Source: Gemmatimonadetes bacterium bin94 (lineage in GTDB: Bacteria > Gemmatimonadota > Gemmatimonadetes > Longimicrobiales > Gaopeijiaceae). From it: a stretch of 36,221 nt of DNA. The translations under genes and the position numbers were made by a program. The stretch lies in assembly GCA_002238865.1 (NCBI GenBank), contig MPNE01000037.1:1-36221 (forward strand), read 5' to 3'. The notes under the pieces were generated by a model. The model saw nothing but the letters and a program-made list of their open reading frames with translations. It was not told where the DNA came from and did no database searches. Shown in pieces: positions 1 through 36,221 of this stretch. How positions within the stretch are numbered: the stretch's first letter is position 1; every line of letters begins with the position of its first letter.

Positions 1-3000
1 GGGCGCCACGAGCCGGTCGAAGACCTTGTGGTCTGCCAGCCAGGCCGGATCGGACGGAAAGACCTCCGTCTCGAAGCTGATCTCTCCGCTGGCGGACTCG
101 TGGCGGCTGCCGAGCCGCCGCGGGGCTCCGCTGTCCTCCCGCCGCGCCGGAGCGGCGGATGATCCGCGCTCGTCCGCCGCCGCTTCGGAGCCTCGACCCA
201 GTGACGCTCCCGCCGGAACGGGTAGCTCGGCAGGGAGATCCGGCGGCGCGATTCTCCAGCGGCGAGTCCCTGAAACGACACCGGCAGACCGATTTCGTAG
301 GCACGCGCAACTGCGGCCAAGAAAGCGTCCTCCGATTCGGCCTCCGTGACATGGCGACCGGGACGCAGGAGGCTGGGAATCACCTCCGGAGGACCGGCTC
401 CACCGCCGGACTCCGGCCAGGCCAGTCCCATCATCGGTCCAAGCACCGAGTGGGGGCCGATCTCCACCACCGCATCCACCCCGGATTCGGCCAGCGTCTC
501 CGCAGCCTGCCGAAAAGCGACCCGCTGACGGGCCTGGGCGCGCCAGTAGGCGCCGTCGAGGGTGGCGCCAGGATCTACCAGCCGGCCGGTCACCGTACTC
601 ACGAAGTCGATCGACGGGGGTGCGAGCGGAACATCGGCGATCGCGGCTTCCACGCCGTCCAGCGCGGGCTCCACCAGGGCGCTGTGATAGGCGGGACTTC
701 TGCGCAGGCGCCTCACCCTTGCACCTCCGGCCTCGAAGCGCCGAACGACAGCCTCGACATCGGATGCCGGGCCGCTGATCGCCTGGTGCGCCCCGTTGTC
801 CGCCGCAACGCTCACGCCCGGCCCGGTTGCAGCCGCGTTGTGCTCCTCGACTGCCGCCGCCACGTCGGAGGCACGTGCGAAGATCGCCGCCATCGCACCC
901 TTTCCCGGCAGATCCGCCATCAGCACGCCCCGGGCCGTGGCGAAGCGCAGTCCGTCCTCGAGGCTGAACACCCCGGCGGCGTGCGCGGCGGCGATCTCGC
1001 CCAGGCTGTGGCCCGCAACCACGTCCGGCCGGATTCCGATGCTGGCCCAAAGGGCCGTCAGAGCGCACTCCAGCGCGTATATCGCGGGTTGCGTCCAAGC
1101 CGGGTGGTCCAGGTCTCCAGGCGAGTCCCCGCGCCCGAAGATCGCGTCCAGAAGCGACGCGCCCCGCGTCTCGCGGTACGCCGCCTCACATCTGTCCAGA
1201 ACGGCGCGTGCCACCGGCTCGGTCTCATGGATCTGCCGGCCCATCCCGACCCACTGACTGGCCTGCCCGGTGTAGACGAAGGCGATCCTGCGTGCCTCGC
1301 GGGCCGGTTCGACTCGATCCCCGGCGTCGCTCCCGGCAAGCGGCTGCACGGCATCGCGCAGCGAATCGACGTCGCGGAACACCAGCCCCGCCCGGTGGCT
1401 GAAGTGGCTTCGCCCCGTCCCCGCCGTCCAGGCAACGTCCGCAAGCAGGTCTTCCTGGCCGCCGTCGGCCGATTCGTCGGTCCGTCCCCCTTGGGCAATC
1501 GCCTCGGCGTTGGTATCGAGCCAGTCGAGATATCGCTCCGCCAGTTCCCGCAGCGCCTCGTCCGACCGGCCCGAGAGCGGGAGGACACGGGCCTGGCGGG
1601 CCCTCGCGTTCCCCGCGTCCACCGCAAGCGGCACCGGCACCGCGGAGCCCGTCGGAGACCGCCACCGCCCGCTCGCATGCCGTGCATCCCGCCGCTTGCC
1701 CTCGTACCCCTCCAGAACCACGTGCGCATTCGTCCCCGACCATCCGAACCCGCTGACCCCCGCCGTGGGCGGGCGTGCCGACCGCCGAGGCCATTCCATC
1801 CGCTCGGCAGTCACCTTGAGAGGGAGCCGGTCCCAGTCCATCTGTGGGCTCGGATTCCTGAAATGCAGGTGCTGCGGGATCGTGCGGTGCTGCATCGCGA
1901 GCACGACCTTCATAACGGCGGCCACCCCGGCAGCCGCCTCCAGGTGCCCGATGTTGGTCTTGACGGAACCGATCAGGAGCGGATCGTCATGGTCGTGTCC
2001 GGCTCCATAGGCGGTTCCCGTGGCACGAGCCTCTATCGGATCCCCCACCTCGGTGCCCGTCCCGTGCGCCTCCACGTAGTCCACGTCGCCGGCGCCAAGC
2101 CCCGCGCGCGCCAGAGCGTCGGCGATCACCCGTTCCTGCGCGGTCCCGTTCGGCACTGTCAGCCCCGGGCTCGCCCCGTCCTGGTTCACCGCCGCGCCAG
2201 GGATCACGGCCCAGATCCGGTCGCCGTCGGCCTCAGCCTCGCTCAGCCGCTTCAGGACCACGATCCCGCAGCCCTCGCCGCGCACGTATCCGTTGGCCGC
2301 GGCGTCGAAGGTCGCGCACCGGCCGTCCGGCGACAGCATCCCGGCGGTCGCCCGCATCTCGAGCAGCCGCCCGGACAGGATCGCGTGCACTCCCCCCGCG
2401 AGCGCCAGATCCGCCTCTCGCCGCTGCAGCCCCGACACGGCCTGGTGGATCGCCACCAGCGACGACGAGCAGGCCGTGTCCAGCGCGATCGCGGGCCCCT
2501 CCAGGCCCAGCGCGTAGGCCACCCGTCCAATGGCGGTGTTGAAGGAAGTGCCGGTGACGGAATAGAGACTGGCCGCAGGCTCGGTGGTGTCGCTCACGTC
2601 GAGCACCAGGTTCCGGTACTCGTTGTTGCTGATCCCCGCATACACTCCTGTGCGGCTGCCCTTCAGCCGGTCGGGATCCATGCCGGCGTCCTCGAGCGCC
2701 TGCCAGCTCGTCTCCAGCATCAGCCGCTGCTGGGGATCGAGCAACTGGGCCTCGACCGGCGAAATGCGGAAGAACGACGCGTCGAAACGGTCGAGTTCGT
2801 CCAGATATGCGCCGAACCGGCAGGCGACGCTCTGCACATCCGCGTCCGGGAAAAGTTCGCCCACACGCCCGACGCCGGAGCCCGGGATTCCCTCGGTGAC
2901 CGCGTTGCCGCCCGCGTGGAGCAGGCGCCAGAAGGCCTCGATGTCGTTCGCGCCGGGGAAGCGGCATGCCATGCCGACGATCGCGATGGGTTCGGAAGCC

Positions 3001-3011
3001 GGAACGGTCAT
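1..3011 (-). CDS. Modular type I polyketide synthase, N-terminal part (KS-AT-start of DH), cut by left edge
   Basis: The protein begins MTVPASEPIAIVGMACRFPG, the usual start of a ketosynthase (KS), with no docking domain in front. KS spans about residues 8-430: active Cys181 in DTACSSS, His316 in EAHGTGT and His356 in KTNIGHLEAAAG. An acyltransferase (AT) follows at about 530-830, with catalytic Ser669 in GHSLGE and the specificity segment SPAYHS. After AT comes the linker SLPSYPFRRERHW and then the start of a dehydratase (DH). The DH sequence WLADHKVFDRLVAP, including its catalytic His, is read only in another frame. A one-base shift therefore lies near 130-160, either real or a sequence error. 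KS condenses acyl units and AT loads the extender, probably malonyl-CoA; DH would dehydrate the beta-hydroxy intermediate. The product is unknown because the rest lies outside the window. Divergent from the permease gene at 3142. Confidence 0.9.
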   Translation of the reverse strand, partial: MTVPASEPIAIVGMACRFPGANDIEAFWRLLHAGGNAVTEGIPGSGVGRVGELFPDADVQSVACRFGAYLDELDRFDASFFRISPVEAQLLDPQQRLMLETSWQALEDAGMDPDRLKGSRTGVYAGISNNEYRNLVLDVSDTTEPAASLYSVTGTSFNTAIGRVAYALGLEGPAIALDTACSSSLVAIHQAVSGLQRREADLALAGGVHAILSGRLLEMRATAGMLSPDGRCATFDAAANGYVRGEGCGIVVLKRLSEAEADGDRIWAVIPGAAVNQDGASPGLTVPNGTAQERVIADALARAGLGAGDVDYVEAHGTGTEVGDPIEARATGTAYGAGHDHDDPLLIGSVKTNIGHLEAAAGVAAVMKVVLAMQHRTIPQHLHFRNPSPQMDWDRLPLKVTAERMEWPRRSARPPTAGVSGFGWSGTNAHVVLEGYEGKRRDARHASGRWRSPTGSAVPVPLAVDAGNARARQARVLPLSGRSDEALRELAERYLDWLDTNAEAIAQGGRTDESADGGQEDLLADVAWTAGTGRSHFSHRAGLVFRDVDSLRDAVQPLAGSDAGDRVEPAREARRIAFVYTGQASQWVGMGRQIHETEPVARAVLDRCEAAYRETRGASLLDAIFGRGDSPGDLDHPAWTQPAIYALECALTALWASIGIRPDVVAGHSLGEIAAAHAAGVFSLEDGLRFATARGVLMADLPGKGAMAAIFARASDVAAAVEEHNAAATGPGVSVAADNGAHQAISGPASDVEAVVRRFEAGGARVRRLRRSPAYHSALVEPALDGVEAAIADVPLAPPSIDFVSTVTGRLVDPGATLDGAYWRAQARQRVAFRQAAETLAESGVDAVVEIGPHSVLGPMMGLAWPESGGGAGPPEVIPSLLRPGRHVTEAESEDAFLAAVARAYEIGLPVSFQGLAAGESRRRISLPSYPFRRERHWVEAPKRRRTSADHPPLRRGGRTAEPRGGSAAATSPPAERSASRRRSFRPIRPGWQTTRSSTGSWR

Positions 3012-3050
3012 GTTTCGCGCTGCCAGCGGGGCGGGGAGAGGGATCGGAGA

Positions 3051-3079
3051 TTGTCATGGAGTGACGAAATCTCTAGCGT
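3051..3079 (+). promoter_or_regulatory. Candidate sigma-70-type promoter in the PKS/permease divergent gap
   Basis: TTGTCA (3051-3056), one base from the -35 consensus, is followed after 17 bases by TAGCGT (3074-3079), a weak -10 matching three of six positions. It would serve the + strand permease starting at 3142. The gap (3012-3141) separates two divergent genes, so a promoter for each must lie here or within the genes. Weak evidence from spacing and consensus only. Confidence 0.25.
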
Positions 3080-3141
3080 GGTATTCCCATACGATAGCTG
3101 TCCGGCGTAGGCGAGGACAGCAACCCCACGCCCGTGCGGAC

Positions 3142-4869
3142 ATGCCCTATCTGATCGCTGCCCTCCTGGCCCTGGCCGCCGGTCCGCTCGTTGACGCGGG
3201 CGCGCGAGGCCGCCGCGGGTTCATCCCCGTGCTCGACGGCCTGGTCATGTTGGCGATTCCGGGATTGATCTTCCTGCAGTTCGTGCCGACCGCGGCACAG
3301 GACGGGGACTGGGGCGTTCTCATCGCCCTCCTGGCGGGCTTCGCGCTGCCCGTCGTGGCGGAGCGGACAACAAGCCGCGCCGGCGCGAGGGCGCATCGCT
3401 GGGCGCTCGTGGCCGGTCTCACCGGCTTCCTGGTCCACTCCGCGCTGGACGGCGCGGCCATCGCGACGCTTCCGGCCAGCGCTCCCCCCTCCCTCGGCCT
3501 GGCCATTGTCATTCACCGTCTACCCGTGGGCATCGCGGTGTGGTGGCTGGTCGCGCAGGAGATCGACCGTCGGGCAGGCGTCGCCGTGCTCGCCGGACTT
3601 GTGGCCGCCACCGTCGTCGGTTACGCGATCCTTGTTGGCGGCGATCCCCAGCTCCTCGCCGCGTCCGGCGGCCTGACGCTCTACCAGGCTGCCGTCGGCG
3701 GATCGCTTGTGCATGTCGTGATCCACCAGCGCGGGCGGACTCTGTCCCGGCTCGACCGTCGCCGGGAAGGGTGGGGAGCGATCGTCGCCCTGGCCTTGCT
3801 CCTGGCCGTCTTCGTTCTGGACACGGACGCCTCCACACACGGCCCGGCGAGCTTCCTGTCGCGGCTCTACGTGCTCAGCGCCGAGAGCGCGCCGGCTCTG
3901 CTTCTGGCCTATCTCTGCGCGGGACTGCTCAGTGCGTTCCTGCCGCAGCGGTCCGTGCGCTGGATGGGGCGGGGCGGGGCGGTGTCGCAGGCCGGCCGGG
4001 GCATGGCGATCGGCTTGCCGTTTCCGATCTGTTCGTGCGGGGTCGTGCCGCTCTACCGAAGTCTCGTGCAGAAAGGCGCCCCGCCGGCTGCGGCGATGGC
4101 CTTCCTGGTCGCCACACCCGAACTCGGTCTCGACGCGGTCCTCCTCTCGATCCCCCTGCTGGGGCCTCAGGTCACCGTGCTGCGGCTCGTCACGGCGGCC
4201 CTCGCTGCGATTCTGGTGGGATGGTTGGTGGGGGGCAGGTTGAAGGCCGCCGATCGTGTTGCCGAGTCGAGCGCTGCAGCCGACGAGCAGGCGGGCACGC
4301 TGCACCGCCTTGCCGCCGCCCTGCGCACGGGTACCGGGGACGTGGTCAACCATACGGCACCGTGGATCCTGCTCGGTCTCGGCGTCGCCGCGCTCGTCAC
4401 TCCCCTCCTGGAGAGCGGATGGCTGGGGAGCCTGCCCCCTGTCGCGGATGTCTTCCTCTTCGCCCTTCTGGGTTTCCCGACGTACGTCTGCGCGGCCTCG
4501 GCGACGCCGCTGGTGGCCGCCTTTCTTGCAACCGGGTTGTCCCCGGGCGCGGGCATCGCCTTCCTCATCACGGGACCGGCCACCAACATCTCCACCCTGG
4601 GGCTGGTGAGCAGCCTGCACGGGAGACGCGCGGCCGTAGCCTTCGCCGCGGTCATGGTGACCTTCGCGGTCGCGGCCGGCGTCGCGATCAACGCCACGTT
4701 CGGCGCCCTTGGCGTACCGTCGCTGGCGGCGCTGATGGAAGAGACTCCCAGCCTCCTTCAGCAGACCAGCCTCATTCTTCTCGCCGGACTCTTCCTCCGG
4801 TCGATGGTCCGGCGCGGCCTACGGTCCTTTGTGGGCGAGCTTCGAGAAGGGCTGGGCTGGTCTCACTAG
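3142..4869 (+). CDS. Fused ZIP-like / DUF318 (SO_0444-type) metal permease
   Basis: A 575-residue polytopic membrane protein with two parts. Residues 1-200 resemble ZIP metal transporters: HSALDG (99-104) and HRLPVG (125-130) correspond to the HNxxDG and HxxPEG metal-site motifs of ZIP helices 4 and 5, the second having Val in place of Glu. Residues about 235-575 are a DUF318 permease of the SO_0444 Cu/Zn-efflux / ArsP-related type, with the signature PICSCGVVPL (Cys297, Cys299), a second half FPTYVCAASATPL, and the motif TGPATNISTLG. A loop of about 30 hydrophilic residues (KAADRVAESSAAADEQ) separates the two DUF318 repeats. The likely role is metal or metalloid movement across the inner membrane; substrate and direction are inference. 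The ATG start gives a hydrophobic first helix; the Shine-Dalgarno sequence is weak. The stop overlaps the convergent gene at 4866. Confidence 0.85.
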   Translation: MPYLIAALLALAAGPLVDAGARGRRGFIPVLDGLVMLAIPGLIFLQFVPTAAQDGDWGVLIALLAGFALPVVAERTTSRAGARAHRWALVAGLTGFLVHSALDGAAIATLPASAPPSLGLAIVIHRLPVGIAVWWLVAQEIDRRAGVAVLAGLVAATVVGYAILVGGDPQLLAASGGLTLYQAAVGGSLVHVVIHQRGRTLSRLDRRREGWGAIVALALLLAVFVLDTDASTHGPASFLSRLYVLSAESAPALLLAYLCAGLLSAFLPQRSVRWMGRGGAVSQAGRGMAIGLPFPICSCGVVPLYRSLVQKGAPPAAAMAFLVATPELGLDAVLLSIPLLGPQVTVLRLVTAALAAILVGWLVGGRLKAADRVAESSAAADEQAGTLHRLAAALRTGTGDVVNHTAPWILLGLGVAALVTPLLESGWLGSLPPVADVFLFALLGFPTYVCAASATPLVAAFLATGLSPGAGIAFLITGPATNISTLGLVSSLHGRRAAVAFAAVMVTFAVAAGVAINATFGALGVPSLAALMEETPSLLQQTSLILLAGLFLRSMVRRGLRSFVGELREGLGWSH

Positions 4870-5714
4870 CAGAGCGGTGCCGTCACGGAACGGCTGCGGC
4901 TGCGCCACTCATAGGGCGGATGGCCAAGGCTTGCCAGCGCGCACGGACTCCCCGTCCCGGTGTGGTCCCCTCGGTCCCAGATCGGAAATGGCGAGAGGCG
5001 CGTGTTGGCGGCCCGCTTCATGAAGCCGTGAGAATAGGCCCGAATGTGCGTACCCCTGCTGTACACCTCGACCATGTACAGCTGGCTGGTCGGCATGGAT
5101 TCCAGCTGGGCCCAACCCCCGAGCAATGGGAACTCATCGAGATAGACGGTAGGGACGACCCTGGCACCCCGGTAGTAGATGCACCTGCCGACGCCGCAAG
5201 GGGTCGTAAACATGCCCGCGCGCGAGTCCAGGAAGTCGGCGACCGACCAGTGGCCGCTGTTGACCAGGGCATCCTCGTTGTAGGCGCGGGCAGCGGTTGC
5301 CGCGCTTCGCCGCCGACGCTCAAAGCGGTCCATGACGATCGCGAGACCTTCCAGCAGAATGGGCTCGGGCATTACCCGAAGGCTGACCGGATTGCCCGAT
5401 GTGTCGGCCTCGACCCGTACCGAATGCGTCGCGTACCCGAGCCGCTCCACCGTGACGAGATGGATCCCGGCTCCGATCTCGCACAGCAGAAAACGACCGC
5501 TGTCGGTTGTGAGCCACGCCCAATCCGACTCCTCGACCGATACGTAGGCGCCCGCCACCGGCACGTCGGTTCCGCCATCGAGCACCACCCCCACGATCCC
5601 GGCCTGGCCATCGCTGCAAACGGGCTGCTGCTCCTGCCCGCTGGCGAGCCCCGCGGACAGGGAAAGGATGCCCCATGACAGGAACCCCATCGTACGAGGA
5701 AGCGGTCTTGACAT
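4866..5714 (-). CDS. Secreted carboxypeptidase-regulatory-like / TonB-plug-like protein
   Basis: A 282-residue protein with an N-terminal signal peptide (hydrophobic stretch GFLSWGILSLSAGLASG, cleavage probably before QEQQ). Residues about 38-115 read as a carboxypeptidase-regulatory-like beta-sandwich (GIVGVVLDGGTDVPVAGAYV, then a TTDSGRFLL segment), the kind found at the N terminus of TonB-dependent receptors. Residues about 120-240 resemble a receptor plug (VADFLDSRAGMF, IYYRGARVVPTVYLDEFPL, QLYMVEVYSRG). No barrel follows, so this is a stand-alone module rather than a receptor. A Cys pair (TTPCGVGRC) could form a disulfide. It probably acts in the periplasm or at the outer membrane; its partner is unknown. 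The stop codon shares the CTAG at 4866-4869 with the convergent permease. The 236 bases upstream (5715-5950) hold the divergent start regions of this gene and the next; I see no convincing promoter there. Confidence 0.75.
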   Translation of the reverse strand: MSRPLPRTMGFLSWGILSLSAGLASGQEQQPVCSDGQAGIVGVVLDGGTDVPVAGAYVSVEESDWAWLTTDSGRFLLCEIGAGIHLVTVERLGYATHSVRVEADTSGNPVSLRVMPEPILLEGLAIVMDRFERRRRSAATAARAYNEDALVNSGHWSVADFLDSRAGMFTTPCGVGRCIYYRGARVVPTVYLDEFPLLGGWAQLESMPTSQLYMVEVYSRGTHIRAYSHGFMKRAANTRLSPFPIWDRGDHTGTGSPCALASLGHPPYEWRSRSRSVTAPLC

Positions 5715-5950
5715 CGGCCGGACCTTGGGTTGGCAGGGTTTGAGTGCATGACACGGACGGTTTCCATATACCCCAGGGGAGCCCTGCCGTTCCGCAGTCC
5801 CGAGGGTCCCGCCCAGCCCTCAGCGCGGCGCGGGCGCCTCATGAAGGGCGGCGGGCCGCCGTGGCGCCTACTTGCGAGCGTTTGCCGCCTCGCAGCAGCT
5901 TCCGCTTCCGTCCTTCTCATCGACCGTCATCCGACCGGAGCACGAAGATC

Positions 5951-7558
5951 ATGACGCGCCGCCCCCCGACCCATATGGCCGCCACCCTTGTCGCCGCCGC
6001 CCTCCTCGCCCTCCTCCCCGCCGCCGCCGCCCCCCAGTTCGTCGAACCGGGACCCGACCGCGCGGAAGGCGACGGCCCCTTCGACCGCCTCGTCATCCGC
6101 GGCGCGATCGTCATCGACGGCACGGGCGCGCCACCCCGCGGCCCCGTCGACATCGTCATCGAGGGCAACCGGATCACGCAGATCGCGGGTGTCGGCTACC
6201 CGGGCCTGCCCATCGACGAATCCCGTCGCCCGGCCGCCGGCGACCACGAGATCGACGCACACGGGATGTACGTCATGCCCGGGCTGGTCGACCTGCACCT
6301 CCACACCGGCGGCCTCCCCAAGACCCCCCGGGCCGAGTACGTCTACAAGCTGTGGATGGCCCACGGGGTCACCGCCGGGCGCGGCATCGAGTACGGGCCG
6401 GTCGACTTCTCGCTCTCCGAACGTGATCGCGCCAACAACAACGAGATCACCGCGCCCCGCATGTTCGTCTACCAGCGTCCGGGGCAGGGGTGGGACCAGG
6501 GCTCCGTACGGACCCCGGAGCAGGCGCGCGCATGGGTGCGCTGGGCGCACGAGCGGGGGATCGACGGGATCAAGTTCGTGGCCTACCCGCCCGAGATCAT
6601 GGAAGCGCTCCTCGACGAGGCCCGACAGCTCGACATGGGCAGCGTGGCCCACCTCGCCCAGCTCGGCGTCGCGCAGATGAACGCCGTCGACGCCGCGCGG
6701 CTCGGGCTCGGCGCCGTCACGCACTTCTACGGGCTCTTCGAAGCGCTCTACGACGACCACGACGTGCAGCCCTGGCCGTCGGACATGAACTACGCCAACG
6801 AGCAGCACCGCTTCGGCCAGGTCGCGGCCCAGTGGGATCTGATCCACCCGCAGGGCAGCGACGAGTGGAACGCCATGCTGGAGGAACTGCTGTCGTACGA
6901 CGTCATCCTCGACCCCACCATGACCGCCTACCTGGCGAGCCGCGACGTGATGCGCGCCCGCACGGCCGAGTGGCACGAGAAGTACACGCTCCCCAGCCTG
7001 TGGGACTTCTACGAACCCAGCCGCGAGAACCACGGCTCCTACTACTACGACTGGACCAGCCACGACGAGATCAGGTGGAAGAACTTCTACCGCGTCTGGA
7101 TGGACCTCCTCGACGACTACAAGGACATGGGCGGCCGGGTCACCGTGAGCTCCGACGCGGGGTTCATCTACAATCTGTTCGGTTTCTCGACAATCGAGGA
7201 AATGGAACTCTTGCAGGAGGCCGGCTTCCACCCGCTGGAAGTCATCCGCGGCGCGACGATGCACGGCGCCGAGGCCATCTTCGACCCCAAGGGCCGGATG
7301 CCCGAGTTCGGGATCGTCCGCGAGGGCCTCCTGGCCGACCTGGTCATTGTGCCGGAGAACCCGGTCAACAACCTCAAGGTCCTCTACGGCACCGGCCACG
7401 AGCGTCTCAACCCCGACACCGGCGTCAAGGAACGCATCGGCGGCGTCAAGTACACGATCAAGGACGGGATCGTCTATGACGCCAGGCAGCTGCTCGAGGA
7501 CGTGGCGCGAATGGTGGAGGAGCAGAAGAAGCAGCGGGCGGCGGCGTCGGGCGGGTGA
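5951..7558 (+). CDS. Secreted metal-dependent amidohydrolase
   Basis: A 535-residue protein of the amidohydrolase superfamily with an N-terminal signal peptide (TLVAAALLALLPAAAAPQF). The start of the fold (LVIRGAIVIDGTGAPP) is followed by the metal motif HLH (116-118) in MPGLVDLHLHTGG. Further metal or catalytic candidates are a Lys in GIDGIKFVAYP, His in SVAHLAQLG and VTHFYG, and Asp in VSSDAGFIYN, so the binuclear site looks complete. The closing segment PEFGIVREGLLADLVIVPENP is the usual composite-site strand. It probably hydrolyses a cyclic or peptide-like amide in the periplasm; the substrate cannot be read from sequence. It ends in GTGA, overlapping the start of the membrane protein at 7555, so the two are translationally coupled. 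Family assignment is firm; substrate unknown. Confidence 0.9.
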   Translation: MTRRPPTHMAATLVAAALLALLPAAAAPQFVEPGPDRAEGDGPFDRLVIRGAIVIDGTGAPPRGPVDIVIEGNRITQIAGVGYPGLPIDESRRPAAGDHEIDAHGMYVMPGLVDLHLHTGGLPKTPRAEYVYKLWMAHGVTAGRGIEYGPVDFSLSERDRANNNEITAPRMFVYQRPGQGWDQGSVRTPEQARAWVRWAHERGIDGIKFVAYPPEIMEALLDEARQLDMGSVAHLAQLGVAQMNAVDAARLGLGAVTHFYGLFEALYDDHDVQPWPSDMNYANEQHRFGQVAAQWDLIHPQGSDEWNAMLEELLSYDVILDPTMTAYLASRDVMRARTAEWHEKYTLPSLWDFYEPSRENHGSYYYDWTSHDEIRWKNFYRVWMDLLDDYKDMGGRVTVSSDAGFIYNLFGFSTIEEMELLQEAGFHPLEVIRGATMHGAEAIFDPKGRMPEFGIVREGLLADLVIVPENPVNNLKVLYGTGHERLNPDTGVKERIGGVKYTIKDGIVYDARQLLEDVARMVEEQKKQRAAASGG

Positions 7559-8658
7559 GCGCGGCGGGGGGCTTGAGGGGTTCGTCCTGGCTGGCGGTCC
7601 GGATTGCGGCCGCTATCGCCCTTGTCGTCGTGCCCTTCGGTTACGCCGTTACCGGGGTCCGGACGGATGTCCTGATAGGAGCTGGCTGCGGGCTGGCGAT
7701 CGGTGTGGGGATCGGCCTCCGGGGAGGCTCGCAAAGCGGTCCGTGGATCGGCATTCTGGTCGGGTCGATCGTGGGAATCGCCGCCGCGCTGATCGCCGGC
7801 GCGGTTCCCTGGAACGGATGGGGGGTTCTCATTCCGCCCATTCTTGCCCTGGCGGTCGGCTTGATCGACGGGCTCGGCGGGTCATCGCTCTCCGGGTATC
7901 GGGACATGATCCGGGAGACGTTCATCCTGTCTGTCCTGTTTGCCCTGGGACTCCTGCCCGCCACGATTGTGATGGGCCAGGTGGGTGCAGCGTCGGCCCC
8001 CATCCTATCGGTGCCTTTGGTCGCGCTGATCGCCGGGATCCTCAGCCACCGCCGCGAGGGATGGCGGGACGCTCGTCCACCCCGGCTGCTGCTCCTGGCG
8101 TTGGCCGCGCTGCTTGTCCTGTTGGCCTTCCTGGGGGAGAACGAGGTCAGCGGGGTCTCGGGCATCGTTGCCGTCCTGATCATTGTCCTTATCACGGCCG
8201 TCGCGCTGGTAGCACTCCCGGCGGCCGCGTTTCTCCTGGGGCGCACCGCCATCACATGGCTCCAACCCCGGCTTCGGGTGTACGCCTACCTCGCCGACTA
8301 CCTGCGCGTCATGTGGGTCCCGATCGGCGGGTTCGCGGTCGGCTACCTGAGCATCATCGTCCTCTTCTCCGGGTTCTACGGGATGCTCGAGCACTTTCGC
8401 CCAGGCGCGTTTGGGGGCGCTGGAGCCGGGATCGACGACTGGTTGTCCTTCGCGTTCTTCACCGCACTCGGCCAGGACTTCACGAGCGTCACCCCGGTTT
8501 CACTCGGCGCGAGGGTGCTCGTCGGCACCCATCTCATCCTCTCGGCGGGCTGGGCGCTCGTGTTGTTCGCGGCGGTGATGTCGTCCATCGGGCCGAAGCT
8601 GGACCGGATCGCGCGGCGCCACGCGAAGGAAGACGACAGCGCTGTCGATACGTCATGA
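7555..8658 (+). CDS. Polytopic membrane protein with a degenerate K+-channel-like pore segment
   Basis: A 367-residue protein starting at GTG, which overlaps the stop of the preceding amidohydrolase (GTGA). It has about nine or ten hydrophobic segments. The last part resembles the pore module of two-helix potassium channels (Ion_trans_2): FFTALGQDFTSVTPVSLGAR (301-320) aligns with the pattern TxTTVGYGDxTPxxxxGR, followed by a long hydrophobic helix and the basic tail PKLDRIARRHAK. The TVGYGD filter is replaced by ALGQDF, with two additional residues, so potassium selectivity is not expected. Channel relationship is an inference from this pattern alone; the N-terminal two thirds match nothing I recognise. 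The gene ends with ATGA, overlapping the next start, which places it inside the amidohydrolase / acetoacetate-CoA ligase operon. Confidence 0.75.
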   Translation: MSAAGGLRGSSWLAVRIAAAIALVVVPFGYAVTGVRTDVLIGAGCGLAIGVGIGLRGGSQSGPWIGILVGSIVGIAAALIAGAVPWNGWGVLIPPILALAVGLIDGLGGSSLSGYRDMIRETFILSVLFALGLLPATIVMGQVGAASAPILSVPLVALIAGILSHRREGWRDARPPRLLLLALAALLVLLAFLGENEVSGVSGIVAVLIIVLITAVALVALPAAAFLLGRTAITWLQPRLRVYAYLADYLRVMWVPIGGFAVGYLSIIVLFSGFYGMLEHFRPGAFGGAGAGIDDWLSFAFFTALGQDFTSVTPVSLGARVLVGTHLILSAGWALVLFAAVMSSIGPKLDRIARRHAKEDDSAVDTS

Positions 8659-10733
8659 GTGATACGACTTCGCGGGTTGCTACGACCGAGGCTGCCGGGC
8701 CGGCAGCGAAGCCGCCGCTCTGGACCCCGTCGCGGGAACGTTTGCGCGCAAGCAACCTGGTTCACTTCGCGGCCTGGCTGGCAGGGTCCGGCCACGATCC
8801 CGAGGACGGGGCCGCGGCTCCTTCGGCGTCGGTGGCGGAGCCGTCGCGTCGTGCCGCGGAGCCGCCCCACGATCCCCAGCGCGGCTACGACGCCCTCTGG
8901 CGCTGGTCGATCGAGCAGCAGGAGGCCTTCTGGAGCGCACTGTGGGACTGGTGCGGCATCGTGGGCGACAAGGGTGGCCGCGTTCTTGTGCCAGGCGATG
9001 ACATGCCCGGCGCCCGCTACTTCCCGGACGCGCGGCTCAACTTCGCCGAGAACCTCCTGCGCCGCCGCACCGACGACCCCGCCATCATCGCCTGGGCCGA
9101 GGACGGCCGGCGCCGGGTGGTGAGCTGGCGGGAGCTGCACGACCTTACCTCCCGGCTCGCCCAGGCCATGCGCGACGCGGGCGTGCGACCCGGCGACCGC
9201 GTCGCCGCGCTGCTTCCCAACGTGCCCGAGGCCGTCGTGGTGCTGCTGGCGGCAACCTCGATCGGCGCGGTCCTCTCCACCGCCTCACCCGACTTCGGGG
9301 TACGCGGCGTGATCGACCGCTTCGGCCAGGTCGGCCCGCGCCTCCTCTTCGTCACGGACGGGTACAGCTACCGCGGCAAGCGCTTCGAGACGCTCGCCCG
9401 GGTTCCGGGCATCCTCGAGGGGCTTCCCACCGTCGAGCGCACGGTGGTGGTGCCGAACCTCGGGGAGGCCGCGACGGACGCCCGCGGACCGGACCGCACC
9501 GTCCCGTTCGACACCTTCATCCGCCCCTTTGCGGCCAGCGAGATCGAATTCACGAGGCTTCCCTTCGATCATCCCCTCTACATCCTCTTCTCCTCGGGCA
9601 CCACGGGCGTGCCCAAGTGCATCGTCCATCGCGCGGGCGGCGTGCTGCTGCAGCACATCAAGGAGCACCAGCTCCACTGCGACATCAGGGCCGGCGACCG
9701 GGTCTTCTACTTCACCACGCTGGGCTGGATGATGTGGAACTGGCTGGTCTCGGCGCTGGCGTCGGAGGCGACGATTCTGCTCTGGGACGGGTCGCCCGTG
9801 CACCCGGACAACGAGGCTCTCTTCGACTTTGCCGACGCCACCGGCATGACGCTGATGGGCACCTCGCCCGGCTTCCTGGAAGCGCTTCGCAAGTCGGGGT
9901 TCACCCCGCGGGAGAGCCACGATCTTTCGTCTCTGCGGACGCTGCTGTCCACCGGCTCGCCCCTCGCGGAAGCGGGCTTCGAGTACGTGTACGAGCACGT
10001 CAAGCGCGACGTGCACCTCGTGTCCATTTCGGGCGGCACCGATCTCTGCGCCTGCTTCGTGGGCGCCATTCCCGGCCGGTCCGTGCGTCCCGGCGAGATC
10101 CAGGGCCCCGTCCTGGGGATGGCCACCGATGTCTTCGCGCCCGACGGCACGCCGCTGGACGCGGGCAAGGGCGAACTGGTCTGCACCCGGCCGTTCCCGT
10201 CGCTCCCCCTCGGATTCCTGAACGACGATGACGGGTCGCGCTACCACGGCACCTACTTCGGGCGCTTCCCGGGGGTGTGGCACCACGGCGACTACGCGGA
10301 GAAGACGGATTCGGGCGGCTACATCATCCACGGCCGCTCGGACGCGACACTGAACGTGCACGGGGTACGGATCGGCACGGCCGAGGTGTATCGCCCGGTG
10401 GAGGCGATGGACGAGGTGGCCGAGGCACTCGCGATCGCGCAGCGCCACGGCGAGGGCACGCGCATGGTGCTCTTCGTGCGGCTGGTCCCCGGCGCCGTGC
10501 TGGACGCGGCGCTGCGGCGATGCATACGCGCCGCACTTCGGACGCAGGCGAGTCCCCGTCACGTGCCGGCCAGGATCGTCGAGGTCGAGGACATCCCGCG
10601 CACGCGCAGCGGCAAGATCGTGGAGCTGGCGGTGCGGGAGGTCGTGCATGGCGAGGCGGTCAAGAACGTGGAGGCGCTGGCCAATCCGGAAGCGCTGGAA
10701 CACTTTCGAGGCCGGGTGGAGTTGGAGGGGTAG
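8655..10733 (+). CDS. Acetoacetate-CoA ligase
   Basis: A 692-residue member of the ANL adenylating enzyme family. It activates acetoacetate with ATP and CoA to acetoacetyl-CoA in the cytosol. The N-terminal cap (LWTPSRERLRASNLVHFAAWL) and ARYFPDARLNFAENLLRR are typical of acetoacetyl-CoA synthetases and acetyl-CoA synthetases. The AMP-binding P-loop is SSGTTGVPKCIVH, the central motif is YFTTLGWMMWNWLVSALA, and the C-terminal catalytic lysine is Lys654 in RTRSGKIVE. The stretch HPDNEALFDFADATGMTLMG favours acetoacetate ligase over acetyl-CoA ligase. Length is slightly over the usual 650, partly from an Ala/Pro-rich insert near residues 55-75. The ATG start overlaps the stop of the preceding gene (ATGA). 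Its place after a secreted amidohydrolase suggests use of a small acid product for carbon, which is inference. Confidence 0.92.
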   Translation: MSDTTSRVATTEAAGPAAKPPLWTPSRERLRASNLVHFAAWLAGSGHDPEDGAAAPSASVAEPSRRAAEPPHDPQRGYDALWRWSIEQQEAFWSALWDWCGIVGDKGGRVLVPGDDMPGARYFPDARLNFAENLLRRRTDDPAIIAWAEDGRRRVVSWRELHDLTSRLAQAMRDAGVRPGDRVAALLPNVPEAVVVLLAATSIGAVLSTASPDFGVRGVIDRFGQVGPRLLFVTDGYSYRGKRFETLARVPGILEGLPTVERTVVVPNLGEAATDARGPDRTVPFDTFIRPFAASEIEFTRLPFDHPLYILFSSGTTGVPKCIVHRAGGVLLQHIKEHQLHCDIRAGDRVFYFTTLGWMMWNWLVSALASEATILLWDGSPVHPDNEALFDFADATGMTLMGTSPGFLEALRKSGFTPRESHDLSSLRTLLSTGSPLAEAGFEYVYEHVKRDVHLVSISGGTDLCACFVGAIPGRSVRPGEIQGPVLGMATDVFAPDGTPLDAGKGELVCTRPFPSLPLGFLNDDDGSRYHGTYFGRFPGVWHHGDYAEKTDSGGYIIHGRSDATLNVHGVRIGTAEVYRPVEAMDEVAEALAIAQRHGEGTRMVLFVRLVPGAVLDAALRRCIRAALRTQASPRHVPARIVEVEDIPRTRSGKIVELAVREVVHGEAVKNVEALANPEALEHFRGRVELEG

Positions 10734-10859
10734 GAGGGAGCAGGACCACCACCCCTTTCCCTCAACACCCCGATTGCGCCAATTGTCCCAGTAGCACGGC
10801 CTTTCCGGCACGGTCCTGGTACCGTGTCCGCGACACTTCTTTCCTTTCTGGAGGACTTC

Positions 10860-13838
10860 ATGAGAGCGATTCCTGCCTCGCCGGGCCTGGCAGTCCACGG
10901 ACTGCTCACTCTGCTCGTTGCGGGTGGAGCGACGGCCCAGCAGGCCAACCGTACCCAACCCGTCGAGGGCATCCGGGACAACGGCACCGGTTATCACGCG
11001 CTGGTCGGAGCCCGTGTGGTCACGGCTCCGGGACAGGTTCTGGACGATGCCACCATCGTCGTCCGCGACGGGCTCATCCAGAGCGTGGGGCGCGGCGACG
11101 ACGCCCCGGCGGGCGCCCGGGTGTGGGACCTGGCCGGGCTTACCGTGTATCCCGGCTTCATCGATGCCCACGCCGACCTGGGAATGGACGACGTACCCGA
11201 GGGTGGCGATGTGGGGCCGACACACTGGAACCCCCAGGTCCGTGCCTGGTTCAGTACGACTTCGAACTTCCAGGACGACGCCGACCGCCGCGCCGCCTTG
11301 CGCTCCCAGGGGTTCGGTACGGCGCTCGTGGTGCCCAAACAGGGGATCTTCCGGGGGACCGCGTCCGTCGTGAACCTCGGCGATGCCGGGGTCCGGGAGC
11401 GCGTGCTTCGCGCCGACCTGGCCCAGGCCATCGGGTTCCAGCGCTCGTTCGAGCTGGGCGGCTCGTACCCCAACTCGACCATGGGAACGATCGCTCTCCT
11501 CAAGCAGACGTTCATGGACGCCGGCTGGTACGTGCGGGCGTGGGATGCGTACGAGGCCGGCGGTCGCGCATTTCTCCCGCCGGAGACGAGCGAGGCGCTG
11601 GCGGCGCTGGAGGATGCGGCAGAGGGGCGTCAACCCGTCGTCTTCGAGACCGGCAGCGAAGAGGAGTACCTCCGCGCCCACAAGCTGGCCACGGAATTCG
11701 GCCTGACCCCGTGGTTCCGGGGCAACGGTCAGGAACACCGCATCATCGACGTGCTGCGGGGACGCACGGAACCTCTGATCGTGCCGCTGGATTTCCCGGA
11801 TGCGCCCGACGTCGATGATCCCGAGTCGGCCCTTAACGCCACGCTCGCCGATCTGCGCGACTGGTACCTCGCCCCGACGAGCCCCGCTCAGCTGGCGGAT
11901 GCGGGAGTTGCCTTCGCGATTACGGCGGACGGTCTCTCGTCGCTGAACGAGTTCCTGCCCAATCTGCGCATTGCCGTGGCTCGGGGCCTGTCGGCGGCCG
12001 ATGCCCTGGCAGCCCTCACCACCACCCCCGCTTCCTGGCTCGGGATCGATCGCACCCACGGGACGATCGCCGAGGGCATGGTCGCCAATCTCGTGGTGAG
12101 CGAGGGCGATCTCTTCACGGAGGAGGCCACGGTCCGCGACGTCTGGGTCGAGGGGCGGGTCTACGGTGTCACGCGCCCCGCCCAGGTCGATCCGCGGGGG
12201 ACGTGGCGCATCACCTCCGACGACGAGTGGGGCTTCGACGCCGTGCTCCGACTGGAGGGCACGCTGAACCGGCTCCGCGGGAGCATCGAGCTCGCCGCCG
12301 GCCCCGGTGATCCCGACGGCGTGCGGATCGATCTCGGGTCGGCCAGCGTCGTGGCCGAGACCGGGCGGATCGAGGTCCGTTTCGACGGCGAGCAGATGGA
12401 CTATCAGGGCACGGTCCTCGTCGCCGGTTCGGTGAGCGGCGACGAATTCTACGGCTGGACGTCGCTCCCCAACGGGGCGGACCCGTCCTTCCGCGGCACC
12501 CGGACGGAAGCCTTCGAGGGCGCGGCGCGGGGTACGGTCGCCATGGACGTTCCGGAACTCGACCTGCCCTTCATCCGGCCCATGATGGAGTACGGCCGGA
12601 CCTCGATGCCGGACCAGCCCGCGGCGGTGGTCGTGCGCAACGGCACCGTGTGGACCCAGGGTCCCGAGGGGCGCCTGGACGATGCGGACCTCCTGGTCGA
12701 GGCCGGCAGGGTGGTCGCGGTGGGCCCGGACCTCGAGGCTCCCCGAGGCGCCGTGGAGATCGATGCCGCTGGCAAGCACGTCACGCCGGGTCTCATCGAT
12801 CCCCACATCCACTCGGGGGTCAGCTCGGTGAACGAGAGCGGATTCGCCATCGTCCCCGAAGTCCGGATGGGGGACGTGGTCACCCACAACAACATCTGGA
12901 TGTACCGTCAGGTCGCGGGCGGGCTCACGACCGCCCACATCAAGCACGGTTCAGCCAACCCGATCGGGGGCGAGAACGTCTTCGTGAAGATGCGCTGGGG
13001 AGCCCTGCCCGAGGAGCTGAAGCTCGAGGACGCTCCCCGGACCGTGAAGTTTGCGCTGGGGGAGAACCCGAAGCGACGTCAGGGCCGGTATCCCGACACG
13101 CGCATGGGGACGCAGGAGATCATCCGCGACCACTTCATGGCCGCGCGCGACTACGAGCGCGAGTGGCAGCGGTGGGAGGAGAGTGGGGAGGGACTGCCCC
13201 CGCGGCGCGATCTGCGCATGGAGTCGATCCTCGACATCCTGAACCAGGAGCTCCTCATCTCGTCGCACGGCTACCGCGCGGACGAGTTTCTCGCGCTCGT
13301 GCGGCTGGCCGAGGAGTTCGGCTTCCGTGTACAGACGCTGCAGCACGGCGTCGAGGCGTACAAGATCGCCCCCGAGCTGGCGGCATCGGGCGTCGCGGCG
13401 GTGGTGTGGAGCGACTGGGGTGCCTTCAAGCTCGAGGCCTACGACGCCACGCTGTACAACGCCCGGATCCTCATCGAGGCCGGTGTGGTGACATCGCTGC
13501 ACTCGGACAACAGCGAGATCGCGAGCCGAATGAACTGGGAGGCCGGCAAGCTGCTGCGCACCGGGCTCACCGAGGAGCAGGCCCTCTCGACCGTGACCAA
13601 CGGCTCGGCGAAGGCCATGGCCATCGATGATCGCGTAGGCTCGCTGGAGCCCGGCAAGGACGGGGACTTCGTGGTCTGGAGCGGCAATCCGCTGTCGCAG
13701 TTTACCCGTGCGGAGCAGACCTGGGTCGACGGCCGGCGCTACTTCTCGCTGGACGAGGACGCGGCCATGCGGGAACGGATCGACCGCGAGCGCACACAGC
13801 TCATCCAGGCCATCCTATCGGCCGAAGGGAGCAACTGA
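10860..13838 (+). CDS. Secreted double-domain amidohydrolase (first domain degenerate)
   Basis: A 992-residue secreted protein (signal peptide ending near GGATAQQAN) containing two amidohydrolase domains in tandem. Domain 1 (about 45-440) keeps the fold ([41 protein letters not shown]), but its HxH is HAD (104-106) and the catalytic Asp region reads [10 protein letters not shown] linker of about 130 residues looks like a beta-rich module ([21 protein letters not shown]). Domain 2 (about 585-992) has an intact HIH (649-651) in [19 protein letters not shown], and Asp883 in LHSDNSE. Activity is therefore expected in domain 2 only. The start is set by a good Shine-Dalgarno, GGAGG at 10850-10854, five bases before ATG. 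It is followed after one base by another amidohydrolase. Substrate unknown. Confidence 0.9.
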
Positions 13839-13839
13839 A

Positions 13840-15216
13840 ATGACAACGACGAAGCGAGGAATCATGACGGGAGTCCTGTCCCGAGCCGGCGGCGCGGCCG
13901 CCCTGATCCTGGCCACGACCGTGGCCGCCGCCCTTGTACCCTCGGTGGGGGGTGCGCAGGTACGGATGACGGTCCCTCCACAGTCCGAGCCGGTGGCGCT
14001 GCAAGGCGCCACGATCCACACGGTCACCGCGGGGGTGATCGAGAACGGCACCATCCTCTTCGAAAACGGGGTGATCACCGCGGTTGGGACCGATGTCCAG
14101 ATCCCGGCGGGGGCCCGTGTGGTTGACGTCTCGGGGAAGCACATCTATCCGGGCCTGATCGACGCGTACAGCACGGTGGGAATCAGTGAGATCGGTGCCG
14201 TGGGTGTGTCCAGCGACGTGAACGAGCTGGGTGATTTCAACCCCAACGTGCGCGCCGAGGTGGCGGTCAACGCCGAGAGCCGGCACATCGGCACGACGCG
14301 TTCCGCGGGGGTGCTCGTGACGCTCAGCACACCCGGGGGCGGTCTCATTTCGGGAATGTCGTCGGCGATGAATCTGGAGGGGTGGAGCTGGGAGGAGATG
14401 TCGATGGAATCCTCTGCCGCCCTGAACGTGAACTGGCCCAATCCCAACCCCGGCCGCTTCCGCGGGTTCGGGGGCTTCAGGCCCGGGCCGCAGCAGGAAC
14501 GGCCGAGCTATGAGGAACAGGTGGAGGAGCTCAAGGACTTCTTCGCCGAGGCCCGTGCCTACCGCGACGCCGCCGCGGCGGACGAAGTGGTGCGCAGCGA
14601 CTCCCGCTACGCCGCGATGATCCCGGCGCTGGACGGGGACATTCCCGTTGTGGTCGCCGCCGACGGCGCAGCCCAGATCAACGACGCCATCACGTGGGCC
14701 CGGGAGGAGGGCGTCCGGCTCGTCATTCGTGGAGGCCGCGACGCGATCCACGTGGCCGACAGGCTTGTGGCCGACGACGTTCCGGTGATCCTCACCTCGA
14801 CGATGGCTGCGCCCGGCCGCGCCTACGAAGGCTACGACGGCGCCTACACCATGCCCGCGCGGTTGCACGAGGCAGGGGTGCGTTTCGCCATCTCCGGGGG
14901 CTCCGGTGCGCTGTACACGAACCGTCTGCCCTGGGAGGCGGGCGTGGCCGTCGCCTTCGGGCTGCCCGAGGAGGAAGCGCTCAAGGCAGTGACCATCAAC
15001 GCTGCAGAGTTCATGGGGATCGCGGACCGGGTCGGTTCGCTGGAACCGGGCAAGCAGGCCACCCTGCTCATCACCACGGGAACCCCCCTGGACATGACCA
15101 GCCAGATCGAGCAGGCCTACATCGAGGGCCGCGAACTCGACATGATGGACATCCAGAAGTGGTTCTTCGAGAAGTACATGACCAAGGTCATGCAGAGGAT
15201 GCGGCTGGTGATGTAG
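13840..15216 (+). CDS. Secreted amidohydrolase-fold protein lacking the metal ligands
   Basis: A 458-residue secreted protein with an N-terminal hydrophobic signal (AAALILATTVAAALVPSVGGAQ). It has the amidohydrolase framework: VALQGATIHTVTAGVIENGTILFENG, YPGLIDAYSTVG, then [19 protein letters not shown] at the end. The metal-binding HxH is replaced by AYS (109-111) and the usual Asp motif reads FAISGGSGALYTN, so a classical metal-dependent hydrolase mechanism seems lost. It starts one base after the stop of the double-domain amidohydrolase, with GAAGGGAG (13824-13831) as ribosome-binding site, so the two are co-expressed and may form a complex in which this subunit is structural. That partnership is inference. 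A strong hairpin follows at 15230. Confidence 0.85.
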   Translation: MTTTKRGIMTGVLSRAGGAAALILATTVAAALVPSVGGAQVRMTVPPQSEPVALQGATIHTVTAGVIENGTILFENGVITAVGTDVQIPAGARVVDVSGKHIYPGLIDAYSTVGISEIGAVGVSSDVNELGDFNPNVRAEVAVNAESRHIGTTRSAGVLVTLSTPGGGLISGMSSAMNLEGWSWEEMSMESSAALNVNWPNPNPGRFRGFGGFRPGPQQERPSYEEQVEELKDFFAEARAYRDAAAADEVVRSDSRYAAMIPALDGDIPVVVAADGAAQINDAITWAREEGVRLVIRGGRDAIHVADRLVADDVPVILTSTMAAPGRAYEGYDGAYTMPARLHEAGVRFAISGGSGALYTNRLPWEAGVAVAFGLPEEEALKAVTINAAEFMGIADRVGSLEPGKQATLLITTGTPLDMTSQIEQAYIEGRELDMMDIQKWFFEKYMTKVMQRMRLVM

Positions 15217-15229
15217 GGGGATGGTCGGA

Positions 15230-15267
15230 GTTTGTCCGCCACATCAAGGCTGAAGTGGCGGACAAAC
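15230..15267. terminator. Strong hairpin between convergent operons, terminator-like
   Basis: GTTTGTCCGCCAC (15230-15242) and GTGGCGGACAAAC (15255-15267) form a perfect 13-base-pair stem. The 12-base spacer can pair further (TCA with TGA) around the loop AGGC. It lies 13 bases after the amidohydrolase stop on the + strand and about 30 bases after the peptide gene on the - strand, where a shared terminator would be expected. There is no T-run on either side, so it is not a classical intrinsic terminator. It could also be a 3-prime-end protecting structure. Confidence 0.6.
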
Positions 15268-15297
15268 GACGGCCGCGGACGGCAAGGAGCCCGGCTC

Positions 15298-15360
15298 CTA
15301 GATCTTGTTCCGCAGCCAGTCCAGTACGAGGCGCAGGAGGCGCTTCAGAATCTGGGCCAT
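15298..15360 (-). CDS. 20-residue amphipathic cationic peptide gene
   Basis: A tiny open frame encodes MAQILKRLLRLVLDWLRNKI and ends with TAG. A perfect AGGAGG (15370-15375) lies nine bases upstream of the ATG, a stronger site than most of its neighbours have. The peptide has Lys and Arg spaced as on one face of a helix, with Leu, Ile, Val and Trp on the other, and a net charge of about +4. This suggests a membrane-surface helix. It follows the flavoprotein gene by 102 bases on the same strand and is followed by the hairpin at 15230-15267. No homologue is recognised. It might be a membrane-active microprotein, a small regulator of the neighbouring membrane protein, or a leader peptide. Expression is unproven; a chance open frame is possible but less likely given the ribosome site. 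Confidence 0.5.
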   Translation of the reverse strand: MAQILKRLLRLVLDWLRNKI

Positions 15361-15369
15361 GAACTGTGT

Positions 15370-15375
15370 CCTCCT
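15370..15375 (-). promoter_or_regulatory. Consensus Shine-Dalgarno of the 20-residue peptide
   Basis: On the - strand this reads AGGAGG (extended GAGGAGGA), nine bases before the ATG at 15360. A full consensus site at correct spacing in a non-coding gap is the main evidence that the short frame is translated. Confidence 0.55.
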
Positions 15376-15462
15376 CGGGGGTTGCCCATTTGTACGGCGC
15401 GAGACCCGGCAAAGGTTCACCCGGGAGCCGCCGGGCGCCAGCCCGGGCGGCGGCGAAGAGGT

Positions 15463-16671
15463 CTACCGGCTTCTTCCGGCCTTCCCTTCCATGGCCTCGA
15501 AAAACGCCCGGTGATTCGCCAGGATCCGCCCGGTTTCCTCCGGGTCGGGCTCCAGCGTGTCGACGCCCCGCTCGAAGGTGCCTCCCAGCAGAATCCCGTC
15601 CGTCCGGGGGAACATGTACTGGCTGCCCCCCGTCGAGAATCGCCCGCCGCCGATGCTCAGATAGTCGACGGCGGCCTGAGGCCTCAGCACGACCAGCTGT
15701 CCCTTGATCGGGGTCAGCGCGTCGTCGCCGAAGAGCGCCTTCGCACCCAGTCCCGTACAGTTCACGATGATGGGCTCGGGTAGCGCCGCCAACTGACGGC
15801 GGTCGGCGACTTCGCCCACGACGACCCTCCCTCCGGCGATGCGGAAGTCTCGCATGAGAGCCCGGAGGTAGCGCGGTGGCTCGATGAACATGGTCGCGAC
15901 CCGGCGGGCGTGGCGGGTGGGGAACGGGTGCTCGTCGCCTTCGAGCTCCTGCCATTCGGGGTAGAGATCCCGGATCCGCGAGGCGTATCCCCGGCCGGAC
16001 TGGCGCCGCTCGCCGACGAAGTAGTTGTCGATCCAGCGGACCCCGTAGTCGGGGCCGACCAGGTTCTGGAAGTGGCGGTAGGCGAGGCGGGCGGCGCGCT
16101 CGAACTGATCCCCGAAGGGACCGTCCAGGTTGTCCGACACGGTCGACGGCGACCATTGGGCGCCGGCCATGTTCGAGGTGGTGTTCGACGGGAGGTCACG
16201 GGTACGGATGGTCACGGTGCGGCCGCGCCGCTGCAGCAGCCGGGCCGTCGCGAGTCCGACGGCACCTGCTCCGAGCACGGCCACATCGCCCTCGCTCCCG
16301 CTGTCGGTCACAAGCTCCGCCGCCATGTCGGCCGTGCCCCAGGAGAGGGTCACGCCGCCACCGCCATGGCCGTAGTTGTGGACGAGCAGCTTCGACCCGA
16401 AGCGCTCGGCCCGCACCACGAATCCGTCGGCGCGGTAGGGCCGCAGGCCGGCAACCTCGCGTATGACGCGGTCGCGTGACACCCTCACCGGCCTGACGGG
16501 CGCGCGTGGCGCAGCGGCGAGCCAGGGCTTCCCGCGCGGCGATGCACAGGCGGCCGCCCAACCGGCGACCAGGGCTCCGCCCGCGAGTCTCAGCCAGCGA
16601 CGCCGGTCCACCGCCGGCGAGAGGCGGCCGAGGACGTCCGTGGGCGGCCGGTGGTTGCCCGGAACCCTCAC
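15463..16671 (-). CDS. Tat-exported DAO-family FAD-dependent oxidoreductase, probable lipoprotein
   Basis: A 402-residue flavoprotein of the D-amino-acid oxidase (DAO) family. The dinucleotide-binding motif is VAVLGAGAVGLATARLL at about residue 130. The C-terminal DAO part includes IVNCTGLGAKALFGDDAL, TPIKGQLVVLRPQ and FPRTDGILLGGTFE. The N terminus has a twin-arginine-like signal (DRRRWLRLAGGALVAGWAAAC) whose Cys could be lipidated, so the enzyme probably folds with FAD in the cytosol and is exported. The GTG start at 16671 is chosen because it lies just after the osmC stop and leaves the Tat motif near the N terminus; a longer ATG start at 16746 would run into osmC. Family members oxidise the amine carbon of D-amino acids or related amines and release hydrogen peroxide. 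Substrate unknown; partners in the operon are an OsmC protein and a small peptide. Confidence 0.82.
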   Translation of the reverse strand: MRVPGNHRPPTDVLGRLSPAVDRRRWLRLAGGALVAGWAAACASPRGKPWLAAAPRAPVRPVRVSRDRVIREVAGLRPYRADGFVVRAERFGSKLLVHNYGHGGGGVTLSWGTADMAAELVTDSGSEGDVAVLGAGAVGLATARLLQRRGRTVTIRTRDLPSNTTSNMAGAQWSPSTVSDNLDGPFGDQFERAARLAYRHFQNLVGPDYGVRWIDNYFVGERRQSGRGYASRIRDLYPEWQELEGDEHPFPTRHARRVATMFIEPPRYLRALMRDFRIAGGRVVVGEVADRRQLAALPEPIIVNCTGLGAKALFGDDALTPIKGQLVVLRPQAAVDYLSIGGGRFSTGGSQYMFPRTDGILLGGTFERGVDTLEPDPEETGRILANHRAFFEAMEGKAGRSR

Positions 16672-16682
16672 CGCGCCAGCCG

Positions 16683-17141
16683 CTAGACGATCACCAGCTC
16701 CGTCGTGATGTCGATGCATTTGTGCAGCGTCCGGTAGACCGGACAACGCATGGGGTGGAGAGACAGCGCCCGTTGAAGGGTCGCCTCGTCCGCGCCCGCG
16801 GCCTTCAGCAGGTACTTCACATGAATGGTGCGTATGACGAGGACGCCGTCATCCTTTCCGACCCCGCCGCTGACCTCCGCGGTGAGGTTGCCGTCCGACG
16901 CTCCGATCCCGCGTGCCTCCAGCACGCCTCCGAAGGTGCCGACCAGTCAGCCGCCGGTAGCGGCGATCACATAGTCGAGGGTCGTGGTGGTCTCGTTTTG
17001 GGGGTGGACTCCATAGTGCTCGGCGATCGCGCCGTGAACGCCGAACTCCACCGGACCATCGTGAGCCGGCAGGTACGCCAGCCGATGCGGGCCGCGGGTG
17101 CGTTCGATCCGGACGTTGCCTTCGTAAACGATGTTGCTCAT
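16683..17141 (-). CDS. OsmC-family protein with in-frame TGA at the catalytic Cys (probable selenoprotein)
   Basis: Read from ATG at 17141 to TAG at 16683, this gives a 152-residue OsmC/Ohr-family protein if the TGA at 16947-16949 (codon 65) is decoded. Upstream of it lies TTTTLDYVIAATGG and directly after LVGTFGGVLEARGI, the same frame and the same family. In OsmC proteins this position, at the start of the central helix after AAxxx, carries the peroxidatic Cys. The second family cysteine is present as Cys133 in HPMRCPVYRTL. TGA at the exact place of the redox Cys points to selenocysteine. Sec-containing OsmC-like proteins are known from selenoprotein surveys. Family members reduce organic hydroperoxides. 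A candidate SECIS hairpin lies at 16920-16941. The gene follows the membrane protein at 17198 and precedes the flavoprotein, which may produce peroxide. Alternatives are a nonsense mutation or a sequencing error. Confidence 0.82.
16920..16941 (-). promoter_or_regulatory. Candidate bacterial SECIS hairpin downstream of the osmC TGA
   Basis: Starting six bases after the TGA, the mRNA can fold as CGGCAC paired with GUGCUG (one G-U pair). One bulged C follows, then CUU pairs with AGG (one more G-U pair) around a CGG loop with G residues at the tip. Bacterial SECIS elements are stem-loops directly downstream of UGA with a G near the start of the apical loop, usually about 16-37 bases away. Here the loop begins 15 bases after TGA, at the short end. 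Hand folding only; the same bases also encode conserved residues. Confidence 0.4.
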
Positions 17142-17197
17142 CGGTTGGGGACTCCGTTTTGCAGGGGTGATTCGCAGGGTGAGGGGTGACAGGTTCG

Positions 17198-17758
17198 TCA
17201 GGCAGGCCACAGCCAGCCGAAGACGCTCGCCGTCAGTAGCGCGTAGACGAGACCGTCGAGCGCGTGCTTGAAGGCGACCGACCCGGGCAGGCCGAACCAG
17301 ATGCTCTCCTGGAAGCCGATGAAGCCGTGGGCCATGAACGCCGCCAGGCCGGTGATCCGGAAAACGGCGAGGAAGCCCGCACCGGCGCCCAGGGAGATGG
17401 AGGCGACGAAGGCGACGAAGACGCCGACCACGAGGTAGAGCACGAGTGACTTGGCCATCGCCGTACGCATGTCGAGTACCGATTCGCCGTCTCGCACGCG
17501 CAGAATGCCCACCGGACCCTGGCGGACCCTCTCCCTGTACTCGGCGGAGTCTTCCTCCGCTCCGTCCGCCCACGGGAACACGTACATGCCGGGGCCGGCG
17601 CCGCAGCTGCGGATGGCGTCCAGGAAGGTGCCCTCGTCCTCGACCCGGGCGAAGTCCTTCTTGTGATGCGGCATGACCATCCAGACCATGGCGCTCACCA
17701 CGAAGACCACAACGCCGGACAGGACGATCGGCAGCCACAGGGCGGCGATCGGTATCAT
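17198..17758 (-). CDS. Conserved inner-membrane protein of unknown function
   Basis: A 186-residue protein with one hydrophobic helix at the N terminus (LPIVLSGVVVFVVSAMVWMV), a soluble stretch (about 27-90) beginning MPHHKKDFARVEDEG and including SCGAGPGMYVFPW, and three further helices from about residue 95 onwards (SLVLYLVVGVFVAFVASISL onward). The start is fixed by AAGGAG a few bases before ATG. The PHHKxDF / PGxYxFP arrangement is one I associate with uncharacterised small membrane proteins of Gram-negative bacteria; no function is known to me. It is the first gene of the - strand group with the OsmC protein (56-base gap), flavoprotein and peptide, so it may take part in the same redox or stress task. 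This is inference. Divergent from the LolA-like operon at 17895. Confidence 0.75.
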   Translation of the reverse strand: MIPIAALWLPIVLSGVVVFVVSAMVWMVMPHHKKDFARVEDEGTFLDAIRSCGAGPGMYVFPWADGAEEDSAEYRERVRQGPVGILRVRDGESVLDMRTAMAKSLVLYLVVGVFVAFVASISLGAGAGFLAVFRITGLAAFMAHGFIGFQESIWFGLPGSVAFKHALDGLVYALLTASVFGWLWPA

Positions 17759-17768
17759 TGGTGCTCCT

Positions 17769-17797
17769 TTGCTGGACCGTGAACCGCCGGGGACAAT
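17769..17797 (+). promoter_or_regulatory. Candidate promoter for the LolA/ABC operon
   Basis: TTGCTG (17769-17774), then 17 bases, then GACAAT (17792-17797): three and four matches to the -35 and -10 consensus at ideal spacing, in the 136-base gap between divergent genes and about 100 bases before the operon start. Weak but well placed. Confidence 0.3.
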
Positions 17798-17894
17798 AGT
17801 GTTCGGAGGACATATGGGCCAGATTGGGAGGCGCGCCGACGTGGTGCGCGGGCCGGAACCGATCCGTGACCGGGTGCGATCGAGAGGTGGAACC

Positions 17895-18695
17895 ATGGAG
17901 ACGATGTCCAGCCGGGTGTCGAGAGGGCGAGGCCGGAGACTGACGGCGGTGGTGCTGGCGGGGCTGGGTCTGGCCGCCATCGGGCCGGAAGCGGCCGGCG
18001 CTCAGACGGACCCGATGGTCCTGCAGATCATCGACGAGGCCGACCGCCTCATGCGGGGCGAATCGAGCACGGGCAGGCTGCGGATGGAGATCGACACCGA
18101 GAACTGGTCGCGCTCTCTGGAGATGAGCGTCTGGTCGCTCGGCACGGACTACTCGCTGATCCGCGTGGAGAGTCCCCGTCGCGAGGCCGGCACCGCGACC
18201 CTCAAGGTCGAAAACGAAGTCTGGAACTACCTGCCCCGCGCCGACCGGACCATCAAGATTCCTCCTTCGATGATGCTCGGTTCCTGGATGGGCTCCCACG
18301 TCACCAACGACGATCTGGTAAAGGAGAGCCGCCTCGTCGAGGACTACGACATCGTCATCTCCTTCGAGGGCGACCGGGACGGCGAGGACGTGTGGGAGTT
18401 CACGCTGACCCCCAAGCCCGAGGCGCCGGTGATCTGGGGCCGGATCGAGCAGGCGATCCGCAAGCGGGACCGCATGCCGCTCTGGGCGCGCTACTACGAC
18501 GAGGATGGCACCCTGGCCCGGACGATGTCCTTTGCGGACTTTCAGGTGCTCGGAGGCCGGACGGTCCCGACGCGAATGGTCATCGAGCCCGGCGACGGCG
18601 AAGAGCGCACCGTGGTCACCTACCTGGAACTCGACTTCGACGTGGGCCTCGACGAGGACTTCTTCAGCTTGCGGAATATGCGGGCTCGTCAATGA
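17895..18695 (+). CDS. LolA-like outer-membrane lipoprotein-sorting protein
   Basis: A 266-residue secreted protein with a signal peptide (RRLTAVVLAGLGLAAIGPEAAGA, cleaved before QTDP). The mature part follows the LolA/LolB-like fold seen in proteins annotated as outer membrane lipoprotein-sorting protein: an initial helix (IIDEADRLMRGESSTGRLRM), strands containing YSLIRVESPRREAGTATL, the motif VWNYLPRADRTIKIPPSMM, then SWMGSHVTNDDLVKESRLVEDY and a C-terminal FFSLRNMRARQ. Such proteins carry a lipid or lipid anchor in a hydrophobic cavity across the periplasm. It is the first gene of an operon with two permeases, an ATPase and an outer-membrane barrel, which fits a periplasmic shuttle. The ATG at 17895 follows GAGGTGG and gives a proper signal peptide. 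The cargo is unknown; it need not be a lipoprotein. Confidence 0.85.
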   Translation: METMSSRVSRGRGRRLTAVVLAGLGLAAIGPEAAGAQTDPMVLQIIDEADRLMRGESSTGRLRMEIDTENWSRSLEMSVWSLGTDYSLIRVESPRREAGTATLKVENEVWNYLPRADRTIKIPPSMMLGSWMGSHVTNDDLVKESRLVEDYDIVISFEGDRDGEDVWEFTLTPKPEAPVIWGRIEQAIRKRDRMPLWARYYDEDGTLARTMSFADFQVLGGRTVPTRMVIEPGDGEERTVVTYLELDFDVGLDEDFFSLRNMRARQ

Positions 18696-18721
18696 GTCCA
18701 CGTTGAGGGGCGATTGACCTG

Positions 18722-19984
18722 ATGAACCGCGTCGGCAACGTGATGTGGTGGCGGATGGCGTGGCGGAACCTGTGGCGAAACCGTCGCCGCACCTTGCTGA
18801 CGGCTTCCGCGCTCTCCTTCGGATTCGTGGCGTCGGTTGTCATGATCGCCTTCATGGACGGGATGATGGAGGAGCTCATCTCGAACGGGACCCGCGTGGT
18901 GACGGGTCAGGTGCAGATTCACGCGCCGGACTACCGGCCCGAGCGGAACATCCACGACACGATGGGGGGCCGCGAAGGGGTCGATGTGGGTGCACTCGTC
19001 GCGGCGGTGGAGGGACAGGCCGGGGTTGCCGGAGCGGCACCGCGACTGTACGGCGGGGGGCTGGTGAGCTCCGGGGACGAGACGGTGGGGGCCGTGCTGA
19101 TGGGGATGGTGGCGTCGCGGGAAGAAGCAGTCAGCCGATTCGGGCATGCCATGGTCGCGGGGCGGATGCCGGGGCCGGGCGAGATCGTGGTGGGCGACGC
19201 AATGGCTGAAACGGTGGCGGTCGACGTAGGCGACGAGGTGGTCCTGGTGGCTCCCGCGGCGGACGGCTCGATCGGCAACGATCTCTTCACCGTGTCGGGA
19301 ATCTTCCACGTCGGCGTCGGGGGTTTCGACGACAGCTACGCCTTGCTGGACATGGGGTCGCTCCACGAGCTGATGGCGATGAGCGCCGGCCGCATCCACG
19401 AGGTGGCGGTATCGGTGGAGCGCATCCGGGACGCGGACGCCGTGGCGGCGCGGGTGGCCGAGGCCGTGGAAGAAATTTCGCCGGGCCTGCTCACGGAGTC
19501 ATGGTCGGTCTTGCAGCCGCAGCTCCACTACGTGACGAGCATGGCCCGCGCGATGAACGGCATCGTCGCGCTAATGATCTTCGGGATGGCGATCTTCGGG
19601 GTCGCCAACACCATGCTCCTCGCAACCTTCGAGCGCCGCAGGGAGTTTGCGGTCGCGCGGGCGCTCGGGACATCGGGCGGTGCGGTGGGCAGGATCGTCG
19701 TCTACGAAGGCCTCCTCCTCGGCCTGGTCTCCCTCGGGGCGGGAGGCCTCGTCGCGGGACCGATCCTCGTCTACCTTCACGGCAACCCCATCGACCTCAG
19801 TTCCTTCGTCGGGACCTACTCCTTCGTGGGTTCGGCGGTCCGCCCCCTGCTCACGGTCGCGTTTTCCTGGCAGGGACCCCTGGCCAGCGCCGTCGCGCTG
19901 GTTGGCACCGGAGTCGTCTCCGCTCTGATCCCTGCGTGGCGTGCCGTCCGCGTCCCGCCCGCCGACTCATTGGCGGCCCGCTGA
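18722..19984 (+). CDS. FtsX/LolE-type ABC transporter permease 1
   Basis: A 420-residue permease with the MacB/LolCE/FtsX layout. It has an N-terminal helix after a basic start (MAWRNLWRNRRRTLLTASALSFGF), a large periplasmic domain of about 220 residues, then three helices from about residue 275 (MNGIVALMIFGMAIFGVANTMLL), with the coupling segment ATFERRREFAVARALGTSGGAVGRIVVYEG and the end PAWRAVRVPPADSLAAR. It would use ATP hydrolysis by the ATPase at 21243 to extract or move a substrate on the periplasmic side of the inner membrane. It lies 26 bases after the LolA-like gene, and its TGA overlaps the ATG of permease 2 by one base (TGATG). Confidence 0.9.
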   Translation: MNRVGNVMWWRMAWRNLWRNRRRTLLTASALSFGFVASVVMIAFMDGMMEELISNGTRVVTGQVQIHAPDYRPERNIHDTMGGREGVDVGALVAAVEGQAGVAGAAPRLYGGGLVSSGDETVGAVLMGMVASREEAVSRFGHAMVAGRMPGPGEIVVGDAMAETVAVDVGDEVVLVAPAADGSIGNDLFTVSGIFHVGVGGFDDSYALLDMGSLHELMAMSAGRIHEVAVSVERIRDADAVAARVAEAVEEISPGLLTESWSVLQPQLHYVTSMARAMNGIVALMIFGMAIFGVANTMLLATFERRREFAVARALGTSGGAVGRIVVYEGLLLGLVSLGAGGLVAGPILVYLHGNPIDLSSFVGTYSFVGSAVRPLLTVAFSWQGPLASAVALVGTGVVSALIPAWRAVRVPPADSLAAR

Positions 19985-21237
19985 TGGTCCGTTTCGGTAC
20001 CCTTTGGTGGCTCGCCCTGCGCAATCTCGGCCGGGAGTTGCGGCGCAGCACGCTGACGGCGCTGGCGATGGCGCTGGGGTTGGCGCTGCTGATCGTTTCG
20101 CGCACGCTCTCGGATGGGGCGCACGAGGACTGGATCGACTCGGGCGTGCGGCTCGGAGCGGGCCACGTGACCTTCAATGGCCCCGGCTACAGGGACAGCG
20201 AGAGCCTCGATGACCGCCTTACGGCCGCTCAGGTCGACGCGTCGCTGGCGGCGGCCGCGGACGTACGGATTCCTTCTCCTCCGGTGACGACGGTCAGGGT
20301 TGCCACCCGCGGTTTGGCGTCGTCACCCGACGGGGCGGTTCCGGCGTTGATCCTGGGCGTGGACCCGGACTCCGAACTGGAATTCTCCGGGCTCGGGGAA
20401 CACGTCGTGGACGGTCGCTACCTGCAGCCCGGCGACCGCCTCCACGCCTTCATCGGCGAGGCGATGGCGGTGCGGCTGGGTCTGCGGACGGGATCCCGCA
20501 TGGTCCTGACGGCGCAGTCCGCCTCCCACGACATCGAGGGTCAGCTCGTTCGCGTGGCGGGGACCTACCGTACCGGCCTCGAGGCGCTCGACGAGGGGCT
20601 CATTCACATTCCGCTCGCGACCGCGCGGGAGTGGCTCGGGGTGGAAGGGGCCACCAGCGTCTCGCTGCTGCTTTCGCACTCGTCTCTTACCGACGAGGCA
20701 AGGGGGCAGGCGGAGCGCGCATTGGCCGGCTCCGGCGTGGAGGTCGTGGGGTGGCCGCAGTCGTCGCCGGACCTCTACGCGGCGGTGAAGATCGACGACG
20801 GGGGCGACTGGCTCTTCCATTTCATCCTCTTTGCCATCGTGACCCTGGCGATCCTCAACGCCATCTTCATGTCGGTGCTTCACAGGAAACGGGAGATGGG
20901 GCTGCTGCGGGCCCTGGGACTGAGCGGCGCCGAAATCGGACGCGTCGTCTACGTCGAGGGCGTGATGTTGACCGCCGTCAGCGGCGTGGCCGGGGTGGCT
21001 CTCGGGCTGGCGGTGGTGTGGTTTTTTCTGCGCGACGGCATCGATCTGACGGAGCTCATGCCCGGGGAAATCACCTTCGGGGGCATCGTCTTCAATCCGG
21101 TCATGCAACCCGTAATCGAACTTAAGCACCTGGTCCAGAGTGTCTTTTTCACGATGGTGATCGGCCTTTCCGCGTCGCTTTATCCAGCGTGGGAGGCCGC
21201 GCGCCTGGACCCGGCCGAATCAGTCAAGGTGGAGTGA
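19984..21237 (+). CDS. FtsX/LolE-type ABC transporter permease 2
   Basis: A 417-residue second permease of the same type, so the pair can form a heterodimer as LolC and LolE do. It starts LALRNLGRELRRSTLTALAMALG, carries a periplasmic domain (about 45-270), then three helices with ILNAIFMSVLHRKREMGLLRALGLSGAEIGRVVYVEG and the closing YPAWEAARLDPAESVKVE. The start overlaps the stop of permease 1, and the ATPase follows after five bases. Sequence similarity to permease 1 is confined to the membrane parts, so the two periplasmic domains probably have different roles. Substrate unknown. Confidence 0.9.
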   Translation: MVRFGTLWWLALRNLGRELRRSTLTALAMALGLALLIVSRTLSDGAHEDWIDSGVRLGAGHVTFNGPGYRDSESLDDRLTAAQVDASLAAAADVRIPSPPVTTVRVATRGLASSPDGAVPALILGVDPDSELEFSGLGEHVVDGRYLQPGDRLHAFIGEAMAVRLGLRTGSRMVLTAQSASHDIEGQLVRVAGTYRTGLEALDEGLIHIPLATAREWLGVEGATSVSLLLSHSSLTDEARGQAERALAGSGVEVVGWPQSSPDLYAAVKIDDGGDWLFHFILFAIVTLAILNAIFMSVLHRKREMGLLRALGLSGAEIGRVVYVEGVMLTAVSGVAGVALGLAVVWFFLRDGIDLTELMPGEITFGGIVFNPVMQPVIELKHLVQSVFFTMVIGLSASLYPAWEAARLDPAESVKVE

Positions 21238-21242
21238 GCCCC

Positions 21243-21941
21243 ATGCCGGAATACGCCGTACGCACCGAGGATCTGTGGAAGATCTACCCGCAGGAGCCGC
21301 ACCCCGTCGAGGCTGTCCGGGGAGTGGGCCTTGACGTGCATGCCGGAGAGTTCGTCGCCATGGCCGGGCCGTCCGGGTCAGGGAAGACGACGGTGCTCAA
21401 CCTGCTCGGTGGGCTCACGCGTCCCACACGGGGCAAGGTATGGATCAGGGACTCCGAGCTGTCCGGGCTGCCGGACAAGGAGCTGGCGGCGGTTCGGCTT
21501 GCGCACATCGGCTTTGTCTTTCAGTCCTACAACCTCCTTCCCGTGCTGACCGCGCTGGAGAACGCCGAATTCACCCTCCTGCTGCAGGGTGTGCCCGCGC
21601 GGGAACGCCGTGAACGGGTACGGCGCCTGTTTCGCGAGATCGGACTGGAGGGGCTCGAGGACCGGAAGCCGCCGAAGCTGTCCGGAGGGCAACAGCAGCG
21701 CGTCGCCGTGGCGCGAGCGGTCCTGGGGAATCCGGCGCTGGTGCTGGCGGACGAGCCCACGGCGAATCTTGATTCGACCACGGCGGAGGCGCTCCTCGAC
21801 GTGATGGAGCAGCTCAACCGCGAAAAGGGGACCACCTTCGTCTTCTCGACCCATGATCCAAGGGTGATGGAGCGGGCGGGGAGGTTGATCCGGCTGGTGG
21901 ACGGCCGCATCGAAGGGACATCGTCCGGTGCGGGGTGGTGA
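21243..21941 (+). CDS. LolD/MacB-type ABC transporter ATPase
   Basis: A 232-residue ABC ATPase of normal length. Walker A is GPSGSGKTT, the Q-loop FVFQSYNLLPVLTALENAEF, the signature LSGGQQQR, Walker B ALVLADEPTANLD and the switch His STHDPRVM. The LLPVLTALEN stretch and overall length match the LolD/MacB/FtsE group, the usual partners of FtsX-like permeases. It supplies energy to the two preceding permeases. The end overlaps the start of the outer-membrane barrel gene by 14 bases. Confidence 0.93.
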   Translation: MPEYAVRTEDLWKIYPQEPHPVEAVRGVGLDVHAGEFVAMAGPSGSGKTTVLNLLGGLTRPTRGKVWIRDSELSGLPDKELAAVRLAHIGFVFQSYNLLPVLTALENAEFTLLLQGVPARERRERVRRLFREIGLEGLEDRKPPKLSGGQQQRVAVARAVLGNPALVLADEPTANLDSTTAEALLDVMEQLNREKGTTFVFSTHDPRVMERAGRLIRLVDGRIEGTSSGAGW

Positions 21942-23139
21942 GGTAGCGTCCCGTCGCACCTTCCTGCTGGCCACGCTGCTGGCCGGCGCATGGTTGACGC
22001 CGCTCACGGCGCAACAGCAGGGTCTGTCCGGCTACTACCTGAACGTGTTCACGAGCGTGGCGGAAAGTGTGCTCGGGCCGGCTGGAGTGTCGGACTTCCA
22101 GCGGCTGCGCGTCATGTGGAACGGGTCATGGGGACCCGTTCGCGTGGATGGTGCCTACGAGCACACCCTGACGTTACGTCAGGCCGGGGCGCCCGGCGCC
22201 CAGCTCTTCACGGCGGCCGGCACCGCGTCGGGGGGCGACTGGCTATCCCTGGGCGGCGAGATCGAGTCGGGGGAGCGCGTCGTGTGGCGGCACCGGATCG
22301 ACCGCCTGAACGCGCGGGTCGACCTTGGCGGCAGCGCCGATCTGGTCATCGGGAGGCAGCCGGTGTCGTGGGCGACGACGCTCATCCTGACGCCGGCCGA
22401 TCCCTTTTCCCCCTTCGACCCCGCGGACCCCTTCCGGGAGTACCGGATCGGTGTGGACGCGGCCCGGCTGAGGTACTACCGGGGTTCGTTCACGCAGTTC
22501 GAGATCGTGGCGCGTCCCGCGCGGGTCGGAGACCGCGAAACACTCACCCTGGTGGGCCGCGCGAGCACCAGCGTCAAGGGCTGGGATCTGGGCGCGTGGG
22601 GAGGAGCCGTCCACGACACCTTCGGCGCGGCGGCCTTCCTGAGCGGGTCGGCCGGGCTGTGGGCCCTGCGCGCCGAGGCGGGAGTTCGCGACCTTGACGA
22701 CCGCCGCGTCGTGCGTGGCACCGTCGGCCTGGACCGGACGTTCCCGGTGGCGGGCCGCGAACTGTACCTCGTGATCGAGTACCAGCGCGACGGCCTCGGG
22801 GGGACATCCCCGGCGGGACTGCTGGCCGCCGCCGGGAGCCGTGCGTTCACACAGGGAGAGATGCAGGTGCTCGGTCGGGACGTGGCCGCGCTGCAGCTGT
22901 CCTACGCGGTGCATCCCCTCGTCTCCGCCAGCGCGCTCTACCTGGGAAGCCTGCGGGACGGTTCGTTCCTGGTCAGTCCGGGGCTGGGCTACTCGGTGAG
23001 CGAGAGTCTGGCGCTCCGTGTCGGGGCGTTCTTCGGGACCGGCGAGGAGCCGGTGCTGGATGGGGCCATGTTGTCGCTCGGCTCGGAGTACGGCGCGCTG
23101 CCCCGGGTGCTGTTCGTCTCGTTGAACTGGTTCTTCTAG
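21928..23139 (+). CDS. Outer-membrane beta-barrel protein of the ABC/LolA operon
   Basis: A 403-residue protein starting at GTG within the end of the ATPase gene. The signal peptide is TFLLATLLAGAWLTPLTA before QQQG. The mature sequence alternates polar and hydrophobic residues in many short strands (VRVDGAYEHTLTL, ARVDLGGSADLVIGRQPV, LRYYRGSFTQFEIVARPARV) and ends LFVSLNWFF, with the aromatic C terminus recognised by the BAM machinery. The pieces QPVSWATTLILTPADPFSPF and EYRIGVDAARLRYYRG resemble porin-like proteins of DUF1302 style, but I cannot name the family. Being the last gene of an operon with a LolA-like shuttle and an ABC exporter, it may receive or insert the same cargo at the outer membrane (inference). 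Its TAG shares CTAG with convergent kdtA. Confidence 0.8.
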   Translation: MRGGEVASRRTFLLATLLAGAWLTPLTAQQQGLSGYYLNVFTSVAESVLGPAGVSDFQRLRVMWNGSWGPVRVDGAYEHTLTLRQAGAPGAQLFTAAGTASGGDWLSLGGEIESGERVVWRHRIDRLNARVDLGGSADLVIGRQPVSWATTLILTPADPFSPFDPADPFREYRIGVDAARLRYYRGSFTQFEIVARPARVGDRETLTLVGRASTSVKGWDLGAWGGAVHDTFGAAAFLSGSAGLWALRAEAGVRDLDDRRVVRGTVGLDRTFPVAGRELYLVIEYQRDGLGGTSPAGLLAAAGSRAFTQGEMQVLGRDVAALQLSYAVHPLVSASALYLGSLRDGSFLVSPGLGYSVSESLALRVGAFFGTGEEPVLDGAMLSLGSEYGALPRVLFVSLNWFF

Positions 23140-24425
23140 CGTCGGGCAGCCCGCGTCGATGCCGCGCGCCGCCGCCGGGGCACCGCCAGCACCCGCGCCG
23201 CCGCCCATGCCGCCCCGCCCCGGTGGCGTGCCAGCGCCCGGCTCCCGCCCGTCGCCACGGCTTGCCGCGCGGCCTCGTCTCCGAGCCACGCCTCGATCAC
23301 CGCCATGGGCTCGGCGCTCACGGCGAGCCCCCCTTCCCGGACGAGATCCGCAACGACGCCCGCGAAGTTCTCGTGGTGGGGACCGATCACGGCAGGCTTC
23401 CCAAGGGCGACCGGCTCGATCGGGTTCGACCCGCCCATGGGCGTCAGGCTGCGGCCGACGAACACCGCATCGGCAAGCAGATACGCCGCGCCCAGCTCTC
23501 CCAGGGTGTCCAGGAGGAAGACGCGCGGGGGGGCGCCGGGCTCACCCCCGCCTTCGCCACCCGGAGCGCCGTTGCTCCGGCGTGGCATCCCGGGGACCAG
23601 CGCCGCGACCTCGTCCCAGCGGTCGGGGTTGCGCGGCGCGAGCAGGAGCTGGCACCCGCCCGGGAGACCACGCAGCAGGGCCTCCTCTTCGCCCGGGCCG
23701 GTCGACCCGGCCACGATCAGGGGCTGCGACCGGTCGATGCCGAATTGGGCCGCCAACTCCGTGGCCAGTGCGGGACCGGGGTCGCCGAGCACCGCGTCCC
23801 ACTTCAGGTTGCCGCCCACCTCCACCCGCTCGGCGGGAGCCCCCAGCGCGACAAAGCGGGCGGCGTAGGTTGCGGTCTGGGCGACCACGAGGTCCAGCCG
23901 GCGGAAGAACTGCCGCGTGAGAGCGCCGCCGCGGCGGTAGCCCCGAAAGCTCCGCTCCGAGAGGCGGCCGTTGACCACGCACAGGGGGATTCGGCGGCGC
24001 GTGCACGCGGCCATGAAGGTCGGCCACAACTCCAGCTCGGCGAGCACCACCAGGTCGGGGCGGACGGCGTCCAGGAACCGGCTCACCATCCACGTGAAGT
24101 CGAGGGGGAAGCGCACGACCTCGCGATGGCCAGCGTGGATGCGCCGGGCACGTTCGAAGCCGGTCGCCGTGCTGGCGCTGACGACCACGTCGGGCCTGGA
24201 CGTCGAGGCCGCCAGCGCCTCGACGAAGGGCTCCAGGGCGTTGGTCTCACCCACGCTCACCCCATGAACGAGGATCCGCGGGCCCGGGGCTCGCCGAACC
24301 AGGTCGCCCACCGCGCCATTCCGGGTGGTCGTATCCGTGCGCCATCGCCCCGTCTCCAGGCGCTTCCTCACACCATACGCGGCGAGTCCCACGCCAAGAG
24401 CAAGGTCGCGAAGCAGTCCTGTCAT
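23136..24425 (-). CDS. waaA: 3-deoxy-D-manno-octulosonic acid (Kdo) transferase
   Basis: A 429-residue GT30 enzyme (WaaA/KdtA), the usual length. It transfers Kdo from CMP-Kdo to lipid A precursor at the inner membrane, the first step of LPS inner-core assembly. Visible features are an N-terminal membrane-anchor stretch (LLRDLALGVGLAAYGV), the catalytic acid region HGVSVGETNAL, SASTATGFERAR, FPLDFTWMVSRFLDAVRPDLVVLAELELWP, GGNLKWD, AGSTGPGEEEALL and MGGSNPIEPVALGKPAVIGPHHENF. The start at 24425 is preferred to ATG 24479 because it begins with the hydrophobic anchor and leaves room for the divergent gene at 24482. A Gly/Pro-rich insert (GAPGGEGGGEPGAPP) lies near residue 290. The neighbour across the divergent gap is another core glycosyltransferase. 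Confidence 0.93.
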   Translation of the reverse strand: MTGLLRDLALGVGLAAYGVRKRLETGRWRTDTTTRNGAVGDLVRRAPGPRILVHGVSVGETNALEPFVEALAASTSRPDVVVSASTATGFERARRIHAGHREVVRFPLDFTWMVSRFLDAVRPDLVVLAELELWPTFMAACTRRRIPLCVVNGRLSERSFRGYRRGGALTRQFFRRLDLVVAQTATYAARFVALGAPAERVEVGGNLKWDAVLGDPGPALATELAAQFGIDRSQPLIVAGSTGPGEEEALLRGLPGGCQLLLAPRNPDRWDEVAALVPGMPRRSNGAPGGEGGGEPGAPPRVFLLDTLGELGAAYLLADAVFVGRSLTPMGGSNPIEPVALGKPAVIGPHHENFAGVVADLVREGGLAVSAEPMAVIEAWLGDEAARQAVATGGSRALARHRGGAAWAAARVLAVPRRRRAASTRAARR

Positions 24426-24481
24426 GGAGGTGGCGCGTGCGGGGAGTTGTGAGGCGGGTCGCCAATCATAACCTTCCAATC

Positions 24482-25673
24482 ATGATTCCTCGACACAGCG
24501 CCAGGTTCCTCGTCGTGCGGCTGTCCGCCAGGGGCGACCTGGTTTTCGCGTCTCCGTTGGCCGGGGCTCTGCGCCGCAGCTATCCCCGCGCCTACATCGC
24601 ATGGGCGGCAGAGGAGCGCACCGCCGACGTGATCCGCCACAACCCGAACCTCGACGAAGTGATCGTCTGGGAGCGCGCGTCCTGGAGGCGCATGTTTCGC
24701 GCGGGGCGGTGGGGGACCCTGTCGCGGGCCGTGGGTGAATTCGTGGGGGGGTTGCGGGAGCGCCGCTTCGATGTCGCGATCGATGCGCAGGGGCTGCTCA
24801 AGAGCGGTGGATTCGCGTTCCTCTCGGGGGCGCCGGTCAGGATCGGACTCGGCTCCAGGGAGGGGTCGCGGGTGCTGATGACGCACATTGTGAAGCGTGG
24901 AGGAGACGCGCGAAAGATGGGGTCCGAATACGCCCATCTGGCCTCGGTGCTCGGGTTGGAAACGGGTTCCTTCGCGATGCATATCCCCCGCGGCGCGGCC
25001 GAAACCGACCTGGCCGACCGGGTCGTGCGGGACGGAGGATTGGGAGCGGGTTTCGTCGCCGCGTGTCCCTTTACCACCGCCGGCTACAAGCATTGGTTCG
25101 AAGACCGCTGGTCGGCCTTGATCGGCGGTATTCGGGAGCGGACGGGCCTCGGAGTCGCGCTCCTCGGGGGCCCGGCGGACCGGCCGGCGGCCGACCGGAG
25201 TGTGGCGGGGGGCGGGGAGGCTACCGCACCGGCCGGCGGCCCACCGGTTTGGGGCGGGTCCCTCGAAGCTCGCCGCGCCGGAGGCTCCCCTGGTGGACCT
25301 CGTCGGCAGGACCACCCTCGGCGAGGCTTCGGCGGTCGTCTCCCGCTGCAGCATGCTGGTCGGCGTGGACACGGGCCTCAGTCACATGGCGCCCGCCTAC
25401 GGCCGTCCCGCGGTGCTTCTCTTCGGGTCCAACACGCCGTACCTGGATCCCCCCCGCGCGGACGTTGCGATCCTGCATTCCGGGCGCGGCTGCTCCCCCT
25501 GCCGGGGCAGGCTGACGTGCGAGGGCCGCATCGACTGCATGGCGGATCTCTCGGTCGGACAGGTGCTTACCGCGGTGGAAGCGGGCCTGGCGGCGCGGTC
25601 GTTGGCGGGGCCTGCCGGGGTCGCGCGGTTGGCGCACGCGCCACGGTCGCCACAGCCGGCGCGGGTTCCGTGA
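24482..25673 (+). CDS. GT9 heptosyltransferase-like glycosyltransferase, frameshifted
   Basis: The N-terminal part, from ATG 24482, reads FLVVRLSARGDLVFASPLAGALRR, DVAIDAQGLLKSG, RIGLGSREGSR and ACPFTTAGYKHWFEDRW, typical of ADP-heptose:LPS heptosyltransferases (GT9). After GVALLGGPADRPAADR the frame changes: the C-terminal part LVDLVGRTTLGEASAVVSRC, VGVDTGLSHMAPAYGRPAVLLFG and CRGRLTCEGRIDCM is read one base off, ending with TGA at 25671-25673. A G-rich stretch with runs of six and four G (25207-25217) is the likely site of the extra base. The C-terminal frame ends in GTGA, exactly coupling to the next gene, which argues that it is the genuine frame and that the shift is a sequencing error or recent mutation. 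The role would be LPS inner-core sugar addition in the cytoplasm. It diverges from the Kdo transferase gene. Confidence 0.85.
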
Positions 25674-26767
25674 GCGTCGTCCACCTCGAGACTGGCCGCC
25701 ACCTGTACGGGGGTGCGATGCAGGTGCTGTACCTCGCCCAGGGCCTGCAGGAACGGGGCGTGAGTTCGGTGCTCATGGTGCCGAAGGGGTCGGAGGTAGG
25801 CAAAGCGGCGCGGGCCAGGTGGCTGCGGGTCGAGGAGTTCTCCTTTCATGGGGAAGGCGACCTGGTGTCGCTGGGGAAGCTGATGTGGCGCTTCAGCCGA
25901 CCCGACGTCGAACTCGTGCACCTCCACTCGCGCCGGGGCGCGGACACGCTGGGCGCGGTTGCCGCGACTCTGACGCGCACGCCGGTGATCATGACCCGGC
26001 GGGTGGACAACCCGGAAATGCCCTGGATCGTGGGCGCCAAGTACGGCCTTTACCGTCGCGTTGTGGCGATTTCGGATGCCGTCCGCGAGGTGCTGGTCGA
26101 ACAGGGGGTTCCCCGGAACAAGATCGCCCTCGTTCACTCGGCTGTGGATGCGTCCGACTGGCTGACCCCGCGCGAAACCCCCGCGCGCGACCGTCAGTTC
26201 GGTCTGGAGGCGGGCGAACCGGCCGGGGCGATGGTGGCCCAGTTCATCCAGCGGAAGGGGCACTGGGTGCTGATCGACGCGCTGACCATCCTGAAGGGCC
26301 GGGGTCTAACGCCGAAGGTCGTGCTGTTCGGCCGCGGCCCGCTGGAGCGGAATGTCGCCGCGCTCGCCGAGGTGGCGGGGGTGAGCGACCAGATCCGCTT
26401 TGCCGGCTTCCGCGACGACCTGCACAACTGGCTGGGGTCCTTCGATTTCTGTGTGCACCCCGCGCTGCGCGAGGGGCTCGGGGTCGCGGCGCTTCAGGCG
26501 GCGGCGGCCGGGTTGCCGGTGGTGGCGGCGCGAGCGGGAGGGATCCCCGAGATCGTCAAGGACGGCGAGACGGGCGTGCTCTGTCCGCCGGGCGACGCGG
26601 GGGCCGTGGCCGCCGGGATCGCACGAGTGGTCACGGACCGGGAAGAGGCGCGGGCCATGGGGGCGCGGGCCCGCGCCCGGATCGAGGCCCGTTTCTCGGT
26701 GGATGCGATGGTGGACGGCAATCTCGACGTCTACCGCGAAGTCGTCAGGTCGCGGCGGAGTGGCTGA
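25670..26767 (+). CDS. GT4-family glycosyltransferase
   Basis: A 365-residue GT-B fold glycosyltransferase of family 4. The start GTG overlaps the previous stop (GTGA) and gives [23 protein letters not shown], the usual N-terminal Gly-rich loop. The C-terminal Rossmann domain shows [73 protein letters not shown] (donor-binding EGxxxxxxE-like region) and [20 protein letters not shown]. It adds a sugar to a lipid-linked or LPS-core acceptor. Coupling to the GT9 gene and vicinity of kdtA indicate LPS core or oligosaccharide synthesis. Donor and acceptor sugars cannot be read. Confidence 0.9.
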
Positions 26768-26819
26768 CCGTGCACCTTTCGGTCCGCTGCCGCGCCATTT
26801 GCCCACATCCGGACTCCGC

Positions 26820-27971
26820 ATGAACCCACTCTCATCCTTTCGCGACGAATTCCCGGTATCGCGGACTCACGTTTTCCTCAACCACGCGGGCGTGGGACCG
26901 ACTTCGACGCGGGTGGTCGAGGCCGTGCACGGCTTCATGAACTCCCTCGCCCGGGTCGGGCGGCCCAGCTTCGATGACTGGGAGTCACTGGCCAGCGAGT
27001 GCCGGGAACGCTTCGCTCGCCTGATCGGCTGTGGAGCCGACGAAGTCGCCTTCGTTCGCAACACCTCGCACGGACTGTCGCTGTTTGCGTCGGGGCTGGA
27101 CTGGCGTCCCGGCGACCGGGTGGCGGCCGCTGCGACCGTCGAATACCCGTCCAACGTCTATCCGTGGATCGACCTGGACCGGCGCGGAATCGCCTCGCTG
27201 GACGTGATCCCCGCGGTCGACGACGGTACCGTGACGGCAGAGGCCGCCGCCCGCACCCTGCGACCGGAAACGCGGGTGCTGGCGGTCAGTTCGGCCCAGT
27301 ATGCGAGCGGGGCCGTCACGGACCTGACCGCTCTCGGCGAGTTGTGCCGGGAGCGCGGCGTGCTGTTGTGCGTGGACGGGATTCAGACGGTGGGCGCGCT
27401 CCCCCTCGACGTGAAGGAGGCGGGGATTCACTTCCTGTCAGCCGACAGCCACAAGTGGATGCTGGGCATGATGGGCATCGGAGCGGTGTTCGTCGACCGG
27501 ACGATCGTCGAGAGCGTCCACCCGCCGTTGCTCGGATGGAGGAGCACGACCGACGCGTTCAACTTCGACCGCGTGCACTTCGAGCTCCTGGCGGACGCCG
27601 GACGCTTCGAAGAGGGAAGTCTCGCGTACCCGTTGATTGTGGGCTTCTCGGCCGCGCTGGCGCTGATCGAGGAAGCAGGGGTTGAAGCGATCGGGGCGCA
27701 TGTGGAAGACCTGGTCTCGGATCTGGCCGGGCGCCTGGAACGGATTGGGTGCATGACGGCCCCCGACCCCTCCGAGCGTCGTCACATCGTCACCTTCAGG
27801 CACCCTGCCCTGGACGGGGAGAGGTTGGAGGAAGCGCTCGCGGAAGCCGGAGTGGTCGTGTCGCTGCGGAGGGGCAGGATCCGGGCGTCGCCCCACCTCT
27901 ACAACACGGCCGAAGAGATGGAAAAGGTAGCGAACGTGGTGCGCGACCTGCTGCCCGGCGGGTCCGGGTAG
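26820..27971 (+). CDS. Class V aminotransferase-fold PLP enzyme
   Basis: A 383-residue PLP enzyme of the cysteine desulfurase / isopenicillin-N-epimerase-like group. It opens with FPVSRTHVFLNHAGVGPTSTRV, has the cofactor-binding segment FVRNTSHGLSLFASGL, the ring-contacting Asp in LLCVDGIQTVGALPLDV and the PLP lysine Lys212 in SADSHKWMLGMMGIG. The C-terminal domain ends with LRRGRIRASPHLYNTAEEM, the common RxSPHxYN substrate-carboxylate site, which suggests an amino-acid substrate. There is no obvious Cys loop for persulfide chemistry near the end, so a desulfurase role is doubtful. It starts 52 bases after the GT4 gene. The exact reaction is unknown. Confidence 0.88.
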   Translation: MNPLSSFRDEFPVSRTHVFLNHAGVGPTSTRVVEAVHGFMNSLARVGRPSFDDWESLASECRERFARLIGCGADEVAFVRNTSHGLSLFASGLDWRPGDRVAAAATVEYPSNVYPWIDLDRRGIASLDVIPAVDDGTVTAEAAARTLRPETRVLAVSSAQYASGAVTDLTALGELCRERGVLLCVDGIQTVGALPLDVKEAGIHFLSADSHKWMLGMMGIGAVFVDRTIVESVHPPLLGWRSTTDAFNFDRVHFELLADAGRFEEGSLAYPLIVGFSAALALIEEAGVEAIGAHVEDLVSDLAGRLERIGCMTAPDPSERRHIVTFRHPALDGERLEEALAEAGVVVSLRRGRIRASPHLYNTAEEMEKVANVVRDLLPGGSG

Positions 27972-28056
27972 TCGTGTGCGCCGCTTTCGGCAGTCATGTG
28001 TGCGGCCCCTGGCCGAGCACGGGAACGAAGCAGTTCACCCCAAGGAGATCTGGAAG

Positions 28057-30675
28057 ATGACCAGCATTCACATGCGCGCCGTGGGCCGCACTCTGGCGGC
28101 CCGCGTGCCGGCCCTGGTATGCGTGACGATGGGATTGGCCACGGTTGCGGAAGGCCAGCAGGGGTCGCAGGACGGCACCCCGCCCGCGATCGAGGAAAAG
28201 ACCGCTTCGATGGAGCTGATGGACGGCTTCCTGCCGATGTACTGGGAGGAGTCGACCGGCAGGATATGGCTCGAAATCGGTCAATGGGACACCGATGTGC
28301 TGCACGCATCGGGGATTGGCGCCGGACTGGGTTCCAACGACATCGGCATCGACCGCGGCCAGCTCGCCGGATCCCGCGTCGTGCGCTTTCACCGGGTAGG
28401 TCCCAAGGTGCTCATGACCCAGCCGAACTACCGTTTCCGCGCTTCGAGCAACAATCCGGCCGAGCGTCAGGCTGTCGAGGACGCCTTCGCGCCGTCGACG
28501 CTGTGGGGCTTCACGGTCGGGGCGGCTACCGGTGATCGGGTCCTCGTCGATTTCACCCCGTTTCTGATGCAGGACATCGCCGGGTTCGCGGGGCGGATGA
28601 GGCCTGGCACGTACCGCCTCGATCAGAGCCGCAGCGCGGTCCATATGCCGATGGTGATGAACTTCCCCGAGAATACCGAAATGGAGGTGTCGCTGACCTT
28701 CGTGCGCCAGGGTGGAGGGGGCGGCGGATTCGGCGGATTCGGCGGCGGGGGTGGGGGCTCGTTCGAGGGCGTTGGCAACGTTGCCGCGTCCGCGGCGTCG
28801 GCCACGATCCGCATGCATCACTCCTTCATCAAGCTGCCCGAACTCGGCGAGTACACACCCCGTGCCCACGACTCCCGTGCCGGGTACGGCGGGATGTCGT
28901 TCATGGACTATTCCACTCCGCTTGGGGAGCCCATGACGCAGCGCTTCATCCGCCGCCACCGGCTGGAGAAGAGTGATCCGGACGCGGCCATGAGCGAACC
29001 GGTCGAGCCGATCGTCTACTACCTCGATCCCGGCACCCCCGAACCGGTCCGCTCGGCGCTGCTGGACGGAGCCCGCTGGTGGAACCAGGCCTTCGAGGCC
29101 GCGGGCTTCATCGACGGCTTCCAGGTGGAGCTGCGGCCCGAAAGCGTGAGCAGTCACGACGTCCGCTACAACGTGATCAACTGGGTCCACCGGTCCACGC
29201 GCGGCTGGAGCACCGGCGGCTCGATCACCGATCCCCGCACGGGGGAGATCCTCAAGGGGAACGTGACGCTCGGCTCGCTGCGGGTCCGTCAGGACTACCT
29301 GATCGCAGAGGGACTGCTGGCGCCGTACGCCAACGGGGACGAATCCGCCGACGACATCGCGGAGTGGGCGCTGGCGCGCATCCGCCAACTGTCGGCGCAC
29401 GAGGTCGGGCACACGCTGGGACTGTCGCACAACTACTACGACAGCGATGCCGGGAGGATTTCGGTCCTCGACTACCCGCACCCGCTGATCACTCACGACG
29501 GTGACGACTTCGACTACTCGGAGGTCTACGACACCGACATCGGCGAGTGGGACAAGGTGGCGATCCGTTACGGCTACGGTGTCTTTCCGTCAGGCGCGAA
29601 CGAGGCCGCCGAGCTGGAACGGATCCTGGAGGAGGCCTGGGCGGACGACATCCGCTTCTTCACGGGCCAGGACGCTTCCGCACACGCTCGTGTGGATCAG
29701 TGGTCGAACGGGACCGACGCGGGGGCCGAGCTGGACCGCATGCTGGACGTGCGCCGCGCCGCACTGGACCGCTTCGGCGAGCGAGCGATTCGCCCGGGGA
29801 GGCCCATGGCGCAGATGGAAGAGGTGCTCGTGCCGCTCTACCTGCACCACCGCTTCCAGGTCACCGCGGCCGCGTCCGTGCTTGGCGGCATGCACTACAC
29901 GTATGCGACGCGCGGCGACGGACTCGACCCGGTTCGACCCGCGACGGCCGCCGAACAGGGCAGGGCGCTGGACGCACTGGTCCGTGCGATACAGCCCGCC
30001 GAACTGATGATTCCCGAGTCCGTGCTGGATGACCTGCCTCCCCGTCCCGCGGGGTACGGACGGAGCCGGGAACTCTTCCCGCGCTATACGGGACCGATGT
30101 TCGACGCGATTTCCCCCGCGGTGGTCGCTGCCGGCCATGTGGTGGGCGAGGTGTTGAATTCGAGCCGGGCCGCGCGGCTGATCGAGCAAAGCGCCCTCGA
30201 TCCATCGCTGCCCGGCCTGAGCGACGTCATCGACGCCCTCGTCGCGGTCGGGAATCCGGATGGCGGCGACTCGCCCTATGCGGCCGAGGTGCGGCGCGCG
30301 GTCGGACGAGTGGTGGCCGACGGGCTGATGGAGCTGACCGGCGGGTCGCCGATGCCTCAGGTGCGGGCGGTGGCGGCCCAGCACCTCGGACGTCTGCGGC
30401 GCCAGGCCGCGGAACGCTCGATGGGCGACGACGACGCCACCGCCCACTTCGCGCTCCTGGCCCGGGACATCGAACGCTTCGAGGACCGACCCTATCAGCC
30501 CTGGTCGCCGATCGCGACGCCGCAGGCGCCTCCGGGAGCGCCTATCGGCTCACCTGCGCTGAACTGGATCGGCGACTGGCAGGGGTCACGCGTGCCGTTC
30601 GGGGCCAGTGGGTGGCCTGGAGATGCGCGCTGGCTCGACGGCCTCCTGCCGCTGTGCGCCTTCGAAGGGTGGTGA
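28057..30675 (+). CDS. Secreted zinc-dependent metalloprotease (DUF5117-type)
   Basis: An 872-residue secreted protein with a signal peptide (VPALVCVTMGLATVAEGQQ). An N-terminal DUF5117/DUF5118-like region begins with MELMDGFLPMYWEESTGRIW and DVLHASGIGAGLGSNDIGIDRGQL. The zinc site is the extended motif HEVGHTLGLSH (His448, Glu449, His452, His458), followed by the domain typical of this family (WDKVAIRYGYGVFP, LYLHHRFQVTAAASVLGGMHY). A glycine-rich stretch at about residues 220-240 (GGGGGGFGGFGGGGGG) interrupts the N-terminal domain. AAGGAG (28042-28047) nine bases upstream supports the start. It would degrade peptides in the periplasm or outside; substrate unknown. It ends 22 bases before the convergent dehydrogenase. 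Confidence 0.9.
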   Translation: MTSIHMRAVGRTLAARVPALVCVTMGLATVAEGQQGSQDGTPPAIEEKTASMELMDGFLPMYWEESTGRIWLEIGQWDTDVLHASGIGAGLGSNDIGIDRGQLAGSRVVRFHRVGPKVLMTQPNYRFRASSNNPAERQAVEDAFAPSTLWGFTVGAATGDRVLVDFTPFLMQDIAGFAGRMRPGTYRLDQSRSAVHMPMVMNFPENTEMEVSLTFVRQGGGGGGFGGFGGGGGGSFEGVGNVAASAASATIRMHHSFIKLPELGEYTPRAHDSRAGYGGMSFMDYSTPLGEPMTQRFIRRHRLEKSDPDAAMSEPVEPIVYYLDPGTPEPVRSALLDGARWWNQAFEAAGFIDGFQVELRPESVSSHDVRYNVINWVHRSTRGWSTGGSITDPRTGEILKGNVTLGSLRVRQDYLIAEGLLAPYANGDESADDIAEWALARIRQLSAHEVGHTLGLSHNYYDSDAGRISVLDYPHPLITHDGDDFDYSEVYDTDIGEWDKVAIRYGYGVFPSGANEAAELERILEEAWADDIRFFTGQDASAHARVDQWSNGTDAGAELDRMLDVRRAALDRFGERAIRPGRPMAQMEEVLVPLYLHHRFQVTAAASVLGGMHYTYATRGDGLDPVRPATAAEQGRALDALVRAIQPAELMIPESVLDDLPPRPAGYGRSRELFPRYTGPMFDAISPAVVAAGHVVGEVLNSSRAARLIEQSALDPSLPGLSDVIDALVAVGNPDGGDSPYAAEVRRAVGRVVADGLMELTGGSPMPQVRAVAAQHLGRLRRQAAERSMGDDDATAHFALLARDIERFEDRPYQPWSPIATPQAPPGAPIGSPALNWIGDWQGSRVPFGASGWPGDARWLDGLLPLCAFEGW

Positions 30676-30697
30676 GTTGATTGGCGGCCATGACAGA

Positions 30698-31741
30698 TCA
30701 GGCGAAGCGGTCGATGACGACGACCCCGAGCACGTTGTAGTCGTCCATGCCCGTGAGCACGTCGACGCCCTCGCCGAGGGTGACGGTTCGTGTGACCAGC
30801 ATTGACGGATCGACGAAGCCCGAGGCCACCATCCTCAGCATGCGATCGTACTCGTACGCCTGCAGTCCGTGGCTGCCCACCATCTCCAGCTCCCAGGCGA
30901 TGACACGGTCCATGGGGACTCTGGCGTGGCGGTGATCACCTGTCATGAGGCCTACCTGCACATGCCTGCCCCGCTTGCGCAGGCAGGCGACGGAGTTGAA
31001 GCAGGTGTCCGGGTGACCCAGGGCGTCCAGCGAGGCGTGGGCCCCGCCGCCCGTTGTCTCGCGGATCTCGCCCGCGACATCGGTGGACTCGGCGGCGTTC
31101 ACGACCGCGACGGCCCCCACCCGGCGCGCCATCTCGAGCGCCTCGGGGCGGATGTCGACGGCGACCACATTTGCACCGAGCGCTCTGGCGATCATCACCG
31201 CGGCCAGGCCCACGCCGCCGCAGCCGTGCACGGCGACCCAGTCACCCGCGGTAACCCGGCCTTGCGCCTGCACCGCCCGGAACGACGTCGCGAACCGGCA
31301 GCCGAGACTCGCGGCGTCCAGGAATCCGACGTTGTCGGGGAGGGCCGCCAGCGTGAGATCGGCGTGGCGCAGCGCGACGCGCTCCGCGAAGCCGCCCCAG
31401 CCATGGAACCCCGGCTGGAATTGACGATCGCAGACCTGTTGGTCGCCGCCGCGGCAGGGCCTGCACCGTCCGCACCCGGCGATGAAGGGCACCGAGACCC
31501 GGTCTCCGGGCTTCCAGCGCCTCACGTCGCGACCCACTTCCTCGACCACCCCGGCGATCTCGTGACCCGGGACATGGGGCAGCACAATGTCCGGATCATG
31601 ACCCACCCAGCCGTGCCAGTCGCTACGGCAGATCCCGTTCGCTTCGACACGGAGAACCACGCCGTCCGGGGTGAGCTCCGGGTCCGGAAGGGCTTCGATC
31701 ACGATCCGCCCCCGGTATTGTCGGTAGATGGCGGCGTTCAA
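30698..31741 (-). CDS. Zinc-dependent alcohol dehydrogenase (MDR family)
   Basis: A 347-residue medium-chain dehydrogenase/reductase. The catalytic zinc Cys38 lies in GICRSDWHGW, followed by GHEIAGVVEEVG and DRVSVPFIAGCGRC. The structural zinc site is CGRCRPCRGGDQQVC. The cofactor motif is VHGCGGVGLAAVMIARALGANVVAVD, with Asp after the Rossmann strand indicating NAD rather than NADP. It oxidises an alcohol or reduces an aldehyde in the cytosol; substrate unknown. The start is uncertain: no ATG is available, and TTG at 31741 gives the usual N terminus (MNAAIYRQYRG); a second TTG at 31777 would add 12 residues. No clear partner is nearby. Confidence 0.88.
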   Translation of the reverse strand: MNAAIYRQYRGRIVIEALPDPELTPDGVVLRVEANGICRSDWHGWVGHDPDIVLPHVPGHEIAGVVEEVGRDVRRWKPGDRVSVPFIAGCGRCRPCRGGDQQVCDRQFQPGFHGWGGFAERVALRHADLTLAALPDNVGFLDAASLGCRFATSFRAVQAQGRVTAGDWVAVHGCGGVGLAAVMIARALGANVVAVDIRPEALEMARRVGAVAVVNAAESTDVAGEIRETTGGGAHASLDALGHPDTCFNSVACLRKRGRHVQVGLMTGDHRHARVPMDRVIAWELEMVGSHGLQAYEYDRMLRMVASGFVDPSMLVTRTVTLGEGVDVLTGMDDYNVLGVVVIDRFA

Positions 31742-32020
31742 GGTCCGCCGTCCGATCCGCGGTGCAGACACGCGCAAAACCGTGATCCGTTGCGGTTAAT
31801 TGCGACGGGCGCATGCCAGCCGCGCGGCGGGTGGAAGGGCATTCCCTTGACGTCTGGGCTTCCAATCGGGAGCATTTTGTTTCAGACTCCATTCGAACTT
31901 TGGAACAGTTGCGGTTACTGGGGGAAAGATACCGTACCTGATCCATGGCGCGTTCGCACGCCAATCACCGACCCGGTTCTGAATCCAGGGCACGGGGAAA
32001 AACCACAAGGAGACTGCTCC
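31742..32020. other. 279-base non-coding gap between dehydrogenase and HU genes
   Basis: This divergent gap is the longest stretch without a supported gene in the window. It holds the candidate HU promoter at 31847-31875 and the HU ribosome site AAGGAG (32007-32012). The ten-base GTTGCGGTTA occurs twice on the + strand (31789-31798 and 31908-31917); it may be a coincidence or an operator. The bases between about 31860 and 31920 are clearly more AT-rich than the surroundings, as expected near a promoter. Confidence 0.5.
31847..31875 (+). promoter_or_regulatory. Candidate promoter of the HU gene
   Basis: TTGACG (31847-31852), five of six matches to the -35 consensus, then 17 bases, then GAGCAT (31870-31875), three of six matches to the -10, at the edge of an AT-rich stretch. 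It would give a leader of about 140 bases before the HU start. Confidence 0.3.
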
Positions 32021-32305
32021 ATGAACAAATCCGAGATGGCCAGACAACTCGCGGCGAAGTCTGGGTTGACCCAGGCCCAGGCTGGAGACGTGTTGGAGAA
32101 CATCTTCAACCCGGTCTTCGGCCTCATCGCAGATGGCCTCGACGCGGGCGACAAGGTCACGATCGGAGGCTTCGGCACCTTCGAGGCGCGAAACCGCGGG
32201 GCCCGTACGGGCCGCAATCCGCGCACGGGTGAAACGATCACCATCGCCGCGAGACGGTATCCCGCCTTCAAGGCCGCCAAGGGCTTGAAAGACCGGATTT
32301 CCTAA
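32021..32305 (+). CDS. hup: HU-family DNA-binding protein
   Basis: A 94-residue histone-like protein of typical HU length. It starts MNKSEMARQLAAKSGLTQAQ with the helical dimerisation part. VTIGGFGTFEARNRGARTGRNP forms the beta arm; the DNA-intercalating proline is in GRNPRTGETITI, and the C-terminal helix contains YPAFKAAKGLKDRI. HU bends and compacts DNA as a homodimer or heterodimer. AAGGAG (32007-32012) lies eight bases before ATG. It is a single gene with its own candidate promoter and terminator. Confidence 0.96.
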   Translation: MNKSEMARQLAAKSGLTQAQAGDVLENIFNPVFGLIADGLDAGDKVTIGGFGTFEARNRGARTGRNPRTGETITIAARRYPAFKAAKGLKDRIS

Positions 32306-32337
32306 CCGGGCCGGAAGAGTCCCGCCAAGCGGGCAAT

Positions 32338-32372
32338 CGGGGGGCGGGTTCGCACGTCGGAGCCGCCCCCCG
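32338..32372 (+). terminator. Hairpin terminator after the HU gene
   Basis: CGGGGGGCGG (32338-32347) pairs with CCGCCCCCCG (32363-32372), ten base pairs, around a 15-base loop, 32 bases after the HU stop. The following bases GTCGGTATTT contain only a short T stretch, so efficiency may be moderate. Confidence 0.65.
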
Positions 32373-32522
32373 TCGGTATTTCCGGGCGGCATTTGCGTCC
32401 TGGACGGTTGGGCGGCGGAAGTCTCCATGCCTTAGCTTCCTGAAGCCGGACCCCGAAGGCTTGCGTATCGCGTAGTGACACTGTGGGTGTGCGGCGCAGG
32501 ACCCGGGATGGAGGAAGGCAGG

Positions 32523-32789
32523 ATGAGCGACATGGTCAGTCCCGCATTGGTCGGTGAGCTTGTAGTATTGCTGCTCGCCATCGCCCTTGTGTGGATCGTG
32601 TTCAAGGAGTTCATGCGGATCGCGCTCAGGGTCATCGTGCCGGTTGCGATCCTCACGGGACTGGCGCTGTGGCTGGGCCTGCTTGACGAAACGGTGGTGG
32701 GCGACACCCTGGTGGCGGTGGGCGAGGGAGTGTTGACCGGCATTCGCACGGTTGCGCATTGGGTTACCACGGCCGCGTTCTCCGGCTGA
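32523..32789 (+). CDS. Small inner-membrane protein of unknown function
   Basis: An 88-residue protein with two hydrophobic segments, ALVGELVVLLLAIALVWIVF and IALRVIVPVAILTGLALWLG, followed by an amphipathic tail (DETVVGDTLVAVGEGVLTGI). The ATG at 32523 is preceded by a GGAGGAAGG ribosome site, which is why the earlier in-frame codons are excluded. No family recognised. It lies seven bases before the lipoprotein gene, so they are probably co-transcribed. Confidence 0.65.
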   Translation: MSDMVSPALVGELVVLLLAIALVWIVFKEFMRIALRVIVPVAILTGLALWLGLLDETVVGDTLVAVGEGVLTGIRTVAHWVTTAAFSG

Positions 32790-32796
32790 TTCCGAG

Positions 32797-33228
32797 GTGA
32801 GGCACCGCGTTTCGTTGGCGCTGCCGCTGGCGCTCGCGACGTTGGGGCTGGCACTTGGGTGCGCTACGCCCTCCGGCGAGGGGGGGCAGGGTCCCGTCAT
32901 TGACCCGGTGGGAGCGTACAGTCTGACCATGTCTTCCGAGAGTGTGGTCTCGGAGGCCTCGATGTCGATCAGAGGAACGTCGGGCGCCTACACGGGAACG
33001 GTCGTCGTAGGCGGGACGGTGGCCGCGATCCGATTCGTGGAAGTGGGACCCGGCCAATTGAATGTCCGGGCCGCGATGCCTTCCGGCACTCTGATCCTGC
33101 GTCTGACCCGGGATGCGGACTACCTTGCCGGCAACTGGGTGCTGGGATCGCGGCGCGGATCCGTCACCGCCACGAAACGGCGCCCGGAACCCGGGGCTGG
33201 CGCGGGAATGCCGACCGGAAGCGGTTAG
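32797..33228 (+). CDS. Small lipoprotein of unknown function
   Basis: A 143-residue protein starting at GTG with a lipoprotein signal: SLALPLALATLGLALGC, lipobox ALGC with Cys22. The mature part (about 120 residues) looks beta-rich: VGAYSLTMSSESVVSEASMS, GAYTGTVVVGGTVAAIRFVEV, LILRLTRDADYLAGNWVLG. Repeated strand-turn units with an SG-Y-TG-V pattern suggest a small barrel or lipocalin-like fold, but this is an inference. The end is Gly/Pro-rich and shares TTAG with the convergent sulfurtransferase. It follows the small membrane protein by seven bases. Confidence 0.72.
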   Translation: MRHRVSLALPLALATLGLALGCATPSGEGGQGPVIDPVGAYSLTMSSESVVSEASMSIRGTSGAYTGTVVVGGTVAAIRFVEVGPGQLNVRAAMPSGTLILRLTRDADYLAGNWVLGSRRGSVTATKRRPEPGAGAGMPTGSG

Positions 33229-34130
33229 CGCGCCCGCTCCGGAGGTCCCGTATCGATCGGGAGGTCGTCGCGGCTGCCCCACTCCGACCAGGAACCGTCG
33301 TAGATCGCGACGTCACGGTACCCCGCGCGCACCATGTTCCACGCGAAGGCACAGGCGCTCGTACCGGAGCCGCACGTTCCCACGAGCTCTTTGGCCGGAT
33401 CCACTCCCGCGTCCGCGAGCAACCGTGCGAGCGCATCCGCGCTGACCGACAAGCCGGTGCCGGGGTCCACGAGGTCCGTGTAGGGGACATTCCTGCTTCC
33501 CGGAACGTGGCCGGATCGCAGTCCCGCCCTCGGTTCCGGCGCCGTCCCGGCGAATCGGGCGGCCGGACGCATGTCCACGATCTGAGTACCGGGTGCCCCG
33601 ATGGCCCGGAGCACGTCGGCTGCCGAGCGCATGAGGTGCGGCTGCGGAACCGGTGTAAAGGGCGCGGGCGCTTCGAGGGTGCGCGTCGGAGCGCCCGATT
33701 CGGTGGGGTTTCCGGCCGCCACCCAGCTGTGCAGGCCCCCGTCCAGTACCGACACGGTGCACACACCGAAGTAACGGAAGGTCCACCACACCCGGGCCGC
33801 GCTCAGATTGACGCCCGAGCCGTCGTAGACGACTACGGACGATCCGTCCGACACGCCGACTTCCTCTGCACATTTGCGGAAGTGCCCGGGCGGGGGGATC
33901 GTGTGGGGGAGTTCCGCCGCGGGATCGCTGCACCGGTCGATGTCGAAGAAGCGGGCTCCGGGGATGCGTCGCTCGGCGAACTCGCGGGCCGGATCCCGTC
34001 CTGACCCGGGGAGGTACCATGAACCATCGAGGATCACGAGACCGGGTCGTCCCACATTTTCGGCCAGCCAATCGGTCGAGACCGCCGGGACGGGCAGTTC
34101 GGAGACGGCATCTTTCGGGTGACTGTTCAT
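33225..34130 (-). CDS. sseA: Tandem rhodanese-domain sulfurtransferase
   Basis: A 301-residue protein of two rhodanese domains, the usual size of thiosulfate / 3-mercaptopyruvate sulfurtransferases. Domain 1 (about 15-140) holds VSTDWLAENVGRPGLVILDGSWYLP and IPGARFFDIDRCSDP without an active Cys. Domain 2 has RSGHVPGSRNVPYTDLV and the active-site loop with Cys253 in CGSGTSA. The CGSG loop is closer to mercaptopyruvate sulfurtransferases than to the CRxGxR loop of thiosulfate rhodaneses, so mercaptopyruvate is the more likely donor. The start at 34130 gives a standard N terminus. No sulfur-pathway partner is nearby. Confidence 0.9.
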   Translation of the reverse strand: MNSHPKDAVSELPVPAVSTDWLAENVGRPGLVILDGSWYLPGSGRDPAREFAERRIPGARFFDIDRCSDPAAELPHTIPPPGHFRKCAEEVGVSDGSSVVVYDGSGVNLSAARVWWTFRYFGVCTVSVLDGGLHSWVAAGNPTESGAPTRTLEAPAPFTPVPQPHLMRSAADVLRAIGAPGTQIVDMRPAARFAGTAPEPRAGLRSGHVPGSRNVPYTDLVDPGTGLSVSADALARLLADAGVDPAKELVGTCGSGTSACAFAWNMVRAGYRDVAIYDGSWSEWGSRDDLPIDTGPPERAR

Positions 34131-34212
34131 GGGTGCGATTCTAACCTGCGACGGTGGTGTGCGCACCCGGCGGCCCCATGGGTTTGCGGCGCTCGCTGTT
34201 AGACTGTGTGAC

Positions 34213-35328
34213 ATGAGCAACTGGACGCGGCTCGCACTTTGCACCGGCCTCGCGGCGTGCGGATCTGCACCGCCCCCGACCCCGGCTCCGCCCGGGGAGG
34301 AGCCGTGCGCGAACCCGGTGGCCCCAGCGGGCTTCCCGGGCACGCTGCTTCGCGTCGGGTGCGAGGGGACGCTCGAACCCGGCAGAGCCCGTTGGTCGGT
34401 CTCGCAGGGTGCGGTCACGCTGGACATCGCCCCCGGTTCCGAAGGCCTGCGAGGTGCCGAGCTCGCGGCGGCGTGGCCCTCGCTGGACGAGCCGCCCTGG
34501 CTCGGTCATCGCGTCGAACGGATCGTCGTTCTGCCGGGCGATCGTATCCGCGTCGTCTTCGCTGGCACGGCGCCCGATCCGGCCCGCGTCTTCGCGGACC
34601 CCCGGCTGGCGGGGAACTGGCGTCCCCCCGGCGACGGCGACGGACGCGACGCCATCGACCGGGGTGACGAGGCCCTGGTCACCCGCCACGACGAGTCGAT
34701 CGAGTACGCGCGTTCGCTCGGCAGGCCCGTGCAGCTGGTGGCCTTCGACCAGCTCTACATGGTTGCATTCGGGGGCGCCGCCGAGCTGACGCGCGCCGGG
34801 GAGCTCGCGACGGAAGTGGGCGTGGACTGGATCGGATGGGGGGCGCCGGGGGCGCGGCGGCTGCCATCCGTGAACTGGTTGGAGATCGTCGACCAGTGCG
34901 GTGCCGCATCGCCCGAGTCTGCCGGCGGGACGGCGTCCATCGGCCGCGCGGGTGCCCTCCCGGCATCCGGACGACGTACGGTGAGCTATCCGGAAGGCGA
35001 CCTTCCCGGCCGGCAGATTGCGGAACGGCTGGCGTCCGCCGGGTTGCGAACGGGTCCGGGGGCGGAGGTCTTTGCCGCGCTGGCGGGATCGCGGGAGCGC
35101 CTTGTCGTGCGGCCGGCGCCACCCGGCCAACTGCGGCGAACGGGATCGGACGTGGCCGGGGTGGTGCGGGTCCACGCCGGGCCGGTCCACCCCTGCACCC
35201 TGTATGGAGAGGCGCTCCGGAATCTGGACGGCTGGGGAGTGGCGGGGGGTGGAGGTGGCGGAACCCTGCTGTTGATCGGCGAGGTGGGCGCGTTCGCGAT
35301 CGGCGGCGCGGCCGGGGACGGGCCGTGA
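34213..35328 (+). CDS. Lipoprotein of unknown function, coupled to a sensor gene
   Basis: A 371-residue lipoprotein: signal LALCTGLAAC with lipobox LAAC (Cys16), then a Pro-rich stretch (APPPTPAPPGEEP). The mature body has mixed segments such as ERIVVLPGDRIRVVFAGTAPDPARVFADPRLAGN and GRPVQLVAFDQLYMVAFGG, faintly like a solute-binding protein, but I cannot assign a family. The ATG at 34213 is preferred because it gives the lipobox at the right distance. Its stop overlaps the start of the membrane sensor (GTGA at 35325), so the two are translationally coupled and may act together, for example as ligand-binding and sensing parts (inference). Confidence 0.72.
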   Translation: MSNWTRLALCTGLAACGSAPPPTPAPPGEEPCANPVAPAGFPGTLLRVGCEGTLEPGRARWSVSQGAVTLDIAPGSEGLRGAELAAAWPSLDEPPWLGHRVERIVVLPGDRIRVVFAGTAPDPARVFADPRLAGNWRPPGDGDGRDAIDRGDEALVTRHDESIEYARSLGRPVQLVAFDQLYMVAFGGAAELTRAGELATEVGVDWIGWGAPGARRLPSVNWLEIVDQCGAASPESAGGTASIGRAGALPASGRRTVSYPEGDLPGRQIAERLASAGLRTGPGAEVFAALAGSRERLVVRPAPPGQLRRTGSDVAGVVRVHAGPVHPCTLYGEALRNLDGWGVAGGGGGGTLLLIGEVGAFAIGGAAGDGP

Positions 35329-36221
35329 GCTTTCGGACGCGTCTGGTGATCGGCGGCCTCGTTGTGGCGTGGGTCCCGGTCCTCTGTCTGGGCCTCATGG
35401 TGCGCTCGGTGGGCACCCAACGCCTCGCGGAAGCGAACGATCGCCGGATGCAGGAGCGAGGACACCGCCTCGTCGAGGCCTGGGGTGAAGAGATGGAGGA
35501 GCTCGATCGCCACCTGGACGTTCTTGTCGGACTGTTGACGGAAGACAACGAGGTAAGGATCGCGGTACGGTCGGGGCCGAATGGCGTGCTCCAGCGTGCG
35601 GTCGGGCGCTTCGCTTCGTCCAGTGGTGCGCGGGTGACCTACGTTCTGGACACGCTGGGCACGATCATGGCGGCGAGCCACTTCCCGGGCGATGCGGGGC
35701 GGCGCGATCCAGGCCTCGTGGAGTTGGCGACCGTGTCGGGGGTGGCCGTCGTCGCGTCCGTGTCCCTCCCCGGAGAAGACGTGACAGCCGTGCTGAAGGC
35801 GCGGCGGATCGGTGTCGGGGGGGTCGGGGTTGTCGTGGTCGCCGGAGAGGAACTCGCGGCGTCGGCCGCCGTGCCCGCCGACGAGGGTGTATGGATGCTG
35901 GCGGAGCCGTCGGAGGAAGCCGGCGGGGACCCGCGTCTGATCGCGGGGTCGGGAACCGCGTTCGGCGGGCGCGAAGAGGTCGCGGGCCGACGGCGGATTG
36001 CGCGGGTATGGTGGCGGGGGGGGGGCGGGGGGGGGGGGGGGGGGGCGGGGGGGCCGGGCACCGGCCGGGGCGGTGCCGTGGTGGGGTTGGGGGGGGTGGG
36101 GGGGGGGGGGGGGGGGGGGGGGGGGGAGGGGGCGCCGGTGGATCTGGTCATCGCCTGGCGCGATCCGTTGCTGGCGGCGATGGTGCGGTCCTGGGACCGC
36201 GCCTGGCTCCTGTCGCTCCTG
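35325..36221 (+). CDS. Membrane sensor protein, probable two-helix sensor kinase N-terminus, cut by right edge
   Basis: About 299 residues are visible. A first membrane helix (TRLVIGGLVVAWVPVLCLGLMV, residues 5-26) is followed by a coiled-coil-like stretch (ERGHRLVEAWGEEMEELDRHL) and a periplasmic domain (GRFASSSGARVTYVLDTLGTIMAAS). It continues to DLVIAWRDPLLAAMVRSWDRAWLLSLL at the window edge, where a second membrane helix begins. This layout is usual for sensor histidine kinases or chemoreceptors; the signalling domain is beyond the window. GTG start overlaps the lipoprotein stop. Residues about 230-270 are translated from poly-G tracts and are probably not genuine, although the frame is kept on both sides. 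Confidence 0.6.
   Translation, partial: MSFRTRLVIGGLVVAWVPVLCLGLMVRSVGTQRLAEANDRRMQERGHRLVEAWGEEMEELDRHLDVLVGLLTEDNEVRIAVRSGPNGVLQRAVGRFASSSGARVTYVLDTLGTIMAASHFPGDAGRRDPGLVELATVSGVAVVASVSLPGEDVTAVLKARRIGVGGVGVVVVAGEELAASAAVPADEGVWMLAEPSEEAGGDPRLIAGSGTAFGGREEVAGRRRIARVWWRGGGGGGGGGAGGPGTGRGGAVVGLGGVGGGGGGGGGEGAPVDLVIAWRDPLLAAMVRSWDRAWLLSLL
36016..36132. repeat. Long poly-G tracts, probable sequencing or assembly artefact
   Basis: Between 36016 and 36053 and again between 36083 and 36132 almost every base is G, with a few C, T or A. They lie inside the coding frame of the sensor and would encode poly-glycine. Such tracts are typical of false G calls in two-colour short-read data. The true length and sequence here should be treated as unknown. 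Confidence 0.75.

Follow-up and report, generated by a model that had tools for sequence, protein, structure and literature searches.

Selenocysteine-containing proteins of the OsmC type were reported in 2005 from a survey of the Sargasso Sea, where they were assigned to COG1765/PF02566 and described by the redox motif UxxT (PMC1088965), and an OsmC-like selenoprotein has been listed in later works (PMC9312934, PMC13188914). The only curated model for a selenocysteine form of OsmC that we found is NF041052 (OsmC_like_Se) of NCBIfam. In Ohr enzymes the peroxidatic cysteine (Cp), an arginine and a glutamate are catalytic, and lipoylated proteins have been named as the reductant (PMC5962072). Within the open-access papers we found no mention of NF041052 or of an OsmC selenoprotein from Gemmatimonadota. 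An earlier note on the DNA described here, which correctly stated that such proteins are known from selenoprotein surveys, proposed a further case in Gemmatimonadetes bacterium bin94. Here we ask how this locus compares with the described systems.

The window, that is, the whole stretch of 36,221 nucleotides that was analysed (contig MPNE01000037.1), carries on its minus strand a gene for an OsmC-like selenoprotein (16683..17141), recognized by its open reading frame, its Pfam match and its orthologues. When the TGA is read through, translation from the ATG at 17141-17139 to the TAG at 16685-16683 gives 152 amino acids with a single TGA, codon 65, at 16947..16949 (minus strand); the plus-strand frame across 16683-17141 gave a meaningless translation and was discarded. 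The Pfam OsmC domain (PF02566) matches residues 49-148 with 54.3 bits, above the gathering cut-off of 27.5 bits that defines the superfamily, and runs across the TGA, so that both sides belong to one family in one frame. Profile alignment to solved OsmC proteins places codon 65 in the peroxidatic cysteine column, which is Cys in OsmC at large, and Cys133 (codon 16743..16745, minus strand, within MRCPVYRTL), invariant across the aligned members, in the resolving cysteine column. The gene thus has an in-frame UGA opposite the redox cysteine of its homologues, the arrangement by which selenoproteins are recognized, within the motif U65-L-V-G-T (UxxGT). The earlier note, which did not state the strand, had read the locus in the same way as to the codon, the single family on both sides, the replaced peroxidatic cysteine and the intact resolving one, and translation and alignment bear it out on each of these points.

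The genome to which the window belongs (4.42 Mb, 97.5% complete, a draft in 83 contigs) encodes the full set of genes expected for bacterial selenoproteins: selA (487.9 bits), selB (306.6 bits), selC, the tRNA-Sec with a UCA anticodon (79.7 bits), and selD (388.4 bits). The selD gene (L020, C34:18385-19308) itself carries one in-frame TGA, and the selenophosphate synthetase is therefore probably a selenoprotein too; an in-frame TGA is common for SelD. Among other genomes, only RF01852 matches above 60 bits were counted as tRNA-Sec, since the matches at 46-53 bits that we examined turned out to be genes for tRNA-Ser or for tRNA-Leu. By this measure tRNA-Sec was found within the order in 15 of 17 genomes carrying the OsmC gene and in 4 of 19 non-carriers (Fisher p = 7e-5, in a test that treats genomes as independent and is inflated by their relatedness). 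The two carriers without it are genomes 81-82% complete, and one family of 12 genomes has neither a gene of this subfamily nor tRNA-Sec. All six carriers tested from several phyla, including Chloroflexota and Desulfobacterales, have tRNA-Sec, four of them having been checked with ARAGORN.

Downstream of the UGA there is a hairpin, GCGUGC-UGGAG-GCACGC (16911..16927, minus strand), whose 6-bp stem starts 19 nt after the UGA and whose apical loop, UGGAG, lies about 25 nt after it; size, loop and spacing all fit the published model of the bSECIS element of bacterial selenoproteins (PMC13188914). Folded in isolation, the hairpin region of the window gave no significant z-score, and for this reason we relied on comparative evidence. 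All six stem pairs are kept at a fixed distance in 56 of 56 distinct sequences from the order, with exchanges between T-A and C-G and between G-C and A-T. Overall, 115 of 129 real sequences have a perfect stem, whereas random redrawing of their synonymous codons produces one in 4.7% of cases. Compensating swaps of Val and Ala codons occur across the stem, GTG being paired with GCA in 21 of 21 sequences of one form and GCA with GTG in 37 of 38 of the other, although only about 8% of the Ala codons elsewhere in the genes of the subfamily are GCA. Furthermore, codon identity among pairs with the same residue peaks over the hairpin, at 0.72 in a six-codon window versus a mean of 0.51. All these counts are inflated by the shared ancestry of the genomes. 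Orthologues from SAR202-type Chloroflexota keep the UGA and differ in the inner pairs (GYGCCC-UUGAG-GCNCGC); their hairpin, predicted with the loop CUUGA, falls outside the canonical bSECIS model (loci L164-L168, L171-L174, L176, L179, L182 and L191).

The same codon is TGA well beyond this gene. A paralogue in the same genome, 34% identical, has a TGA at the corresponding codon; it lies (L002, contig C52) downstream of a gene resembling a PLP-dependent ammonia-lyase, as far as its reading frame can be judged by eye. All full-length close homologues in 59 related genomes of the order fall into two paralogue groups and have exactly one TGA each. A search of 395 genomes from the phylum gave one TGA in each of the strong matches listed, and a few genomes gave weak matches only, with far lower scores. 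Named genomes were scanned with two peptide patterns, one with Cys at the column, so that cysteine forms were sought as well; the best 80 of 256 confirmed matches all have TGA and none has Cys. These 80 include Gemmatimonadota, Chloroflexota, Acidobacteriota, Actinomycetota, Thermodesulfobacteriota, Myxococcota and Tectomicrobia, and also a bin labelled Gammaproteobacteria, a kind of label that can be wrong. The column, Cys in the wider family, is thus TGA in every close relative found. Given the shared codon in the paralogue, in all full-length close homologues of the order and in the best 80 of the 256 matches, the TGA is far beyond chance; the earlier note had argued from its position that a random nonsense mutation would be unlikely to hit that codon.

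With the encoded selA, selB, tRNA-Sec(UCA) and selD and the conserved bSECIS after codon 65, we infer that the ribosome would insert selenocysteine at this UGA rather than stop. We put the probability of selenocysteine insertion into this OsmC/Ohr-superfamily protein at about 0.96 from the sequence data, and the machinery, the conserved TGA and the bSECIS all favour this proposal of the earlier note. An in-frame TGA usually points to a pseudogene, and the assembly is a draft, so that a nonsense mutation or a sequencing error in a decayed osmC might be suspected; however, independent assemblies of all close relatives within the order, and of members of several phyla, share the TGA, and it is found in both paralogue groups with the remaining frame intact in each, which makes decay or error vanishingly improbable. 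Any mechanism of readthrough would yield the same open frame, and the TGA could in principle be read as a standard amino acid through a changed genetic code or a suppressor tRNA. Against this, the adjoining gene for a membrane protein stops at an ordinary TGA up to which its homologues align, the genome has a tRNA-Sec with a UCA anticodon together with the rest of selABCD, the wider family has Cys at the column, and the hairpin 3' of the codon is constrained and of bSECIS form. We regard such decoding as highly improbable, if slightly less so than decay, and retain selenocysteine as the reading of codon 65.

Granted a selenoprotein, it might simply be a member of the catalogued OsmC-like kind (UxxT, NF041052), with which it shares the superfamily, selenocysteine within a redox motif at the same structural position, and a UGA followed by a predicted bSECIS. 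The published Sargasso Sea proteins are probably of the NF041052 type, judging by their shared motif. Such membership is unlikely, since the window protein has UxxGT instead of UxxT and gave no match to NF041052 at E<0.01, its paralogue, at 32.2 bits, stays far below the cut-off of 95, and none of 200 Gemmatimonadota genomes (0/200) passes that cut-off. Furthermore, two carrier genomes contain true NF041052 proteins, L242 (AFULLTQ) and L243 (AFUVLTQ), both UxxT and both separate from the UxxGT protein of the same genome, and BLASTP gave no significant alignment of L242 with the window protein. From this failure of the curated model, the presence of both types in the same genomes and the dissimilarity of L242, the window protein apparently represents a separate subfamily of selenocysteine OsmC proteins, with the motif UxxGT, two paralogue groups and only selenocysteine in the sequences sampled. 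This UxxGT subfamily lies within a known kind of selenoprotein and itself appears to be uncatalogued.

What the protein does has to be judged from its fold and residues. The structure predicted with AlphaFold2 has a mean pLDDT of 95.4, and the best PDB matches of the model are OsmC/Ohr proteins (Z about 11-15), which places it in that fold. Escherichia coli OsmC (1nye/1qwi) and Xylella fastidiosa Ohr (1zb9) share the fold (VIA-align Z about 12.6-13.3), the residue at the peroxidatic position in a central helix, here Sec65 within the long helix 54-76 of the model, and the resolving cysteine in a C-P motif. They differ from the window protein in having Cys instead of Sec, with about 15% identity, and in the catalytic Glu column, ten residues before Cp, which is not exactly conserved here and is adjoined, one residue on, by an invariant Asp56, so that the activity may differ. 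Four residues do not vary across the sets sampled, Sec65, Cys133, Arg20 and Asp56; judged by position, Arg20 would stand in the pair of N-terminal strands that corresponds to the loop of the catalytic Arg19 in Ohr (PMC5962072). In the proposed chemistry, Sec65 would attack hydroperoxides, which are probably organic or lipid ones, and become a selenenic acid. Cys133 would then resolve this by forming a selenenylsulfide, from which a dithiol reductant, putatively lipoylated proteins or a thioredoxin-type protein, would restore Sec65.

Because the exact Glu column is not kept, peroxidase action can only be inferred, from fold and residues; we hold such a step to be reasonably probable for the window protein. 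A selenoprotein of the OsmC fold with another function, such as a selenol-based reductase, a thiol-disulfide exchanger or a redox sensor, is possible but less probable. The altered Glu column would suit it, as would the neighbouring genes, which vary outside close relatives and of which none points to peroxide metabolism, and FTN_1133 is reported to be an OsmC-fold protein without thiol peroxidase activity (PMC4069020). The invariant Sec at the peroxidatic position and Cys at the resolving one, together with the invariant Arg20 placed by position at the site of the Ohr Arg19 loop, argue against it and for the peroxidase step. Whichever reaction is catalysed, we lean slightly towards the view that the UxxGT proteins form a second, ancient OsmC selenoprotein subfamily, spread over at least six phyla and outside the curated models, that would occur in selenocysteine form only and be absent where the selenocysteine machinery is absent, so that its chemistry may need selenium. 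A widespread subfamily with selenocysteine only would be well suited to finding out what selenium can do and sulfur cannot. Through its association with tRNA-Sec it can mark selenocysteine use in Gemmatimonadota and Chloroflexota and, since the curated model does not cover them, UxxGT proteins may easily be taken for pseudogenes or for truncated genes in annotation.

In a tree, the 33 sampled members lie on one side of a branch (support 94/96) and nine cysteine OsmC proteins and a third selenocysteine group on the other, in an analysis with long branches and unsettled bootstrap; this is consistent with a single origin of selenocysteine in the UxxGT subfamily. That third, separate group, found in eight Gemmatimonadota genomes of family f4 (L223-L230), has its TGA in a GAU[TM]SMTIALYARRK-like motif, scores under the NF041052 cut-off and lies near cysteine OsmC proteins such as L208; it is apparently an independent exchange of Cys and Sec. 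At five loci (L083-L087, on contigs of G016, G007, G019 and G004) assemblies break inside or beside the UGA/SECIS stretch of a gene of the window type, perhaps because this gene is nearly identical between co-occurring species.

The OsmC gene is flanked on the same strand by a small membrane protein upstream (17198..17761, minus strand, with an ordinary TGA stop at 17200-17198) and by an ORF for an FAD-dependent oxidoreductase (DAO) downstream (15463..16746, minus strand), whose true start is probably at a lower coordinate, as its 5' part overlaps osmC. The earlier note had suggested that osmC, the membrane protein and a possibly peroxide-generating flavoprotein form a peroxide-handling unit. 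In tblastn searches the membrane protein is linked to osmC in most of the genus, with synteny only among close relatives, and the flavoprotein in many members, most but not all; outside the genus, the only cases of linkage came from two nearby genera within its family, at L130 (both genes) and L139 (the membrane protein alone). We therefore rejected such a functional unit beyond close relatives, and the same searches gave no support for a conserved peroxide-generating partner. General clustering of neighbourhoods revealed no neighbour shared across phyla; the noise in this analysis is considerable, as many spurious frames arise when ORFs are called by simple means in DNA of high GC content. 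There was no plasmid match. Divergent from osmC, at 17895-19984, the window holds a gene for a LolA-like lipoprotein-sorting protein followed by one for a MacB/FtsX-type permease; in most of the genus, osmC and the LolA-like gene are found linked.
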